A DNA stretch of 55,065 bases, from positions 1 through 55,065 of IMG/VR virus record IMGVR_UViG_3300031957_000171; one strand, 5' to 3'. The notes beneath the pieces were generated by a model. It had not been told where the DNA came from. It did no database searches and saw nothing but the letters and a program-made list of their open reading frames with translations. Source of the DNA: a virus. Made by a program: the position numbers and the translations under genes. Shown here piece after piece: positions 1 to 55,065 of the stretch. Position 1 is the stretch's first letter. Each line of letters starts with the position of its first letter.

Positions 1-814
1 TGCTTTAGGCGACAACACTACTGGTGATAATAATACTGCGGTTGGTCACGATGCTTTAAGATTAAACACCACAGCTGATAATAACACAGCAGTGGGGCAT
101 GATTCTCTTGATGCCAACATCACTGGTGCTAGTAACACAGCAGTTGGTGCTTCTGCTTTAACTGACAACACTACAGGTGACTACAACAACGCAATGGGTG
201 TAAGTGCTTTAGGCGACAACACTACTGGTGATAATAATACTGCGGTTGGTCACGATGCTTTAAGATTAAACACCACAGCTGATAATAACACAGCGGTTGG
301 TAAAAGTGCTCTTGCTGTAACCACAGGTTTGTCAAATACTGCCATAGGATCTGATGCAGGTAATACTATCACAACTGGAACCTATAATGTTGCGATTGGA
401 TTTAATGCCCAACCAACAGCGGTTGATTCCGCCGGACAGTTTACTATGGGCGATACAAACATAACCACCCTACGCTGTAACGTTCAAACAATATCCTCCT
501 TGTCTGACTCTCGTGATAAGACAGATGTTATTGATTCACCTTATGGCTTAGACTTCATCAACACTATTAGACCTGTACAGTTTAAATGGGAAACTAGAGA
601 TGGTAATAAAAAAGATGGCACAAAAAGAGTTGGTTTTCTTGCTCAAGAATTACTTGAATCTTGTGACGGCAACAACGCAGTCTTAGATTTAGTCTTAGAT
701 GAGAACCCTGAGAAACTAGAGGCTAAGTATGGCAACCTATTACCTATTATGGTGCAAGCGATCAAAGAACTATCTGCAAAAGTGACTGAACTAGAGGATA
801 AATTAAATGGTTGA
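1..814 (+). CDS. Tail fibre, C-terminal part with S74 chaperone domain (5' truncated by window)
   Basis: The frame is open from base 2 and continues the fibre that runs off the right end at 55065. If the two ends join, the whole protein is 676 aa (53759-55065 plus 91-814). The visible part starts with NTAVGxxAL-type head repeats like those of trimeric adhesins. It then passes into an intramolecular chaperone domain of the endosialidase type (peptidase S74): SDSRDKTDV, GLDFINTIRPVQFKW and GFLAQELLE. S74 domains help fibres trimerise and then cut themselves off, normally next to the Ser-Asp step seen here. The C terminus is a short coiled coil. The role is host-surface recognition at the virion tail. 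The repeats are nearly identical at DNA level, so copy number may be misassembled. Confidence 0.85.
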   Translation, partial: ALGDNTTGDNNTAVGHDALRLNTTADNNTAVGHDSLDANITGASNTAVGASALTDNTTGDYNNAMGVSALGDNTTGDNNTAVGHDALRLNTTADNNTAVGKSALAVTTGLSNTAIGSDAGNTITTGTYNVAIGFNAQPTAVDSAGQFTMGDTNITTLRCNVQTISSLSDSRDKTDVIDSPYGLDFINTIRPVQFKWETRDGNKKDGTKRVGFLAQELLESCDGNNAVLDLVLDENPEKLEAKYGNLLPIMVQAIKELSAKVTELEDKLNG

Positions 815-917
815 TGAACTAACTGCTGACGATGGCTCTTCAGGTTCTACTGGTAGTGGTATTGCTCATAACAACATACAATCTACAATTATTCTTAATT
901 ATATTATTAAGACTTAA
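807..917 (+). CDS. Small protein, 36 aa, unknown
   Basis: An ATG overlaps the stop of the fibre gene, and the stop is just before the next start at 920. The product begins MVDELTADDGSSGSTG and ends in a hydrophobic Ile-rich tail. A purine-rich GAGGATAA precedes the start. Position and coupling suggest a real tail-module gene, but there is no recognisable domain and the length is short, so chance cannot be excluded. Confidence 0.45.
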   Translation: MVDELTADDGSSGSTGSGIAHNNIQSTIILNYIIKT

Positions 918-919
918 AT

Positions 920-2797
920 ATGACTGAGCTATCAAAAATTAAATTAAAGCCGGGGCTTCATAGGGAATCTACTCAATATGAAGAAGAGGGTAACTGGTAT
1001 GATGGTAATCATGTTCGCTTTCGTGCAGGTAAGCCAGAGAACATGCGGGGGTATGAGACTAAAATATCTACTGCTTTTGAAGGTAGCGCAAGAGATTTAA
1101 TTACTTATAGGAGTGGTGCTACTAATACAAAACGAGCAGTCTTTGGAACACCTAATAAATTATATGCACATAATGGTGATAGTCTAACAGATATTACTCC
1201 TATAGTTACAATAGTTACTCTGGCTAATCCTTTTAATACCTCTATTGGCAGTGCTGTAGTAACATGTTCAGATGGTAATCATAATCAAACAGCAGGTAAT
1301 TATGTATTAATTAATACAACAGCTGCTGGTACTATAGGAGGCAATCTGTTTCTTAATGATAGTGTATATGCAATTGAATCTGTAATTAATCCTAATGTTT
1401 TTACTATTAATGCTGGCACAGCAGCAGCAGCTACGTCAGCTACAACAGGAGGTTCTGTTACGTTTAGTTATTTATTACCTACAGGTAACTCTATAGCTGT
1501 AGGTGGTATAGGTTATGGTGCTGCAATCTTTCAGGCTGGTGTATGTGCATCTCAAACAAGAGCATGGAATCAACCAGCATCTGCTGATTCAACTAATATT
1601 GTTTTTGATATAACACAGTGGAGCCTTGACAACTGGGGTGATGATGTGATAGCTAATAGGAATGGTGGTAATATTTTCTACTTCAATAGTGATGCTTCTA
1701 CTGTACCTATAAGGGCTACTTCTATAACAACTTCTCCAATCAGTGTTAATTCAATTATTGTATCACCAAACGACAGACATCTAATAGCCTTGGGTTCTAA
1801 TTCTTATGCTGCTGCTACTTCTGTAAGTGGTGTGTTTGATCCTATGTTAGTACGTTGGTCTGATCAAGATGATCGTACTAATTGGGTTCCTTCTGTTAGC
1901 TCTACGTCTGGTGAGGTAGTCTTGACTGATGGTACTAAAATTGTGGGTTCAGTCCGTTCTAGGAGTGCTATCCATATTTGGACTGATAGTGCAATGTGGT
2001 TAATGTCATTTGCTGGTCCTCCCTTTACTTTTAAATTTACTCCTGCTGGTACTAACTGTGGTTTAATATCTCCTCATGGAGCAGTGGATTATAATGGCAT
2101 CTCCTATTGGATGGGCTATGATAACTTCTATAAGTATGATGGTCAAGTAAGAGTTCTTGATTGCACAGTTCGTACTTTTATTTTTGATAGGTTGGCTACT
2201 AAATTTCAAGATAAAGTTTATACAGGTGTGAACTCAGAGTTTAAAGAGATTATATGGTTGTATGCCTCCACCGATTCAAATGTAACAGAGTGTGATAGTT
2301 ATGTGATATACTCTCCTGAGAATGACTACTGGACATATGGTACAGGAGTCTTCACTACATTTGCAGATAAAGAAGTATTTGGTAATACTATTACTACTGG
2401 AGTATCTATCAATGCTGATGGAGATTCTACAGGAAATAACAAGTTATTTAATAATGAGCCACAGGGTTACTTTACAGAAAATAATAGAACCATTACTTCT
2501 TTTGTTGAGTCTGCTGACTTTGATGTAGATGATGGTAATAAACTATTGTTTATGAATAAGTTAGTTCCTGATTTTGATCTGTCAGGTGGTAAGTTACAAG
2601 TAAAGGTTGTTACTAAAAAGTATCCAGAGAGTACAGAAGAAATAACTAAAGAGTTTGCTATTTTTAATAATACAGAAAAAGTTAATTTTAGAGCAAGGGG
2701 AAGGCAAGCAAAAATTAGGGTATCTTGTGAATCAAATGGAGCAAGCTGGCAATGGGGATCAGTTCGGCTAGGCTTCCAAGGTGATGGGGAACGATAG
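920..2797 (+). CDS. Tail structural protein, probable nozzle or tail hub
   Basis: 625 aa. The N terminus (KIKLKPGLHRESTQYEEEGNW, followed by NHVRFRAGKPENMRGY) resembles large tail proteins of uncultured marine podoviruses. I recognise it only loosely. The rest is beta-rich with regularly spaced Gly, Asn and Thr. Trp/Asp pairs (RWSDQDDRTNW, YWMGYDNFYKYDGQ) suggest a propeller-like fold such as P22 gp10 or T7 gp12. It lies directly after a fibre and before the ejection proteins, which fits a tail nozzle or stabilisation protein. Its TAG stop overlaps the GTG start of the next gene. The structural role is well supported by context; the exact position in the tail is inferred. Confidence 0.65.
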   Translation: MTELSKIKLKPGLHRESTQYEEEGNWYDGNHVRFRAGKPENMRGYETKISTAFEGSARDLITYRSGATNTKRAVFGTPNKLYAHNGDSLTDITPIVTIVTLANPFNTSIGSAVVTCSDGNHNQTAGNYVLINTTAAGTIGGNLFLNDSVYAIESVINPNVFTINAGTAAAATSATTGGSVTFSYLLPTGNSIAVGGIGYGAAIFQAGVCASQTRAWNQPASADSTNIVFDITQWSLDNWGDDVIANRNGGNIFYFNSDASTVPIRATSITTSPISVNSIIVSPNDRHLIALGSNSYAAATSVSGVFDPMLVRWSDQDDRTNWVPSVSSTSGEVVLTDGTKIVGSVRSRSAIHIWTDSAMWLMSFAGPPFTFKFTPAGTNCGLISPHGAVDYNGISYWMGYDNFYKYDGQVRVLDCTVRTFIFDRLATKFQDKVYTGVNSEFKEIIWLYASTDSNVTECDSYVIYSPENDYWTYGTGVFTTFADKEVFGNTITTGVSINADGDSTGNNKLFNNEPQGYFTENNRTITSFVESADFDVDDGNKLLFMNKLVPDFDLSGGKLQVKVVTKKYPESTEEITKEFAIFNNTEKVNFRARGRQAKIRVSCESNGASWQWGSVRLGFQGDGER

Positions 2798-3081
2798 TGG
2801 CAAGATACCCAACATTTCCAACAAGTTTTAAAACTGTAAGTAATGTAGACTTAAGGGAACTATACACTACTTTAGAAACTTGGTCTGGTCTTTTAACTGC
2901 TGAGTTAGAAAATAGAGATATACTGACAGACGCAGCACCCTCTACTAATATTTATACAGTAGTTACTGTAACTGAAATAGGAAGACCACGTAAAGGAGAC
3001 ATTGCGTATTCAGCCAGTAGTGGCAAGTACAAGGGATATGTAAGTACCGCAGTATCAACAGAATGGCAGAATTTAAACTAA
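2797..3081 (+). CDS. Small tail-associated protein, 94 aa
   Basis: A GTG start overlaps the previous stop by one base. The C-terminal half (RPRKGDIAYSASSGKYKGYV, then WQNLN) resembles the ending seen in many small phage tail or fibre-tip proteins, where a GD-Y-S..KYKGY..W pattern forms a beta hairpin. The N-terminal half looks helical. It sits within the tail block and is probably virion-associated. No enzymatic motif is visible. Confidence 0.55.
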   Translation: MARYPTFPTSFKTVSNVDLRELYTTLETWSGLLTAELENRDILTDAAPSTNIYTVVTVTEIGRPRKGDIAYSASSGKYKGYVSTAVSTEWQNLN

Positions 3082-3287
3082 TGAAAAAAATGACACCCGC
3101 TGAATACCATAACTTAATTAATACCAGTACCTATGTTAGCAATCTTAACCAAGGTAATGTTATTGATCCATCTAGGTATCTATTAACACAGAAGATGGAA
3201 ACATTCAAGAAGATAAAATCTCAAGATGATTCTAACTTCATGGCAGATCAGACAAAGGCCCAGTCTAATTATGGAAGAGTAAAATAA
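3081..3287 (+). CDS. Small hypothetical protein, 68 aa
   Basis: I chose the ATG at 3081, which overlaps the preceding TAA by one base. An upstream in-frame ATG at 3063 would give 74 aa. The product starts MKKMTPAEYHNLINTSTYV and is hydrophilic and mostly helical (LLTQKMETFKKIKSQ). The stop is immediately followed by the next ATG at 3287. It may be a virion or assembly component, but no family is recognised. Confidence 0.5.
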   Translation: MKKMTPAEYHNLINTSTYVSNLNQGNVIDPSRYLLTQKMETFKKIKSQDDSNFMADQTKAQSNYGRVK

Positions 3288-4036
3288 TGGCAACTTCACT
3301 TGAAGGCTTAGCAGACATACGAGAAGCACAGCAAAGAAAAGCCGAGCAACAGGCTGGAATGGTGCCGCCACAACAGCCAGTAGAGCTTTCTATAGGTGTT
3401 GGTGAAGCAGCTTTAGGTGGAATGAGTGAAGCTAATTTAAAACAAGGGTTTGCTGAAGAGGCAGCAGCTATGCAACAGCCTGTTTTACCAACTATATCGC
3501 CTACTGCTGAAATAAAACAAAATCTTAATAAAGTTCTTACAGCTACTCTTCCAGATGGTGATTCAATTGCTGCTAAAGCTTTAGAGGCTCTAACAAAAAG
3601 ATCTAAGATTGATCTATCTCAATCACAAGGATTACAAGAAAAAGCAGTTGGAAATAATGATATTATGTTAGCCATGCAAAGATATTCTCAAGATCAAAAT
3701 GCCGCAATAGAAAGTGGTGGCTTAATAGGTATGGCAGCAGGTGGCAGATTTTCCGGTCAAGTACAGGGACAAGGACATGGCATGGAAGATAATGTCTACA
3801 TGCCAATAGTAGAGAGACAAGAAGGAAGTCAGGTAGGTACATTAGCTGTTAGCCCTGATGAATATGTAGTAGACGCACACACAATGTCAGCACTTGGTAA
3901 TGGTAGTGCAGACGCAGGAGCAAATGTTATGGATCAAGTAATAGAAGGTGTGCGAGAAAAAGCATACGGTACAGATAAACAGCCAAATCAAATTAATGGA
4001 TTAGCTGCACTACGACCAATGATTGAAAGGGTATAA
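3287..4036 (+). CDS. Probable virion or ejection-related structural protein, 249 aa
   Basis: A Gln/Ala-rich helical N-terminal half is followed by a C-terminal module (about residues 170-235) with EYVVDAHTMSALGNGSADAG. That D(E/G)xVVxAxxxSALGNGSxxAG pattern recurs in structural proteins of many marine and proteobacterial podoviruses, close to the injection proteins. It is directly upstream of two large proteins likely ejected into the host, so an internal or ejection role is inferred. The preceding gene ends where this one begins. Confidence 0.55.
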   Translation: MATSLEGLADIREAQQRKAEQQAGMVPPQQPVELSIGVGEAALGGMSEANLKQGFAEEAAAMQQPVLPTISPTAEIKQNLNKVLTATLPDGDSIAAKALEALTKRSKIDLSQSQGLQEKAVGNNDIMLAMQRYSQDQNAAIESGGLIGMAAGGRFSGQVQGQGHGMEDNVYMPIVERQEGSQVGTLAVSPDEYVVDAHTMSALGNGSADAGANVMDQVIEGVREKAYGTDKQPNQINGLAALRPMIERV

Positions 4037-4038
4037 CA

Positions 4039-6294
4039 ATGGGAATTTTTTCATCACTTTTTGGTTTCGGAGATAAGCCTACCAATACTAGTGCAAATGT
4101 AATTGCAGAGTATCCTGAAGAATTAAAAGAATATATTGAACAGGCTATGGCAGCTAATCAAGCAATATATGAACAAAGATTAGGGGAAGGATATAAACCT
4201 TATACTGGTCAGACTATTGCTGGATTTACTCCTGAAGAAATAGCTTCTCAACAAGGATTAAAATCTCTTGTAGGTTCACAAGGTGTACTACAGCAAGAAG
4301 CACTTGATCTTGCAAGGGGTTCTGATAGAAAGTTTACTTCAGAGACTGCTAAAGAGTATATGTCTCCTTATCTTAGGACTGCTCTTGATTCTCAAAAACA
4401 AGAAGCACAACGACAGTATGAACGTACAGCAGTTCCTGAGTTTGAACGTCAGGCTGTAGCTGCTGGTGGTATGAGTGGTCTTGGAAGTAGGGCTGGTGTA
4501 GAGGCTGCTGAAAGAGCTACAGGACAGAATAGGTTGTTGAGTGGCATAGAAGCTGCTGGACAACAGAAAGCTTTTGAAGCTTCACAAGAGGCTTTTAGAG
4601 ATCAAACTACTAGAGAACGTCAGGCTGCTTCACAAATATCAACTGCTGCTCCAAATATATTTAAGTCTGCTGTTGCTGAACAAGGCTTAATGCAGAATAT
4701 AGGAGAACAGAAAAGGGATTTAGCGCAAGGTACTTTAGATGAAGCTTACTTAAAGTATGTACAACAAAACCAGTTTCCAGAGTCAGAGCTTGCTCGTTAT
4801 CAATCTGCAATCTATGGTAATCCATTATTAAAACAACCTAATTATAGTACAAGTGGTACAGGAGGTGGTGGTGGTCCGGGCCTTGGTAAAACTTTACTTG
4901 GTTTTGGTAGTGCAGCACTGGGATTTGGTAGTGGTGGTGGTAGTTTCTTTGGTAATATGCTTAATAGGGCTGGCGGTGGTGGTATTGGTTCTACCATGAA
5001 AGCACAAGAGTATGTAAACAGAAACATGGGTGGTCCAGTAATGCCTCCTGTAATGTATAGAAAAAAAGGTAGTATAGATGATGAAACAAAAGAAGAATTA
5101 GGATTGTTTGGTTCTAGGAAAAAAGACTTAGACATGCGCCGAAAAGCTCCTTCTTTTCTTGTATCTAGAGATGAACAAGGTCTTCCTAGTATTGGTAATA
5201 TACCTTATGCAGATAAAATTCTAAAATCAAATGATACTCGTAGCTCTTCTCTTGCGGCATTAGAACGTGCCGCTCCTAATTCTGTATTAAGTCAGTCTAG
5301 AAATGAGGCAGCTACTGCTAATGCTCTTGATCCACAAGGAGCAAAAAAAGTTAGAGAAGACTTTACAGAATTTGGTGTCGCAGATGAAAGTGATGATGCT
5401 ATTACAAATCTAGAAAATAAACTTGTAGATCAACAGTCTCTAGCTACTGGTACTGACTCCGGTAAAAAAACCGGACCTTCGGGAATGACATCTCCAAAGG
5501 AAGCGGCACAAATAGCAACAACTGCTGCGGAGAAAGTAGCAAAGAATACGTTTGATAGTGCTTTAGTAATACAAAATATTAATAAAAAAACTTCTACTGA
5601 AGTTAAGGGACTTCTTAATTCTTTTGCTGAGAAATATAAAGCTCGTGCAAAAAGCGATCCATACAAAATGCAAAAGTTTTGGTTTACAGTTAGTGCTAAT
5701 ATTATGAAAAAGGGAAATGCTTTTGCTAATATGGCAGAAGGTTTACGTATAGCTGTAAATGATTTAGATACTACACGTAAAGAAAAAGATAAGTTGCTAA
5801 TGGATTTAGAAGATACAATGACTAAATCTAAGATAAAACTTGCTGGAAAAGAAGGCGAGTCTAATATAGCATATGAAAAATTAAACCTTAAACAAAAGAA
5901 TATGATTGCTAAATTAGGTACAACAGGTTTAGCAGCTTTCAATAAACAGATGAAAGAAAACGGTGATTACATAGCTGCCCTAGCTGCTGCTAAGAAAGCA
6001 GAAAATGCTGCTAAAAGACTAGATGCAAAAGACACAGACAAAGATAAGCTTAAAGTAAAAGACTTACAAGGTGTTCGTACTGCTGTAAATGATATGTTAC
6101 TGACATTAGGTGGAGCATTTGGAAGAATTGGAAAGGCACCACTTGGTACAAAACAATTAAACACACAAAATACTCTTGTAAGAATAGCTACAGCAATAGC
6201 AAATGGTGAAATGAATGGTCCTGATGGTAAGACTGGACCTGCTGCCGTTCCTGCATATTTAGCAAAAGCAGCTAGAGATTTAAGCAAGAAATAG
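4039..6294 (+). CDS. Internal or DNA-ejection protein, 751 aa
   Basis: Long Ala/Gln/Glu-rich helices form the first 250 residues (for example QEAQRQYERTAVPEFERQ). A Gly-rich segment around 275-320 (GTGGGGGPGLGKTLLGFGSA) could insert into membranes. A charged helical C-terminal half follows. Helices plus a Gly-rich hydrophobic centre are typical of phage ejection proteins such as T7 gp15 or P22 gp20, though I see no direct motif match. The start is two bases after the previous stop, and the next gene is a still larger ejection-type protein. Confidence 0.6.
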   Translation: MGIFSSLFGFGDKPTNTSANVIAEYPEELKEYIEQAMAANQAIYEQRLGEGYKPYTGQTIAGFTPEEIASQQGLKSLVGSQGVLQQEALDLARGSDRKFTSETAKEYMSPYLRTALDSQKQEAQRQYERTAVPEFERQAVAAGGMSGLGSRAGVEAAERATGQNRLLSGIEAAGQQKAFEASQEAFRDQTTRERQAASQISTAAPNIFKSAVAEQGLMQNIGEQKRDLAQGTLDEAYLKYVQQNQFPESELARYQSAIYGNPLLKQPNYSTSGTGGGGGPGLGKTLLGFGSAALGFGSGGGSFFGNMLNRAGGGGIGSTMKAQEYVNRNMGGPVMPPVMYRKKGSIDDETKEELGLFGSRKKDLDMRRKAPSFLVSRDEQGLPSIGNIPYADKILKSNDTRSSSLAALERAAPNSVLSQSRNEAATANALDPQGAKKVREDFTEFGVADESDDAITNLENKLVDQQSLATGTDSGKKTGPSGMTSPKEAAQIATTAAEKVAKNTFDSALVIQNINKKTSTEVKGLLNSFAEKYKARAKSDPYKMQKFWFTVSANIMKKGNAFANMAEGLRIAVNDLDTTRKEKDKLLMDLEDTMTKSKIKLAGKEGESNIAYEKLNLKQKNMIAKLGTTGLAAFNKQMKENGDYIAALAAAKKAENAAKRLDAKDTDKDKLKVKDLQGVRTAVNDMLLTLGGAFGRIGKAPLGTKQLNTQNTLVRIATAIANGEMNGPDGKTGPAAVPAYLAKAARDLSKK

Positions 6295-6308
6295 AGAAAA
6301 TTAATAAT

Positions 6309-9300
6309 ATGGTAACACTACCTCAAGCTCCTTCAATACTTGATAGTATATCTAATTTATCTTCTGATGTTAAAAATATTCCTTTAGAGGGTGAAATTAA
6401 AAGCAGCTCTTCTTTACCTCAAGCTCCTTCAATACTTGATAGTATATCTAAAACTGAACAACCCACTGAAGTTGAGGTAGATGAGAAGGCTACTCCAGCT
6501 ACACTAGGTAGTAATGAAACATGGCTTGCTTCTGCTAAAGCAATTTATGAAGATGAAGTAGGTGAATCATTTGATCCAGAAGAAGCTGGCTATGATAATA
6601 TATCTGATTGGTTTGAGAACAGGCATTCTAAATATAATTGGAATATTGTCAACATGCTTGATACAGGTTTTAGTGTTGATGAAAAAAGTAACGATGTTAA
6701 AAAAGCTTGGCTAGACTCTATGGATTTATATGATGAATCAGACTCAGATGCAGGTGATTTTTTTAGAGCAGCCAAGAACGTACTACTAGACCCTACAACA
6801 ATAGCAAGTTTATTAGCTACTTTTGGTGTAGGAACTGCTGCAAAATTAGGTGGTCAAAAAGTTGCTGCGTTGGCAGCCAAGACAACCTTTAAGCAAAATC
6901 TTAGGGAACAGTTAAAGAACAAAGTCAGTAAAGAAACTATTGAAGAGATTATAAAGACTAAAGGTTCTAAAGATATAACGGCTGAAGCTTTAAAGACTGC
7001 TAGAAATAAAGCAGCTTTACAGACTGTTGGATATAAATCATTAACTATGATTCCTGTTCCTGCTGCATATTCTTCTGCCTATGACGTAGCTGAACAAGAG
7101 ATGGAATTAAATACATTAATTCCAGAGGACGTAGCTTTTCAACAGGGAATTTCTATTGAAGAAGCTACTAAACAAATAGAAGATAAAAAACGTGAAGGTT
7201 ATGATCTAGCAAGCATAGCTAAAGCAGCAGCATTGGGTGGTACTTTTGGTGCGTTGCTTGGTCCTCTTCCTACATACATAGGTAGTAAGATAGGAATGAA
7301 GAAGGCTCTCAGAAAGAGTAAAGAAGGTGCTGATGATTTAATAGATGTAAAATATTCTCCTGTGGGAAATCCTAATTTATCAGTTAGAGAAAAAATGTCT
7401 AGGGAAAAATTTAATAAACTTTCTCAAGACGGGGGCATTGATACTGTTGCGTACAAAAGTATAACCGAAGCTCCTCAACGTGCAACAAATAATCCTAAAG
7501 TTAATATAGATGGCGAACAGATTATTGAAAGAGTTCTACCAGATGGAACTACTGTAAAAACTGTTAGACAAAAAATAACAGAAAAAATTGCTGATATAGG
7601 TGGAGAACGTCTTGCTAATATTAATACTGTAGCAGGTCGTTGGCTTACATCTACAGCAGCATTACCAACTACTATTGCTAGGGCAGCACGGCAGCGTAGT
7701 AATGGAACTAAGGCTGCTCAAATGAAAATAGAATCTTCTTTAGATAATTTAAAATCTCTTCAGAAGAAAGAAAAAATTAGTGAAGCTGCTGTTACTAGGT
7801 TTATAAATAATAATGATGACACTCTTATAAAATCTGAAAAGGGCGAAGCGTCTGAAACTTTAAATAAACTTAATGAGATTAAAAAAGATATCTTTGACAA
7901 CCAAGAAAAGATTAATACTCTTGCTGGTAAAAAAACAGATGAAGAGTTAATGCGTGAAGCTAAGTCTTTATCAACTAAGTCTTCTCAAGATGAAGCTGAA
8001 ATATTTAAAAATCTTAGAGAAAAAGAAAACAAAATAGGTGTGGCTTTTGGAGAAGACGGTGGTTACTACTTCAGAACTTACGAAGCTTCGTATAATCCCA
8101 AGTATTTAAAAGAAATAGAAAATGCTTTAAGTGCGAAAGGTATTGCTAAAAGCGAGTTCATTATAAAAGTACAAGATTTTAAACAAGCTTTAAGAGAACA
8201 TCCTGACTTTAAAAAAGCTAATGAAGGTAAGCTTGATGATACTGTTTTAAATCTTGTTAATAGATTATCTAAAGATGACACTACTTTATTTGACCAACCG
8301 TTCAAAATTATTGAAGATTTTCTAGGATCAACCTCTGCTTCTAAGGGTGGCACAAGAGTTGGTAGGCGGAAAGAAATAGATACAGCCCTACTTAATCTAC
8401 TGGGTGAGGTAAAAGACCCGTACACTAAAATTAGTAACACTCTTGCTAAACAAAACAGAATTATATCTGAGCTACAATATGTTGATGATGTGAATAAGTT
8501 TTTTCAAAACATACTTACAAAAAATTCAGATGTTAATTTAAATCTAGGTGGCCTTGTTAATGCTCTTCCTACTACTCAAGCACGAGCAAGTCGTAAAGAG
8601 TTAAGAGGAACAACTTCTAAATCATTAAATAATTTATATGAAGAAATACTTGGTGATAAGGCTAAAAAATTAAATACTAATTCTAGCAATTTACCTAAAG
8701 AAATTTATGTTGATCCAAACATGGACAAGCTTATTCGTGATGGATTAGACAGTGTTTTTCCATCATCAAATAAAAATAGTGGTGGTGTAGGTAATGCTAT
8801 ATGGGGTGGTCTTCAACAAGCAGCAGCCTTTGGGCAGTCTACTCAAACAATTTTAGATTATCCTGCATACTTTATTAATTCTTATGGCGCAGTGCAAAAC
8901 TTAATAGCCAGTGGACATTTATTTAATAAATCAGCTTGGAAGAGTCTTCGTAGATCAGGCCAAGAAATGAGAAAGGGTATTAGAAATAAAGACCCAGAAG
9001 TACTAGAGTATATTACCAAATTAAAAAGAGATGGCGTAATTGATAGTGATCTCACATCAGAAATGATTATTAGAAATCTTAATCAAAACAGTGGCACTAT
9101 GGCTGGTGGTCCTTTTGTGCAAACCTATAAAAAAGGGATGGAAAAACTTTCTCGTGCCTATGGTTCTCCAGATACCTATGCAAAAATTATAGCACATAAG
9201 TCTGAGACTGCTGCACTAAAGAAGATGTTTCCTAAAAAGAGTGTTGATGAAATATTTGAAATGGCTTCTGATAGAGTTGTTAATACTATGCCTACCTATG

Positions 9301-11399
9301 GCGCAGCCAATCCAGCGGCAAGGTTCTTAGGTAGAATACCTTTTGGTACATACGCTTTGTTTCCTACAGAGATGTTACGTACAACAAAAAATATAATTAA
9401 GTATGCTGTTAAAGATATTAAAGAAGGCGTGGCTACAGGTAACAAAGCACAAGTTATTAATGGTATGCGTAAAGTTGTAGGTCTAGGTGCTACTGGTGCT
9501 GGTATCGGTGCGGCTGTTGATACTAATAATACAATGTATGGTATCACTGAAGATGACAAGAGAGCTTTAGATGCTGCTGCTCCTGACTGGGGTAAAGGTG
9601 GTAATCCTTTATTTTTAGAAGGTATAGTTGAAGATGCTCAAGGTAAGATTATAACTAGAAATGTTAGGTCTGCAAATTTTGATGCTCAAGATTATTTAAA
9701 AGTACCTCTACGGTTGATGACAGGTAAGATACTTGCTGGTGAAAATGTAACTGATCTTGAAATAGAAGATGCTATTAAAGCAATGGGAAGTTCTATCCTT
9801 GGCCCATATACTAATACTAAGTTTATATATGAAGCACTGGCTAATGTAGTTACTGGTGTTGATTTAGAAACTGAAAGACCTATCTATTCAACAATTAGTG
9901 ATGAAGCTGGCTTCTCTTCTGAGAATATTAAGAGAGCTATTCTTGAATTAGGTAGCAGTCTTATTCCCGGTTCTATTGAACCTTTGATTAAATATTCAGA
10001 ATCAAGTGCTGCTGCTGAAGTTACTAAAGATGGTAAGGGTCTTAGTAAGTCTGGCTTTCCTTTGAGAGAGAACGATATTATTACATGGGCAACAAGTGGT
10101 ATACGTCCTTCTACTATTGATGTTAAAAAGTCTATTGGATATAGCTTATCTAAACAAATAAAAGACATGGCCCAAAGTAAAAAAGCTTTTGAAAACTTTA
10201 TTCGTACTATGCCAGTTAAAGATTATAGTAAACCGGACAACATGCAGGAGCTTCTAGATGTCTACAAAAAATATCAAGATTTAAAAGTTTCATCAAGTAG
10301 AAGACTTGCTGATAAAATTAACTTGTTTAAGAATATAAACTATACAGATAGTAGTGGTGAGCGTAGAAAGTTTGGTCTTGAGCAAGTTATAATGGCTGCT
10401 ACTAACGATGGGTTTTATAAAAATAAAGAGGGCGTAGAAGCTATTGCCTTGGCTGATGCTGAATTAGATAATTATAGACGTGGTATTTTCTTACCAGATG
10501 ATATAAATGATAATGATAATTTTGTTAAGATGCTTACTGATAAGGGTGTACCTCTTAGTATCTTTAGCGAGTTAGCTAAGATTAATAGAACTTACTATGA
10601 GAAGATGGATGAAGGTCTGGTAAAAATGGCTAGAGGTGGGTCTATTACAGACATGCTGCCCACAGTAAACGTAGTAGCACCTCCTATAGCAAGGGGTTCT
10701 TTTAATCTGCCTTCCCTTGAAGAGCTTAGAGAAAAAGAACTAGCAATGGGAAGAGGTGTCAAAGAAGCAGAAGTAGAACCTACTGTAACTCCTGTAGAGA
10801 TTGCACCAGTACTGCCTAATGTCATACCAGAAGTTGAAGATCGTAGTCGTACTGCACCACTATCTCCAGAGAAGCCACCTGTACCTAAAGACTTTAAAAA
10901 TATTATGTTTGATAATGTTATAGAAAGATTAGGAGTAAAGCCTGACGATCAAGAGAAAGCTTATACAAATTTAGAAAAGTTTGCAGAACTAACTAGAAAT
11001 ACAGAAAGTAGTAACGATTATACAGTAAAGAATAAGGCTGTTCGTGGAAAGAAAGCTACTACTGCAAAGGGAGCTTATCAGTTTGTAGATGATTCAATAG
11101 TTCCAGCACTCAATAGATTAAAAAGATTAATTGGTGAACAACCTTGGATGACTGAATTGAGAAAAAGCAATGATATTTTTTCATTAACAAATAGACAGCA
11201 AGACTTACTTTTTTTTGGAGATATGTTTGAAAAAACAGTAGATAAAAAAACAGGTGTAGGGGATAAGCTTCTTAAAAAAATTATGAAAGGTGATAAGGAG
11301 GCTATGCTCCAAATGTACAAAAAAGCACATCATACAGGTAAGCTACCACCAGAAGCTTTAAAGAATGCACGAAGAAATTTTTTAAAAGGAACTAAATAA
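6309..11399 (+). CDS. Giant internal virion/ejection protein with C-terminal lysozyme-like domain
   Basis: 1696 aa, comparable in position and size to T7 gp16-type ejection proteins. The N terminus carries an exact duplicate peptide (LPQAPSILDSIS, at about residues 4 and 37). The middle contains long helices, small-residue hydrophobic stretches and a late hydrophobic segment (VVGLGATGAGIGAAVD). The last 130 residues look like a lysozyme-superfamily transglycosylase: NTESSNDY, with the likely catalytic Glu; then AKGAYQF, and helical QQDLLFFGDM. Such a domain would open the cell wall locally during DNA entry. It is the last virion gene before the lysis cassette. The lysozyme call rests on a weak motif match. 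Confidence 0.65.
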   Translation: MVTLPQAPSILDSISNLSSDVKNIPLEGEIKSSSSLPQAPSILDSISKTEQPTEVEVDEKATPATLGSNETWLASAKAIYEDEVGESFDPEEAGYDNISDWFENRHSKYNWNIVNMLDTGFSVDEKSNDVKKAWLDSMDLYDESDSDAGDFFRAAKNVLLDPTTIASLLATFGVGTAAKLGGQKVAALAAKTTFKQNLREQLKNKVSKETIEEIIKTKGSKDITAEALKTARNKAALQTVGYKSLTMIPVPAAYSSAYDVAEQEMELNTLIPEDVAFQQGISIEEATKQIEDKKREGYDLASIAKAAALGGTFGALLGPLPTYIGSKIGMKKALRKSKEGADDLIDVKYSPVGNPNLSVREKMSREKFNKLSQDGGIDTVAYKSITEAPQRATNNPKVNIDGEQIIERVLPDGTTVKTVRQKITEKIADIGGERLANINTVAGRWLTSTAALPTTIARAARQRSNGTKAAQMKIESSLDNLKSLQKKEKISEAAVTRFINNNDDTLIKSEKGEASETLNKLNEIKKDIFDNQEKINTLAGKKTDEELMREAKSLSTKSSQDEAEIFKNLREKENKIGVAFGEDGGYYFRTYEASYNPKYLKEIENALSAKGIAKSEFIIKVQDFKQALREHPDFKKANEGKLDDTVLNLVNRLSKDDTTLFDQPFKIIEDFLGSTSASKGGTRVGRRKEIDTALLNLLGEVKDPYTKISNTLAKQNRIISELQYVDDVNKFFQNILTKNSDVNLNLGGLVNALPTTQARASRKELRGTTSKSLNNLYEEILGDKAKKLNTNSSNLPKEIYVDPNMDKLIRDGLDSVFPSSNKNSGGVGNAIWGGLQQAAAFGQSTQTILDYPAYFINSYGAVQNLIASGHLFNKSAWKSLRRSGQEMRKGIRNKDPEVLEYITKLKRDGVIDSDLTSEMIIRNLNQNSGTMAGGPFVQTYKKGMEKLSRAYGSPDTYAKIIAHKSETAALKKMFPKKSVDEIFEMASDRVVNTMPTYGAANPAARFLGRIPFGTYALFPTEMLRTTKNIIKYAVKDIKEGVATGNKAQVINGMRKVVGLGATGAGIGAAVDTNNTMYGITEDDKRALDAAAPDWGKGGNPLFLEGIVEDAQGKIITRNVRSANFDAQDYLKVPLRLMTGKILAGENVTDLEIEDAIKAMGSSILGPYTNTKFIYEALANVVTGVDLETERPIYSTISDEAGFSSENIKRAILELGSSLIPGSIEPLIKYSESSAAAEVTKDGKGLSKSGFPLRENDIITWATSGIRPSTIDVKKSIGYSLSKQIKDMAQSKKAFENFIRTMPVKDYSKPDNMQELLDVYKKYQDLKVSSSRRLADKINLFKNINYTDSSGERRKFGLEQVIMAATNDGFYKNKEGVEAIALADAELDNYRRGIFLPDDINDNDNFVKMLTDKGVPLSIFSELAKINRTYYEKMDEGLVKMARGGSITDMLPTVNVVAPPIARGSFNLPSLEELREKELAMGRGVKEAEVEPTVTPVEIAPVLPNVIPEVEDRSRTAPLSPEKPPVPKDFKNIMFDNVIERLGVKPDDQEKAYTNLEKFAELTRNTESSNDYTVKNKAVRGKKATTAKGAYQFVDDSIVPALNRLKRLIGEQPWMTELRKSNDIFSLTNRQQDLLFFGDMFEKTVDKKTGVGDKLLKKIMKGDKEAMLQMYKKAHHTGKLPPEALKNARRNFLKGTK

Positions 11400-11647
11400 T
11401 GGAAGCCTCTGTAAGTATGATATGGAATGCTATACTAAGCCTAGCCTGTGGCTCTTTCATATGGTGGATGAGGGGTGTCAGCACTAAGATAGATGATAAC
11501 CGTAAGCTACTCAGTAGGACTAGAGAAGAGATAGCCAAAGAGTATGCTTTGAAAGATGATGTAGAGAAAGACTTAAACAAAATCATGGATCGCTTTGATC
11601 GTGTAGAAAATAAACTAGATAACTTAATGGAGAGAATAGTAAAGTAA
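11399..11647 (+). CDS. Small membrane protein with coiled coil, possible holin or spanin-like
   Basis: 82 aa. One N-terminal membrane span (about 8-25, ILSLACGSFIWWMRG) is followed by a charged heptad-like coiled coil to the end. The start overlaps the previous stop and the stop overlaps the M15 peptidase start, so it belongs to the lysis cassette. One span plus an extended coiled coil fits an inner-membrane spanin or a regulator better than a classical holin. The function is inferred from position. Confidence 0.5.
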   Translation: MEASVSMIWNAILSLACGSFIWWMRGVSTKIDDNRKLLSRTREEIAKEYALKDDVEKDLNKIMDRFDRVENKLDNLMERIVK

Positions 11648-12033
11648 TGTCTATCAACTCAGAATATTTCACAGAGAAAGAACTTCGCTGTAGAGGCACT
11701 GGAGAGTGCGACATGGACGATAACTTTATGTTAAAGTTAGAGAAGTTAAGAAAAAAATATAACACACCTATGATTGTCACATCGGCATACAGACACCCAG
11801 CACATAACGTAGCTATAGGTGGAAGCAGATACTCAGCACACATTAAAGGCAGGGCTGTTGATGTATTAGTCTCAGGTAAAGATGCACTGCGGCTAGTGCG
11901 TTTGGCACTGGAGCAAGGCATGACAGGCATTGGTGTGGCGCAGAGAGGCCCACATGATAAAAGATTTATACACCTAGATGACCTAGAAGATACTCACGAA
12001 ACCCCTAGACCTTGGATATGGAGTTATAAGTAA
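11647..12033 (+). CDS. Endolysin: zinc peptidase, M15 family
   Basis: 128 aa, the normal size for a single-domain M15_3 peptidase. The signature is clear: SAYRHPAHN, then SAHIKGRAVDV with His65 and Asp72, and FIHLD with His109, giving the three zinc ligands of D-Ala-D-Ala carboxypeptidase/L-Ala-D-Glu endopeptidase folds. It would cut peptidoglycan cross-links at lysis. There is no signal peptide, so it needs a holin or similar. Small membrane proteins flank it on both sides. Confidence 0.9.
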   Translation: MSINSEYFTEKELRCRGTGECDMDDNFMLKLEKLRKKYNTPMIVTSAYRHPAHNVAIGGSRYSAHIKGRAVDVLVSGKDALRLVRLALEQGMTGIGVAQRGPHDKRFIHLDDLEDTHETPRPWIWSYK

Positions 12034-12326
12034 TGGATGCTAAATTTTATATAAGCTTGGGAGTTGGACTGTTTGTACAGGCTGCTGGGATTGTCTGGTG
12101 GTTGGCAGGATTGCAAGCCAGTATGCAACACAATAACTTTCAAATACAAATGATAAACAAAGATGTACAAAAGAATTCAAACTTTGTAGAGCTATGGCCA
12201 GCTGGTAAGTGGGGTAGTGGCTCTCTACCAAGTGACGTTAGGCAAGACCTAAAGATTGGTAATCTTGAAATGCAAATGAACAAGCTCAATGAAAAGATTT
12301 TTAATGGTGGTTATAATAGGAAATGA
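12033..12326 (+). CDS. Small membrane protein, candidate holin/spanin partner
   Basis: 97 aa. One hydrophobic N-terminal span (about 6-27, YISLGVGLFVQAAGIVWWLA) precedes a soluble tail ending in a helical segment (KIGNLEMQMNKLNEKI). It starts at the last base of the endolysin stop and overlaps the NfuA-like gene by four bases. The layout suggests a lysis function (holin, antiholin or spanin), but there is no diagnostic motif. Confidence 0.5.
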   Translation: MDAKFYISLGVGLFVQAAGIVWWLAGLQASMQHNNFQIQMINKDVQKNSNFVELWPAGKWGSGSLPSDVRQDLKIGNLEMQMNKLNEKIFNGGYNRK

Positions 12327-12586
12327 CAACCTTTGCTAAAATAGAAAATATCTTAGCTGATGTTATTGCTCCTTCTATAGCTCAACACGGTGGGCTTATA
12401 CAATTATTATCTTACGATGAAGAAAAAAAGAATGTTCATGTAAAATTAACTGGCTCATGTGCAGGGTGCGCTGCCAGTTCATTTACCCTCAAGCTGGGTG
12501 TAGAGCAAACTCTTAAAGAATACCTGCCAGATGATGTAGAAAGTGTGTCACATGAGGACGGGGACATAATTAACCCCTATTACTGA
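12323..12586 (+). CDS. NifU C-terminal/NfuA-like Fe-S carrier
   Basis: 87 aa, equal to one NifU C-terminal domain. The key motif is GSCAGCAASSFTLKLG with Cys46 and Cys49 as the CxxC that holds a bridging Fe-S cluster. N-terminal helix features (VIAPSIAQHGG) also match the family. In cells Nfu proteins pass 4Fe-4S clusters to apo-enzymes. It is the last gene of the rightward unit and overlaps the membrane protein upstream. Its client in infection is unknown; a host Fe-S protein or a virion component are options. Confidence 0.85.
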   Translation: MTTFAKIENILADVIAPSIAQHGGLIQLLSYDEEKKNVHVKLTGSCAGCAASSFTLKLGVEQTLKEYLPDDVESVSHEDGDIINPYY

Positions 12587-12593
12587 AAAAAAT

Positions 12594-12679
12594 AGGCCCG
12601 TAGAGCCTCACTGAGTAGCCTTCTGGGGTAGTTTGTAACCTGTCCTATCCCAGAGGTATCAATGTTGCTGTACGGGCCT
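12594..12679 (-). terminator. Nested hairpin between convergent genes; intrinsic terminator for leftward transcripts
   Basis: The outer 9-bp arms AGGCCCGTA (12594-12602) and TACGGGCCT (12671-12679) enclose an inner 9-bp stem (12622-12630 with 12646-12654, one G-U pair). On the minus strand the outer stem is followed by a run of T (complement of the A run at 12586-12592), as in an intrinsic terminator. It lies between the ends of the NfuA-like gene and the small terminase gene. On the plus strand the U-run is missing. Confidence 0.65.
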
Positions 12680-12700
12680 TGTACCCTACCTAGCGTTGAT

Positions 12701-13174
12701 TCAGTCTATCTCAGTGGTGTCTTCCTCTTCTTCTACCACCTCTATAGCTTCTTCTTCTTCATCCTCCATGAAATCACACTTGTTTAGTAGGATATATACT
12801 TTATCTGCACCCAAGATGTTTAAGCACTGCACTATACCTGACTCTAAAGACTTCTCATCAAGCACTCCATCCATGTCAGAGTTATTACCTCTAATCCTAG
12901 ACAATAATTCAAGAGCTTTCAGTGCGCTGTTGGTATGACCATTGGCTCTTGCAAATGTATATTGATTTTCAATCTCTTCAATAACATCTACATTGGTTAC
13001 AAGCTCATTCTCTAACTCCCTTACTCTCTCAGCAACCTCTTCGTTATTGATAAGCCTGTAGCCTTGGTTGGCTGCTGACGCTGCTGAGTATCCTGCTGAC
13101 TTGGCTGCTTCAGTTGCATTCCTATGAAGGATATAAGACTGAGCAAACTTCTCTTGCTTTTCGTTTAAAGCCAT
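12701..13174 (-). CDS. terS: Terminase small subunit
   Basis: 157 aa. The N-terminal region matches Terminase_2-type small subunits: LNEKQEKFAQSYILHRNAT, then AAKSAGYSAASAANQGYRLI, with helix-turn-helix DNA recognition of the packaging site. A central helical part (about 60-110) would drive oligomerisation. The tail is strikingly acidic (DEEEEAIEVVEEEEDTTE). Usually this gene sits next to the large subunit. Here it is the last gene of the leftward unit, about 21 kb from terL on the other strand. Confidence 0.85.
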   Translation of the reverse strand: MALNEKQEKFAQSYILHRNATEAAKSAGYSAASAANQGYRLINNEEVAERVRELENELVTNVDVIEEIENQYTFARANGHTNSALKALELLSRIRGNNSDMDGVLDEKSLESGIVQCLNILGADKVYILLNKCDFMEDEEEEAIEVVEEEEDTTEID

Positions 13175-13177
13175 TGG

Positions 13178-13579
13178 CTATTTCATATTGTTTCTAGCGA
13201 CACCCTTCCACTTCTCAGCAGTACGCATACCACCAAGACCTAGAAGAGAAAGCAAGAGTGTCATTAGAGCCTGTGTGTCCAGCACTGGTAGCACAACAAT
13301 AGGATACCAAATAGCAAAGCCCCAGCTTGCAATGGGTGCTACAATAAACTGCCACAGCAGAGCAAAGCAGCAGACCCACATGATGGCTGGCCTTGCTCCA
13401 CTTACAAAGATAGAGGGGTGCTTTGCCTGTTCGATGTTTGCTTCTGCTTGAGCAAGGTCAAGAGTAATTAACTGTGTTTTTAACTCTGCATTGAGTTTAG
13501 TCTTTAGGTCTTTATCCTCAACAAATTTATCAAGAATTTTACCTGCTACTCCGATAACTGAATCTGCAATTCCTAGCAT
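13178..13579 (-). CDS. Holin, GTA-type 3TM
   Basis: 133 aa. A soluble helical N-terminal half is followed by SGARPAIMWVCCFALLWQF and further hydrophobic stretches (APIASWGFAIWYPIVVLPV and ALMTLLLSLLGLGG), giving about three membrane spans. The R-P-x-I/L-M-W signature and ending (MRTAEKWKG) match the holin family used for gene-transfer-agent release and in many marine phages. It lies between the small terminase and a methyltransferase, away from the M15 endolysin on the other strand. Confidence 0.8.
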   Translation of the reverse strand: MLGIADSVIGVAGKILDKFVEDKDLKTKLNAELKTQLITLDLAQAEANIEQAKHPSIFVSGARPAIMWVCCFALLWQFIVAPIASWGFAIWYPIVVLPVLDTQALMTLLLSLLGLGGMRTAEKWKGVARNNMK

Positions 13580-14313
13580 TATTCTTCTCCTACTGTTACA
13601 TTATTTGTGTCTTTATCCATTTGAGTTAGGGGTATAATATTAATACGCTTATGTATTTTATACCCTTCTGTTATTAGTCTATCATCTTCATCTAAAACAT
13701 CAAAGAAAACATAGACACAGAAATCTGGATACTGTTTAGTAAAATCTTCCATGATATTACCAATGAACTGCATCCAATCATAGGGACTATGTAGAGAGAT
13801 GTGTGCGTTACTACCATCAGCTAACTTCTTTAGTGCTGGCATACAGGCGATGTTAAGAAAAGCTATCTTCTGAGAGTAGCTAAAGATTTCTCTGATCACC
13901 CAGTCTAAATCACTGGTAGGTACATGCTCTAGTACATCAGTTGAAATAACTGCATCATACAAACCCATAGGTAGTTTACTATGCTCTTCATGGCCGGGAT
14001 CAAACAAGGCTAACTTCTCCAATCCCCAATACTCATTAAGAGGTACAGTTAGTTTGGGATCGTCTCTAGTTACCTTGCCAAAGTCTTTAGTGTACAGTAG
14101 TCCTTTGCCACAACCATAATCAATTAGACTTTTGCATTCATGCTTGTCTAAATAGTTTTTAATTATATCAATATACTTTACAAGGCTTCTTCCATTGAAC
14201 ATGCCTTCAGCCTGTTTATGCATGTCTTTATATTCAGAAAGAAGATCAGTGTACCTCTTGGATGGCCCTTCTCTACTCAATAACTTATTACAATCAATCA
14301 TAGTATCCCTCAA
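13579..14313 (-). CDS. SAM-dependent methyltransferase
   Basis: 244 aa class I methyltransferase. Motif I is SLIDYGCGKGLL (about residues 62-73) for SAM binding, and motif IV-like YDAVISTDVLEHV is at about 119-131. The substrate is not evident. The gene overlaps the end of the large glycosyltransferase fusion by 20 bp and is followed at once by the holin. A glycan or small-molecule target is therefore more likely than DNA (no DPPY/NPPY motif is seen). Confidence 0.75.
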   Translation of the reverse strand: MRDTMIDCNKLLSREGPSKRYTDLLSEYKDMHKQAEGMFNGRSLVKYIDIIKNYLDKHECKSLIDYGCGKGLLYTKDFGKVTRDDPKLTVPLNEYWGLEKLALFDPGHEEHSKLPMGLYDAVISTDVLEHVPTSDLDWVIREIFSYSQKIAFLNIACMPALKKLADGSNAHISLHSPYDWMQFIGNIMEDFTKQYPDFCVYVFFDVLDEDDRLITEGYKIHKRINIIPLTQMDKDTNNVTVGEE

Positions 14314-16669
14314 ATTGCGGACGTTTTTCTAGTGCTTCCTTTATCTTCCATAGATCAGATACCATCGTATCTTTTCCGTGGAATGTCAAGATGCCTTCAA
14401 GACCTTCATCAGAGAAAATCTTCTCACAATCCTGACCCATAGCCAGAAGCTCTCCCGTAGTCCAGTAAGTATTCTTACCAACTGTTACTTGGAAGTACTT
14501 AGGTCTAGGTGATTCACCACCCTCTAAGTCTCCTGTAGTCTCAGTCTTCTGTTTCTTAGAAGGCTCTTTCATGGAGCAATCAAAACCAAATAGATGTATA
14601 TCTCTAAAGCCTAGTGTGTGCAGCATACCTATGCTACGCATGGCAGCACAAGTACCACCTGTAATTAGAGTAGCACCCTTGGGGATACCCAGTTCCTCTT
14701 CGATCTTTACCTGCTGGTTCCTAATCTCCTGTCCCTGATCTGACTCACTCCTCAGTGAATCTGTAAAGGCGTGCCATCCCCATACATCACACTTGTTTTC
14801 AATAAGATATTCTGTAACAGAAGGATCAGTCATGGAAGCCAGCATGAATTTAGTATTAGTATTGAGTTTCTTAAAGAGATTCTTACGGACAATACCATGT
14901 GTAGATACACCAGTAAGAGGACGTGGGTCAAGGATGACACATGCCCAAGGCTCAATACCATTCTTTAATAGAGTAGGATAGGAATGTTTAACACATACTA
15001 CTTTAATATCCTTGTTGTTTTTAATTAGCTTTTTAAGTTCAGTATAGTTAGTAAAGGGACCAGCCGATACTAGTACTGCTTTACCTTTATGTATAGGATG
15101 CTTGGTTACCCACTTCTTTTCATCCAGAAGTTCCATGTTAGAAATAATATTATTCCTAATGTATTCTTTAGGTACGCAATCTCTTGGATGTACAACTACT
15201 GGAACTCTTTTTAGTTCGTCAGGACATCCCGGTAGATTGTCATCGGAGAGTATAAGACAGAGATGAGTGTGACCACCACCAACAACATTATCACCAGAGG
15301 GTAGAACATACTTCCGAATATTAACGGTCTCATCGAATACAGTCCAACCATCCTCAGTAGTTTCTTGAGCGTCAACTTTCTTCGTAGGTATCTTATCAAA
15401 GACATTTTTAACTCCATGATATTCTTCAGGTGGTGTCTTGTCATCATCATCTTTAGTAAAGAAGTGATCCATCACTACCACAGGAACATGTTTCAGCATG
15501 GCGTACTCATGCTCTACAGTTTTAATACTATTACCACTACCTATCATTGCCAGATCAATCTTATCCAGCGTTAGAGATGTAAGAGTATTACGAACATTAC
15601 CTTTATACAGTTCAAAAGTAAACTTCTTATCAGTCTTCTTCATAACTTCAGTAAATTCATGCAGTCTCTTGGTGACTGCGGCATAAGTATTATGAGGCTT
15701 TACATTAAACTCTTCTTCATCAACCTCAATACTTGCATCTTCAAAGAGATCATATCCAATGTAGTGTACCTTGTCTGAGTTTTCAAAGGAAGCCAAAGAC
15801 ATTTCAATAGCACGTCCAGCATTCCATGTCCCTGTTTCTAAGATAGTCTCTGGTTTGTAAAGACGTATGATATCAGCAAGCTGCTTATATCTCTGCGGTA
15901 GAATGTCTGGAGATGTTTCTTCATCAGATAGTTTGAAAACTCTTTCACCATCAGAATCTCTAATAGCAACATTGGTGCTACCCTTAAGGTGGAGAAACAA
16001 ATCACTTACTATAGAGTTATCTCTCTCTAATTCATGTACTCGCATACCATGAGCAGTATAGATAGTCATTAACCTACTAAAGATAAAGCCATCATACCAC
16101 TCACGATAGTTCATAAACTCATTAGAAATGTAACAACCACGTAGATCACCAAGCATATCTACAGATGATTGACGTGAAAGATTAAATCCCTGTAGAAAAT
16201 AATCTGGTTCATCTTCATCATCTATTAGATAAACTACATCACATTTATCTTCGTTAATGGGTAGCATTTTATTGAGAGAATTTACTGTAATCTTTTTCTT
16301 GGAGATGGTATCAGCATCTATCCAGAATAACCAGCAGTCTTCATTATTAAATGCAGCCTCAGTCAACGCCATTACTTTAGGTATAAATGTAGCAGCATCT
16401 ATTGAACGATTGTACTGTACTTTTCCACCTTCAGTGCCGTCGTGGATTTTATTATTCTCCATACACTCAGCATAATCTTCTACCTCTTCTAAGTTATGGT
16501 AGAAGATATTATCAGCTTCAGGAAGAACATGTTTTTTAATATCTATATCATAGTAATAACAGTGTATATCTATAGATGACTGCCATGTCTTAGACATTAG
16601 ACTAAGAAGATGCGAAGACATCTCCTTTAGATATGCTTCATTAAAACATGTTACAAACTTATACTTCAT
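14294..16669 (-). CDS. Three-domain fusion: glycosyltransferase-like, methyltransferase-like, MptE/DUF115-like
   Basis: 791 aa. Residues 1-230 look like a GT-A glycosyltransferase, with WLFWIDADTIS giving the DxD metal site at about 118-120. Residues 260-400 look like a class I methyltransferase (PETILETGTWNAGRA, then KIDLAMIGSG). Residues 525-790 match the 6-hydroxymethylpterin pyrophosphokinase MptE-like/DUF115 fold shared with Maf-type glycosyltransferases: GKAVLVSAGPFTNYTELKKL, HSYPTLLKNGIEPWACVILD and FRDIHLFGFDCSM. It overlaps the glycosyltransferase upstream and the methyltransferase downstream. A role in building or modifying a surface glycan, host or virion, is inferred. Substrates are unknown. 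Confidence 0.7.
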   Translation of the reverse strand: MKYKFVTCFNEAYLKEMSSHLLSLMSKTWQSSIDIHCYYYDIDIKKHVLPEADNIFYHNLEEVEDYAECMENNKIHDGTEGGKVQYNRSIDAATFIPKVMALTEAAFNNEDCWLFWIDADTISKKKITVNSLNKMLPINEDKCDVVYLIDDEDEPDYFLQGFNLSRQSSVDMLGDLRGCYISNEFMNYREWYDGFIFSRLMTIYTAHGMRVHELERDNSIVSDLFLHLKGSTNVAIRDSDGERVFKLSDEETSPDILPQRYKQLADIIRLYKPETILETGTWNAGRAIEMSLASFENSDKVHYIGYDLFEDASIEVDEEEFNVKPHNTYAAVTKRLHEFTEVMKKTDKKFTFELYKGNVRNTLTSLTLDKIDLAMIGSGNSIKTVEHEYAMLKHVPVVVMDHFFTKDDDDKTPPEEYHGVKNVFDKIPTKKVDAQETTEDGWTVFDETVNIRKYVLPSGDNVVGGGHTHLCLILSDDNLPGCPDELKRVPVVVHPRDCVPKEYIRNNIISNMELLDEKKWVTKHPIHKGKAVLVSAGPFTNYTELKKLIKNNKDIKVVCVKHSYPTLLKNGIEPWACVILDPRPLTGVSTHGIVRKNLFKKLNTNTKFMLASMTDPSVTEYLIENKCDVWGWHAFTDSLRSESDQGQEIRNQQVKIEEELGIPKGATLITGGTCAAMRSIGMLHTLGFRDIHLFGFDCSMKEPSKKQKTETTGDLEGGESPRPKYFQVTVGKNTYWTTGELLAMGQDCEKIFSDEGLEGILTFHGKDTMVSDLWKIKEALEKRPQFEGYYD

Positions 16670-17441
16670 TATACATGTCCATTGGCTTTATTTTTCCTCG
16701 TCCGGCTAGGTATGTATAATCCCCATTCCATTCGGCTGCATACTTACCATCACTAGTCCGGCCACACTTCCAATCTTTAAACCAAGGACCACCTGTTGTA
16801 AAGTGTACGTTCTTGGCATCCATGTCTTCTGGAGAATGATTGTCCAACCAGTTCCATTCTTCATGGATGCTACCAATATCAGAATCTTTATCAGGCAACC
16901 ACTCAAAGCCGTGCAAGTATCCACCAGTCTCTGTGTTTACAAGTTCAGGAGTAAGCTTCTTATTGAGCTTGTGACTACAGTTAAAGAGCATTAGACTAGA
17001 CCAATTCTTACGTCGGTAGTCCTGTTGTTTACGTCCATCCATTTTAACACCATCACCCGGTGCATACTTATGTTTAACACAGTACAGTGGGTAGTAGTCT
17101 GAGTTATACTCTTCAAAGATTTCATTGATGTCAGTACGTAGGTACATGTCAGAGTCCATGTACAAGGCCCAGCCTTCATACATGTTCATGGCTGGCACCA
17201 AGAAGCGAGTGAAACTAAACTCACTTGAGAAGGGCTTGCCGTCAATCTTATCAATAGTTTGTCCATCAACTACATCAAACTCTCTGGTGTACATACCCAT
17301 TCGCTCTGCGACATCACGCCGGATAGGTACAACACGTACATTATCTACGGCTATCCGTTCAATGGTAAACTTTAAAACTTCATAGGCTGTATTCTCTTTA
17401 GGATCATATCCTATGTATACAGTGTTAGGTGATTTCTTCAT
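16659..17441 (-). CDS. Glycosyltransferase, GT-A fold (GT8-like)
   Basis: 260 aa. Features: VYIGYDPKENTAYEV at the N terminus, the sugar-nucleotide and metal motif GWALYMDSDMYLRTD with DSD at 96-98, and VHFTTGGPWF near residue 225, typical of GT8-type retaining enzymes. No membrane span is seen. It overlaps the HNH gene upstream and the fusion gene downstream, so the three glycan-related genes are co-transcribed. The donor and acceptor are unknown. Confidence 0.75.
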   Translation of the reverse strand: MKKSPNTVYIGYDPKENTAYEVLKFTIERIAVDNVRVVPIRRDVAERMGMYTREFDVVDGQTIDKIDGKPFSSEFSFTRFLVPAMNMYEGWALYMDSDMYLRTDINEIFEEYNSDYYPLYCVKHKYAPGDGVKMDGRKQQDYRRKNWSSLMLFNCSHKLNKKLTPELVNTETGGYLHGFEWLPDKDSDIGSIHEEWNWLDNHSPEDMDAKNVHFTTGGPWFKDWKCGRTSDGKYAAEWNGDYTYLAGRGKIKPMDMYNEV

Positions 17442-18006
17442 CTATATTCCTTTTTTCATTTCCATGATTAGGGTGAAAATTATAATTAATACTTGCTACT
17501 GCTCTGACTGCTGCTGCTTCTTCAACAGTGTCATAATATCCTAAATGTTTTTTAATATAATTTATAGATATTTCTGCACAATATTTTCTGTACCGTTTAT
17601 AAAACCTCACACCTGAATAACCAGTTGTACTATTGGTTTGTAGTGTTCTATTTTTATTATTTTCAGCCTGAGTTACATCTCTAAGATTTTTTATTCTATT
17701 ATCTGTAGGGTCTTGGTTGATATGGTCTATATGATTTTTAGGCCACTCACCATAATATATTAACCATACTATACGATGTGCAGTATAGTTTTTGTTGAGC
17801 ACACGACCACCTAACCTAGATATCTGTCCAGAATTTCTACGAGTAATGTTTGTAAGTGCTTCTTTACCAGCCCATCTAGTATTCCAAGACTTCATATTTA
17901 TTTTAAAGTTCTTAAAATATTTTGGTGATCTTTCTTTCCAGAAGAGTTTACCAGTATCAGGATTGTAAGTTAATAATTCTCTAGCTATTTCAGCAGTAAG
18001 TTCCAT
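17425..18006 (-). CDS. Homing endonuclease, HNH plus AP2 DNA-binding domain
   Basis: 193 aa. The HNH core (HRIVWLIYYGEW, then HIDHINQDPTDNRIKNLR) is followed by an AP2-type DNA-binding domain (GYSGVRFYKRYRKY ... HLGYYDTVEEAAAVRAVASI). This combination is typical of free-standing phage homing endonucleases. It sits between nrdB and the glycan genes and is preceded by its own strong promoter, as expected of an inserted mobile gene. Likely selfish; it could also cut related phages during co-infection. Confidence 0.85.
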   Translation of the reverse strand: MELTAEIARELLTYNPDTGKLFWKERSPKYFKNFKINMKSWNTRWAGKEALTNITRRNSGQISRLGGRVLNKNYTAHRIVWLIYYGEWPKNHIDHINQDPTDNRIKNLRDVTQAENNKNRTLQTNSTTGYSGVRFYKRYRKYCAEISINYIKKHLGYYDTVEEAAAVRAVASINYNFHPNHGNEKRNIDEEIT

Positions 18007-18016
18007 AATAATTATC

Positions 18017-18045
18017 CTTATACACTATATTTGTTTACTTGTCAA
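18017..18045 (-). promoter_or_regulatory. Sigma70-like promoter for HNH and glycan genes
   Basis: On the minus strand TTGACA (18045-18040), a 17-bp spacer and TATAAG (18022-18017). The -35 box overlaps the nrdB stop. The predicted start of transcription near 18010 is only a few bases before the ATG at 18006, so the message would be almost leaderless. Confidence 0.7.
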
Positions 18046-19022
18046 GCACTTTCTGCCCATACTTCTGACCAGCTACCACTCAATGCACCCTTTGCATAGT
18101 CAGTAGAGTGGTTCTCAAAGAAGTTAGTATGAGTAGGTGCATTAATCATAGTCTCTACCCAAGGCAGAGGATTACGTTTGACCTTAAAGATACCCTTCAT
18201 ACCCATAGAGATAAGCCTACGGTCTGCAATGTACCTGATGTATTCCTTTACTTCAGTATCCCTAAGACCTTCTACCTTACCCATCTTAAATGATAGGTCT
18301 ACAAACTTATCTTCTAGGTCAACCATAGTCTCTGCAATGCTATAGATGGTTGACTTGGTTTCGTCGTTCCACTCCTCACGGTTCTCTTCGATGTAAGTTC
18401 TAAAGAGTTGGATCATACCCTCTGCATGTTGTGTCTCATCTACAATAGACCACGTTACAATCTGTCCCATGCCCTTCATCTTACCATGACGTGGAAAGTT
18501 AAGCAACATAATAAAGCTAGAGAACAATGCTAGCCCCTCAGTAAAGGCAGAGATAGCAGCAATCTTAATAGGCAAAGATATTTTCTTACTGTTTACATTA
18601 GCCATAAAGTACTCATGCTTCTCACGCATGGCATCGTACTCCAAGAACTCATTGTATGTAGAGTCAGGCATACCCAGTGATTCAATCAAGTGTGAGTAGG
18701 CTGCAATGTGTAGTGCTTCCCTAGCAGCAAAGCCTGACAACATCATACGTACTTCAGGCTGTGGGAAGTTAGGTAGGTAATTATCAATGTACCCACCAGC
18801 TACATCAATGTCAGACTGAGTAAAGAACCTAAAGATATTAGTTAAGAAATACTTCTCTTCAGTAGAGAGGGTATTCTTCCAGTCTTTAATGTCTTCCATC
18901 ATAGGTACTTCAGTGTGCAGCCAGTGAGACTGCTCATGTTTCAACCACAGGTCATACGCCCACGGGTAGTGAAACGGTTTGAAGTAGTCACGTTTATCTT
19001 GAAGCTTTAATTTACTGGTCAT
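18042..19022 (-). CDS. nrdB: Ribonucleotide reductase, class I beta subunit
   Basis: 326 aa from the ATG at 19022 (MTSKLKLQDKRDYFKPF). A longer frame up to 19109 overlaps another small gene and lacks family similarity. It is the ferritin-like radical subunit. Carboxylate/histidine ligands appear in TQSDIDV, REALHIAAY, FTEGLALF and VDETQHAEG. The Tyr of AAYSHLIESL is at the position of the stable tyrosyl radical. It partners NrdA to make dNTPs from ribonucleotides for phage DNA. One short gene lies between nrdA and nrdB. Confidence 0.92.
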   Translation of the reverse strand: MTSKLKLQDKRDYFKPFHYPWAYDLWLKHEQSHWLHTEVPMMEDIKDWKNTLSTEEKYFLTNIFRFFTQSDIDVAGGYIDNYLPNFPQPEVRMMLSGFAAREALHIAAYSHLIESLGMPDSTYNEFLEYDAMREKHEYFMANVNSKKISLPIKIAAISAFTEGLALFSSFIMLLNFPRHGKMKGMGQIVTWSIVDETQHAEGMIQLFRTYIEENREEWNDETKSTIYSIAETMVDLEDKFVDLSFKMGKVEGLRDTEVKEYIRYIADRRLISMGMKGIFKVKRNPLPWVETMINAPTHTNFFENHSTDYAKGALSGSWSEVWAESA

Positions 19023-19173
19023 AGTATGGCCTCTTTCCTCTGTTGTCTTTCCACTGCCTTGGTATGCCCTCTTCGTGATCAAAAGTATAGTGGCTGTTCC
19101 ACATAGCACAAGATATACTAGTAAAAATTCCGTATCCCTTTGATCTTAAGTGACAGTACCACTTGTATATCAT
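19012..19173 (-). CDS. Small protein within the nrd operon, 53 aa
   Basis: The ATG is one base after the nrdA stop, with GAGGGT upstream, and the gene overlaps the nrdB start by 11 bp. The sequence (MIYKWYCHLRSKGYGIFTS ... EEGIPRQWKDNRGKRPYYDQ) is aromatic and basic, with two Cys. It fills the whole nrdA-nrdB gap, which supports its being real. It has no recognised family; a glutaredoxin CxxC is not present. Confidence 0.55.
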   Translation of the reverse strand: MIYKWYCHLRSKGYGIFTSISCAMWNSHYTFDHEEGIPRQWKDNRGKRPYYDQ

Positions 19174-19174
19174 A

Positions 19175-20974
19175 CTAACCCTCACAAGCCAAACACTCCT
19201 CACCAGAAGCAAGTGCTTCCATATCAATCTCTTGTATAATCTCTCGTTCAATCTTACGTGATACCTTGTCAGCCTTGCCAATCTTTTCAGAACGGCAGTA
19301 GTACATAGTCTTGACCCCTTTCTTCCATGCCATGAAGTGTACAGCATGTAGGTAGGTGATGTTTGCATCTGGCCTAAAGAAAACATTGAGTGACTGAGAC
19401 TGATCAATATATTCCTGCCTATCAGCAGCATGTTCAATCACCCACCGCTGATCAATCTCCATAGAAGTCTTGTATATCTCTTTCTCTTGATCGTCCAAGC
19501 AGCGTAGGTGCTGCACTGAACCATCGTTAGCAATGATTGAAGACCAGATACGATCATAGTTTAAGTTAATATTCTCTTCACACTTATCTTTAATAAGCTT
19601 ATCTAAGAACTTGTTTTTATTCAAGAAAGAACCACTCAAGGTATCCTGTCTGTAGGCGTTAGCTCTCCACGGTTCAATAGATGGAGAAGTATTGCCCATG
19701 ATAATAGAGGAAGAAGCATTAGGTGCAATAGCCATGACATGACTACACCTTAGTCCAGTGCCTTGAGCATCAGGAGCCTCGCCTCTCTCACGTCCAAGCT
19801 CAAGGTTGGCTGAGTCAAGCCCTGATCTAATGTGTCTAAACATTTTCATGTTTGAAGACTTAGCCAAGGCAGATTCAAAAGGCATACCCTTCTTCTGTAG
19901 GTAAGCATGAAAACCCAAGGCTCCAACACCTACACTACGTTCACGCATTGCTGAATATTTAGCACGGCTAATACTATCAGGAGCATCTTCAATAAACTTA
20001 CTCAGAGTATTATCCAACATCTCCAGCACATCTTTAAGAAAGCCTTTGTCTTTAGACCACTCATCAAAGTATTCTAGGTTAAGAGAAGACAAGCAGCATA
20101 CAGCAGTCCGATCCTTATTAGTTGGTAGTATAATCTCTGAACATAAGTTAGACTGATTAATCTCCAAGCCAAGCTGCTTCAACCATACCGGCATCTTCTC
20201 ATTGGATGTATCAATAAAGTGTAGGTATGGCTCGCCTGTTTGCATACGCATCTCTAAGATACGCTGCCACATATCCCTTGCTGATACAGTCTCTTTAATT
20301 TCTTTTGTATGTGGATCACGTAGGTTCCAGCTGTCATCTACATTGGGATCAGTCATGCAATCTTCAATAAGCTGCATAAACTTATTGCTGATATTAATAC
20401 CATGGTGGAGGTTCAAACATCTAAAGTTTTGATCACCAGTAGGCTTACGCATTTCCAAGAACAAGATAATATCAGGGTGATCTATGTCTAGATAGGCAGC
20501 ATAGCTTCCCCTACGTGTACGTCCCTGACGGTAGGCTAGGCTGGAGGCATCATACATCTTTAGATGTGGCATCATACCCGTTGACTTGTCATCAGCAGAA
20601 CGAATACCAAAACCAATACCTACACCACCACCATACATGGACAGCCAGTTAGTCTCTGATAGATTGTTTACTAACCCTTCAGCAGTGTCATCAATGTAGT
20701 TAAGGTAACACGAGATGGGTAGCCCACGCTTGGACCTACCGTAAGATAGTATAGGAGTAGAGTAAGACAACCAATGCTTAGAGGCATAGTCATAAAGTCT
20801 TTGGGCGTGATCGTTATCAGTAGAAAATGTTTTAGATACAAAAGCAAATCTCTCTTGCGGAGACAACTCATTATCCATCATGTAAGATTCTTTAAGCCTA
20901 GCAATACCAAGCTCATCAAACAAATGATCTTGTGCGGGGTTGATGTTGATGCCAAGGTGGGTCATTTGAGGCAT
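19175..20974 (-). CDS. nrdA: Ribonucleotide reductase, class I alpha subunit
   Basis: 599 aa, without an N-terminal ATP cone. Catalytic features: PISCYLN (redox Cys), NQSNLCSEI (radical Cys), SSLNLEYF, and the phosphate-binding region SIEPWRANAYRQ. The C terminus EECLACEG supplies the mobile Cys pair that accepts electrons from thioredoxin. The lack of an ATP cone suggests no dATP activity brake, common in phage enzymes. It is followed by a 53-aa gene and nrdB and preceded by a DUF3310 gene three bases away. Confidence 0.95.
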   Translation of the reverse strand: MPQMTHLGININPAQDHLFDELGIARLKESYMMDNELSPQERFAFVSKTFSTDNDHAQRLYDYASKHWLSYSTPILSYGRSKRGLPISCYLNYIDDTAEGLVNNLSETNWLSMYGGGVGIGFGIRSADDKSTGMMPHLKMYDASSLAYRQGRTRRGSYAAYLDIDHPDIILFLEMRKPTGDQNFRCLNLHHGINISNKFMQLIEDCMTDPNVDDSWNLRDPHTKEIKETVSARDMWQRILEMRMQTGEPYLHFIDTSNEKMPVWLKQLGLEINQSNLCSEIILPTNKDRTAVCCLSSLNLEYFDEWSKDKGFLKDVLEMLDNTLSKFIEDAPDSISRAKYSAMRERSVGVGALGFHAYLQKKGMPFESALAKSSNMKMFRHIRSGLDSANLELGRERGEAPDAQGTGLRCSHVMAIAPNASSSIIMGNTSPSIEPWRANAYRQDTLSGSFLNKNKFLDKLIKDKCEENINLNYDRIWSSIIANDGSVQHLRCLDDQEKEIYKTSMEIDQRWVIEHAADRQEYIDQSQSLNVFFRPDANITYLHAVHFMAWKKGVKTMYYCRSEKIGKADKVSRKIEREIIQEIDMEALASGEECLACEG

Positions 20975-20977
20975 TAG

Positions 20978-21328
20978 TTATTCTCCTTTATTGTATTCCA
21001 TTTGTAGTATCATTTGTGCGTAGTGAATTACTTTACGTATGTCTTGCTCACCATCACCTTTTGTTCTGTGACGTGTAATATACTTAACAACATTGCCCTC
21101 AAGAAAGTCAAGCCCGTTAGAATAAATATACTCTACGGGCTGTATGCCACAATCTTTATAGTGACTGCCTCCTACTTGTTTATCTAATGATCTTCCCACT
21201 TGTTTACCTAATGATCCTCCCTTAGTTCCGTTTTCAAAGTAGTAATCTTCTTCTTTAGGTAATCCTTCTCTATCTTCACGCATCTTTCGTAGAATATATC
21301 TTTCTCTTCCTTCAGCCATCCACTTCAC
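20978..21328 (-). CDS. DUF3310 protein (phage nucleotide kinase-like annotation)
   Basis: 116 aa. The core QVGGSHYKDCGIQPVEYIY, then VVKYITRHRTKGDGEQDIRK and a final helix, is the DUF3310 signature, which is common in phages next to nucleotide genes. A short internal repeat of KQVG precedes it (KQVGRSLDKQVGGSHY). The first 25 residues may not be native, but no closer start with a good ribosome site is evident. Family function is unproven; some homologues are labelled nucleotide kinases. Confidence 0.8.
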   Translation of the reverse strand: MKWMAEGRERYILRKMREDREGLPKEEDYYFENGTKGGSLGKQVGRSLDKQVGGSHYKDCGIQPVEYIYSNGLDFLEGNVVKYITRHRTKGDGEQDIRKVIHYAQMILQMEYNKGE

Positions 21329-21330
21329 GC

Positions 21331-21525
21331 CTACTTCCTTTTAGCTTTTCTAAGCTTTCTAGTACAAGACTCAATCCAATTAGAAAAAGTGTTTGTAAAC
21401 AGACATGGGGACACAGCGTGGATTATCAACGCCAGCCCAACTGCTATACCTTCTCCTAACAGGCTTAAAGAAAACAAGAAATGTTCTTTGTATGTCATGT
21501 TAACATCATTCAAATGTTTATTCAA
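21331..21525 (-). CDS. Small membrane protein, DUF6356-like
   Basis: 64 aa. It starts MNKHLNDVNMTYKEHFLFS and has a hydrophobic helix (LLGEGIAVGLALIIHAVSP) ending in HAVSPCLFTNTFS, the arrangement I associate with DUF6356. It ends in a basic tail. It overlaps the upstream gene by eight bases. Function unknown. Confidence 0.6.
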   Translation of the reverse strand: MNKHLNDVNMTYKEHFLFSLSLLGEGIAVGLALIIHAVSPCLFTNTFSNWIESCTRKLRKAKRK

Positions 21526-21862
21526 GTTCTTTTCTCCTTAGTAAAAGATTTAGTTTATGTCTTACTTCTTTATTGTTGTCTGAGTTAATAACATAAGATG
21601 CAAACTCCCTAACCTTATTAGGATTAAGGTCAGCGTAGTCACATATAAACTCAAAGTTTTCACTGGTCACACCTATAGAAGCGAAGAACCAATTGGTAGC
21701 TTCTCTTCTTAGAGATGTAATACTACTTGATTCAGTAATACTTTTAGACTTAGTTGCATCCAATAGAGCTTGGTATATAACAGATAAGAATAAAATATTG
21801 TTTGAATCTTTTTTACTTTCTTCCTGTAACTCTAGTATATTATTTATATTTTGTTGGTTCAT
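21518..21862 (-). CDS. Hypothetical protein, 114 aa
   Basis: I prefer the ATG at 21862 (MNQQNINNILELQEESKK); the frame extends to 21898 inside the neighbour. All-helical and hydrophilic, with the conserved-looking segment REATNWFFASIGVTSENFEF and ICDYADLNPNKVREFA. Similar short proteins occur in phage early regions, but I cannot name the family. It overlaps the GIY-YIG-like gene by 23 bp. Confidence 0.55.
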   Translation of the reverse strand: MNQQNINNILELQEESKKDSNNILFLSVIYQALLDATKSKSITESSSITSLRREATNWFFASIGVTSENFEFICDYADLNPNKVREFASYVINSDNNKEVRHKLNLLLRRKELE

Positions 21863-22268
21863 CCTCAAACTCTTGTACTGGCCTGTAGAACTTACCACCT
21901 ACATAGTTATTATAATATGCCGCTTCGTCTGTACCTTCTAAGACAGAAGACAGTACATTATATTTCATCTGGTAGTATAGCTCATAGTATTTTAGGCTTC
22001 TTTTATTTTTAAACTCAGCTATAATTTCAAACTTAAAACTTCTCTTGCCTAACTTTTTAATATCTTCTAGCAGTGACTTAGAAGAACCCATATAAATAAG
22101 CCAGTTAGATTCTCTTTTGGTTGGTGCAGTACTACCCTTCTTTCTTTTCACTGGGTGCCAATACTGCTTGCAACCTACATAAGCTTTGCCTGTTTTCTTA
22201 TTTGTAATAAGATAGACAAACCCAAAGTGTTTCTTTGGATTTGGTTTCTTACTATATTTCCAGTGCAT
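21840..22268 (-). CDS. GIY-YIG-like nuclease, putative homing type
   Basis: 142 aa. The N terminus FGFVYLITNKKTGKAYVGCK carries a degenerate GIY...YIG pair (FVY and YVG). The helical region KKLGKRSFKFEIIAEFKNKR and a Glu in LKYYELYYQMKYNVL fit the GIY-YIG active site. It sits within the replication block as a free-standing gene, typical of homing endonucleases. No separate DNA-binding domain is seen. Confidence 0.65.
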   Translation of the reverse strand: MHWKYSKKPNPKKHFGFVYLITNKKTGKAYVGCKQYWHPVKRKKGSTAPTKRESNWLIYMGSSKSLLEDIKKLGKRSFKFEIIAEFKNKRSLKYYELYYQMKYNVLSSVLEGTDEAAYYNNYVGGKFYRPVQEFEDEPTKYK

Positions 22269-23126
22269 TTAGGTAGTTACTTCCTCAACGTCAGGCGTCT
22301 TAACAACTTCAACCAACTCTCTTGTACCATTTGAGTACTTAAAAGTACGTATCCCTTTACCTTGGTTAGCATCAGACCAACACATACTCTTGTGTCTACA
22401 ATAAACACAACCAACAGCAAGCTTAAGGTTACCAGACTTCCCATCAGGAACAGCAGCATAGCACTTAGAAGGTATGCTGCTTCCCTTAACAACTTCTTTA
22501 AGGTGCTTAATCCTGCTACTAGCATTGACCATCTCCATAGAGTGTACTGGTGTTAAACAAATCTTACCAGTAGATTTATCTATAACAAGAAAGGCTGCTT
22601 CAGCTATACCATTGGCTTGAGCATAGGAAGATATCTGTGCCATGTATCCAAAGGGATCGTCGTCAGCTATTGTATTAGACTCAAACTTTTTAAAGCTGAA
22701 TCCAGAAGCAGACTTACAATCAACCAGAACCCCATCAATAACTGCATCCTGATGACCCAGTACTCCTTCTACTGTAACTTCTTTCTGTTGATCTTCTACT
22801 GTGTGACCTGCTATAGATGCACAGAGTAGTAGAAGTTCTTCAAGAATATATCCATATAGAAATTTAATGCGTGTACTTGGTGGTAGTTTTTCTTCTGTCG
22901 TTTCTGTATTAACATCATACCATAATTGTCTATCAGGCTTTCCTATTGCAGACAGCCTAAGATTTCCATTGCTCCTTGGTTTGCTGTACATAAATTCTTT
23001 GATGTGAACCTTAAGCATCTCACCAAAGTTATCTATGAGATCATCTACTTCTTTCTCATCACGCTCTATAGGTGTGAGATTAAATAACTCATAGATATCT
23101 TCTACTATTGTATTAATATTTTTCAT
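22269..23126 (-). CDS. PD-(D/E)XK exonuclease, Cas4/RecB-like
   Basis: 285 aa. The nuclease core is GHQDAVIDGVLVDCKSA, with Asp127 and the D136-x-K138 motif. Glu96/97 in GYILEELLL is a likely first metal ligand. A Cys cluster near the C terminus (CVYCRHKSMCW) could hold zinc or part of an Fe-S cluster as in Cas4-type enzymes. It likely degrades host DNA or trims phage DNA ends in recombination, taking the place of T7 gp6. It is next to the SSB-like gene. Confidence 0.75.
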   Translation of the reverse strand: MKNINTIVEDIYELFNLTPIERDEKEVDDLIDNFGEMLKVHIKEFMYSKPRSNGNLRLSAIGKPDRQLWYDVNTETTEEKLPPSTRIKFLYGYILEELLLLCASIAGHTVEDQQKEVTVEGVLGHQDAVIDGVLVDCKSASGFSFKKFESNTIADDDPFGYMAQISSYAQANGIAEAAFLVIDKSTGKICLTPVHSMEMVNASSRIKHLKEVVKGSSIPSKCYAAVPDGKSGNLKLAVGCVYCRHKSMCWSDANQGKGIRTFKYSNGTRELVEVVKTPDVEEVTT

Positions 23127-23135
23127 AATAAGAGA

Positions 23136-23172
23136 GGGGTGCTACACTAACCCTATAAAAATGTAGCACCCC
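23136..23172 (-). repeat. Perfect 10-bp hairpin between SSB-like and exonuclease genes
   Basis: Arms GGGGTGCTAC (23136-23145) and GTAGCACCCC (23163-23172) with a 17-base loop, ten bases upstream of the exonuclease start. There is no strong U-run, so it may be an RNA-processing or stabilising site rather than a terminator. Confidence 0.6.
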
Positions 23173-23180
23173 ATCCTCAC

Positions 23181-23672
23181 TTAGTTACCAAAGGGAATGT
23201 CGTCTGATTCAAGATCAGCCATTTGAGAGGCAGCGTCATTAACATAGCCACCTTCCACAACATCAAAGTCTTTATCCATAGCATACTCAATAAACTCAAC
23301 TACTTGAACTGCTGCAAGATCAGCAGACACACCCGCCTTACCTGCATAGTTCCACTCAAAGGGGAGTGCTTTTACTGTAACCACACTACCATTCCCAATA
23401 AGTTTATTATCCCAAGGATTATTTTGGGAATCCACTACCGTAGGTGCTGAACGTGGACCGTTCTTACCCTGCACCTTACGTTTCAACGTGACAAATTCAC
23501 CACGTTCATCTTCTTTGTTACGTACATTCAGACCTGCACCTTCTACTAAAGCTTTTGAATCTGCATCAAGACAGAGATCAACTTGCCAAGCAGGTTCAAA
23601 CGTGCTGTTAGGCTCTACGACAGAGGCCCAATAGCATTTACCAGTTAGATATAGAGGTTGAATTGGAGGCAT
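23181..23672 (-). CDS. ssb: Single-stranded DNA-binding protein
   Basis: 163 aa from the ATG at 23672 (MPPIQPLYLTGKCYWASVV), which has AGGAAA upstream. A longer frame to 23756 begins upstream of the predicted transcription start and is unlikely. The beta-rich body (FEPAWQVDLCLDAD, then VVTVKALPFEWNYAGKAG) matches the single-stranded DNA-binding family of marine podoviruses, analogous to T7 gp2.5. The acidic tail ends ESDDIPFGN, like the protein-binding tip of bacterial SSB. Confidence 0.8.
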   Translation of the reverse strand: MPPIQPLYLTGKCYWASVVEPNSTFEPAWQVDLCLDADSKALVEGAGLNVRNKEDERGEFVTLKRKVQGKNGPRSAPTVVDSQNNPWDNKLIGNGSVVTVKALPFEWNYAGKAGVSADLAAVQVVEFIEYAMDKDFDVVEGGYVNDAASQMADLESDDIPFGN

Positions 23673-23747
23673 ATTAATTTTCCTTGTGTTTAGCGCCACA
23701 CCATTGTGGCTGTTGATATTGTGTTTGTCTACTACTACAACTCCATC

Positions 23748-23776
23748 AGTATACACTACCTGATTTAGAGTGTCAA
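23748..23776 (-). promoter_or_regulatory. Strong sigma70-like promoter for the SSB-like gene
   Basis: On the minus strand TTGACA (23776-23771), 17-bp spacer, TATACT (23753-23748). Transcription would start near 23741, leaving a leader of about 70 bases before the ATG at 23672. The -35 box overlaps the end of the endonuclease VII gene. Confidence 0.7.
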
Positions 23777-24231
23777 CTGTTGTTTTTGAAATTTTCTAAA
23801 TAATTTAAAGCCCTCCTTACATAATTAATATCATCTTGTAACCAACCAAGTGCTGAGTTACATTTATTACAAAGCCATCCTCTAAACTTACCACTACTAT
23901 GATCATGGTCTAATACCCAAGACCCTCTATTATATGCTTGGTATGCTGTATCTATTTTATTTTTTAAATCTTCTGAAGAGCTATTACAAATAGGACAGCA
24001 ATAATTATCAGGAGGAGGGGGTGTTGTTTCTTTTAACTTGAGAACAGTTCTTTGCGAGGCATAAGTACACTCACTACATACATTCATATATGATTTACTA
24101 CCATCTGTCCTACGCCAGTTACTTCCAAAAGAAGTTAGAGGTTTTACATTATTACATTTTACACATGGCTTAGTTACGGCATCAGGTCGTATAGATTTAT
24201 TACTGTTAAAAAGTTCAAGTTGATCTGTCAT
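23773..24231 (-). CDS. Recombination endonuclease VII-like
   Basis: 152 aa from the ATG at 24231, which overlaps the polymerase stop by one base. The core HDHSSGKFRGWLCNKCNSAL, then DDINYVRRALNYL, is the Endonuclease_7 fold of T4 gp49, which resolves branched DNA before packaging. Zinc-binding CxxC pairs occur at the N terminus (CVKCN, CSEC) and in the middle (CCPIC with CNKC). The polymerase lies upstream and SSB downstream. Confidence 0.85.
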   Translation of the reverse strand: MTDQLELFNSNKSIRPDAVTKPCVKCNNVKPLTSFGSNWRRTDGSKSYMNVCSECTYASQRTVLKLKETTPPPPDNYCCPICNSSSEDLKNKIDTAYQAYNRGSWVLDHDHSSGKFRGWLCNKCNSALGWLQDDINYVRRALNYLENFKNNS

Positions 24232-25865
24232 CAGTGTGTCTCTGCCCATGTCTTACCAACTTTATAATCACAGTCTAATTCACACTTCATCTTCAGTGTC
24301 TTTGTTGTCTGTGTCATTGCCTCCTTTGTTAGCCTACAAAATCTTTCTATGTCAGGGATAGCTACTTCAAACTGATACTCATCGTGTATTGAGGCAACTA
24401 ACCTCGCATCTAATTTAGTTTTAATAACTCGTTCCATGATATGAACAAGCCACTGCTTACATACTATAGCACCAGCACCCTGTAGTAAAGTATTAAGTGC
24501 TGCATGTTCTGATCTAATATGTAATAGCCTACCATCCAAAGCAGGGATTGTACCACTGGCAGCTTCTTTACTCACCCACATCCTAAGATTTTTAAGTGCT
24601 GGCATGTTACTCAAGAACTTAGTTATCAACTGTTGTCCCTGCTTGGCATTGCCGCCTACTACCTTACCAATCTTGGCTGCACCAGCCCCATAGAGCCACG
24701 CATAGATAAATGTCTTGGCTTGATCCCGTGTCTTCAGACCTGCTCTTTCTTGATTAGCTGTATGTACATCACCTGTTAATACAATGTTGGTATACTCAGG
24801 GTCATTCATATAGTGTGCCAAGCATCTTAGTTCAAGGCCGCTGGCGTCCACACCTACCAAGCGATACTTAGATACATCATCAACTGTCCATAGTCCTCTG
24901 CATTCTCTACCGTAAGGGCTATAGACAGCGGGAACTTGTGCCATATTAGGAACTGCATGTGCCATCCTTCCTGTTATAGTACGTAGTGTCATAACACTAC
25001 CACGTACTCGGTTATCTTCTTGACACGCCATTATCCAAGACTTTATTAGGCCAGTACGTTTCTGCAATAGAAAATATCTATTAAACATCTTGGCTTCAGG
25101 TAACTTAATCTTAGACAAGACTGCTTCATTAATAATTACATTACCTTTCTCAGTCATCTGAGTAGGCTCCCACCCTTTAGCTTGTAGTCTATCAGCTATC
25201 TGCTTACGACTTGCTATATTGAAGGGTATGTATTTAGTCTTAGTCTTTAATACTACTTCAGTTGGTTCAAAGTCTTCTTCTGCCTTACGTTCTAGTCCAT
25301 GTAACTCATCTTGCAACTGAGCCTGTAAGATCATAGCTTCTTGTATCTTAAATGCAAAGCCATTCTTCTTCTGCTTATCTAAGATAGCTCTGACCTTACA
25401 CTCTAACTCGTAAGCTCTAGGGTTAAAAGCTTTACCTTCTTTCTCTAGCTCCTGTGCTACGTGACGGGTAACCTCTGTGTCACGCTTACAATACTCCAAC
25501 ATCTCAGGAGAGTAGTGTGCAAAGTCATGGAAGTCACCCTTCTCAAAGCCAAGGGTCTTACCCCAAGCTTCAAGAGAGTGACCACCATCACGTATAGGAT
25601 TATAAAGCTGAGACTCAATGAGAGTATCTCTTATTTGACTAAGCTTTATATTACATCCAAGTAAACGATTGAGGACAGGAGCATCGAAGCTGATACCATT
25701 GTGCATAATAAAGGTATCAATTTGCTGCGACCAACTAACAAACTCCGAACACTCCTGTCCCACCCACGCCTTAATCTTATTACCTTCATAACTCCTTGCT
25801 ACGATACAATGTATCTTTGTTGCATTCAAACTATCTGTTTCAATATCAACTATAGCTGTTGTCAT
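24231..25865 (-). CDS. polA: DNA polymerase, family A with 3'-5' exonuclease
   Basis: 544 aa, short for the family and T7-like. Exonuclease motif I is IVDIETDS (Asp7, Glu9), with later HNGISFDAPVL and YCKRDTEVT motifs. Polymerase motif A is VGVDASGLELRCLAH, motif B RDQAKTFIYAWLYGAG, and motif C ASIHDEYQFEV. The residue matching E. coli Phe762 is Tyr (FIYAW), the T7-like state often linked to lytic phages. It replicates the genome with the primase-helicase upstream. Confidence 0.95.
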   Translation of the reverse strand: MTTAIVDIETDSLNATKIHCIVARSYEGNKIKAWVGQECSEFVSWSQQIDTFIMHNGISFDAPVLNRLLGCNIKLSQIRDTLIESQLYNPIRDGGHSLEAWGKTLGFEKGDFHDFAHYSPEMLEYCKRDTEVTRHVAQELEKEGKAFNPRAYELECKVRAILDKQKKNGFAFKIQEAMILQAQLQDELHGLERKAEEDFEPTEVVLKTKTKYIPFNIASRKQIADRLQAKGWEPTQMTEKGNVIINEAVLSKIKLPEAKMFNRYFLLQKRTGLIKSWIMACQEDNRVRGSVMTLRTITGRMAHAVPNMAQVPAVYSPYGRECRGLWTVDDVSKYRLVGVDASGLELRCLAHYMNDPEYTNIVLTGDVHTANQERAGLKTRDQAKTFIYAWLYGAGAAKIGKVVGGNAKQGQQLITKFLSNMPALKNLRMWVSKEAASGTIPALDGRLLHIRSEHAALNTLLQGAGAIVCKQWLVHIMERVIKTKLDARLVASIHDEYQFEVAIPDIERFCRLTKEAMTQTTKTLKMKCELDCDYKVGKTWAETH

Positions 25866-25869
25866 TTCT

Positions 25870-26082
25870 TTATAAACCTACTCCTGTTACCCAATTTTCA
25901 GCAGCATCTTCTACATAATGTTCACTTTTATCTTTAATGACTATCAGCTTTTCTAATTTATTATCTATAAAACATTCTACTGTATAGGCACCATCGGATT
26001 GATGATGAATAAAGGCTGATCTACAACTGTACTCTTCACACCCATAGTATTTATGTAATGGCTCACCGTCTATTGGTTTCAT
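25870..26082 (-). CDS. Hypothetical protein, 70 aa
   Basis: It lies between the polymerase and the next gene and shares its start base with the upstream stop. The product MKPIDGEPLHKYYGCEEYSC is followed by alternating charged strands (AYTVECFIDNKLEKLIVIKD). There are three Cys and no known family. Probably a small early protein. Confidence 0.5.
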   Translation of the reverse strand: MKPIDGEPLHKYYGCEEYSCRSAFIHHQSDGAYTVECFIDNKLEKLIVIKDKSEHYVEDAAENWVTGVGL

Positions 26083-26546
26083 TAGTCTACCTTAATGAGA
26101 CAAGCATCCTCCACTGGAATGTGGAAGAACTTTTCTCCCTCTCTAATGTTTCTATTAGACACTTCTTTTACCTCGCAGTCAAGTAAAATATTTGCGTCAA
26201 TATGCCATGCCTGTTTGCAATCGCTACGCCATACTATAAATGTAAAGAGGGCATCAGGATACTGCTCTTTCCACTTAAGTAGCAAGCGGTTCTTGCGGTA
26301 AGGGATACGTACTTCTTTCCAACTAGGGTTCCAATCTCCCTTCCAAGAATACTTAACCTCCACTTCATAGAGGTGGTGTGTTTCTTCTACTGCCTTGCAA
26401 ATAATATCAAAGTCTTTTCGTTCTGTAGTATCAATAGTAGTGTAGTTCATATCTTTAATATACTTTAAGGTAGCTTTCTTAGCATCAGTGTCAGCTACTT
26501 CATACAAAGCTCTGTCAAAAGGTTTACGTTTACCCATCGTAGTCAT
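26082..26546 (-). CDS. Hypothetical protein, possible PD-(D/E)XK fold, 154 aa
   Basis: I chose the ATG at 26546 (MTTMGKRKPFDRALYEVAD), preceded by GGAGAAG. The frame also has an ATG at 26582, which forms a 4-base overlap with a small upstream ORF. Features: DTTERKDFDIICKAVEETHH, then YEVEVKYSWKGDW. The D...ExK spacing is reminiscent of PD-(D/E)XK nucleases such as Holliday junction resolvases, but the match is weak. It lies in the replication block next to polymerase. Confidence 0.5.
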   Translation of the reverse strand: MTTMGKRKPFDRALYEVADTDAKKATLKYIKDMNYTTIDTTERKDFDIICKAVEETHHLYEVEVKYSWKGDWNPSWKEVRIPYRKNRLLLKWKEQYPDALFTFIVWRSDCKQAWHIDANILLDCEVKEVSNRNIREGEKFFHIPVEDACLIKVD

Positions 26547-26578
26547 TATTCTTCTCCATTCTGTTCTGTTTTTGTTTC

Positions 26579-26659
26579 TCATAATTTTTCATAGCGTTTT
26601 TTATAAGTATTTTGACCATTACTTTTTTTGTTTTTTTTGGTGAGTGCGCCACTGCTCAT
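26579..26659 (-). CDS. Tiny basic peptide, 26 aa
   Basis: The ATG at 26659 is preceded by an almost ideal AAAGGAGG ribosome site. The product (MSSGALTKKNKKSNGQNTYK, then KRYEKL) is strongly basic. Its stop overlaps an ATG of the next gene. It fills a gap that otherwise holds no gene. Too short to name. Confidence 0.4.
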   Translation of the reverse strand: MSSGALTKKNKKSNGQNTYKKRYEKL

Positions 26660-26665
26660 CCTCCT

Positions 26666-26881
26666 TTATAGCTCATTCATTTGATCGTGTTTATATCTTT
26701 TGGTTTCAGATAAATCATATTCAATAATTTCTAAAGCATCGTTAGGAAGATTATATTCATTTATAAATCTTGTTCTACATCTTTTAGCAGCACTTTTTCT
26801 TTCCCAAATAAGTCCTTGCATGTTTTTATTCTTATAAAATTTATTTAATTTAGGACTATATACTTTCCAAGCTTTACTCAT
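26666..26881 (-). CDS. Hypothetical protein, 71 aa
   Basis: It overlaps the primase-helicase stop by four bases. Basic N-terminal half (AWKVYSPKLNKFYKNKN, then ERKSAAKRCRTRFINEY) and acidic C-terminal half. The pattern of aromatic and basic residues could bind nucleic acid, but no family is recognised. Confidence 0.5.
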   Translation of the reverse strand: MSKAWKVYSPKLNKFYKNKNMQGLIWERKSAAKRCRTRFINEYNLPNDALEIIEYDLSETKRYKHDQMNEL

Positions 26882-28542
26882 TCTTCATTCTCCGCAAAAG
26901 GATTATCAATCTGGGTCATCCTACCAGTATCTTTATCATAATGCAAGTAGCAAGCAACACCAGTATCACCAGTGTACCTGTTCTTTAAGATACGTATGGT
27001 GGTGGTGTTGGCTGCTTGCTCATCGTCTGCCTGTTGGTTACGCTCCAGTGCAATCACTGCGTCAGATAGATGTGCAATGCTGGCCGACCCACGAAGGTGG
27101 GACAAGGATACCTCACGGCCATCCTCATGCCCACGATCACCACTTGGCCGACGTAGGTGGCTCACAAGCAGCAAGCCTATGTTTGTTTCTTCAACTAGAG
27201 AACGTAGCTTAGTCATTAGAATATCAATTGACTTGCGTTCATCACCGTTGTCTTCCTGACCCGATACCAAGATAGATAGGTGATCAAGGATAATCCATTT
27301 AGTTCCTAATGCCTTTGCCATGTAACGAACACGGCCTAAGATTTCATCGTTACTGATAGAACCAAAGTGATCAAAGGCAAAGAACCTCTTGCTACCTATA
27401 GTTTTATCTTGCCACTCACGTAGTTGTTCTTTGGTATATTGATCACGTACTTCTTTGATATAGAGCCTAGCATTGGCCTCCACTGACATGATATTAAAGG
27501 CTGTGTTACGTATGCTTTCTTCCATTGCCAAGATACCAATGTTATCTTTGGTATTCATAAGTAGGTGGTGCATTAGCTCACGCATGATACTGGACTTACC
27601 CATACCTGCACCACTGGTGAACGTCACTAGCTCACCCGTCCTCATGCCATAGGTCTTCTCATTCATCTGTGACCAAGGGTAGAGACAAGTCTCGCAGTAG
27701 CTCTCATCGTACAGACTATCCCCTAGATCATGCAGGTTGACAATCCCAGCAGGGGTGAAGGACTTAGCACCCCACCATGCAGTCATGAAGTCTTCTGACT
27801 TACCCACCTTGAGATATTCGTTGGCATCCTTCAAGTCTAGGTTCATGATCTTACATTTGTTAGGCTCAAAGATTTCAGCTACATCTGCGGCTGCTTGCTT
27901 ACCAGCCTTGTCGTTGTCAAAGCATAAGACTACCTGCTCAAACTGATTTAGGTACTCAAAGGATTGCTTACAATTAGATACCGCTGAAGCTGCACCATTC
28001 TTCAGGGAAACGACAGGCCACTTAGACCCCATCATTTGATAGGCAGACATAGCATCTACCTCACCCTCACAAACGGTAATGAACTTACCCTTCTGTGTGA
28101 ACACATTCTGACCAAAGAGGCCAGCACTGGTCATCTGTCCTTCAGACCAGAACTTTTTGTTGGCTGTGTCACGTACCTTATTACAGATATGATTACCATT
28201 CGTATCAAAGTACTGATAGACATGGTGGGTTGTCATGGACCCCTTCTTTTTTGTGAGGGTGCCGTACTTCTTGGCTGTATCTCTAAGTATTTTACGATCT
28301 GAGATATCATTATACTCAGCCATCTTGCTGGATGTTAGTTCAGTAGCCTGTTGTATTGGTAGTTTAGTAGCCATGGTCGTGACTTCCTTTGAGTGTTGAT
28401 AAGTTTTACAGCTAAAGCAGTAGGTGTGTCCATCGTTGTAGTGATGGTTGGCGTCAGAAGAATCACACTTGGGACACGGCCCCTTTCTTCCTTGTTCTTC
28501 GGGCTGCATTGGAATATCCTTTTGCAATTGAATACGTCTCAT
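26878..28542 (-). CDS. T7 gp4-like primase-helicase
   Basis: 554 aa. Zinc finger Cys23, Cys26, Cys42, Cys45 (GPCPKC ... YCFSC). TOPRIM primase motifs are TVCEGEVDAMSA and VVLCFDNDKAG. A DnaB/RecA-type helicase domain has Walker A TSGAGMGKSS, Walker B KWIILDHLS and later LLLVSHLRR and LRGSASIAHLSDAV. It primes and unwinds at the fork with the family A polymerase. The start at 28542 overlaps the upstream gene by about 80 bp; ATG 28509 (MQPEEQGRKG) is an alternative. Confidence 0.93.
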   Translation of the reverse strand: MRRIQLQKDIPMQPEEQGRKGPCPKCDSSDANHHYNDGHTYCFSCKTYQHSKEVTTMATKLPIQQATELTSSKMAEYNDISDRKILRDTAKKYGTLTKKKGSMTTHHVYQYFDTNGNHICNKVRDTANKKFWSEGQMTSAGLFGQNVFTQKGKFITVCEGEVDAMSAYQMMGSKWPVVSLKNGAASAVSNCKQSFEYLNQFEQVVLCFDNDKAGKQAAADVAEIFEPNKCKIMNLDLKDANEYLKVGKSEDFMTAWWGAKSFTPAGIVNLHDLGDSLYDESYCETCLYPWSQMNEKTYGMRTGELVTFTSGAGMGKSSIMRELMHHLLMNTKDNIGILAMEESIRNTAFNIMSVEANARLYIKEVRDQYTKEQLREWQDKTIGSKRFFAFDHFGSISNDEILGRVRYMAKALGTKWIILDHLSILVSGQEDNGDERKSIDILMTKLRSLVEETNIGLLLVSHLRRPSGDRGHEDGREVSLSHLRGSASIAHLSDAVIALERNQQADDEQAANTTTIRILKNRYTGDTGVACYLHYDKDTGRMTQIDNPFAENEE

Positions 28543-28672
28543 GGTCTGATAGTCTCAGCATATAGCACAACCCCTGCCTGTCGTCAAGCTCTTGTTGTGC
28601 TTCACGTCTAGTCCTGTAGCTTTTCAAGATGTTACTCTTGGCGTCTGCACCGCTGTATACTATGTTATACAT
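28463..28672 (-). CDS. Hypothetical protein, 69 aa, overlapping primase start
   Basis: The ATG at 28672 (MYNIVYSGADAKSNILKSYR) overlaps the upstream stop by eight bases. A frame further upstream to 28741 is open but redundant. The product is compact, with RRTRKKGAVSQV at its end in the overlap with the primase gene. Either the overlap is real or one of the two starts is later. No family recognised. Confidence 0.5.
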   Translation of the reverse strand: MYNIVYSGADAKSNILKSYRTRREAQQELDDRQGLCYMLRLSDHETYSIAKGYSNAARRTRKKGAVSQV

Positions 28673-28850
28673 CTTCGAAGGTTTCATCCCATAGGTTGCT
28701 GACAAAATCTTCTTTGTCTTCCATGATCTCATTGATCTCAATGTTAGCTAGTTTCCTAGCTTCTTTAATATCATAACCTTCTTCTTTGTACTGGCGAACA
28801 AGTCCTCTCAATAGAGATGACCGTTCCTTCTGCCAAAAATTCTTACTCAT
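28665..28850 (-). CDS. Hypothetical protein, 61 aa
   Basis: Highly charged helical protein (KNFWQKERSSLLRGLVRQYK, later EARKLANIEINEIMEDKED). It overlaps both neighbours by eight bases, the usual coupling in this block. Function unknown. Confidence 0.5.
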   Translation of the reverse strand: MSKNFWQKERSSLLRGLVRQYKEEGYDIKEARKLANIEINEIMEDKEDFVSNLWDETFEDV

Positions 28851-29013
28851 TATCCATCATATCTTCTAAAAACTTTTCTACTTCTTCCTCGTTTGTAGGT
28901 TCATACCCATTGTCTAACATAGTATACCATAGATCAGCAGGATATCCAAGAGATTTTCTTAAGGACTCTTGTTTCTTTTTCCAGTGAGAGTAAAAGTTAT
29001 GTATCTCTGCCAT
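28843..29013 (-). CDS. Hypothetical protein, 56 aa
   Basis: Starts MAEIHNFYSHWKKKQESLR, then SLGYPADLWYTMLDNGYEP and an acidic helix. The ATG at 29013 overlaps the coiled-coil gene upstream; the stop overlaps the next start by eight bases. The overlap pattern supports a real early gene. No family recognised. Confidence 0.5.
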   Translation of the reverse strand: MAEIHNFYSHWKKKQESLRKSLGYPADLWYTMLDNGYEPTNEEEVEKFLEDMMDNE

Positions 29014-29206
29014 CACTTAACTCAGCCCATAGCTTATTTGGAGTGCTACCCTGCTTTGCAATAGACAATTCTTTCCTAAGTTGTTTATTAGCATCAGTCA
29101 GCTCTCTTACTTGTGACTTTAGTGTAGCTATATTTTTATGTAGGACAGCCACATACCCATTGTATTCTTCAGTGAACTCTGTCAATTCTAACACATCCTT
29201 CCTCAA
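28997..29206 (-). CDS. Coiled-coil hypothetical protein, 69 aa
   Basis: A central heptad pattern (VLHKNIATLKSQVRELTDAN, then KQLRKELSIAKQ) predicts a coiled coil and thus an oligomer. Acidic N terminus. Overlaps both neighbours. No function can be read. Confidence 0.5.
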   Translation of the reverse strand: MRKDVLELTEFTEEYNGYVAVLHKNIATLKSQVRELTDANKQLRKELSIAKQGSTPNKLWAELSDGRDT

Positions 29207-29372
29207 AGACTACACTATCATCAATCCCTAGAGAGTGTAGAAATTTTATAGCTTCTCCTTCAGTATCAAACTTAAGAGGCATTCCAGTAGGTGTTGTTAA
29301 TAGATCAAAGCAATTAAACTCTTTTATGTCTACACATTTTTCATTTAAAATGTCTTGAACTATTATAAACAT
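29169..29372 (-). CDS. Hypothetical protein, 67 aa
   Basis: The product MFIIVQDILNEKCVDIKEFN, later FDTEGEAIKFLHSLGIDD, looks like a small alpha/beta protein of the kind that tracks DNA or phage early regions. The TEGEAIKFLHSLGI segment resembles short helices seen in tiny phage proteins. No named family. Overlaps the next gene by 38 bp. Confidence 0.45.
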   Translation of the reverse strand: MFIIVQDILNEKCVDIKEFNCFDLLTTPTGMPLKFDTEGEAIKFLHSLGIDDSVVFEEGCVRIDRVH

Positions 29373-29378
29373 TTTAGT

Positions 29379-29564
29379 TTAAAACTTACGTTTACTAACA
29401 AACTTTTGTAAATCTTTTTCAACCCAACTGATTTCTTTTTCAATTACTGTGCGTGTCTTAATAAGAAACTTTAGCTTCTCTGAAAAATCAAGACGATCAT
29501 AGTCAGCAGTTGCTACCAAAGTAGGAACGCTTGCAACTCTCTTAATCTCTAGTATATTAGACAT
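29379..29564 (-). CDS. Hypothetical protein, 61 aa
   Basis: Mostly helical with a basic end (IEKEISWVEKDLQKFVSKRK). It overlaps the cupin gene by eight bases and ends six bases before the next start. Function unknown. Confidence 0.5.
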   Translation of the reverse strand: MSNILEIKRVASVPTLVATADYDRLDFSEKLKFLIKTRTVIEKEISWVEKDLQKFVSKRKF

Positions 29565-29973
29565 CTTTACCCTCTACGTTTACTCCAAAAATATCCCCGA
29601 TGGCTTCAGGAAAGAGATCAAATTCTTTAGACATCCCACCTACAATATCTCTTTCAATATCATTGAGTGATAGCTCAGACCAATAAACTTCTAGTGCTTT
29701 AGTATCACGCCTAGCTCTAAACATATGATACTCTCCCGCAGGAACTATTGCTACGTCTTCAGCGTATAGAACTGTAACATCTACTAAGTCATAGTCTTTC
29801 CACCTGTGTATTTCTAACTCACCGTCCTCAACATAGAAAGCATTTATCTTTGACTGGTGGCGATGCTTAGAGCAATGCCCTCCAGCATAAATAAAGATAG
29901 AATGCAATTCTATTTGAGGGCGTTGGATGAGGGGGATCGTTGTCCCCCACACCTTTCCTTCTATTATACTCAT
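29557..29973 (-). CDS. Cupin-domain protein
   Basis: 138 aa single cupin barrel. Motif 1 is HCSKHRHQSKINAFYVEDGELE with metal-type His residues, and motif 2 is VAIVPAGEYHMFRA. Similar one-domain cupins occur in marine phages without a known reaction; sugar-phosphate isomerase-like or regulatory binding roles are possible. The start overlaps the preceding stop by one base. Confidence 0.75.
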   Translation of the reverse strand: MSIIEGKVWGTTIPLIQRPQIELHSIFIYAGGHCSKHRHQSKINAFYVEDGELEIHRWKDYDLVDVTVLYAEDVAIVPAGEYHMFRARRDTKALEVYWSELSLNDIERDIVGGMSKEFDLFPEAIGDIFGVNVEGKDV

Positions 29974-30137
29974 TAATCTTTACTCATTTCTTCATTCATA
30001 TTTAAGAACCCATTGATATCTACTATACTTACTTCAGCTATACTACTTACAGTATATCCAGAAAATACTAAAGAAGATATAACATACTCTTGTAGTTCTT
30101 CAGGTATATCTTCATGGTTGTAGTAATTAAAGTACAT
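29973..30137 (-). CDS. Hypothetical protein, 54 aa
   Basis: The ATG at 30137 has a good AAGGAG site and its own promoter upstream. The product (MYFNYYNHEDIPEELQEYVI ... SGYTVSSIAEVSIVDINGFL) is acidic. The stop overlaps the cupin start by one base. It looks like a real early gene, unknown function. Confidence 0.6.
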   Translation of the reverse strand: MYFNYYNHEDIPEELQEYVISSLVFSGYTVSSIAEVSIVDINGFLNMNEEMSKD

Positions 30138-30159
30138 AACTTACTATCTCCTTTTCTAC

Positions 30160-30188
30160 ATTATATCACATGTATAATCACAATGCAA
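30160..30188 (-). promoter_or_regulatory. Sigma70-like promoter, extended -10
   Basis: On the minus strand TTGCAT (30188-30183), 17-bp spacer ending in TGA, and TATAAT (30165-30160). It lies in the gap after the DUF932 stop and would start transcription near 30153, feeding the small early genes and the replication block. Confidence 0.65.
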
Positions 30189-30194
30189 CTATAA

Positions 30195-31133
30195 TTATGC
30201 AGCCTCCAACTCTAACCAAGCAGGTGATACTAACATTTTCTTTACAGCATCTTCACGAAACACCCTTTTGTTGTGATCACCAGCCTTTTTAGCGGCGAGG
30301 TGGATGACGCTGGAGGTATGAGTGGACCACCCAGTAGCAGCTTGATAGGCTGTCCATAGTGATCCCTTCATTTGTGTACCATACTTCTCATACAATCCCT
30401 TGCCATGTACGTGACGGTTCTCATTGTCAAAAGTTTTCATAAGATTAGATAGCACAACTTTATTTGGTACATTCTTACGCTTAATATTATTAATCTTCTT
30501 GGCTAATGTATTACTAAATAATGATATAGCATCATCTCTACTAAGCTCAGTATTGTACCATCCCTTCATCTTTGTCAGCCCCTCACCAGAGACATACTCA
30601 GATGCTGCCCTGATCTTGGCACCAAATGACGTAACATTGAAGCCCTTGGTGTGCCTACCGTACACATAGGCCAGCTTATCACCACTGACTAAGGTGTTGA
30701 AACAGAATGTCCTGAAGAGGCCCATCATACCGTTGTTTGCCCATGTCCTGTTATGGCTGGTGCGGAAGACAAACTGTGGCACCACTGGACCTAATCCATC
30801 TATGTCCTTTGCATGGGCAGGGAACTTGGCAATCAACTCCATCCTTGCACCGCTGTCGTAGGTGTTGGTAGTAAATTCAGCATCAGTCAGGTCCAGCCCC
30901 GCTAGGTTGAGTGCCTCTTCGATCTGATCTACAATAGTAAGATACTGCGTAGGCTCATAGCTATCTGATACAATAGCCAGTGGCTCCATAGTATCTACAC
31001 GACGCAGACCTACACCAATGTCGTTTGGAATATCATAAATGCCCATACCTGCTGGACTGTGGGCTGGTATGTCTTGAGCTAGGGTAAATTTCTCTACTTG
31101 AAAGTTTAGTTTATCATGGTCAAACATATTCAT
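30195..31133 (-). CDS. DUF932 protein
   Basis: 312 aa. Features: VVPQFVFRTSHNRTWANNGM, then FCFNTLVSGDKLAYVYGRHT and the C-terminal TGWSTHTSSVIHLAAKK match the DUF932 family. Members occur on plasmids and phages, often near anti-restriction or replication genes; the activity is not established. Its ATG overlaps the upstream stop by four bases. Confidence 0.75.
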   Translation of the reverse strand: MNMFDHDKLNFQVEKFTLAQDIPAHSPAGMGIYDIPNDIGVGLRRVDTMEPLAIVSDSYEPTQYLTIVDQIEEALNLAGLDLTDAEFTTNTYDSGARMELIAKFPAHAKDIDGLGPVVPQFVFRTSHNRTWANNGMMGLFRTFCFNTLVSGDKLAYVYGRHTKGFNVTSFGAKIRAASEYVSGEGLTKMKGWYNTELSRDDAISLFSNTLAKKINNIKRKNVPNKVVLSNLMKTFDNENRHVHGKGLYEKYGTQMKGSLWTAYQAATGWSTHTSSVIHLAAKKAGDHNKRVFREDAVKKMLVSPAWLELEAA

Positions 31134-31294
31134 TCTCCTGTTTCTAGGGTAATAGGTGCATCATTGTCATGGAAGCATGTGAGTTTAAGTTTCTCTCCAT
31201 CAGATGTTGTTACTTCTACATTTATTATTCCAAATGTTTCCATGTCTGTTTTAGATATAACAATAGAACTTACGCTGTACATTGTACTTCTCAT
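31130..31294 (-). CDS. Hypothetical protein, 54 aa
   Basis: ATG at 31294, with ATAAGGA upstream. The product MRSTMYSVSSIVISKTDMET, then a beta strand and a charged C terminus, ends in TGE overlapping the DUF932 start. The four-base overlap supports translation. No family recognised. Confidence 0.5.
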   Translation of the reverse strand: MRSTMYSVSSIVISKTDMETFGIINVEVTTSDGEKLKLTCFHDNDAPITLETGE

Positions 31295-31314
31295 TGTATT
31301 CGTCCTTATATCTT

Positions 31315-31367
31315 CTAATTAAAGTAACTTAGTATCGTAAGATACTCTACTAAGTAACTTAAATTAG
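31315..31367 (-). repeat. Conserved-loop hairpin, copy 1
   Basis: Arms of about 20 bp (31315-31334 with 31348-31367, two mismatches) flank the 13-base loop TCGTAAGATACTC. The loop also holds an alternative 6-bp hairpin (AGTATC/GATACT) that competes with the outer stem. The core TAGTA..TACTA and loop edges are shared with four other copies in this unit. It lies between two short early genes. Confidence 0.7.
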
Positions 31368-31574
31368 TAGTAATTCCTCAGTTGTTTTAAGCTGGCTCAT
31401 GGCTATATCAAAAGCTGTATCTGGGCCTAGCTCATACCTTGTTGCTGTTAAAATAAAAGGTCGTTCTTCATTATCTACATACGTACTTACTGACCTTAAA
31501 GTTTTTTTATTCCACATGATTTTAATTTCATGTCCTCTTATTTCTTTTTCTACAAAAGTTATTCTATCAGTCAT
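31359..31574 (-). CDS. Hypothetical protein, 71 aa
   Basis: Starts MTDRITFVEKEIRGHEIKIM and ends in an amphipathic helix (TAFDIAMSQLKTTEELLLI). The start overlaps the upstream zinc-knuckle gene by four bases; the last eight codons run into hairpin copy 1. Unknown function. Confidence 0.5.
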   Translation of the reverse strand: MTDRITFVEKEIRGHEIKIMWNKKTLRSVSTYVDNEERPFILTATRYELGPDTAFDIAMSQLKTTEELLLI

Positions 31575-31783
31575 CGGTCATCTCCATCTTTCAGTGTTAT
31601 ACTAATAGTATTGAAGAAATCATCTTCAACTTCTTCAACTGTATCATAATGATAGTTGGATTCATACCACTGTACTTCACCTACACCCTCACATTCATTG
31701 CACATATCAGGTTTTGTAGTATACCCATATAATTCACCTTGTCCAGCACAATATTCACATTCTTGAACAATAACCCACGTCAT
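31571..31783 (-). CDS. DnaJ-type zinc-knuckle protein, 70 aa
   Basis: Two CxxCxGxG repeats (ECEYCAGQGELYG and MCNECEGVGEV), as in the central zinc domain of DnaJ, here as a single zinc site. An acidic C terminus follows. Stand-alone DnaJ zinc knuckles bind unfolded protein or nucleic acid in other systems; the role here is unknown. It could assist the GroES-like protein, but the genes lie in different units. Confidence 0.6.
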   Translation of the reverse strand: MTWVIVQECEYCAGQGELYGYTTKPDMCNECEGVGEVQWYESNYHYDTVEEVEDDFFNTISITLKDGDDR

Positions 31784-31801
31784 CTTATTACCTCTCTTTC
31801 C

Positions 31802-32113
31802 TTATCTTAGTGCTGCAATTAATCTAGCCTTAACCTTTTGTTTGTATGGTACTCTCTCAATCTTTTCATTGAAAGCCAATGACTTATCATAATAATTATT
31901 TATTCTTTGAGGATAAACATATTCTCTATTGTTTGGTATACACATACCAGCCCTTTTCTTAATACCTATTACAGCATTCTTTGTAAGTAAAGTTTTTAAT
32001 TTACCCCTACATAATCTATTGGCTTCAACTGCTACTTGATTTGCAGTCAAATTCTTTTTAAAAAGATCCAGAACTATTTGTTTTGTCTCTTGTTTGTGCG
32101 GTACTATAAACAT
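31802..32113 (-). CDS. GcrA-like regulatory protein
   Basis: 103 aa. The N-terminal helix-turn-helix (KQIVLDLFKKNLTANQVAVE ... LLTKNAVIGIKKRAGM) recalls the GcrA cell-cycle regulator, where LSASQIAxEL...TRNAVIGKxHRLG is diagnostic. GcrA binds sigma70-holoenzyme in alphaproteobacteria. The C-terminal part is basic and ends KARLIAALR. A phage copy could steer host RNA polymerase to phage promoters. The match is partial. Confidence 0.6.
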   Translation of the reverse strand: MFIVPHKQETKQIVLDLFKKNLTANQVAVEANRLCRGKLKTLLTKNAVIGIKKRAGMCIPNNREYVYPQRINNYYDKSLAFNEKIERVPYKQKVKARLIAALR

Positions 32114-32128
32114 TATCCAACTCTTTCA

Positions 32129-32734
32129 CTATACAGTCTCATTGTTTAAATCTCCCATTAAGTACGTTACATGGCAACGTGATACATGCTCACCATCATC
32201 ATATCTTTTAGGATATAAGTCAGCAATAAAATTGCACCAGCTATCCCATAGGTATTCACAGCCACCTAAATCTTCTAATGTTTTCAAGCACAACTCAGCT
32301 TTTCTTAAAGCTGTATCATAGCCTAGTTTCTTTGGTAGTTTGAATGTATTAGGTGAAAGTCCAAATCTTTTTAAGTTGTGAACGTCTAAACATCCAGCCT
32401 CACCTATACATAGTTGTAATATAAATCCAGCTTTAGGTAAACCTATACCATCAATAGCGGCTACATTTAATAGTTTAACTGCTAAAGGCATGGTCTTATC
32501 GTGGATAGTTTTATACAGTTCAGCCTTATGCTTAGTAGCATATGTTATGGTATCAGCCTTACTACCCCAAGCGTATTTACTTTCAATACCTTCACTTTTC
32601 ATAGAGTTAAATACAGTAGGCACTGTGTAAAATCTTTGTTGAATAGTAGAAGATACAAACAGTATCACCTCTCGTGTATGGTCAGGACTTTGCAAAGCAA
32701 AGGCTGCTATTCTTTTTTGATGGTTGCCAAACAT
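32129..32734 (-). CDS. HhH-containing protein, HhH-GPD glycosylase-like
   Basis: 201 aa. The helix-hairpin-helix segment LLNVAAIDGIGLPKAGFILQ is followed by GEAGCLDVHNLKRFGL. The HhH followed by a conserved Asp in a DxHxxR context is the arrangement of DNA glycosylases such as MutY/OGG. I see no catalytic Lys or Fe-S cluster. It may act on uracil or damaged bases, or simply bind DNA. The other parts are not recognised. Confidence 0.5.
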   Translation of the reverse strand: MFGNHQKRIAAFALQSPDHTREVILFVSSTIQQRFYTVPTVFNSMKSEGIESKYAWGSKADTITYATKHKAELYKTIHDKTMPLAVKLLNVAAIDGIGLPKAGFILQLCIGEAGCLDVHNLKRFGLSPNTFKLPKKLGYDTALRKAELCLKTLEDLGGCEYLWDSWCNFIADLYPKRYDDGEHVSRCHVTYLMGDLNNETV

Positions 32735-32756
32735 ATTCTAATTCCTTTAATTAACG

Positions 32757-32790
32757 CCCCGTAGTATCGTAAAAACTCTACTACGGGGCT
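32757..32790 (-). repeat. Conserved-loop hairpin, copy 2
   Basis: Perfect 11-bp stem GCCCCGTAGTA (32757-32767) with TACTACGGGGC (32780-32790) around the 12-base loop TCGTAAAAACTC. It lies between two small genes. The stem differs from the other copies, but pairing is kept. Confidence 0.75.
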
Positions 32791-32796
32791 TATTAA

Positions 32797-32985
32797 TTAA
32801 CTTTTAATACTAAACACTGGGTTAGCTGTCTCACCAAACCTGTTAGCATTAAAAACTTTCATGTATAGGCTACGCTTTCTGAAGTGAATGCCTAAGAAAC
32901 TTTTCCCAAGGCTAAAGCCATACCTGTTTTGTACTAGACGTGCCTTAGTTGATTTACCTAGTCCGGTTTTGTTAATAAGTTGCAT
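32797..32985 (-). CDS. Hypothetical basic protein, 62 aa
   Basis: Lys/Arg-rich beta-like protein (MQLINKTGLGKSTKARLVQN, then FLGIHFRKRSLYMKVFNANR). The stop lies next to hairpin copy 2. It shares one base with the next gene's stop. It could bind nucleic acid. No family. Confidence 0.5.
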   Translation of the reverse strand: MQLINKTGLGKSTKARLVQNRYGFSLGKSFLGIHFRKRSLYMKVFNANRFGETANPVFSIKS

Positions 32986-33197
32986 TAGTTTGCCCTCTGT
33001 GATGTTGCGGTGCCTTCAGGTAAGGCATCAGCGTTCTTAATGACTTTGAAAAACTCGTTACCGTTCTTTGCCAAGCCACGTATTCTGATAGCGTTGCCAG
33101 CCTCTACAGCAGCCTTGAATAGGCTGTTATCACCCTTTTCCTTTTGTTTTATTTCTACCCATTTCTTATCTTGGTAAACGTCAAATGCTTTAGACAT
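32985..33197 (-). CDS. Hypothetical protein, 70 aa
   Basis: Starts MSKAFDVYQDKKWVEIKQKE; the middle AVEAGNAIRIRGLAKNGNEF is a beta-rich basic surface. The stop and next start overlap by one base. Function unknown. Confidence 0.5.
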   Translation of the reverse strand: MSKAFDVYQDKKWVEIKQKEKGDNSLFKAAVEAGNAIRIRGLAKNGNEFFKVIKNADALPEGTATSQRAN

Positions 33198-33221
33198 GTG
33201 TAACCTCTTTGGTCGTTGTAT

Positions 33222-33240
33222 GCTGCTACACCCTAGCAGC
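33222..33240 (-). repeat. Short perfect hairpin upstream of a small gene
   Basis: GCTGCTA (33222-33228), loop CACCC, TAGCAGC (33234-33240): a 7-bp stem in the leader of the gene starting at 33197. No U-run. Confidence 0.5.
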
Positions 33241-33270
33241 GTGGGCTAGATAATTCATACCTAATAGATA

Positions 33271-33301
33271 CCCTTTAGTATCACTATGTTCTACTAAAGG
33301 G
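33271..33301 (-). repeat. Conserved-loop hairpin, copy 3
   Basis: Perfect 10-bp stem CCCTTTAGTA (33271-33280) with TACTAAAGGG (33292-33301) and the 11-base loop TCACTATGTTC, identical to the loop of copy 4. It sits between two small early genes. Confidence 0.75.
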
Positions 33302-33326
33302 CATCAATTAGCCATCAATTTTATTC

Positions 33327-33545
33327 TCATGTTATCCAATCCAATGCGCCATTGAGATACTGATTCATCTCTTTACCTGACATGCGTGGTGTTGCATGGT
33401 GTGAACCTTTATAGTTTACCAAACAATAACCTCCATAGCATTCAGCATAATCTAAATTCACATAAGAAGATTCATGCAACTTCAACTTAGCATTAAGTTG
33501 ATCTAATTTAGCCTGTAAAGTTTTCTTTGTGATACGATTAGTCAT
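33327..33545 (-). CDS. Hypothetical protein, 72 aa
   Basis: Helical basic N terminus (MTNRITKKTLQAKLDQLNAK), then ECYGGYCLVNYKGSHHATPR and a C-terminal helix. The region GxYxLxxxxGSHxxTPxxSxKEMxxYL is familiar from short early proteins of marine phages; function unknown. The stop is 25 bases from hairpin copy 3. Confidence 0.6.
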   Translation of the reverse strand: MTNRITKKTLQAKLDQLNAKLKLHESSYVNLDYAECYGGYCLVNYKGSHHATPRMSGKEMNQYLNGALDWIT

Positions 33546-33549
33546 GTTA

Positions 33550-33741
33550 TTATCCTTTGTAAGATGTAATGTAGTCTAGGCAAGCTATGCAAGCTGTTAT
33601 GATAACAGCACCTATAACAATAAGCAATGTTGATATATAAATATCAAAGGGCAATAGAATGCCGCTGACTATTAAGAATAGTGCTACTAACATTCCGAAT
33701 ACCGTAACTGCTAATAGAATAGTATTTCTAACAAGTGTCAT
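33550..33741 (-). CDS. Small two-span membrane protein, 63 aa
   Basis: Two hydrophobic helices (about 4-27 and 33-55: NTILLAVTVFGMLVALFLIV and IYISTLLIVIGAVIITACIA). An early membrane protein of this kind could block superinfection or alter host membranes, but this is a guess. Four bases separate it from the next gene. Confidence 0.6.
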   Translation of the reverse strand: MTLVRNTILLAVTVFGMLVALFLIVSGILLPFDIYISTLLIVIGAVIITACIACLDYITSYKG

Positions 33742-33764
33742 GTCAATTACCTTTCTTAATTAAC

Positions 33765-33797
33765 GCCCTGTAGTATCACTATGTTCTACTACAGGGC
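33765..33797 (-). repeat. Conserved-loop hairpin, copy 4
   Basis: Perfect 11-bp stem GCCCTGTAGTA (33765-33775) with TACTACAGGGC (33787-33797) and the same 11-base loop as copy 3. TTAATTA-type inverted flanks extend the pairing beyond an internal loop. Confidence 0.75.
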
Positions 33798-33803
33798 TAA
33801 TAA

Positions 33804-33977
33804 TTAACTTCCAAAAACCTGATATCTTACTTCGTCGCAATCGTCATGAGTTGACACGTAAAAACCTTTTTGGGTGTACAAGTCAACTCCAGTTCCTCCT
33901 GTGGAGGGATAAGCAATCAGCCCATCAGTTGCCATATCAAGCTCTGCTTGGAGGTAGGTTATGTCGTTGATCTTCAT
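33804..33977 (-). CDS. First gene of the leftward unit, 57 aa, unknown
   Basis: ATG at 33977, with GGAG upstream. The product MKINDITYLQAELDMATDGL, then YPSTGGTGVDLYTQKGFYVS and an acidic end (THDDCDEVRYQVFGS), looks compact and foldable. It is the gene nearest to the control region and so likely the earliest expressed. No family recognised. Confidence 0.55.
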   Translation of the reverse strand: MKINDITYLQAELDMATDGLIAYPSTGGTGVDLYTQKGFYVSTHDDCDEVRYQVFGS

Positions 33978-34013
33978 GGTAAAACTCCGTTGGTTGAGGT
34001 TGGTAGTTATAAT

Positions 34014-34064
34014 CTAATTAATCTCTTTAGTATCGTAAGATACTCTACTAAAGATATTAATTAG
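34014..34064 (-). repeat. Conserved-loop hairpin, copy 5
   Basis: 19-bp arms (34014-34032 with 34046-34064, one mismatch) enclose the same 13-base loop TCGTAAGATACTC as copy 1. It lies in the control region upstream of the first leftward gene, so it would be in the 5' leader of the whole early message. Confidence 0.75.
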
Positions 34065-34080
34065 TATATCGTCTCTGCTT

Positions 34081-34138
34081 TGTCAAGCCTCTCGTCAAAA
34101 TGCTTTGCATTTCGTCACGGCACCTTTGGTGCTTGACA
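34081..34138. promoter_or_regulatory. Inverted TTGACA boxes, possible divergent promoter or operator
   Basis: TGTCAAGC (34081-34088) and GCTTGACA (34131-34138) form a perfect 8-bp inverted repeat, each arm containing a consensus -35 box pointing outward. The -10 elements at normal spacing are poor in both directions (leftward TATACT is only 12 bp away). It may be an operator or an activator-dependent promoter. Confidence 0.35.
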
Positions 34139-34292
34139 TGGTGCAATGTGTTGGATTGTGTAACAATCACAACGACTTAGCATGGTTTGCCAAGAGTTTA
34201 CGTAGTAAGCCAATCTGCCATACCATCCCTCTTCGGGATGATTTACGTAGTAACTGTGACAAATTTGCAACAGTTTGGCTGAAGTTTCCTTA

Positions 34293-34343
34293 CTAACTCT
34301 TTGTAAAGTCTTCGTAAGAACTTAGACTTTACTACAGAGTTAG
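34293..34343. repeat. Long imperfect hairpin in control region
   Basis: Arms 34293-34311 and 34324-34343 pair over 17 bp with one small internal loop (CTAACTCT with AGAGTTAG, GTAAAGTCT with AGACTTTAC). The 12-base loop contains TCGTAAGA, also found in the loops of hairpin copies 1 and 5. Confidence 0.6.
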
Positions 34344-34367
34344 ATAGGGACTCCTACGGAGTCCTAT
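34344..34367. repeat. GC-rich hairpin in control region
   Basis: GACTCC-TAC-GGAGTC (34349-34363), extended by further pairs with one bulge to 34344-34367. It follows the long hairpin directly. No U-run on either strand. Confidence 0.5.
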
Positions 34368-34567
34368 GTGACACATCGTCGCACTATGTAGTGGGGGTAG
34401 GGGGAAAAACGCACCCGCATGTATATATATATATAACACCTATGACATATATTTAGAAAATAACTCGGACTTCTAATCAAAATAAAAATGGCTGCGGCTG
34501 TAAAGTACGATCTGCGCCTATTAAGTTACTTTAATATATATTATTTATATTTATTTTAACTTTATAG

Positions 34568-34596
34568 TTGTACTATAGAATTATATAGTGTATAAT
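34568..34596 (+). promoter_or_regulatory. Sigma70-like promoter for terL, leaderless arrangement
   Basis: TTGTAC (34568-34573), 17-bp spacer, perfect TATAAT (34591-34596). Transcription should start about 34603, at the ATG (34604). No ribosome site lies before the ATG, so the terminase message is probably leaderless. Confidence 0.7.
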
Positions 34597-34603
34597 AGTA
34601 ACT

Positions 34604-36148
34604 ATGGAGTTACTAGAGAATACTAATGAGTACCTACAACCCTACATTAACTTAAAGGGACTGTTAGATACTAAGATAGAACAAGACTGTAAAGATGATT
34701 TCCTGACATTCGTCAAAGTCATGGCACCTATGATGGTGTCTGACTGGAAGATGGGTCGTCATATTGAAGTTATATCAAATAAATTAAAAGATTTAGAGAA
34801 TGGTAAGATAAAACGACTGATGGTCTTTCTTCCACCACGGTCTTCTAAGTCTGTTATCTGCTCTAAGCTCTTCCCAGCTTGGTATATTGGTAGAAATCCT
34901 GCACATGAGATACTGACTGTCTCCCATAGTGACCAATTGTCCAGTGATTTTGGTAGGTCTGTCCGTGATGTGGTGGGTACTGAAGAGTTTGAGAAGATAT
35001 TTAAAGGAGTCTCTTTAAGAAGCGACGTCAGAGCTGCTGGTAAGTGGAAGACAAACCACAATGGGTCTTACTATGCAGCTGGTGTGCGTTCACAGATAGC
35101 TGGACGTGGTGCTCACATAGCTATACTGGATGATGTGATGTCTGAAGAGGACGCCATTAGTGCTTCAGGCAGGAGATACATCAAGGAATGGTATCCAGCG
35201 GGGCTTAGAACCCGCATCATGCCCAATGGGGCTATAGTAATTATTAATACACGCTACCACTATGATGATCTCTGTGGTTGGTTGTTAAAACAACAAGAGA
35301 ATATGGGAGAGTTTGAAACAATCCCATGGGAAGTAATTAGAATACCTGCATGGGTTGACGAAGAAGCAGCAGAATTGCTTGACTTACCTGTAGGCTCTAG
35401 TTACTTTCCCGAATGGAAGTCCGATGAAGTCTTACGCATGGATGAGAGTGAGATCAAAGCCTCCAATGGCAGTAGATACTGGAATGCTCTCTACATGCAA
35501 GACCCCACACCTGAAGAGGGTGGTATTATTAAGAAGAAATGGTTGAAATACTGGGATGATGAAGAACCACCTAGCTGTGATTTTATAATTCAAACATATG
35601 ATACTGCTTTCTCTACACGGACTACAGCTGACTACAGTGTTATCCAGACATGGGGTATATTCTCCATGTATAACCAAGATGATAATGGTTTAGAAGACTT
35701 AACCCCTAACTTAATCTTGCTAGGGAACATTAGAGGTAGGTTTGAGTACCCAGAACTAAGAAGGATTACTCAGAAACTGTATGATGAGCATAGACCAGAT
35801 GTGTGTATGGTTGAGAAGAAAGCCAGTGGACAGTCTTTGTTACAGGATATGCGTAGGAGTGGTCTCCCTGTAATGGAGTACACACCAGACAGGGATAAGG
35901 TATCCAGAGTGTACTCAGCTTCTCCAATCATTGAGGCTGGTAGAATGTGGATACCAAGTAAAAAGAAGTGGTCAGATGAATTAGTAGAGGAATTACTTAG
36001 GTTCCCCAATGCTGCTCACGATGACCAAGTAGATGCAATGACAATGGCTATCCACTACATGAAAGAGTCTTGGCATCTAACACATCCAGATGATCCAGAC
36101 CTTGAAGACTCACCACCAACTAAAAAGAAAACTTACTGGTCTTTCTAA
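34604..36148 (+). CDS. terL: Terminase large subunit
   Basis: 514 aa. The ATPase domain has Walker A-like LPPRSSKSV (residues 76-84, Ser in place of the usual Gly before Lys), coupling region ILTVSHSDQLSSDFGRSVRD and Walker B HIAILDDVMS. The RNase H-like nuclease domain has IIQTYDTAFS (first Asp), MVEKKASGQSLLQD and AAHDDQVDAMTMAI (last Asp). It packages DNA into the prohead with the TerS hexamer or ring. It is the first gene of the rightward unit, under its own promoter. The start is read from the leaderless ATG. Confidence 0.95.
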   Translation: MELLENTNEYLQPYINLKGLLDTKIEQDCKDDFLTFVKVMAPMMVSDWKMGRHIEVISNKLKDLENGKIKRLMVFLPPRSSKSVICSKLFPAWYIGRNPAHEILTVSHSDQLSSDFGRSVRDVVGTEEFEKIFKGVSLRSDVRAAGKWKTNHNGSYYAAGVRSQIAGRGAHIAILDDVMSEEDAISASGRRYIKEWYPAGLRTRIMPNGAIVIINTRYHYDDLCGWLLKQQENMGEFETIPWEVIRIPAWVDEEAAELLDLPVGSSYFPEWKSDEVLRMDESEIKASNGSRYWNALYMQDPTPEEGGIIKKKWLKYWDDEEPPSCDFIIQTYDTAFSTRTTADYSVIQTWGIFSMYNQDDNGLEDLTPNLILLGNIRGRFEYPELRRITQKLYDEHRPDVCMVEKKASGQSLLQDMRRSGLPVMEYTPDRDKVSRVYSASPIIEAGRMWIPSKKKWSDELVEELLRFPNAAHDDQVDAMTMAIHYMKESWHLTHPDDPDLEDSPPTKKKTYWSF

Positions 36149-36174
36149 AAAACGTAGTTTTACTACATTTAAAT

Positions 36175-36203
36175 TTGGATAACAATAAAAAGTATGGTAT
36201 AAT
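36175..36203 (+). promoter_or_regulatory. Sigma70-like promoter for the acyltransferase gene
   Basis: TTGGAT (36175-36180), 17-bp spacer, TATAAT (36198-36203) with extended TGG. The 16 bases 36190-36205 (AAGTATGGTATAATAG) recur at 41348-41363. The ATG at 36207 is so close that transcription would begin at or just inside the start codon. A small hairpin (36154-36166) lies upstream, after terL. Confidence 0.65.
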
Positions 36204-36206
36204 AGA

Positions 36207-36611
36207 ATGGTAAGTGAATTAGAAAAAGTATTGCTTATATTATCATTGTCTAACAGACATGAGAATTGGAATGTGAAAGATATACAGAGATTGGTTATAC
36301 CGCCACTAAAATTAAACCAATACAGAATATATATAGATGAAGAAGTTCCGCTGTGTTATGCAAGCTGGGCAATGTTTCCAAAAGAAGCTGACGAAGGTTA
36401 TAAAAATAAAACCAGAAAGATTCAACCAAAAGACTGGGATAGTGGGAATAACCTTTGGCTGGTAGATGTGATATGTCCTTTTGGAGGTACACGTAGTGCA
36501 ATTAAAAGATTAGACACTTTAAGAAAAGAACTGGGATTACCAGATAAAGTAAATTTTTATAGAGGCAAACGGTTGGGGAGCAATAGAGTAAATAATGTTA
36601 CACGAATTTAA
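36207..36611 (+). CDS. HlyC/RTX toxin-activating lysine acyltransferase homologue
   Basis: 134 aa. It aligns along its length with toxin-activating acyltransferases: [20 protein letters not shown] near the start, [34 protein letters not shown] and a closing [11 protein letters not shown]. His18 and Asp87 sit where HlyC has catalytic His23 and Asp92. HlyC moves a fatty acyl chain from acyl carrier protein to internal lysines of pro-haemolysin. There is no RTX toxin here (no GGxGxDxUx nonapeptides). Its stop overlaps the next gene by 17 bp, so that protein, the portal or another virion protein are candidate substrates. Confidence 0.85.
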
Positions 36612-38049
36612 AAGACCAATGTGGAATGACGGTTACTCTAAGGAGCAGCCTTGGCTTAACTATTTTAATAGCTACGAACGTACGCACTGTTGCTTTGAGG
36701 GTGATCCTGAGGGTGATGAGAGTGGTGGTGATGATGACATCACGAGTGGTGGCACTGGAACTAGCACTGGAACTGGCACTGGCACTGGAACTGGCACTGG
36801 CACTGGTAGTGGCACTGGTAGTGGCACTGGTGTTGGTACAGGTAGTGGCACTGGTGTTGAGGACGAAATAGTAGATGTCGCACCTGAGGGCTTTTCAATT
36901 GGGCCGGGTACTGGTGGTGGCACTGGAACTGGTGGCACTGGAACTGGTGGCACTGGAACTGGTGGCACTGGAACTGGTGGCACTGGAACTGGTGGCACTG
37001 GTGGTGGTTGGGGTGAACCTGACATTCCCAATCCCGAAGATTTTTCATGGTCTGCATCCAAAGGTTTTACTGCGCCTTCCGTAACATCGGCAACTACAGC
37101 CGATGATTTGGAAACAATCGGAGTAGACAATATTACAGACTTAGCTACAATGCAAGCTATGTATAATAATCCTGATGCTTATGGTGTAGGTTATAATGAT
37201 TTTGTAGACATGGGTTATTTTGAAAAGGCTGCAGCTGCGGATTATGAACGGGAGAAAGCTGCTGCTGCTGCCCTTCAAGCCTCTTATAGAGATAAAGGTA
37301 AGGATGTTACTATAAGTGTAAATAAAGATGGTCTTTATAACTATACGGGTAAAGACGCATTTTCAGTCGGATACAGCGAGATGGGTAAGGGTGCTGAACT
37401 TCTAGGACGAAATTTTGGCATTGGAAGTGTTGTGGATGGTTTTAACAGAGCATTTGGAACAACTGACGAAAAAGCCGGAATAAGTACGGTTGCTGGGGGC
37501 GAGTATTATGGAGGCTTGCGAGAAGAAGATATAACTTCTGAACAAATAGAAGCTTCTAGGGGAGGATCTAATTCTAGTGATGGTCAATCTGATTCTAGTG
37601 ATGATCAATCTACTTCACAACAAAATGAAGATGACACTTTTGGAGAAGATGAACCTGATGAAGGTGTAGACGATACAGATACAGATACAGAGACATCTAC
37701 AACAGAATCTGAAGAAGAAGAAGAAGCACCAGAAACTGCTATGGAAGCATACTTTAGAAAATTAGGAATTGCCAGCCCTGCCCTTACCGTTCCTTCTACT
37801 TCTCCCTCTTATTTTCAAGGGTATCCTTCTTACTTACCACCAACAGGACCAGCCGCTAATGCAGCTTATCGCAGAAAATTAGCATTAAGAACTCCTAGAT
37901 ATCAGGAACCTTCAGGAACAAATCCTAGTATTGCTACATATGCAGCAGCATATGGAATACCATATACAGAAGCTGCCAAGAAGTTTGCACCACCAAGTGT
38001 CCCCGCAATGGGTGGTGGTGGTCTTCGTAGTTTGATGGAGTATAAATAA
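36595..38049 (+). CDS. Gly/Thr-repeat and acidic low-complexity protein, unknown
   Basis: 484 aa. A short aromatic N terminus ([20 protein letters not shown]) is followed by a long GTG/GSG repeat (about residues 50-145, units such as GGTGT). Next comes a helical middle ([20 protein letters not shown]), a Ser/Asp/Glu-rich segment ([20 protein letters not shown]) and a C-terminal part with SLMEYK at the end. It starts inside the acyltransferase gene and its stop overlaps the portal start. It may be an internal head protein or an acylation substrate; neither is shown. Confidence 0.6.
36741..37013 (+). repeat. GC-rich tandem repeat inside the 484-aa gene
   Basis: Six-base and 15-base units based on GGCACTGG/GGAACTGGT are repeated many times; the cleanest stretch is at 36912-37010. 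Both strands stay open in several frames here, which produces spurious ORFs. The repeat can change length by slippage, so the protein may vary between strains. Confidence 0.85.
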
Positions 38050-40529
38050 TGGCTACAGAACGCAATCCCTTTGATAAGATACCTGAAGGTACAGAGACTA
38101 ATATAATTGCTATGATGCCTGAAGAAAATTCTAATGTCTCTATTGAGATTGATCCTACTGATGGCGGTGTAATTGTAGACTTCTCTTCTGAAGAAGATGC
38201 AGTCATGGAACCATCAGAAGAAATCAGTGAATGGTATGCTGACCTAAGTGAAGACCTCGAAGCAGAAGAACTACAGGATATTGCCAGTGATGTAATTGAA
38301 AATTTTAATGCAGATAAAGATAGTCGTGCTGAATGGGAGTCTATGTTTGAACGAGGCTTTGACCTACTTGGTCTCAAGCTGGAAGAAGGTTCAGAACCAT
38401 TCCAAGGTGCATGTACTGCTGTACATCCCCTCCTAATTGAATCGGCTGTCAAGTTCCAATCAAAAGCTTCAGGTGAGTTGTTCCCTGCCAGTGGCCCTGT
38501 CAAGGCACAGATACTTGGTGCTGCAACTCCAGAGAAAGAGATGCAAGCCAACAGAGTTCAGAACTTTATGAACTTCCAGCTTACTGAACAGATGCCTGAG
38601 TACTTTGATGAATTTGAAAGGATGCTTTTTCATCTACCATTAATAGGTTCAGCATTCAAGAAAGTTTATTATAATGCTACACTGAAAAGGCCCGTATCAG
38701 AATTTATCCCCATAGACCAGTTCTATGTGTCTTACTACGCAAACGATCTCAGAAATGCGGACCGATATACTCATGTAATTCAAAAAAGCCCAGTAGACAT
38801 GAAGTTGGACATGATGTCTGGTGTCTATAAAGACATTGAACTTCCTGAACCAGCCCAGCTTTCTGCATCAGGGTTTGCCAGCAAGATAGATAATATTCTT
38901 GGTCTTTCTCCATCATATGATTCTGATCCACAGTATGTTATCTTAGAACAACATTGTTATCTTGATCTTGAAGAAGAGGGTGTACCTTGCCCTTATATCG
39001 TAACTGTTGAAGAACAGTCAAGACAAGTTTTAAGTATTCGTAGAAACTACAAGCAAGACGATCCAAACAAAGAGAAACGAAGTCACTTCGTTCACTATAG
39101 GTTTGTTCCCGGCTTTGGTTTCTACGGGTTGGGCCTTATCCATTTCCTCGGTAACCTCACCATGTCGGCAACTGCTGCAATGCGCTCCCTAATAGATGCA
39201 GGACAGTTTGCCAATTTACCGGGCGGATTTAAGGCCAAGGGAGTGCGGATGGTTGGTGACAACGATCCTATCGCCCCCGGCGAGTTCAAGGAGGTCGAAG
39301 CAACTGGTATTGATTTATCAAGGGCAATAGTTCCCCTGCCTTATAAAGAGCCTTCCCAAACGCTCTTCCAGATGCTTGGGTTCGTGACTGCTGCTGGTCA
39401 GAAGTTTGCGGACAGTACTGAGCAAGTTATCTCTGATGCTGCCTCCTATGGACCCGTGGGTACTACAATGGCATTGCTAGAAGCTTCAAGTAAGTTCTTC
39501 TCTGCAATCCATAAAAGATTACATAAATCACAGAAGGATGAATTTAGAATCCTTGCACAAATAGATTATGATTATCTACCTGATAAGTATCCATACCAAG
39601 TACCATTTGAAGATCGTGATATCTTCAAGGCTGACTTTGATGGACGTGTAGATATTATTCCTGTCTCTGATCCTAACATTCCATCCAATGCCCATCGTAT
39701 GATGTTGTCTAACATGGCTTTGCAAATGGCACAGCAATCCCCACCGGGAATGTTTAACATTGAAGAACTGAATAGGACTATTCTTAGTGCTGCTAATATG
39801 CCTAACCTAGAGCAGATACTTCCACCAAAGATTGAGCCTCAACCTCTTGATCCTGTATCAGATATCATGGCTGTTACAAAGGGTCTGCCTATTGCAGCCT
39901 TCCCGTCTCAGAACCATGATGCCCACATACAAGTTAAGATGATGTATCTTCAAGACCCAGCAAATGGTGCTAATCCTATCATGGCTCGTATCAAACCTGT
40001 ACTTGAATCTAACATACAAGAACATTCTGTACTGAAGTATCAAGAACAAATGAATGGTGTTACATCACAGATGCTACAGCAAGTTCCGGTAGAACAACAA
40101 GGACAGTCTACTGTTATTGAGATGGCTATGGCGGAGGCTGCACAAAAAGTTATGCAAGCCAATCAACAACCACCACCGCCTACACCAGAACAACAACTGG
40201 TTGCTCTTGAACAGGAGAAGGTTAAACTACAGCAACAGAAGCTTCAAGCTGATACAACAATCAATGCTGCTGAACTTGAGCTTAAAACAAAAGAGCTTGA
40301 TCTTAAAGAGAATGCACAAATACTTGATATGCTTGAGTCTGGTGCTACTGATAACTTTAAACGTGAGAAAGCTGAAGCAGACCGAGAAACAAAGAAAGAA
40401 TTATCAGCAATGAATAATCTTGCTAAGATAGAAGTTGAAAGAATGAAAGACGAAAAAGATACAGAGAATACTAAAGTTAATACACTATCTCGTGTAGCAA
40501 TAGAAGAAATGAAAAAGGGAGACAGCTAA
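38049..40529 (+). CDS. Portal protein
   Basis: 826 aa, in the size range of P22-type portals. A conserved clip/stem region is around SEPFQGACTAVHPLLIESAV, and FIPIDQFYVSYYANDLRNAD and VHYRFVPGFGFYGLGLIHFL are typical of this family. A long C-terminal coiled coil (from about 690, EQQLVALEQEKVKLQQQKLQ) would form the barrel. It is the DNA gate at the capsid vertex, docking the terminase and later the adaptor. It follows the unknown 484-aa gene and precedes the co-chaperonin. Confidence 0.92.
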   Translation: MATERNPFDKIPEGTETNIIAMMPEENSNVSIEIDPTDGGVIVDFSSEEDAVMEPSEEISEWYADLSEDLEAEELQDIASDVIENFNADKDSRAEWESMFERGFDLLGLKLEEGSEPFQGACTAVHPLLIESAVKFQSKASGELFPASGPVKAQILGAATPEKEMQANRVQNFMNFQLTEQMPEYFDEFERMLFHLPLIGSAFKKVYYNATLKRPVSEFIPIDQFYVSYYANDLRNADRYTHVIQKSPVDMKLDMMSGVYKDIELPEPAQLSASGFASKIDNILGLSPSYDSDPQYVILEQHCYLDLEEEGVPCPYIVTVEEQSRQVLSIRRNYKQDDPNKEKRSHFVHYRFVPGFGFYGLGLIHFLGNLTMSATAAMRSLIDAGQFANLPGGFKAKGVRMVGDNDPIAPGEFKEVEATGIDLSRAIVPLPYKEPSQTLFQMLGFVTAAGQKFADSTEQVISDAASYGPVGTTMALLEASSKFFSAIHKRLHKSQKDEFRILAQIDYDYLPDKYPYQVPFEDRDIFKADFDGRVDIIPVSDPNIPSNAHRMMLSNMALQMAQQSPPGMFNIEELNRTILSAANMPNLEQILPPKIEPQPLDPVSDIMAVTKGLPIAAFPSQNHDAHIQVKMMYLQDPANGANPIMARIKPVLESNIQEHSVLKYQEQMNGVTSQMLQQVPVEQQGQSTVIEMAMAEAAQKVMQANQQPPPPTPEQQLVALEQEKVKLQQQKLQADTTINAAELELKTKELDLKENAQILDMLESGATDNFKREKAEADRETKKELSAMNNLAKIEVERMKDEKDTENTKVNTLSRVAIEEMKKGDS

Positions 40530-40708
40530 TGATGACAAAAGGTAAAGGGTATTCGGAGCATGTAAAGAATACTGCAAAAGGTTTTGGTGATGCACCCAAG
40601 GCTGAAGTATATGGTGGCCGTGGTTCACGAAGTGTTCTCAATGAATGGGACAAATCTTCTTATGAATTTCCAGCCCCAAAGAAAAGTACTAAGAAGGCTT
40701 CACTGTAA
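40529..40708 (+). CDS. Small basic protein, 59 aa
   Basis: The ATG overlaps the portal stop by one base; a second ATG follows at once. The product (MMTKGKGYSEHVKNTAKGFG ... EVYGGRGSRSVLNEWDKSSY, ending KKSTKKASL) is Gly/Lys-rich. Head-module position suggests a minor structural or DNA-binding role. No family. Confidence 0.5.
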   Translation: MMTKGKGYSEHVKNTAKGFGDAPKAEVYGGRGSRSVLNEWDKSSYEFPAPKKSTKKASL

Positions 40709-40713
40709 CCCAG

Positions 40714-40902
40714 ATGGAAATTTGGGATGAAGTTGTGCAAGAATTTAACGAAGAAATTGAAAGATTAAAAGTATCACTAAGTAATGGTGTTGCTGAAGAT
40801 TTTGCCCACTACAGACAACTTGTAGGTTCTGTACAAGGTCTGGAGTGGGCAAGAACAAACCTAACAGAAATTATTAAAAAAAGGATGTATAAAGAGGATT
40901 AA
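40714..40902 (+). CDS. Small hypothetical protein, 62 aa
   Basis: Helical (MEIWDEVVQEFNEEIERLKV), ending WARTNLTEIIKKRMYKED. Short proteins of this kind sit just after the portal gene in several marine podoviruses. The stop abuts the GroES-like start. Function unknown. Confidence 0.6.
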   Translation: MEIWDEVVQEFNEEIERLKVSLSNGVAEDFAHYRQLVGSVQGLEWARTNLTEIIKKRMYKED

Positions 40903-41331
40903 ATGAGACAGGTACAAATGGGTAATGCAATGAAGAATGACGAATGGATTGATATTGAAGATGAAGTAAGTGACCCAGCTGATCTTCCAGAACTACCGGG
41001 CTTTCATGTTTTAGTAAGGCCGTTGACAGTAAAGAGTAAAACAAAGGGTGGTATCTTTATTCCTGATTCCACCAAGGATGACATGAGTTATCTTACAACT
41101 GTGGGTAAGGTAATCGCATTAGGAGACTTGGCTTACAAAGATGTAGATAAGTTTCCCAATGGGGACTGGTGTAAGGTAGGAGACTACGTATGCTACGGTA
41201 AACATGCAGGAACAAAGCTATACTATCAGAATGTTAAACTATTACTATTGTTTGATGATCAGGTAATTATGCGAGTAAGTGATCCAAAGAATCTTGATCC
41301 TACATTTAATTTAGGAAAAGGCTCTCACTGA
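40903..41331 (+). CDS. GroES-like co-chaperonin
   Basis: 142 aa. After a 30-residue acidic lead the sequence follows the Cpn10 fold: GFHVLVRPLTVKSKTKGGIF, with TKGGIFIPD as the mobile loop that docks on GroEL. VGKVIALGD, GDWCKVGDYVCYGKHAGTKL and VKLLLLFDDQVIMRV follow. The phage would use host GroEL with its own cap, as T4 gp31 does for the capsid protein. It lies between portal and scaffold genes, so capsid-protein folding is the likely job. Confidence 0.88.
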   Translation: MRQVQMGNAMKNDEWIDIEDEVSDPADLPELPGFHVLVRPLTVKSKTKGGIFIPDSTKDDMSYLTTVGKVIALGDLAYKDVDKFPNGDWCKVGDYVCYGKHAGTKLYYQNVKLLLLFDDQVIMRVSDPKNLDPTFNLGKGSH

Positions 41332-41332
41332 T

Positions 41333-41361
41333 TTGTGATAAGCCAATAAGTATGGTATAAT
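41333..41361 (+). promoter_or_regulatory. Sigma70-like promoter for scaffold and capsid genes
   Basis: TTGTGA (41333-41338), 17-bp spacer, TATAAT (41356-41361) with extended TGG. It shares 16 identical bases with the acyltransferase promoter. The start would be near 41368, giving a leader of about 50 bases with a GGAG ribosome site at 41409. Confidence 0.7.
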
Positions 41362-41417
41362 AGTATAACAATAAATTATTACGTAAGGCGTTTGTCTCGT
41401 AAGCAACGGAGAATATA

Positions 41418-42344
41418 ATGATTGAGAACGATGATTGGAGTACTGTTGAAGTATCCCAAGGTGAAGTAGAGTATGAAATTGAAGAGCCTGTAGTTAAACA
41501 GAAGGCTCAAGAAGATATTAAAGAAGATGACACCGAAGTTGAAGAGCCTAAAGAACTTGAAGGAATTGAAACGGCTGGTGCAGAAAAAAGAATTAGGCAA
41601 CTTGTTAAACAAAGAAAAGAACGAGAAGAACAAGTAACATCTTTACAAATACAGAATGAAGAATTAAATAAAAAGTTATTGGGTAAAGAGAATGAAGTAC
41701 AGAGTATGGGTAAACGTACTCTTGCTATGTCAGAGAAACAGCTAACAGATAAAATAGCATTAGCAAGAGAAGTTTACCTAGAAGCATTTGAAGAAGGAGA
41801 AAAAGAAAAACTTCTAAATGCTCAAGAAATGTTAAACGAAGCACAAGGTGATTTAAAAGCAGTCAATAGTGCTAAAGCACGTTATGCACAACAAGAACAG
41901 AAAGCTGTGGAACAGTCAGTGGCACAACAGCAGCAGGTTCCACAGGCAGCGTCTGATCCTAAAGCAGAACAGTGGGCATCAGATAATAATTGGTTTGGTA
42001 AAGATAATGTGATGACTGCGGCTGCACTTGCTATTGATGCAGAACTAAAGAATGAAGGATATGATCCAAGTGATAATGATTTTTATCAAGAAATTGATAA
42101 CCGAATTAAAACGTCTTTTCCACATAAGTTTGAAGAAGACAAAGAACGTGTTCAGGAAACTACGTCAAGTCCTGCTCAAGTGGTGTCGGGGAGTTCTCGC
42201 TCTTCTCCGAGTTCTAGGAAAAAGGTTAAGCTTTCGCAAGAAGATTTAAGGCTTGCCCAAAAATGGAATATACCTCTTGAAACGTATGCCGCTCAGAAGC
42301 TTAAAGTACATCAAGCTGATGGCGACTATACAGATATAAAATAG
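41418..42344 (+). CDS. Capsid scaffolding protein
   Basis: 308 aa. An acidic N terminus, a long coiled coil (KRIRQLVKQRKEREEQVTSL, then QIQNEELNKKLLGKENEVQS), a Gln-rich linker and a basic Ser/Lys-rich C-terminal part (SSRSSPSSRKKVKLSQ) give the usual charge layout of scaffold proteins. It is upstream of the capsid genes and has its own promoter. It directs prohead assembly and is then lost. Assigned by layout. Confidence 0.75.
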   Translation: MIENDDWSTVEVSQGEVEYEIEEPVVKQKAQEDIKEDDTEVEEPKELEGIETAGAEKRIRQLVKQRKEREEQVTSLQIQNEELNKKLLGKENEVQSMGKRTLAMSEKQLTDKIALAREVYLEAFEEGEKEKLLNAQEMLNEAQGDLKAVNSAKARYAQQEQKAVEQSVAQQQQVPQAASDPKAEQWASDNNWFGKDNVMTAAALAIDAELKNEGYDPSDNDFYQEIDNRIKTSFPHKFEEDKERVQETTSSPAQVVSGSSRSSPSSRKKVKLSQEDLRLAQKWNIPLETYAAQKLKVHQADGDYTDIK

Positions 42345-42360
42345 TAGCGTGGAGAATAAA

Positions 42361-42855
42361 ATGGATACAACACGAAATGAAACACGTAGTGACACTCTAC
42401 GAGAACAGAATCTACGAGAAGATCAATGGACCTATGAGGAACCCGATGCCCTCACTATCCCAGAGGTAGTAAAAGCACGTTATGACAATGAGGGTATGTC
42501 CCTTCGTTGGCTGCGTATATCGTTAAAAGGTCAAGACGACATCACTAATGTTGGTAAGAAACAACAGGCAGGGTGGGTCTTCGTAACTCCTGATGAAGTT
42601 CCCGAAATGGCTGTTACATCCTTCGTGAGGGATGAAGGCCGTTACCTTGGTACAGTCTGTCGTGGAGACTTAGCATTGGCTAAAATGCCAGCTGGCAAGG
42701 TAAATGCCCGGAGAAAGCATTATGAAAACAAAGCAAATGATATGATGGATGCAGTAAATGCCCAGCTTATGAAAAACTCTGATTCTCGTATGCCTATCTC
42801 CAACACAAGTAAATCGGTAACAACACGAGGAAGGCGACCTTCTTTTCAGAACTAG
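42361..42855 (+). CDS. Head-module protein, 164 aa
   Basis: Start ATG at 42361, with GGAG nine bases upstream; an in-frame GTG at 42349 is weaker. Sequence MDTTRNETRSDTLREQNLRE, then SLRWLRISLKGQDDITNVGK and a basic C-terminal end. Similar proteins occur between scaffold and capsid genes of marine podoviruses. It may be a minor head protein. No clear family. Confidence 0.55.
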   Translation: MDTTRNETRSDTLREQNLREDQWTYEEPDALTIPEVVKARYDNEGMSLRWLRISLKGQDDITNVGKKQQAGWVFVTPDEVPEMAVTSFVRDEGRYLGTVCRGDLALAKMPAGKVNARRKHYENKANDMMDAVNAQLMKNSDSRMPISNTSKSVTTRGRRPSFQN

Positions 42856-42882
42856 CTTTCTTCTTAACAAGGAGATGAAACA

Positions 42883-43497
42883 ATGTCTACTACTAAAGCA
42901 TTTCGTGGTTTCATTCCTGCTCGTAAAAAGAGTGGTGGCTACAATAACGAAGCCGTGACTGACATGATTACGTTGACCTCAACGGGTCAGGCTCAGTCGC
43001 CCACTAATACCATTTTCACAGGCGATCCGGTAGTTCTTCCGGGTGCAAACTTTGCAACGATTTCGCCTTTCATTGCGGCAACTCTTAAACCTTCAGGGGT
43101 TTTCATGGGCTGTCAATATGTAGAAAATGGAGAGCAGAAGTTTTCCCGCTATTGGAACGGGGGCTTGAGTGCCACGGATATTAAATTCTTTGTAATCACT
43201 GATCCAGATCAGACGTATTACATCCAAGCCTCTCTCTCGCTTTCAGCGGGTGAGTTGGCAATTGTCAAAAACTATAATGTAACAGTTAGTTCTACTGCTT
43301 CTTCGGGAAGTACAGTGACTGGTCAGTCCAGTTACTATCTTGACGGAGCTTCAGGTGTAGAATCTTCTGCAGCGGTTCGTGTAATTGGTCGTGCTAAATA
43401 CCCAGACGAGAAAGATTCGGATGCGTATCCAATCGTTGAAGTATGGCTCAACCATCACCGTGATCGTTTTGTAACTGCTACGGCATCAACAGCTTGA
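42883..43497 (+). CDS. Probable capsid decoration or head structural protein, 204 aa
   Basis: A clear AAGGAGATG-type site precedes the ATG. Beta-rich with Gly/Ser/Thr (FRGFIPARKKSGGYNNEAVT ... FSRYWNGGLSATDIKFFVIT) and a conserved middle (DQTYYIQASLSLSAGELAIV). It is directly before the major capsid gene. A decoration or head-stabilising role is inferred from place and fold type. Confidence 0.6.
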   Translation: MSTTKAFRGFIPARKKSGGYNNEAVTDMITLTSTGQAQSPTNTIFTGDPVVLPGANFATISPFIAATLKPSGVFMGCQYVENGEQKFSRYWNGGLSATDIKFFVITDPDQTYYIQASLSLSAGELAIVKNYNVTVSSTASSGSTVTGQSSYYLDGASGVESSAAVRVIGRAKYPDEKDSDAYPIVEVWLNHHRDRFVTATASTA

Positions 43498-43512
43498 TAG
43501 GAAGGAATTATT

Positions 43513-44430
43513 ATGGCTATTAATAGAGCTAGTATTAGCAAAGAACTCCTTCCCGGTCTAAACGCTGTTTTTGGAATGGAGTATGGAGAGGTAAATAACG
43601 AGCATGAACCTCTTTTCGAAGTAGAAAACTCAGATCGTGCCTTTGAAGAAGAAGTACTCTTCACTGGTTTCGGTACTGCACCCACTAAGGGTGAAGGTGC
43701 TTCTGTTTCTTATGATGACGCACAGGAAAGCTATTCAGCCCGTTATACGGCTGAGACGATAGCTCTTGCCTTTGCTGTCACCGAAGAAGCTATGGAAGAT
43801 AATCTGTATGACACGTTTGCGAAACTTCGTGCGAAAGGTCTTGCACGGGCGATGGCGAACACCAAGCAGGTTAAAGCTGCAAACATCTACAACAATGGTT
43901 TCTCTGATACCATTGGTGACGGTGCTGCATTCTTCTCTGCATCTCATCCAACCATTTCTGATGGTCTCCAGTCAAACCTTCTTGGTGCGGCTGATCTGTC
44001 AGAAGCAACCCTTGAGACTGCACTAACCACTGCTCAGAAAACCAAAGATGATCGTGGTATTCTGATTGGTGCTTCTGTAGTTTCTTTGCACATCCCCGTT
44101 GATTACTGGGCCGTTGCTGATAAGATTCTCAGCAGCCCCGGCAACACCGGAACGAGTGCAGCCAGTGCCAACCCCAATACGAATGCTATCAACGCTATTC
44201 GTAATATGGGTATGGTCCCTGAAGGCTACTACATTAACCGTCGCTTCACTGATACTGATGCGTGGTTTGTTAAGACTGATGTGCCGAATGGAACGAAGAT
44301 GTTCGTCCGTTCTCCGCTTCAGACTAAAATGGAGCCTGATTTTGATACCGGCAATCTGCGATTCAAAGCCCGTGAGCGTTATAGCTTCGGTGTCTCTGAT
44401 TGGCGTGGATGGTACGGTTCTGCTGGCTGA
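43513..44430 (+). CDS. Major capsid protein
   Basis: 305 aa, HK97-type (Mu gpT-like). Features: ELLPGLNAVFGMEYGEV at the N terminus, the central VTEEAMEDNLYDTFAKLRAK, a Gly-rich spine with FFSASHPTISDGLQSNLLGA, the region GMVPEGYYINRRFTDTDAWF and a C-terminal ARERYSFGVSDWRGWYGS. A good AGGAAGG ribosome site lies ahead. A hairpin follows the stop. The assembled product is the icosahedral shell. Confidence 0.92.
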   Translation: MAINRASISKELLPGLNAVFGMEYGEVNNEHEPLFEVENSDRAFEEEVLFTGFGTAPTKGEGASVSYDDAQESYSARYTAETIALAFAVTEEAMEDNLYDTFAKLRAKGLARAMANTKQVKAANIYNNGFSDTIGDGAAFFSASHPTISDGLQSNLLGAADLSEATLETALTTAQKTKDDRGILIGASVVSLHIPVDYWAVADKILSSPGNTGTSAASANPNTNAINAIRNMGMVPEGYYINRRFTDTDAWFVKTDVPNGTKMFVRSPLQTKMEPDFDTGNLRFKARERYSFGVSDWRGWYGSAG

Positions 44431-44440
44431 TAAGATAGTT

Positions 44441-44470
44441 GAGAGGGGTAGTGTACAAGCTACCTCTCTC
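44441..44470 (+). terminator. Hairpin after major capsid gene, possible attenuator
   Basis: GAGAGGGGTAG (44441-44451) pairs with CTACCTCTCTC (44460-44470) over 11 bp with one G-U, and an 8-base loop. Only a weak U-run follows (ATACTTATAA), so it may partly stop transcription, giving more capsid message than downstream message, or act as an RNase site. Confidence 0.6.
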
Positions 44471-44490
44471 ATACTTATAAGGGAGTTATT

Positions 44491-44856
44491 ATGACAACAA
44501 ATATTAAAGTAGCACAAAATGTAAGTACAGATGGTGCTATTATCACAGGGTTTCGTTACGTAGATAGCGGCCTAACACTTGGAGATGAAGGCACAGGAAG
44601 CAGTCCTACGCCCTCACATACTCGTGTTATGGCTATGCACGTATACTCCACAATTGTTGGAGACATTATTATTAAAGGTACTAAACAGATTACGAATAAG
44701 ACAGCAGCAGGTACAGCCCTTCGATGGCGTGTTGCTGCACTTGATTCACAAGATACTTACGTAGGAGATATGGGTGTAGGCGTATTTGGAATTGTAAGTC
44801 TTGCAACTTCAGGTGCTGCTGCTATGGCCCCAACTATTACATTATATGTAGGCTAA
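44491..44856 (+). CDS. Small beta-rich structural protein, 121 aa
   Basis: Good GGGAG site seven bases before the ATG. Repeated hydrophobic strands (RVMAMHVYSTIVGDIIIKG, then GVGVFGIVSLATSG) and Gly/Ala-rich ends. Positioned directly after the capsid gene, probably a head-tail or decoration protein. No family I can name. Confidence 0.55.
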   Translation: MTTNIKVAQNVSTDGAIITGFRYVDSGLTLGDEGTGSSPTPSHTRVMAMHVYSTIVGDIIIKGTKQITNKTAAGTALRWRVAALDSQDTYVGDMGVGVFGIVSLATSGAAAMAPTITLYVG

Positions 44857-44858
44857 CA

Positions 44859-45557
44859 ATGGTAGTATCTGATCCACCAAAAATGTCAGATTACTCTTCT
44901 TTAAGAGAAGCTTTAATCTCTACTACTGAGAACGATGGCGAGGAGTTTAGTGCTGAAATAAATAATTTTATTAACAGAGCAGAGTTACGTCTGACTAAAG
45001 ATATTGATGACTCAGGTTTAGATGAGTATACTACTTTCTCACTTACAGCTAGTAATGCAGTTGTATCTCTTGGAGATAGAGTACGCATAGTTCGTAATGT
45101 AAACTTTACAACAAGTGCTGGAAGTAAAGTTAATTTACTTCAGAGGACAATTGAATACTGCAATGACTACTGGCCTGTAAGTGCTTCTACAGGTGAGCCA
45201 CGTTATTATGCACGTAAGAATAACAGTTCTATATTTATAGTACCAACTCCTGTATCTACTTTAACAGGAGTAATTCAAACAGTTTCCAAACCATTGGCCT
45301 TGGCTCCTGCTACAGGCACAAGTGTTACTACAGCAAATTATTTTACTAATTACTGTTATGACGCTTTATTTTTTGCTGCCATGATGGAAGCTACTATGTA
45401 TATGAAGGACTGGCCTACAGTTCCTGCATGGCAAGCTCAATATGAAGCAGCAATTATTACACTTAGAAATCAAGCTAGAAGGACACGTCAGGATGACATG
45501 GCAGTTGCTGCCTCACCTGCTGGTGGTCCTGATACAATTACACCGGGGAGTCCATAA
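44859..45557 (+). CDS. Head-tail adaptor-like protein (SU10/T7 gp11 type)
   Basis: 232 aa. The N terminus (DYSSLREALISTTENDGEEF ... NFINRAELRLTKDIDDSGLD) and the C-terminal helical DALFFAAMMEATMYMKDWPT match small adaptor or tail tubular protein A-like families that bind the portal. The ATG at 44859 is two bases after the previous stop; ATG 44883 (MSDYSSLREAL) is an alternative start. A second adaptor-like gene lies at 49375. Confidence 0.7.
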   Translation: MVVSDPPKMSDYSSLREALISTTENDGEEFSAEINNFINRAELRLTKDIDDSGLDEYTTFSLTASNAVVSLGDRVRIVRNVNFTTSAGSKVNLLQRTIEYCNDYWPVSASTGEPRYYARKNNSSIFIVPTPVSTLTGVIQTVSKPLALAPATGTSVTTANYFTNYCYDALFFAAMMEATMYMKDWPTVPAWQAQYEAAIITLRNQARRTRQDDMAVAASPAGGPDTITPGSP

Positions 45558-45559
45558 TC

Positions 45560-46708
45560 ATGGTAGCAGGAAAAATTGTAAGAAAACTTTTTAAACCTTT
45601 TCGTAAATCTAAAAAACCAGTTCAAAAAATTTTTAGTAATACAACAGGAGCAGGAAGGCGTAAGTTTGAAAAAGGAGGCTTACCTAAACCTAAAGGAGAA
45701 GCTGAAGGTGCAAGACTTGATCCTGATGCTAGTGATTATACAGGTGGTGTAGGAGCTAGAACAGCTAGAGATGTAGGTACAAGAGGTGAGAAAGTTACTG
45801 TAGGTGGTTTAACAATCAATAATTTTGTAAGAGATCAAGCTTCAAAAGGAATGAAAGATAGAGGAAAAGCAAAAGCAAAGCTTGCAGAACTAGCAAGAGA
45901 AGGGAAAACTCCAGAGATAAGAAAAGAAGCTCAAGCTGCTTATAATAAAATGGAAAGACAAGATATTAAAGCTACAAATAAAGCTCGTCAAACTGCTAAA
46001 CAAACTTCAGAAAAACCCAAAGTTAAAGAAAGATTAAAGGCTGCTTATAAAGGCACACCAGTTAAAAAACAAGATAAAAGAGACCCTGTTCAAGCATTTT
46101 TAAATGATGGTGAAATTATAGGAAATTTTAATCCTACTGTAAATCAACAAAAACAAGCAGTATCAAGTTTAAAAGCAAGAGGGAAAACTAAAAAAGCTAG
46201 AGAGATTGAAGCTATGTTAGAATTAGGACCAAAGAAAGCTGCTAAACAAAAAACTAAAGAAATGAGAATATCTAACCGTCGTAAGATTGGTGGTAAAGTA
46301 AAACGTAAGGCTGGTGGTAATTTAGACCTTAAAGCAGTTGAACGTGGTAAAATGCGTAAGACTATCCAGAATATAAAAGGCACACCTTCGGAAATTGCTA
46401 AAGATCGTAGGCGGAAAAAAATAAAAAAACCAACAAGCTTGCCTAATTATGGAGATTTTACAAACGAGTTAGATGAAACACCTAATAAAAATTCAGAAAC
46501 AGAAGCACAGATTGCAAGAATGATTAAAGGTGCTTTTGATAAACCTAAACTTAGTAGACCTTCTAGGGGTGATAAAGAATTTACACCCTACTTGAAAAGA
46601 AAAATGCCAAGGAAAAAAGCTGGTGGTAAAGTAAAGGGTTACAAAAAAGGTGGCCCCATTACTTATCGCATGTCAGGTGGGCAGGTAGTCGGTAACAGTT
46701 ATGATTAG
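45560..46708 (+). CDS. Lys-rich basic protein, 382 aa
   Basis: Very basic throughout (KLFKPFRKSKKPVQK; KAKAKLAELAREGKTPEIRK) with few hydrophobic segments. It ends KKAGGKVKGYKKGGPITYRM. The GGKV(K/R)GY tail recurs in the 352-aa protein downstream. Such proteins may coat or condense packaged DNA or sit in the virion. No known domain. Confidence 0.55.
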   Translation: MVAGKIVRKLFKPFRKSKKPVQKIFSNTTGAGRRKFEKGGLPKPKGEAEGARLDPDASDYTGGVGARTARDVGTRGEKVTVGGLTINNFVRDQASKGMKDRGKAKAKLAELAREGKTPEIRKEAQAAYNKMERQDIKATNKARQTAKQTSEKPKVKERLKAAYKGTPVKKQDKRDPVQAFLNDGEIIGNFNPTVNQQKQAVSSLKARGKTKKAREIEAMLELGPKKAAKQKTKEMRISNRRKIGGKVKRKAGGNLDLKAVERGKMRKTIQNIKGTPSEIAKDRRRKKIKKPTSLPNYGDFTNELDETPNKNSETEAQIARMIKGAFDKPKLSRPSRGDKEFTPYLKRKMPRKKAGGKVKGYKKGGPITYRMSGGQVVGNSYD

Positions 46709-46913
46709 TAGGTCTAGTGCTAGACAACAGATTATGAAACCACCTAAGAAACCAAAGCTAGGTAGTGGGGATAGATTTAAAAATCTTACTGCTAAACTAA
46801 AGAAAAGTGGAGCAAAAAATCCTAAAGCTCTTGCTGCGTTTATAGGTCGTAAGAAATATGGTAAAAAGAAAATGTCAGCAATGGCAACTAAAGGTAAAAA
46901 AAGGAGAATTTAA
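46701..46913 (+). CDS. Small basic phage protein, 70 aa
   Basis: MISRSSARQQIMKPPKKPKL, then GDRFKNLTAKLKKSGAKNPK and AALAAFIGRKKYGKKK-like ending (ALAAFIGRKKYGKKKMSAMA). The GxxALAAxIGRKKYG motif recurs in small head-region proteins of many phages. Overlaps the preceding gene by eight bases. Function unproven. Confidence 0.65.
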   Translation: MISRSSARQQIMKPPKKPKLGSGDRFKNLTAKLKKSGAKNPKALAAFIGRKKYGKKKMSAMATKGKKRRI

Positions 46914-47120
46914 ATGGAAAAGAAAACAGAAGTAAAGCCAGTTGCTGTTGTTGAACAGCCTGTAAAGAAAACAGAAGTAAAGACAATGACTGTTGTTGAA
47001 CAGCCTGTAAAGAAGCCAGAACCTAATCCTGATAATAATATTGGAATAGCTTGTTTTGTTGCTGTAGGTATTGTTCTTCTTTCAATTGTAATCTATAAAA
47101 AAGTAAGGGGAAAGAAATAA
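46914..47120 (+). CDS. Small membrane-anchored protein, 68 aa
   Basis: Two copies of a short segment (KKTEVK...VVEQPVKK) at the N terminus, then one membrane span (about 42-61, NIGIACFVAVGIVLLSIVIY) and a basic end. No family. A membrane protein in a structural run is unusual. Confidence 0.55.
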   Translation: MEKKTEVKPVAVVEQPVKKTEVKTMTVVEQPVKKPEPNPDNNIGIACFVAVGIVLLSIVIYKKVRGKK

Positions 47121-47296
47121 TGCCGGGACCACATACACTAATTGATCGTAGTATTCCATTGAAGGATATCGTAGGTAAACCTACAGGTCAGGGATTTGGC
47201 GCTGCACGTAAAGGGCCATCAGTTACAGGTAAAGCAAAAGATGCTGTTGTTGATGAAGACTATCAACAGGGAAAGTCTTTTAAAGTAGAAGATTAA
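47120..47296 (+). CDS. Small hypothetical protein, 58 aa
   Basis: The ATG overlaps the previous stop by one base. MPGPHTLIDRSIPLKDIVGK, then a Gly-rich basic middle (PTGQGFGAARKGPSVTGKAK) and an acidic C terminus. Compact size and tight coupling favour a real gene. No family. Confidence 0.5.
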   Translation: MPGPHTLIDRSIPLKDIVGKPTGQGFGAARKGPSVTGKAKDAVVDEDYQQGKSFKVED

Positions 47297-47322
47297 GTTA
47301 AAGAATTAAGGGGATCATAATT

Positions 47323-48381
47323 ATGTTAGGAAAATTAGTCGCAAAGGCAGTTCTAAAAGCAGGACGACCTAAACGTCGTAGAGGACCAAAGCCAAAACCA
47401 AAAGAGGTTAAAGCTAAGAAAGCTCCTGTTCGTAAAAAACCTGCGAAAGTAGTACGCTCTCCAAGAGAAAATGCAGAGCTTAAACGACTAATAAGTTCTC
47501 AGAAACGAGATGATGCTCCTGATTCAAACCCTCTTCCTAAACGCAGGGCTACAGGACCAGAAGGTTCTAAGCCTGTAGAGCAAGGCCCACTTCTATCTAA
47601 AGTACAGCTTCCTGAGAAGATGAGTAAGGCTCAAGCTCGCAGACTTATTATGGAAGGAAAAGCTAAAGTAAGAACTGATAAGAATGGCAAAAAGAAATTA
47701 GTTTCTACAGGTGAGTATGCTCCAGCTAGAGGAGTTGTAGCAGAAGAGATGGGTCTTAGTAAACGAGGGAAACTTCCTAGTGAAGCAGAGCTTAAAGAAA
47801 TGGGTGGTTTTGAAATGAGAAAAACAGGTGGTAAAGCAAAGTCAAAGGTACGTAAACCTGCTTCAACTATGACAGCAAAAGACGTGGCAGATGCAGCAAT
47901 AGCTGATGTAAATAAGAATCTTTCTAAAGACGAGAGGGCAAAATTTTTAATAGCAAACGCTTTAAAAAAGAAAGCTACTCCTAAAGCGGAAGAACGGATT
48001 ATGGCATTGTTGAAGACTAAGAAACCTAAAATTGTTACTAAAGCTAAGAATAATAAAGTTAAGCCTAATAAGCCTAAAGCTAATCTTAAGTATGCAGCAG
48101 AATCAGGTTCGGGTTCTACTCCTATTGGAACAGCATCTAAACAATCTACTATAAAAAGTAAACCAGATAAACGTAAAAGTCTTTCGGATGCTCTGTTTGG
48201 AGGTTTTAAAACTGGTGACTTTACAGCTAAAAATCAAACAGTAAAGAATCCATTTACAGGTAATGATATGACTATTGAGTATGATTTTCCAGACTCTGAC
48301 GATATGAAAAAAGGCGGTAAAGTAAGACGTCGTATGGGTGGTAAAGTAAGGGGTTACGGTAAAGCACAACGAGGTTATTAG
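47323..48381 (+). CDS. Lys-rich basic protein, 352 aa
   Basis: Basic N terminus (KRRRGPKPKPKEVKAKKAPV, then RKKPAK), long Lys/Ala/Pro-rich body and a C terminus KGGKVRRRMGGKVRGYGKAQ. Paralogous in style and tail to the protein at 45560. AAGGGGA precedes the ATG. Likely DNA-binding, by charge only. Confidence 0.55.
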   Translation: MLGKLVAKAVLKAGRPKRRRGPKPKPKEVKAKKAPVRKKPAKVVRSPRENAELKRLISSQKRDDAPDSNPLPKRRATGPEGSKPVEQGPLLSKVQLPEKMSKAQARRLIMEGKAKVRTDKNGKKKLVSTGEYAPARGVVAEEMGLSKRGKLPSEAELKEMGGFEMRKTGGKAKSKVRKPASTMTAKDVADAAIADVNKNLSKDERAKFLIANALKKKATPKAEERIMALLKTKKPKIVTKAKNNKVKPNKPKANLKYAAESGSGSTPIGTASKQSTIKSKPDKRKSLSDALFGGFKTGDFTAKNQTVKNPFTGNDMTIEYDFPDSDDMKKGGKVRRRMGGKVRGYGKAQRGY

Positions 48382-48569
48382 TGGATAGTAAAAAAATAAT
48401 AAAGCTATACCAAGAATCTGTTGATCAGGGTATAGATAATTATGATTTGCTAGACAATGATATTAAGAAACCTATTAAAGAAGACTATGAAAGTTGGGAT
48501 GACTACTGGGTTTCTCTTATCAGTTACATGAAAGAAAAGTATAGATACACATATGGCAGTAAAGCGTAA
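48381..48569 (+). CDS. Small acidic protein, 62 aa
   Basis: GTG start overlapping the preceding TAG. Helical and acidic (DSKKIIKLYQESVDQGIDNY, then KEDYESWDDYWVSLISYMKE), in contrast to its basic neighbours. It could pair with them. It overlaps the next gene by 17 bp. Function unknown. Confidence 0.5.
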   Translation: MDSKKIIKLYQESVDQGIDNYDLLDNDIKKPIKEDYESWDDYWVSLISYMKEKYRYTYGSKA

Positions 48570-48846
48570 GAAGAGTAATATGAAGGGTATGACCATTGGT
48601 AAGGGAATGAAACGCCCTACCAAGGCTGGTGCTGGCATGACCAAGAAGGGTGTTGCTAAGTATCGTAGGCAGAACCCCGGCTCTAAACTACAGACTGCTG
48701 TGACTGAAAAGAAACCTACTGGTAAACGTGCGACAAGGCGTAAGTCTTACTGTGCTAGATCAGCAGGGCAAATGAAGAAGTTCCCCAAGGCTGCAAGTAA
48801 TCCTAACAGTCGTCTAAGACAAGCCCGTAAAAGATGGAGATGTTAA
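48553..48846 (+). CDS. Basic DUF6321-like protein, 97 aa
   Basis: Lys/Arg-rich with the pattern AGAGMTKKGVAKYRRQNPGS, then KLQTAVTEKKPTGKRATRRK and SYCARSAGQMKKFP, which I associate with the phage family DUF6321. Role unknown; probably nucleic-acid binding by composition. Confidence 0.7.
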   Translation: MAVKRKKSNMKGMTIGKGMKRPTKAGAGMTKKGVAKYRRQNPGSKLQTAVTEKKPTGKRATRRKSYCARSAGQMKKFPKAASNPNSRLRQARKRWRC

Positions 48847-48998
48847 TGAAAAAAACTGTAGATGCTCCTAAAGGTTTTCATTGGATGAAGGCTGGTAAAG
48901 GATTTAAACTAATGAAGAACCCCAGCACTGGTTACAAATCTCATAAAGGTGCTTCTACGAAAGCAAGCTTTGAAGTTCAAAGTGTTCATAAAAAATGA
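48846..48998 (+). CDS. Small basic protein, 50 aa
   Basis: The ATG overlaps the previous stop by one base and the stop overlaps the next start by four bases. Product MKKTVDAPKGFHWMKAGKGF, then KLMKNPSTGYKSHKGASTKA and a short C terminus. No family; overlapping coupling supports it. Confidence 0.6.
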   Translation: MKKTVDAPKGFHWMKAGKGFKLMKNPSTGYKSHKGASTKASFEVQSVHKK

Positions 48999-49375
48999 GT
49001 GTTGCTACTAAGCGTGATCCTAAGAAGTGGGCTGCGGCTAAGTCAAGAGCAAAGGCTAAGATGGGTGGTAAGCACTCAGCAAGAGCAATGCAGTTAGCCA
49101 CTAAGTATTATAAAGATGCAGGTGGTACGTACTCAGGTAAGAAGAAGCCTACTAACAAATTAGCTAAGTGGACAAAAGAAAAATGGACAACGAAATCAGG
49201 CAAGCCAAGCAGCAAAACGGGAGAACGGTATCTTCCCAAGAAAGCAATCAAAGCACTGTCATCAAAGGAATATGCAGCGACCACCAAGGCAAAGAGAAAA
49301 GGGACTGCTGCCGGGAAACAGTTCGTGAAGCAGCCAAAAAGAATAGCTAAGAAAACAAGAAAGTATAGAACATAA
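48995..49375 (+). CDS. Basic DUF5872-like protein, 126 aa
   Basis: Features KWTKEKWTTKSGKPS, then GERYLPKKAIKALSSKEYAA and KRKGTAAGKQFVKQPKR match the DUF5872 family of phages and plankton genomes. Highly basic and Lys-rich. It closes the basic-protein run and abuts the second adaptor-like gene. Function unknown. Confidence 0.7.
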   Translation: MSVATKRDPKKWAAAKSRAKAKMGGKHSARAMQLATKYYKDAGGTYSGKKKPTNKLAKWTKEKWTTKSGKPSSKTGERYLPKKAIKALSSKEYAATTKAKRKGTAAGKQFVKQPKRIAKKTRKYRT

Positions 49376-50049
49376 TGGCAGTATCAGGTACATATAATTT
49401 TAATCTTGATATAGATCAAGTAATACAAGAAGCAATGGAGATGATCGGGGGAGAGCAAACTCTTGGTCATGAACCTGCTTCTGCTAGACGTTCTATAAAC
49501 CTTATGCTTAAAGACTGGCAGAACAGGGGAGTTCTTCTGTGGACTACAGAGACTACTGCTGTTACTGTAACTTCCAGTGTAGGTTCTTATAGCCTCAGTA
49601 GCTCTACTGTAGATGCTCTTGAGGTTGTTCTTAATAGGGATAGTACTGACATTCAATTGAGCCGTATCTCTCCTGAAGAATATCTAATAATCCCCAACAA
49701 GACCCAGACAGGCAGACCTTCTCAGTATTCTATACGCAGGGGACGGGATAACCCTGTTCTTTCTGTATGGCCTATTCCTGAGAACTCTACTGATATAATG
49801 AAGATTGAACGTATTAGTTCTCTGATGGATGTAGATAAATCTGCTGGACAGAATGCAGACATGCCTACACGTTTTCTACCACCTCTTACTTGTGGTCTTG
49901 CTTACTACATGTCAATGAAGCGTCCCGGTGTAGAGGCTGCTAGAATACAGATGTTAAAGGCTAACTACGAAGAACTTCTTGCCAGAGCTTTCCAAGAAGA
50001 TCGTGAACGAGCAACTATGAGGGTTGTACCTAGATTGAGGTATGTTTAA
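49375..50049 (+). CDS. Adaptor/tail-tubular A-like protein
   Basis: 224 aa. Features QVIQEAMEMIGGEQTLGHEP, then RRSINLMLKDWQNRGVLLWT, the repeated Thr/Val strands and RFLPPLTCGLAYYMSMKRPG match gp4/gp11-like connector proteins of podoviruses. A second, distinct adaptor-like gene lies at 44859. It probably completes the neck between portal and nozzle. Confidence 0.75.
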   Translation: MAVSGTYNFNLDIDQVIQEAMEMIGGEQTLGHEPASARRSINLMLKDWQNRGVLLWTTETTAVTVTSSVGSYSLSSSTVDALEVVLNRDSTDIQLSRISPEEYLIIPNKTQTGRPSQYSIRRGRDNPVLSVWPIPENSTDIMKIERISSLMDVDKSAGQNADMPTRFLPPLTCGLAYYMSMKRPGVEAARIQMLKANYEELLARAFQEDRERATMRVVPRLRYV

Positions 50050-50324
50050 TGGCAAGTAATAAGAACGCAATAGCCATGTGTGATACATGTGGCTTTGTCT
50101 ACCCTCATCGGATAATGCGTTTTAATAGTTATGGTATGTTAGTATGTCCTACAGACTTTGAAGGACAGTTTGATCTAAAGAACCACCCACAAAATAAAAT
50201 TCCCGATGTCAGAGACAACCCTGCTATACGTGACCCACGCCCTGACAATGGCGGTAGGAATATAACATGGGCACAAGCTACGACTAACTGGGAAGACACA
50301 GACAAGTATTGGAACCTCATATGA
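50049..50324 (+). CDS. Zinc-ribbon small protein, 91 aa
   Basis: A CDTCG knuckle and a second Cys (LVCPTDFEGQFD) suggest a zinc site. The C-terminal part (DVRDNPAIRDPRPDNGGRNI, then TNWEDTDKYWNLI) is typical of small proteins next to adaptor genes in marine podoviruses. Probably structural. Its stop overlaps the fibre start. Confidence 0.6.
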   Translation: MASNKNAIAMCDTCGFVYPHRIMRFNSYGMLVCPTDFEGQFDLKNHPQNKIPDVRDNPAIRDPRPDNGGRNITWAQATTNWEDTDKYWNLI

Positions 50325-53032
50325 CTGAACTAACCGGAAAAACAATTGCTAATACATATAAGCAACTACTAAGAGTAGGTGTAAGTACAAATACTGGTGT
50401 TAGTGCTGGTCTATCTACTATTGAAACTGGAGATGGAACTGATAGTTCTTTCCAACTTGCTACTGGTTCTGCTAAGTTTACAGGTTCATTAGTTATAGAT
50501 GGTGCTACTTCTATTGCTTCTGGTTTACATGTAGATCAAAAAGTATGTGCTTCTGCGTTTTATGGTGATGGTTCTAATCTAAGTGGTGTTACTGCAAGTC
50601 TTGCTACAAGTATCTGTGTTAGTAATGCCCTAATTAATAATATTCTTTTGGTTAATGGTGAAGCTACCTTTAATTCCAATGTTTCTGTATCAGGTGGTTT
50701 AAATGTAGGTGGTACAGTAACCATTGCTGGTGCTGTAAGTATGGCCTCTACTCTTAGTGTAGGCGGTGCTGCACATTTTGCATCTACTGTAACTGTAGTA
50801 GGCGCTGCGACATTTGATAATAATGTTTCAGTAAGTGGTATTTTAAATGTTCTTGGTGCAGCTACATTTACTTCTCAGGCTAACTTTAAAGCTGGAGTAT
50901 CAGTTTCTGGTGCTTTAAATGTCTCTGGCAATACTTCTGTTGGTGGAACATTCATGGCAACAGGCGTAGCTACATTTGATAATAATGTATCTATAAGCGG
51001 CGGTCTTGTTGTAGGAGGTACAGTAACAATAGTAGGAGCCAATGTACAGGCAGCTAATGCAAGGGTCTGTGCATCTGCTTATCATGGTGATGGTTCAAAT
51101 ATAACTAATATCAGTGGTGCTCAAATATCAGGTGATATCTCTGTAAGTAACATAAAGGCTGCTGGCAATGTATCAGTAGGTGGTGCTTTTTATGTTGGAG
51201 GTACTGTTACTATAGCAGGAACAAATATAAAAGCTGTTAATGCTGCGGTCTGTGCATCTTCTTTTTATGGTGATGGTTCTAACTTAACTAATATTGCTGC
51301 ATCTATTGTTAATAATAGAGTTGCAGGTAACTTTGCTGTATCTGCTAATCTAAGTGTAGGTGGTACAAGTAATTTTGCAGGTGCGGTGAGTTTAGCATCT
51401 ACTCTAAGTGTAGTAGGTGCTGCTAACTTTGCATCTACTGTAACAGTAGTAGGAGCTACACATTTACAGAGTACTGTATCAACAGCAGGTGCAGCTAACT
51501 TTGCATCTACAGTAACAGTTGTAGGAGCTACACATTTACAGAATACAGTTTCAGTGGGAGGTGCAGCTAACTTTGCATCTACAGTAACAGTAGTAGGAGC
51601 TACACATTTACAGAGTACTGTATCAACAGCAGGTGCTGCAACATTTGCATCTACTGTAACAGTAGTAGGAGCTACACATTTACAGAATACAGTTTCAGTG
51701 GGAGGTGCAGCTAACTTTGCATCTACAGTAACAGTTGTAGGTGCAGGAACATTTAAGAGTAATGTGTCAGTAAGCGGTACTACTAAGCTACTGGGTACAG
51801 TTACTGCAACAGGTAATTCAGGATTTTTAGGAACTGTTAGAGTAAGTGGCGCAACAAGCCTTGAAGCTGCTCTTAATGTTACAGGTGCAGCTTTATTCTC
51901 ATCTACAGTAACAGTAGCTGGAGCAACACATTTACAAAGCACTGCTTCAGTGGGTGGAGCAGCTTCTTTTGCTTCAACATTGACTGTAGTAGGAGCAACA
52001 CTCTTACAAAGCACTGTCTCAGTGGGTGGCGCAGCTATCTTTGCATCTACTGTTACAGTTGTTGGAAACGCAGTATTTACTGGTGACATCCAAAAGAAAA
52101 CAGCAGGTACATCTAACTTTTCTGCGGGTGTTAACGCCGGTAATTCAATAGAATCAGGCGGCAACTACAACGTAGTAGTAGGCGATGAAGCTGGTACGGC
52201 GATTACTACCGGAGATAATAACACAGCAGTGGGTTTTGCTTCCCTAGATGCTAACACTACAGGTTCTAGTAACACAGCATTTGGTAGAAATTCCCTTGGT
52301 GGCAACACGTCTGCGTCTAACGGCACAGCCCTTGGACATAATGCTTTAATATCTAACACCACTGGTGCTTTTAACACAGCGGTCGGCGGTTCTGCTCTCG
52401 ATGCCACTACCACAGGCTCTAGTAACACAGCCGTTGGTTATGATGCTCTTGGTGTCAATACCGAAGGGTCTAATAATACAGCCATCGGTATAGCTTCGGG
52501 TCACACAGTGACTACGGGGGGCAACAATCTTCTTCTCGGACACGACGCTGGGATAACGGGAAGTCCCGGTGGTGCTGTAACAACCGGAAACAATCAGATA
52601 TGTTTGGGTGATGAGAATATAACCAATGCACACATCCAAGTTGACTGGACAGTAGCCTCAGACAAGAGAGATAAGACTGAGGTCACTCCTCTGGTTATGG
52701 GGCTAGACTTTATAAACAAACTAGAGCCTGTTACCTATCGCTGGGATAAACGATCAAAGTATTCCAAAGATCAAGACGTAACGCCAGACGGCACCCATAA
52801 AGAAGAACAGCTAGATGTAGGTTTCTTGGCTCAAGACGTTGAGGAACTTGAAAAAGAATACGGGTTTAACTTTGAAGATAAGACAAATCTGACAACAAAC
52901 ATCTCTGAAGATGAAAAGATGTATGGGCTGAAATACTCTAAGTTTGTTCCGGCCCTTGTTAAAGCAGTACAAGAACTATCTAAAGAACTAGACGAACTTA
53001 AACAATGGAAAAATAATTATACTAGTGACTGA
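50321..53032 (+). CDS. Tail fibre 1 with S74 chaperone domain
   Basis: 903 aa from the ATG at 50321 (MTELTGKTIANTYKQLLRV), whose ATGA overlaps the previous stop; a TTG 12 bases earlier is less likely. N-terminal attachment part, then repeating strands of the ANFASTVTVVGATHLQ type, then NTAVGxxAL head-like repeats (about 630-780). The C-terminal S74 module includes WTVASDKRDKTEV, GLDFINKLEPVTYRWDKRS and VGFLAQDVEELEKEYG. S74 self-cleaves at Ser-Asp. Shares a DNA-level block with fibre 2 at 53759. Confidence 0.88.
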   Translation: MTELTGKTIANTYKQLLRVGVSTNTGVSAGLSTIETGDGTDSSFQLATGSAKFTGSLVIDGATSIASGLHVDQKVCASAFYGDGSNLSGVTASLATSICVSNALINNILLVNGEATFNSNVSVSGGLNVGGTVTIAGAVSMASTLSVGGAAHFASTVTVVGAATFDNNVSVSGILNVLGAATFTSQANFKAGVSVSGALNVSGNTSVGGTFMATGVATFDNNVSISGGLVVGGTVTIVGANVQAANARVCASAYHGDGSNITNISGAQISGDISVSNIKAAGNVSVGGAFYVGGTVTIAGTNIKAVNAAVCASSFYGDGSNLTNIAASIVNNRVAGNFAVSANLSVGGTSNFAGAVSLASTLSVVGAANFASTVTVVGATHLQSTVSTAGAANFASTVTVVGATHLQNTVSVGGAANFASTVTVVGATHLQSTVSTAGAATFASTVTVVGATHLQNTVSVGGAANFASTVTVVGAGTFKSNVSVSGTTKLLGTVTATGNSGFLGTVRVSGATSLEAALNVTGAALFSSTVTVAGATHLQSTASVGGAASFASTLTVVGATLLQSTVSVGGAAIFASTVTVVGNAVFTGDIQKKTAGTSNFSAGVNAGNSIESGGNYNVVVGDEAGTAITTGDNNTAVGFASLDANTTGSSNTAFGRNSLGGNTSASNGTALGHNALISNTTGAFNTAVGGSALDATTTGSSNTAVGYDALGVNTEGSNNTAIGIASGHTVTTGGNNLLLGHDAGITGSPGGAVTTGNNQICLGDENITNAHIQVDWTVASDKRDKTEVTPLVMGLDFINKLEPVTYRWDKRSKYSKDQDVTPDGTHKEEQLDVGFLAQDVEELEKEYGFNFEDKTNLTTNISEDEKMYGLKYSKFVPALVKAVQELSKELDELKQWKNNYTSD
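51421..51780 (+). repeat. 72-bp tandem repeats in fibre 1 gene
   Basis: A 72-bp unit (24 aa) centred on GCATCTACTGTAACAGTAGT recurs at 51428, 51500, 51572, 51644 and 51716. Two alternating forms give a higher-order 144-bp repeat; less similar units lie on either side. This can drive length change by recombination. Confidence 0.8.
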
Positions 53033-53258
53033 GAACGAAACTAATGTTATTAACATACAAGGCAAAGATTATAATCAGCTGGAATTAACAGACCAGCAAA
53101 GGTATTGGATTGCACAGGTTCAAGACCTACAACAAAAACGACAAGCAGCACAATTCCAACTAGATCAAGTCGCTATTGCAGCAGACTCTTTTATGGGACA
53201 GTTACTGACCAGTCTTTCAGATGAAACCAAAGAACTCAAGGAGAAAACTAATGGATGA
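53025..53258 (+). CDS. Small hypothetical protein, 77 aa
   Basis: GTG start overlapping the fibre stop. Acidic with a helical body: TENETNVINIQGKDYNQLEL, then LTDQQRYWIAQVQDLQQKRQ. This type of short coiled-coil protein occurs after fibre genes in several marine phages. Probably a fibre-associated factor. Confidence 0.6.
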   Translation: MTENETNVINIQGKDYNQLELTDQQRYWIAQVQDLQQKRQAAQFQLDQVAIAADSFMGQLLTSLSDETKELKEKTNG

Positions 53259-53511
53259 AGTACTAACCGAAGAACAGATTGCAGCACACTTTTCTGCAAT
53301 GGATGATAGCGTAGCACTAATTAATGCAACTGTTGCAGATGATAGCGAAGAGCTTGCCATGCACGGCAGTGCTGCTGAAGTTAAATTGATGATCACCCGT
53401 AATACGGACCATCTTGAACTTCAGGCAACACATGATTGGTATTCAGATTCCAGTGTTAGCAAGACGGCTTACACAGATGCAGTAACGGCTGGGAAAGCCT
53501 ACGTCGGCTAA
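53251..53511 (+). CDS. Small hypothetical protein, 86 aa
   Basis: Start ATG 53251 (MDEVLTEEQIAAHFSAMDD), eight bases before the previous stop. Continues LINATVADDSEELAMHGSAA and ends in TAYTDAVTAGKAYVG. Helical, neutral. No family recognised. Sits in the fibre block. Confidence 0.5.
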   Translation: MDEVLTEEQIAAHFSAMDDSVALINATVADDSEELAMHGSAAEVKLMITRNTDHLELQATHDWYSDSSVSKTAYTDAVTAGKAYVG

Positions 53512-53521
53512 TGATTGGGTT

Positions 53522-53719
53522 ATGTTTTATTATTTAAGTATCATTACTTATATAGCACTGGCCCCTCTTAATGTACCAGTGACAGAGAAGTCAGTGACAG
53601 GTTTATTTCCTGACCAATATCTCTGTGAAACTTACAAGTTTCAAGTAGAAGAACTAATTCGTAACGTAAGAACTGCTAAACTGATAACTTCTAAATGTGT
53701 TAAAGAACTAGAAGTATAA
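53522..53719 (+). CDS. Small protein with N-terminal hydrophobic segment, 65 aa
   Basis: MFYYLSIITYIALAPLNVPV is a hydrophobic lead (signal-anchor-like), then KSVTGLFPDQYLCETYKFQV and two Cys. It could be a lipoprotein-like or membrane-targeted accessory of the fibre region. No match known. Confidence 0.45.
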   Translation: MFYYLSIITYIALAPLNVPVTEKSVTGLFPDQYLCETYKFQVEELIRNVRTAKLITSKCVKELEV

Positions 53720-53758
53720 CAAATAATAATAGGTTAATTCCTAATTAGGAGAGATTAA

Positions 53759-55065
53759 ATGGCAAGCACGTACACAACAAATCTAAGACTCACAAAGCAA
53801 GGAGATGGTGAAAACCCTAATAGCTGGGGCCAAATCCTTAATGATGGAGTTATTAGTCTTGCTGATGAAGCTATTGCTGGTTATACTACTATATCAATTG
53901 GTAGTGCAGCTACTGTTAACTTGACAGCTAACGACGGTGCTGATGATCAGTCACGGTCTGCTTTCTTAGAAATTCAGGGATCAATAGGAACTGTTGCCAC
54001 TTCTATCTTCTTGGTAATTCCTAATAAAACTAAATCATACTCTGTATTAAATAAAGTATCTGCCAATGCTACTAGTAATGTAGTTATGATGCGAGTTGCT
54101 GGTAATACAGGTGTAACACTAAGTAGGTCATCTACTTTATTTCAACATGTAGTTTGTGATGGGACTTCTGTACGTAGTGTAACTCAAGTAGATGCTGAAC
54201 TTAATACTCTAACTGTATTAGGTACTGTAACTGTTGTTGGAAATGCAGTATTTGCTGGTGACATCCAAAAGAAAACAGCAGGTACATCTAACTTTGCTGC
54301 GGGTGTTAATGCTGGTAATTCAATAGAGTCAGGGGGCAACTACAATGTAGTCATTGGCGATGAAGCTGGTACGGCGCTCACAACGGGTGATAACAATGTT
54401 GCGGTGGGTTATGCTGCTCTTGATGCTAACACCACAGGAACACAGAACAATGCTTTAGGTGCTTCTGCTTTAACTGACAACACTACAGGTGACTACAACA
54501 ACGCAATGGGTGTAAGTGCTTTAGGCGACAACACTACTGGTGATAATAATACTGCGGTTGGTCACGATGCTTTAAGATTAAACACCACAGCTGATAATAA
54601 CACAGCAATAGGCTATACCGCACTAGATGCAAATACCACTGGTGCTAGTAACGTAGCCCTTGGCAGAAATGCACTTGGTGCTAACACGACTGCTAGTAAC
54701 AACACAGCACTCGGACATAATTCCCTTCTTCTCAACACCACTGGGGCTAGTAACGTAGCAGTCGGCGCTTCTGCTCTTGATGCAAGTACAACTGGAGATA
54801 GTAACGTAGCTGTTGGTAATAATGCACTTGGTGCTAACACTACTGCTAATAACAACACAGCAGTCGGAAATAGTGCCCTTCTTCTCAACACCACAGGAAC
54901 ACAGAACAATGCTTTAGGTGCTTCTGCTTTAACTGACAACACTACAGGTGACTACAACAACGCAATGGGTGTAAGTGCTTTAGGCGACAACACTACTGGT
55001 GATAATAATACTGCGGTTGGTCACGATGCTTTAAGATTAAACACCACAGCTGATAATAACACAGC
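53759..55065 (+). CDS. Tail fibre 2, N-terminal part (continues past window)
   Basis: Start ATG 53759, with AGGAGAG upstream. The frame stays open to the end and joins the 2-814 segment in frame. N terminus (MASTYTTNLRLTKQGDGENP, then NSWGQILNDGVISLADEAIA) is the attachment domain seen in short-tailed phage fibres. A block from about residue 155 (TVTVVGNAVFAGDIQKKTAG) is shared with fibre 1, then many NTAVG-type repeats. Together the pieces give 676 aa with a C-terminal S74 domain. Confidence 0.85.
   Translation, partial: MASTYTTNLRLTKQGDGENPNSWGQILNDGVISLADEAIAGYTTISIGSAATVNLTANDGADDQSRSAFLEIQGSIGTVATSIFLVIPNKTKSYSVLNKVSANATSNVVMMRVAGNTGVTLSRSSTLFQHVVCDGTSVRSVTQVDAELNTLTVLGTVTVVGNAVFAGDIQKKTAGTSNFAAGVNAGNSIESGGNYNVVIGDEAGTALTTGDNNVAVGYAALDANTTGTQNNALGASALTDNTTGDYNNAMGVSALGDNTTGDNNTAVGHDALRLNTTADNNTAIGYTALDANTTGASNVALGRNALGANTTASNNTALGHNSLLLNTTGASNVAVGASALDASTTGDSNVAVGNNALGANTTANNNTAVGNSALLLNTTGTQNNALGASALTDNTTGDYNNAMGVSALGDNTTGDNNTAVGHDALRLNTTADNNT
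54458..55065 (+). repeat. 149-bp near-identical repeats in fibre 2 gene
   Basis: The 149-base block starting GGTGCTTCTGCTTTAACTGA occurs at 54458-54606, 54917-55065 and 146-294. Its last 90 bases are also the first 90 of the window. Copies differ only at their edges. The repeats encode NTAVG-type units, so their number likely varies or is collapsed in the assembly. Confidence 0.85.

What the first reader, a model, noticed from the sequence alone, without database searches (positions are those of the whole stretch)
14294..16669. Three-domain fusion of glycosyltransferase, methyltransferase and MptE-like folds
One 791-aa protein carries a GT-A-like DxD domain, a class I methyltransferase-like domain and an MptE/DUF115 domain akin to Maf nonulosonic-acid transferases. 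It is flanked by another glycosyltransferase and another methyltransferase. It may build, cap and modify a surface sugar, to mask the virion or change the host receptor.
Basis: partly seen in the sequence, partly recalled or inferred. Interest (0 to 1): 0.75.

Follow-up and report, generated by a model that had tools for sequence, protein, structure and literature searches.

The report
Marine phage three-part glycosylation enzyme
A large family of uncultured marine phages carries a three-gene set built around one long protein that joins three sugar-handling parts, probably to put or finish a sugar on the virus particle or its host's surface; it is a new variant of enzymes known from flagella and algal viruses rather than a new kind of system.

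Summary
Window 14294-16669, minus strand, encodes a 791-aa protein with three confidently predicted domains: GT-A fold (about 1-244; closest listed solved structures PBCV-1 capsid glycosyltransferase A064R, bovine alpha-1,3-galactosyltransferase), a COMT-like SAM-binding fold (about 245-478), and an MptE-like/DUF115 domain (526-701, Pfam E 3e-14). The last two together match the Maf flagellin glycosyltransferase 5MU5. Corrections: the methyltransferase-like domain has an intact SAM motif but, in all 78 representatives, has lost the metal-binding Asp (IDxD to IGSG); the DxD is intact in the window but lost in 40 of 78 relatives, on at least two branches, mostly with a second acidic residue, under strong purifying selection (dN/dS about 0.06-0.13). 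Hundreds of IMG/VR contigs carry it; in 197 distinct loci a partner GT lies upstream and, exactly when the internal methyltransferase-like domain is present, a methyltransferase gene downstream (124/124 versus 0/30). Simpler forms exist: GT-A alone, as in cultured Pelagibacter phage Mosig, and GT-A+MptE. Best reading: a phage-encoded, Maf/A064R-like glycan-building enzyme. Donor, acceptor and target (virion or host surface) are unknown.

The parts
14294..16669 (-). Three-domain gene, 791 aa (stop codon 14294-14296): GT-A fold + COMT-like fold + MptE-like
15938..16669 (-). Domain 1, residues 1-244: GT-A fold, A064R-D1-like; standalone homologue Mosig_00189
   Evidence: pLDDT about 90; Z 15.0 to 2p6w, 186 residues aligned; 51-bit profile hit to Mosig_00189
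16310..16318 (-). DAD (DxD) motif, residues 118-120; intact here, lost in 40 of 78 representatives
15236..15937 (-). Domain 2, residues 245-478: COMT-like / Maf N-domain-like Rossmann fold
   Evidence: Z about 16 to COMT; part of the 5mu5 match
15812..15838 (-). SAM-binding motif I ETGTWNAGR, residues 278-286; E, G, W, N, G, R invariant in 78/78
15527..15541 (-). GSGNS, residues 377-381, in place of the metal-binding IDxD of COMT-type enzymes; G377 and G379 invariant in 78/78
14564..15184 (-). Domain 3, residues 496-702: MptE-like (PF01973) domain, Maf / Cst-II type fold
   Evidence: E 3e-14; 5mu5; 5mu5 and 8sd5 best by sequence
14297..14563 (-). C-terminal region 703-791 with conserved YWTTGELLAM.QDCEK; present also in the MT-less 540-aa form
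16659..17441 (-). Upstream partner GT ('GT260'), 260 aa; DxD (D96, D98) invariant in 65/65 and a C-terminal HFTTGGPW motif; overlaps the fusion gene by 11 bp
   Evidence: phrog_28018; present in 154/154 three-domain loci with enough upstream sequence
13579..14313 (-). Downstream class I methyltransferase ('MT244'), 244 aa; overlaps the fusion gene by 20 bp
   Evidence: Methyltransf_23 E 6.6e-6 (just under cut-off), phrog_24759 E 8e-17; in 122/122 three-domain loci with enough downstream sequence
13178..13579 (-). Holin, next gene in the operon
   Evidence: GTA_holin_3TM E 6e-14, phrog_3427
12701..13174 (-). Terminase small subunit
   Evidence: Terminase_2 E 6e-15

Best explanation
A phage-encoded glycan-building enzyme of mixed Maf-like and A064R-like build, made in one operon with a second GT-A glycosyltransferase and a methyltransferase. 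Inferred mechanism: the MptE-like domain is the conserved sugar-transferring core, using an activated sugar taken from the host, as Maf does. The COMT-like domain next to it is the counterpart of Maf's N-terminal Rossmann domain and probably still binds SAM; whether it methylates is open, because the usual metal site is gone. The N-terminal GT-A domain is an active metal-dependent transferase in the window phage, and in about half of the family it has become a conserved non-catalytic, probably substrate-holding, domain. The separate methyltransferase probably methylates the product, since its gene is present exactly when the internal methyltransferase-like domain is. The acceptor is most likely a virion protein glycosylated in the cytoplasm before assembly (about 0.4), with a host surface glycan second (about 0.25). 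Shown here: the folds, motifs, conservation, gene linkage and modular history. Inferred: catalysis, donor, acceptor and target.
For: Fold: 5mu5 Maf is the top PDB match over model residues 241-775; A064R-D1 and alpha-1,3-galactosyltransferase match the N-domain. Sequence: PF01973 E 3e-14; among solved structures the MptE profile finds 5mu5 (E 0.019) and archaeal MptE 8sd5 (E 0.37) first, both weak. Linkage: GT260 upstream in 154/154 and MT244 downstream in 122/122 three-domain loci, MT244 in 0/25 MT-less loci. Modularity with other glycan genes: the standalone GT-A domain sits beside the GT260 homologue in Mosig, with two FkbM methyltransferases, a sulfotransferase and further GTs; in the MT-less form the third gene is a roughly 303-aa protein related to Mosig_00185/00187, and in one standalone locus that type of domain is fused to GT260 and matches Capsule_synth weakly (E 0.2). 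Active-site logic: DxD and D193 go together, 38/38 versus 12/40. Purifying selection in all domains. Literature: Maf N-domain weakly methyltransferase-like, central domain Cst-II-like (PMC11339370); A064R is a three-domain GT-GT-methyltransferase that finishes the PBCV-1 capsid glycan (PMC9614988).
Against: No substrate or product is known. No sugar-nucleotide or nonulosonate gene was found among the window proteins scanned. The NCBIfam Maf model is far below cut-off. The metal-binding Asp of the methyltransferase-like domain is absent in the whole family. The 5mu5 match has 9% identity and rmsd 14.4 A because the relative domain placement differs. The host of the window phage is unknown.
Confidence: 0.6

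Rival explanations
1. The cassette edits a host surface glycan (lipopolysaccharide or exopolysaccharide) in the infected cell, changing the phage receptor to block superinfection or to stop released virions sticking to debris.
For: GT, methyltransferase and sulfotransferase genes cluster in Mosig; a neighbour protein type weakly resembles Capsule_synth (E 0.2).
Against: No membrane-anchored GT, flippase or polymerase was recognised in the window. The closest studied analogues, Maf and A064R, act on proteins. The genes lie late in the replication operon next to holin and TerS.
Confidence: 0.25
2. The COMT-like domain is not an enzyme at all but a structural or ligand-binding counterpart of Maf's N-terminal domain. 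This can be true together with the best explanation.
For: IGSG replaces the metal-binding IDxD in 78/78; Maf's N-domain is described as a degenerate Rossmann fold with weak methyltransferase similarity (PMC11339370); a 540-aa form lacks the domain altogether.
Against: Motif I and the acidic D307 are invariant (78/78), dN/dS is about 0.08-0.13, and the domain is present exactly when MT244 is. Cation-independent methyltransferases of this fold exist (general knowledge).
Confidence: 0.4
3. It is a pterin pyrophosphokinase, as the Pfam name suggests, acting in cofactor metabolism.
For: PF01973 hit; weak sequence match to MptE 8sd5, E 0.37.
Against: Fused to a GT-A domain and invariably linked to a second GT; no pterin or folate genes among the scanned window proteins; the Maf structure matches better over two domains.
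Confidence: 0.04
4. It glycosylates or otherwise hypermodifies phage DNA.
For: Phage glycosyltransferases with that role are known (T4; general knowledge); genes are near ribonucleotide reductase.
Against: No base-hydroxymethylating enzyme was recognised in the window; the folds match protein- or glycan-directed enzymes.
Confidence: 0.04
5. The fusion is a decaying remnant.
For: The DxD is lost in 40/78 representatives and the metal motif of the methyltransferase-like domain in all.
Against: Reading frames are intact in the relatives read, and dN/dS is about 0.06-0.13 in every domain, including the DxD-less N-domain.
Confidence: 0.03

Closest known systems
Maf motility-associated glycosyltransferase (M. 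magneticum, PDB 5MU5; Maf/PseD family)
   Same: Rossmann/methyltransferase-like domain followed by an MptE-like (PF01973) domain with Cst-II-like fold; Z 18.5 over model residues 241-775
   Different: An extra N-terminal GT-A domain; the SAM motif is intact rather than degenerate; the Maf C-terminal helical bundle (after chain residue 502) is not in the alignment; only 9% identity; far below the NCBIfam Maf cut-off
A064R of chlorovirus PBCV-1 (GT - GT - methyltransferase on the major capsid glycan)
   Same: Virus-encoded three-domain transferase; domain 1 has the same GT-A fold (Z 15.0, 186 residues); a separate methyltransferase (A061L) acts after it, as MT244 may here
   Different: Domains 2 and 3 are of other types and order: here a methyltransferase-like domain in the middle and MptE-like at the end; no detectable sequence identity beyond about 9%
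GT-A gene Mosig_00189 with GT Mosig_00188 (Pelagibacter phage Mosig EXVC030M)
   Same: Homologues of domain 1 (51 bits) and of GT260 (206 bits), adjacent genes, DxD intact
   Different: Separate genes; no MptE-like domain among the scanned neighbours; the methyltransferases are FkbM type
A0A6J7X5Q0, uncultured Caudovirales phage (BFVD)
   Same: Same architecture over its full 714 aa (Foldseek E 2.5e-56, 25% identity); annotated only as 'methyltransferase domain containing protein'
   Different: A distant member; no function assigned
MptE 6-hydroxymethyl-7,8-dihydropterin pyrophosphokinase (PDB 8SD5)
   Same: PF01973 domain; weak sequence match (E 0.37)
   Different: Single domain, archaeal cofactor enzyme; here fused and clustered with glycan genes

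Membership tests
PF01973 MptE-like / DUF115 | Pfam score above the curated cut-off | tested here: met
   53.6 bits vs 34.6; 17/17 members scanned match
Maf / PseD flagellin glycosyltransferase (NF050051) | NCBIfam score above the curated cut-off | tested here: not met
   23.5 bits vs 670
Maf / PseD flagellin glycosyltransferase (NF050051) | N-terminal Rossmann domain followed by the central Maf_flag10 domain | tested here: met
   5mu5 Z 18.5, model 241-775 vs chain 31-502, 350 residues aligned, 9% identity, rmsd 14.4 A over both domains
Maf / PseD flagellin glycosyltransferase (NF050051) | C-terminal helical bundle | tested here: inconclusive
   chain residues after 502 are not in the alignment; the window C-terminus (703-791) is a small alpha/beta region
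Maf / PseD flagellin glycosyltransferase (NF050051) | Transfer of a CMP-nonulosonic acid to Ser/Thr of a protein | not testable with these tools
   needs biochemistry
GT-A fold glycosyltransferase | GT-A fold | tested here: met
   Z 15.0 to A064R-D1, 186 residues, 3.0 A; Foldseek E 7e-7 to alpha-1,3-galactosyltransferase
GT-A fold glycosyltransferase | DxD motif in the window protein | tested here: met
   D118-A-D120, also in the standalone and MT-less relatives shown
GT-A fold glycosyltransferase | DxD conserved across the three-domain family | tested here: not met
   38/78; replaced by DPx, EPL, NTN or DAN on at least two branches
GT-A fold glycosyltransferase | Match to a named Pfam GT family above cut-off | tested here: not met
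   best is Glycos_transf_2 E 0.0088 in one member
Class I SAM methyltransferase, COMT/TylF type | Fold and SAM motif I | tested here: met
   COMT Z 16.1; E278, G280, W282, N283, G285, R286 and D307 in 78/78
Class I SAM methyltransferase, COMT/TylF type | Metal-binding Asp of the IDxD motif after strand 4 | tested here: not met
   IGSG or IGGG in 78/78; aligned to FIDAD of 3r3h in a weak alignment
Class I SAM methyltransferase, COMT/TylF type | Pfam Methyltransf_24 / TylF above cut-off in the window protein | tested here: not met
   15.8 bits vs 26.3
A064R-type viral capsid transferase | GT - GT - methyltransferase domain order | tested here: not met
   order here is GT-A - methyltransferase-like - MptE-like

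The most novel reading that the evidence does not exclude
A widespread lineage of marine phages glycosylates its own particles with a phage-encoded Maf-like enzyme, and within it the attached GT-A domain has turned at least twice from catalyst into a conserved non-catalytic sugar- or acceptor-binding domain, while a SAM-binding domain without the usual metal site was gained or lost together with a separate methyltransferase gene.
Probability: 0.3. Interest if true: 0.75.

Novelty: new variant of a known kind. Interest (0 to 1): 0.55.

Why it matters
No phage carrying this three-gene set was found in the collection of deposited phage genomes, yet it is fixed in a large marine phage lineage. If it decorates virions, it would be a dedicated phage particle glycosylation system comparable to that of chloroviruses, and it would affect adsorption and recognition in the ocean. 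The natural series (GT-A alone, GT-A+MptE, full fusion with and without DxD) makes the role of each domain directly testable, and bears on what the methyltransferase-like domain of Maf proteins does.

Tried and rejected
First AlphaFold2 run with 10 near relatives was poor (pLDDT 54) and was not used. tblastn of the whole protein against INPHARED phages: no match. First scan of GTDB genomes: none; the second gave two contigs filed under bacterial MAGs, of which L243 carries RNR, holin and other phage-like genes, so mis-binned phage contigs are likely; L242 was not examined closely. Profile comparison of GT260 with the fusion: no homology seen between the two GT domains. Sequence search of the GT-A profile against PDB gave only noise. 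A BREX paper mentioning DUF115 did not bear on the question. Pterin metabolism and DNA modification were considered and put low. Absence of named GT families from the fold list is not taken as evidence.

Full report
What is there. The ORF at 14294-16669 is real but lies on the minus strand. It is the second of three overlapping genes: a 260-aa GT-like protein (16659-17441), the 791-aa fusion (overlap 11 bp) and a 244-aa methyltransferase (13579-14313, overlap 20 bp), followed by a holin and a terminase small subunit. Upstream lie ribonucleotide reductase genes, an HNH endonuclease and replication genes. The record is a 55,065-base virus contig whose large terminase is about 40% identical to HTVC023P-type pelagiphages; its host is unknown.

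Domains. Sequence alone gives PF01973 MptE-like (E 3.1e-14, residues 526-701) and a sub-threshold Methyltransf_24; across 17 members MptE-like is found in 17, Methyltransf_24 in 10 and TylF in 8. With a 78-sequence alignment AlphaFold2 gives mean pLDDT 85 and pTM 0.55, so the folds are reliable and the packing is not. The top PDB match is the Maf flagellin glycosyltransferase 5mu5 (Foldseek E 1.1e-7; Z 18.5, model 241-775 against chain 31-502). Residues 1-244 match the GT-A domain of A064R, the PBCV-1 capsid glycosyltransferase (Z 15.0, 186 residues) and alpha-1,3-galactosyltransferase; residues 244-478 match COMT-type methyltransferases (Z about 16). Published work describes Maf as a degenerate, weakly methyltransferase-like Rossmann domain, a Cst-II-like Maf_flag10 domain and a helical C-terminus (PMC11339370).

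Family. None of the 50,697 INPHARED phages matches the whole protein. After removal of identical genes, 163 loci have all three domains, 25 have GT-A+MptE without the methyltransferase-like domain, 5 have GT-A alone, and 4 show only GT-A and the methyltransferase-like domain, at least some because contig ends cut the gene. GT260 is upstream in 154/154 three-domain loci with enough sequence; MT244 is downstream in 122/122 (124/124 with the partial ones) and in 0/25 MT-less and 0/5 GT-A-only loci. The MT-less set looks like one lineage, so the last contrast may be a single event. Many loci are near relatives, so these counts are not independent.

Modules. In cultured Pelagibacter phage Mosig EXVC030M a standalone GT-A gene (Mosig_00189, 51 bits to the domain-1 profile) adjoins the GT260 homologue (Mosig_00188, 206 bits), within a run holding two FkbM methyltransferases, a sulfotransferase and further GTs. 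In MT-less loci a roughly 303-aa protein takes the place of MT244; it is related to Mosig_00185 and 00187. In locus L273 that type of domain appears fused to GT260 (the fused half was read by eye and matches Capsule_synth only weakly). Such mixing with glycan genes is the main contextual support for a glycan role.

Active sites. In 78 representatives at 90% identity the DxD is present in 38 and lost in 40 (DPx, EPL, NTN, DAN). A tree built without the N-domain needs three changes, at least two forced by well-supported branches; direction is not proven by the tree, but all MT-less and standalone relatives have DxD, which points to loss. A second acidic residue, D193 of REWHD, is present in 38/38 DxD carriers and 12/40 others. 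dN/dS is about 0.06-0.13 in every domain, including the DxD-less N-domains (simple Nei-Gojobori counts, dS near 1 in that group, so rough). This fits a pseudoenzyme under selection, not decay. In the methyltransferase-like domain most of motif I and D307 are invariant, but the metal-binding IDxD is IGSG or IGGG in all. In the MptE-like domain S535, G537, K561, D581-P-R583, S589-T-H591, S612-M-T-D615, G671-G-T-C674 and R678 are invariant. The window protein itself keeps DxD and D193.

How it likely works. By analogy with Maf (Ser/Thr glycosylation of flagellin; PMC11339370) and A064R (two rhamnosyl transfers and one methylation finishing a capsid glycan; PMC9614988), the cassette probably adds one or more sugars, and a methyl group through MT244, to an acceptor in the infected cell. 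Sugar donors would come from the host: no nucleotide-sugar gene was seen among the window proteins scanned. A virion protein is the first guess, a host surface glycan the second. All catalytic steps, the donor and the target are inferred.

Novelty. MptE-like and GT/methyltransferase proteins of uncultured phages are already in public databases under generic names, and one full-length distant relative (A0A6J7X5Q0) is in BFVD. The literature searches made here found no study of them, within an open-access library only. I rate this a new variant of a known kind, interest 0.55.

Noticed in passing
window 18045-20974 and L149, L161, L153, L243: The ribonucleotide reductase next to the cassette differs between relatives: class I large and small subunits in the window, while several relatives have a different reductase-like gene of about 640 aa in the same place and lack the small subunit.
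   Followed up: partly
window 12323-12586 (+): An 87-aa NifU-like protein (Pfam E 6e-21), a possible iron-sulfur scaffold gene, conserved in several relatives.
   Followed up: no
window 17425-18006 (-): An HNH endonuclease (HNH_3, weak AP2) sits between the reductase and the GT gene and is present only in some relatives, so it looks like a mobile gene.
   Followed up: partly
window 92-814 and 50309-53032 (+): Two proteins with Peptidase_S74 (endosialidase chaperone) domains, the larger one a tail spike or fibre: possible glycan-binding tail proteins in the same phage.
   Followed up: no
window 21840-22268 (-): A 142-aa protein with an N-terminus like GIY-YIG endonucleases (read by eye, not searched).
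   Followed up: no
L149 2740-3153, L161 2758-3171: Distant relatives carry a roughly 138-aa gene that looks like a small heat-shock protein (Hsp20) just upstream of the cassette (read by eye).
   Followed up: no
L242, L243: Two contigs filed as bacterial MAGs (Sneathiella, Flavobacteriaceae) carry the cassette; L243 at least looks like a mis-binned phage contig.
   Followed up: partly

What the first reader, a model, noticed from the sequence alone, without database searches (positions are those of the whole stretch)
31315..34064. Family of five hairpins with conserved loop and covarying stems
Between tiny early genes lie five inverted repeats with the same core TAGTA..TACTA. Loops come in closely related versions (TCGTAAGATACTC, TCACTATGTTC, TCGTAAAAACTC). 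Stems differ in sequence but pair perfectly or almost so (CCCTTTAGTA, GCCCTGTAGTA, GCCCCGTAGTA). Paired changes point to selection on structure. On the transcribed strand all loops start with GA and end with GA. Copies 1 and 5 also allow a competing inner hairpin. They could be RNA-processing sites, protein-binding RNA sites or mobile palindromic units.
Basis: seen in the sequence. Interest (0 to 1): 0.78.

Follow-up and report, generated by a model that had tools for sequence, protein, structure and literature searches.

The report
Phage RNA hairpin family with partner gene
A lineage of uncultured phages carries several copies of one RNA hairpin between its early genes; the tip is kept while the stems change in matched pairs, and the hairpins go together with one tiny protein gene that usually has a hairpin just in front of it, which suggests an undescribed RNA-control system.

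Summary
The five hairpins are real (0 of 100 shuffles have as many) and a sixth, degenerate copy lies at 34284-34352. All are on the early-operon sense strand, between a stop codon and the next ribosome-binding site. The element recurs in about 60 IMG/VR contigs of one phage lineage. Over 52 distinct copies, 18 of 21 base pairs show compensatory changes while the tip (UAGUA-GA-GU..AC-GA-UACUA) is kept. G.U pairs outnumber A.C mismatches 22 to 1, so the selected structure is on the mRNA strand. No Rfam family or cultured phage matched.

New lead: a 70-aa gene ('p70', 32985-33197). It is in 28 of 28 loci with two or more hairpins and 3 of 25 others, across 6-8 state changes on the terminase tree; in 13 of 16 lineages a hairpin lies within 100 nt upstream of it. 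Four new contigs found by p70 alone all carry hairpins.

Best explanation: a 5'-UTR RNA operator recognised by p70 (or a linked protein), coordinating early mRNAs and autoregulating p70. Binding is untested. T7-like RNase processing is the main rival; the mobile-unit reading is not supported.

The parts
34011..34067 (-). Hairpin copy 5, in front of the first early gene (33804-33977)
   Evidence: R1 model 66.0 bits, E 3.1e-15; fold -20.1 kcal/mol, z -5.4
33754..33808 (-). Hairpin copy 4, in front of gene 33550-33741
   Evidence: R1 model 52.7 bits, E 1.8e-11; fold -24.4 kcal/mol, z -7.3
33259..33313 (-). Hairpin copy 3, in the leader of p70
   Evidence: R1 model 56.9 bits, E 1.2e-12; fold -27.1 kcal/mol, z -6.8
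32745..32802 (-). Hairpin copy 2, in front of gene 32129-32734
   Evidence: R1 model 58.6 bits, E 3.8e-13; fold -28.2 kcal/mol, z -8.0
31313..31369 (-). Hairpin copy 1, in front of gene 31130-31294; its outer arm overlaps the end of gene 31359-31574
   Evidence: R1 model 68.1 bits, E 8.2e-16; fold -20.0 kcal/mol, z -4.8
34284..34352 (-). Sixth, degenerate copy (GTAAAGTCT AA GTTCTTAC GA AGACTTTAC) in the leader upstream of copy 5
   Evidence: fold -26.7 kcal/mol, z -5.5; weak model match 15.3 bits; homologous elements GAAAACCCT-GAAGTTCTTACGA-AGGGTTTTC at the same place in L142, L144, L146
32985..33197 (-). p70, 70-aa protein gene; candidate hairpin-binding partner
   Evidence: Co-occurs with hairpins; hairpin upstream of it in 13 of 16 lineages; predicted beta-beta-alpha-beta-beta, pLDDT 82; no family, PDB or phage-record match
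33804..33977 (-). First early gene (57 aa); second-best co-occurring family, also usually preceded by a hairpin
   Evidence: 26 of 28 hairpin loci, 2 of 25 others; 12 of 14 lineages with a hairpin within 100 nt
34058..34086 (-). Possible early promoter TTGACA-N17-TAATTA; the second hexamer overlaps the 5' outer arm of copy 5 (inference)
   Evidence: TTGACA recurs about 41 nt before the tip of the first-gene hairpin in several lineages; not listed by the consensus scan

Best explanation
The hairpins are copies of one cis-acting RNA element in the early mRNAs of an uncultured phage lineage. Shown here: the structure is real, selected on the mRNA sense strand, multi-copy, placed between a stop codon and the next ribosome-binding site, and found only in relatives that also carry the small p70 gene. 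Inferred: the conserved tip (tandem GA/GA mismatch, short inner stem, 3-4 nt loop) is the docking site of a phage protein, most likely p70 (or the linked 57-aa first-gene protein). Bound in the 5' UTR, it sets translation or decay of several early mRNAs together and of p70's own mRNA (autoregulation). The stem, whose sequence is free to change, presents the tip.
For: 18 of 21 pairs with compensatory changes, tip nearly invariant. G.U versus A.C 22:1, and 16:1 at positions 9-13, p = 0.0003. Position between stop and ribosome-binding site. p70 present in 28/28 hairpin loci and 3/25 others; no hairpin locus with at least 3 kb of early region lacks it. About 8 changes of hairpin state on the terminase tree, independent pairs 5 same: 0 opposite. 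Hairpin within 100 nt upstream of p70 in 13 of 16 lineages against a mean of 23% over 59 families. Contigs found from p70 alone (L326, L327, L329, L330; two lineages) all carry hairpins, one just upstream of p70. Layout resembles the T4 gp43 operator, a hairpin about 40 nt upstream of the start codon (PMC3014915).
Against: No binding or expression data. p70 and hairpins sit in the same exchangeable early region, so linkage could explain part of the co-occurrence; the first early gene tracks almost as well. Independent pairs reach only p = 0.0625. p70 has no recognisable RNA-binding fold, and its net charge varies from -4 to +7. L158 and L170 have p70 without GA hairpins, though they have other hairpins.
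Confidence: 0.45

Rival explanations
1. RNA-processing sites: host RNase III or a phage-directed nuclease cuts the early polycistronic RNA at each hairpin, giving shorter mRNAs with hairpin-protected ends, as in the T7 early region.
For: Long paired stems of about 20 bp with a mismatch, 3-8 copies at early gene junctions on the transcribed strand. T7 R1.1 is an RNase III substrate cut at a single bond (PMC4858673).
Against: RNase III does not need a conserved tip sequence (general knowledge), yet the tip is the most conserved part. A purely host-driven site does not explain the tie to p70.
Confidence: 0.27
2. 5'-UTR stabiliser or insulator: the hairpins shield mRNA 5' ends or separate translation units without a dedicated protein.
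For: Immediately upstream of ribosome-binding sites; at the first gene a possible promoter would start RNA inside the 5' arm (inference).
Against: Does not explain the conserved GA/GA tip or the co-occurring gene.
Confidence: 0.12
3. DNA-level element (single-strand initiation site, cruciform, operator) acting on one genome strand.
For: All copies lie on one strand; no G.U at all in the nine pairs next to the tip. Tandem GA mismatches can also form in DNA (general knowledge).
Against: G.U clearly outnumbers A.C at the outer pairs, which favours sense-strand RNA, although sense-strand single-stranded DNA is not excluded; copies keep to junctions of the early operon.
Confidence: 0.1
4. Mobile palindromic unit or recombination cassette boundary.
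For: Homology blocks often end at hairpin edges, and L148 has an array of 8 copies with a gene that sits elsewhere in L144.
Against: Hairpin junctions kept/broken 124/101, other junctions 200/203, p = 0.21. One strand, one operon. Stems diverge by compensation, not as copies of a unit.
Confidence: 0.06

Closest known systems
T4/RB69 gp43 translational operator (PMC3014915)
   Same: Hairpin about 40 nt upstream of the start codon, conserved top and loop, protein proposed to bind and autoregulate; p70 leaders show hairpins 35-72 nt upstream in most lineages.
   Different: gp43 has a short single operator; here 3-8 long-stemmed copies per genome precede several genes, with a GA/GA tip and an unrelated small protein.
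T7 early-region RNase III sites (R1.1 and others)
   Same: Several paired elements at early gene junctions on the transcribed strand.
   Different: Conserved tip sequence and lineage-restricted co-occurrence with a small gene; cleavage not tested.
T4 RegA / RegB control of early mRNAs (PMC3014915)
   Same: One small phage protein acting on many early mRNAs, including its own, is the kind of control proposed.
   Different: RegB cuts GGAG motifs and is inhibited by RNA secondary structure; RegA sites lack structure; here the conserved feature is a hairpin. No sequence relation of p70 found.
T4 promoter-early stem-loop cassettes (Arbiol et al. 2010; text not held, known from memory)
   Same: Stem-loops in early phage regions, partly with promoters.
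   Different: No excess rearrangement at hairpins, and most copies lack an upstream TTGAnn match (95 of 126).
REP elements / integron attC
   Same: Imperfect palindromes with covarying stems between small genes.
   Different: No sign of mobility; no transposase or integrase recognised among the window proteins scanned, though no dedicated search was made.

Membership tests
Any Rfam 15 family | Covariance-model match at or above the gathering score | tested here: not met
   No match in the window; best sub-threshold matches 22.1 and 20.8 bits against cut-offs of 51 and 39.8
Phage autoregulatory translational operator (gp43-like) | Conserved hairpin in the 5' UTR of the regulator's own gene | tested here: met
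   p70 has a hairpin within 100 nt upstream in 13 of 16 lineages
Phage autoregulatory translational operator (gp43-like) | The encoded protein binds the hairpin and represses translation | not testable with these tools
   Needs binding and reporter assays
T7-type RNase III processing site | Paired stem of roughly two helical turns at early gene junctions | tested here: met
   About 20 bp in two stem parts, at junctions on the early strand
T7-type RNase III processing site | Specific cleavage by RNase III / transcript ends | not testable with these tools
   No RNA-seq or enzyme assay available
Intrinsic terminator | G+C-rich stem followed by a run of U | tested here: not met
   None of the hairpins is listed by the terminator scan; the stem is followed by GTTAATTAA-type sequence
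Mobile palindrome / recombination cassette | Gene junctions with the element rearrange more often | tested here: not met
   124 kept / 101 broken versus 200 / 203, p = 0.21
N4-type hairpin promoter | Cognate phage virion RNA polymerase | tested here: inconclusive
   No RNA polymerase match among window proteins scanned with Pfam and PHROGs; the 1696-aa protein has no confident match

The most novel reading that the evidence does not exclude
An undescribed phage post-transcriptional regulon: a protein family of about 60-110 aa without detected relatives recognises a tandem-GA RNA hairpin present in several 5' UTRs including its own, and the pair is gained, lost or retuned together among close relatives (the L158/L170 group has a divergent p70 and a different hairpin family).
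Probability: 0.35. Interest if true: 0.8.

Novelty: new variant of a known kind. Interest (0 to 1): 0.62.

Why it matters
If true, these phages control many early genes at once with one RNA element and one tiny protein, a role comparable to T4 RegA/RegB or T7 RNase III processing but built from different parts. It is directly testable in vitro with a 70-aa protein and a 57-nt RNA, and could supply a new RNA-protein recognition pair. It would also give a function to an orphan early gene family in uncultured phages.

Tried and rejected
Short blastn queries against phage records: chance only. GTDB pattern scan: one isolated hit in a Flavobacterium genome; the hairpin finder found no paired stem at that site. 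Rfam: nothing. Four cultured phage records: no model hits in the stretches read. Terminator reading rejected. Mobile cassette tested and not supported, although block edges at hairpins looked suggestive at first. The competing inner hairpin as main fold: possible in many copies, impossible in several loop classes, not preferred by RNAfold; left open as an alternative state. First MAFFT alignment of 61 copies misaligned six rows; rows were dropped and 52 kept. Sequence and fold searches with p70 gave no credible relative. Literature searches found no description of this element; the Arbiol 2010 paper is not held.

Full report
OBSERVATION. The window is a 55,065-base IMG/VR virus record. Its terminase is about 40% identical to that of Pelagibacter phage HTVC027P. 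The minus strand from 34.0 kb downwards is the early, DNA-metabolism operon: small genes, a DUF932 protein, primase/helicase, DNA polymerase, ribonucleotide reductase. TAGTAGA-N(5-14)-GATACTA occurs five times, all on that strand, against 0.03 expected. Folded as RNA, the copies reach -20 to -28 kcal/mol with z-scores of -4.8 to -8.0; the plus strand folds less stably. Each copy has an 8-14 bp inner stem, often an A.G mismatch or G.U near pair 12, an outer AT-rich stem, and a tip of tandem GA/GA mismatches, a 2-3 bp inner stem (GU/AC or AC/GU) and 3-4 loop bases. A sixth, degenerate copy lies at 34284-34352.

RELATIVES. Terminase-based retrieval and two loop-based scans gave 195 raw hairpins, reduced to 61 representatives. 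The hairpin-bearing loci share syntenic genes with the window, apart from a few short fragments. On a 52-sequence alignment 18 of 21 pairs have changes on both sides; the covariation score is 0.614 against 0.205 shuffled and 0.184 at best when slid. Bias to note: the finder required eight paired positions next to the tip and two inner pairs, so those pairs look perfect by selection; the outer positions were not required. Among 61 copies G.U outnumbers A.C 22 to 1, and 16 to 1 at positions 9-13 beyond the required stem (p = 0.0003). This points to the sense strand, most simply the mRNA. A covariance model finds 5-8 copies in several relatives but none in L127 (terminase 95% identical), L136-L139, L147 and others, and none in stretches of four cultured phages.

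CONTEXT. The stem usually starts 0-19 nt after a stop codon (78 of 125 sites). The next start lies a median 31 nt after the inner stem, most often 20-29 nt, typically with TTAATTAA and AGGAG in between. Intergenic space in phages is short anyway, so position alone is weak evidence. The hairpins are not terminators. At the first early gene TTGACA recurs about 41 nt before the tip in several lineages. If that is a promoter, its second hexamer overlaps the 5' outer arm and the RNA would start inside that arm; this is inference, and the consensus scan did not list the site.

PARTNER GENE. A profile search showed that the 70-aa gene at 32985-33197 (p70) tracks the hairpins. Among loci with at least 3 kb of early region, 33 have both, none has hairpins without the gene, 22 have neither and 3 have the gene with fewer than two hairpins; with near-duplicates removed, 28 of 28 versus 3 of 25. 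Part of this sample was found through the hairpins themselves. The hairpin state changes about 8 times on the terminase tree, 6 on well-supported branches; independent pairs give mostly 5 same, 0 opposite, 1 without difference, p = 0.0625. Of the early families tested, p70 is the most concordant (phi 0.89), then the first early gene (0.85). Both usually have a hairpin within 100 nt upstream, 13 of 16 and 12 of 14 lineages, against a mean of 23%. Four contigs found from p70 sequence alone and not among the earlier loci (L326, L327, L329, L330, two near-identical pairs) carry hairpins, one just upstream of p70. The exceptions L158 and L170 are close kin of L173 and carry another hairpin family. 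p70 is predicted as beta-beta-alpha-beta-beta, pLDDT 82, without credible relatives in sequence or fold.

MECHANISM. A fixed tip on a freely covarying stem argues for recognition of the tip. p70 is the best candidate reader: always present with the hairpins and usually with a hairpin in its own leader, the layout of autoregulatory operators such as T4 gp43 (PMC3014915). That p70 binds, and what binding does, is inferred. Linkage within the early region is the main confounder, and the first early gene is a second candidate. RNase III processing as in T7 is the main rival and could coexist. The mobile-unit reading failed its test.

NOVELTY. No Rfam family, cultured phage record or paper found here describes the element. 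It probably works like known phage RNA operators or processing sites, but sequence, architecture, copy number and candidate protein are new. Confidence in the RNA element itself is about 0.9; in the p70-operator mechanism 0.45.

Noticed in passing
L225 (early-region offsets 344, 656, 1400), L194 (offset 592), L158, L170, L173: A second hairpin family in the early region of relatives, with variable outer stems and an ACTTA motif, either before GCTTTC-YTY-GAAAGC or within CTACTACTTAGTAG.
   Followed up: partly
L210:3689-3833 (-): A non-coding stretch after a hairpin with an acceptor-like stem and T-arm (GGGTTCGATTCCC..CACCCCCACC); weak tmRNA match, 15.5 bits, E 0.0017, below the cut-off of 47, and not called by ARAGORN. 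A similar T-arm follows a hairpin near L210:6236-6425 and in L242 and L253.
   Followed up: partly
window 34064-34352 (-) and the leaders of L140, L142, L148, L211, L216, L248, L158, L127: The leader before the first early gene is a structured non-coding stretch; most relatives keep a CATCC-N3-GGATG hairpin there, also in some without the GA hairpins (L127).
   Followed up: partly
L127:5630 and 9105; G001:26100 and 29592: A hairpin-free close relative has its own two-copy hairpin, AGCAATCCCTC-ACTCACTTCTRCGAAGC-GAGGGATTGCT.
   Followed up: no
window 36207-36611 (+): HlyC-type acyltransferase family match (E 5e-27) right after the terminase large subunit, variable among relatives.
   Followed up: no
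window 31571-31783 (-): Tiny protein resembling the DnaJ CXXCXGXG zinc region, below Pfam's cut-off.
   Followed up: no
window 17425-18006 and 21840-22268 (-): HNH and SegE-type GIY-YIG homing-type endonuclease genes flanking the ribonucleotide reductase genes.
   Followed up: no
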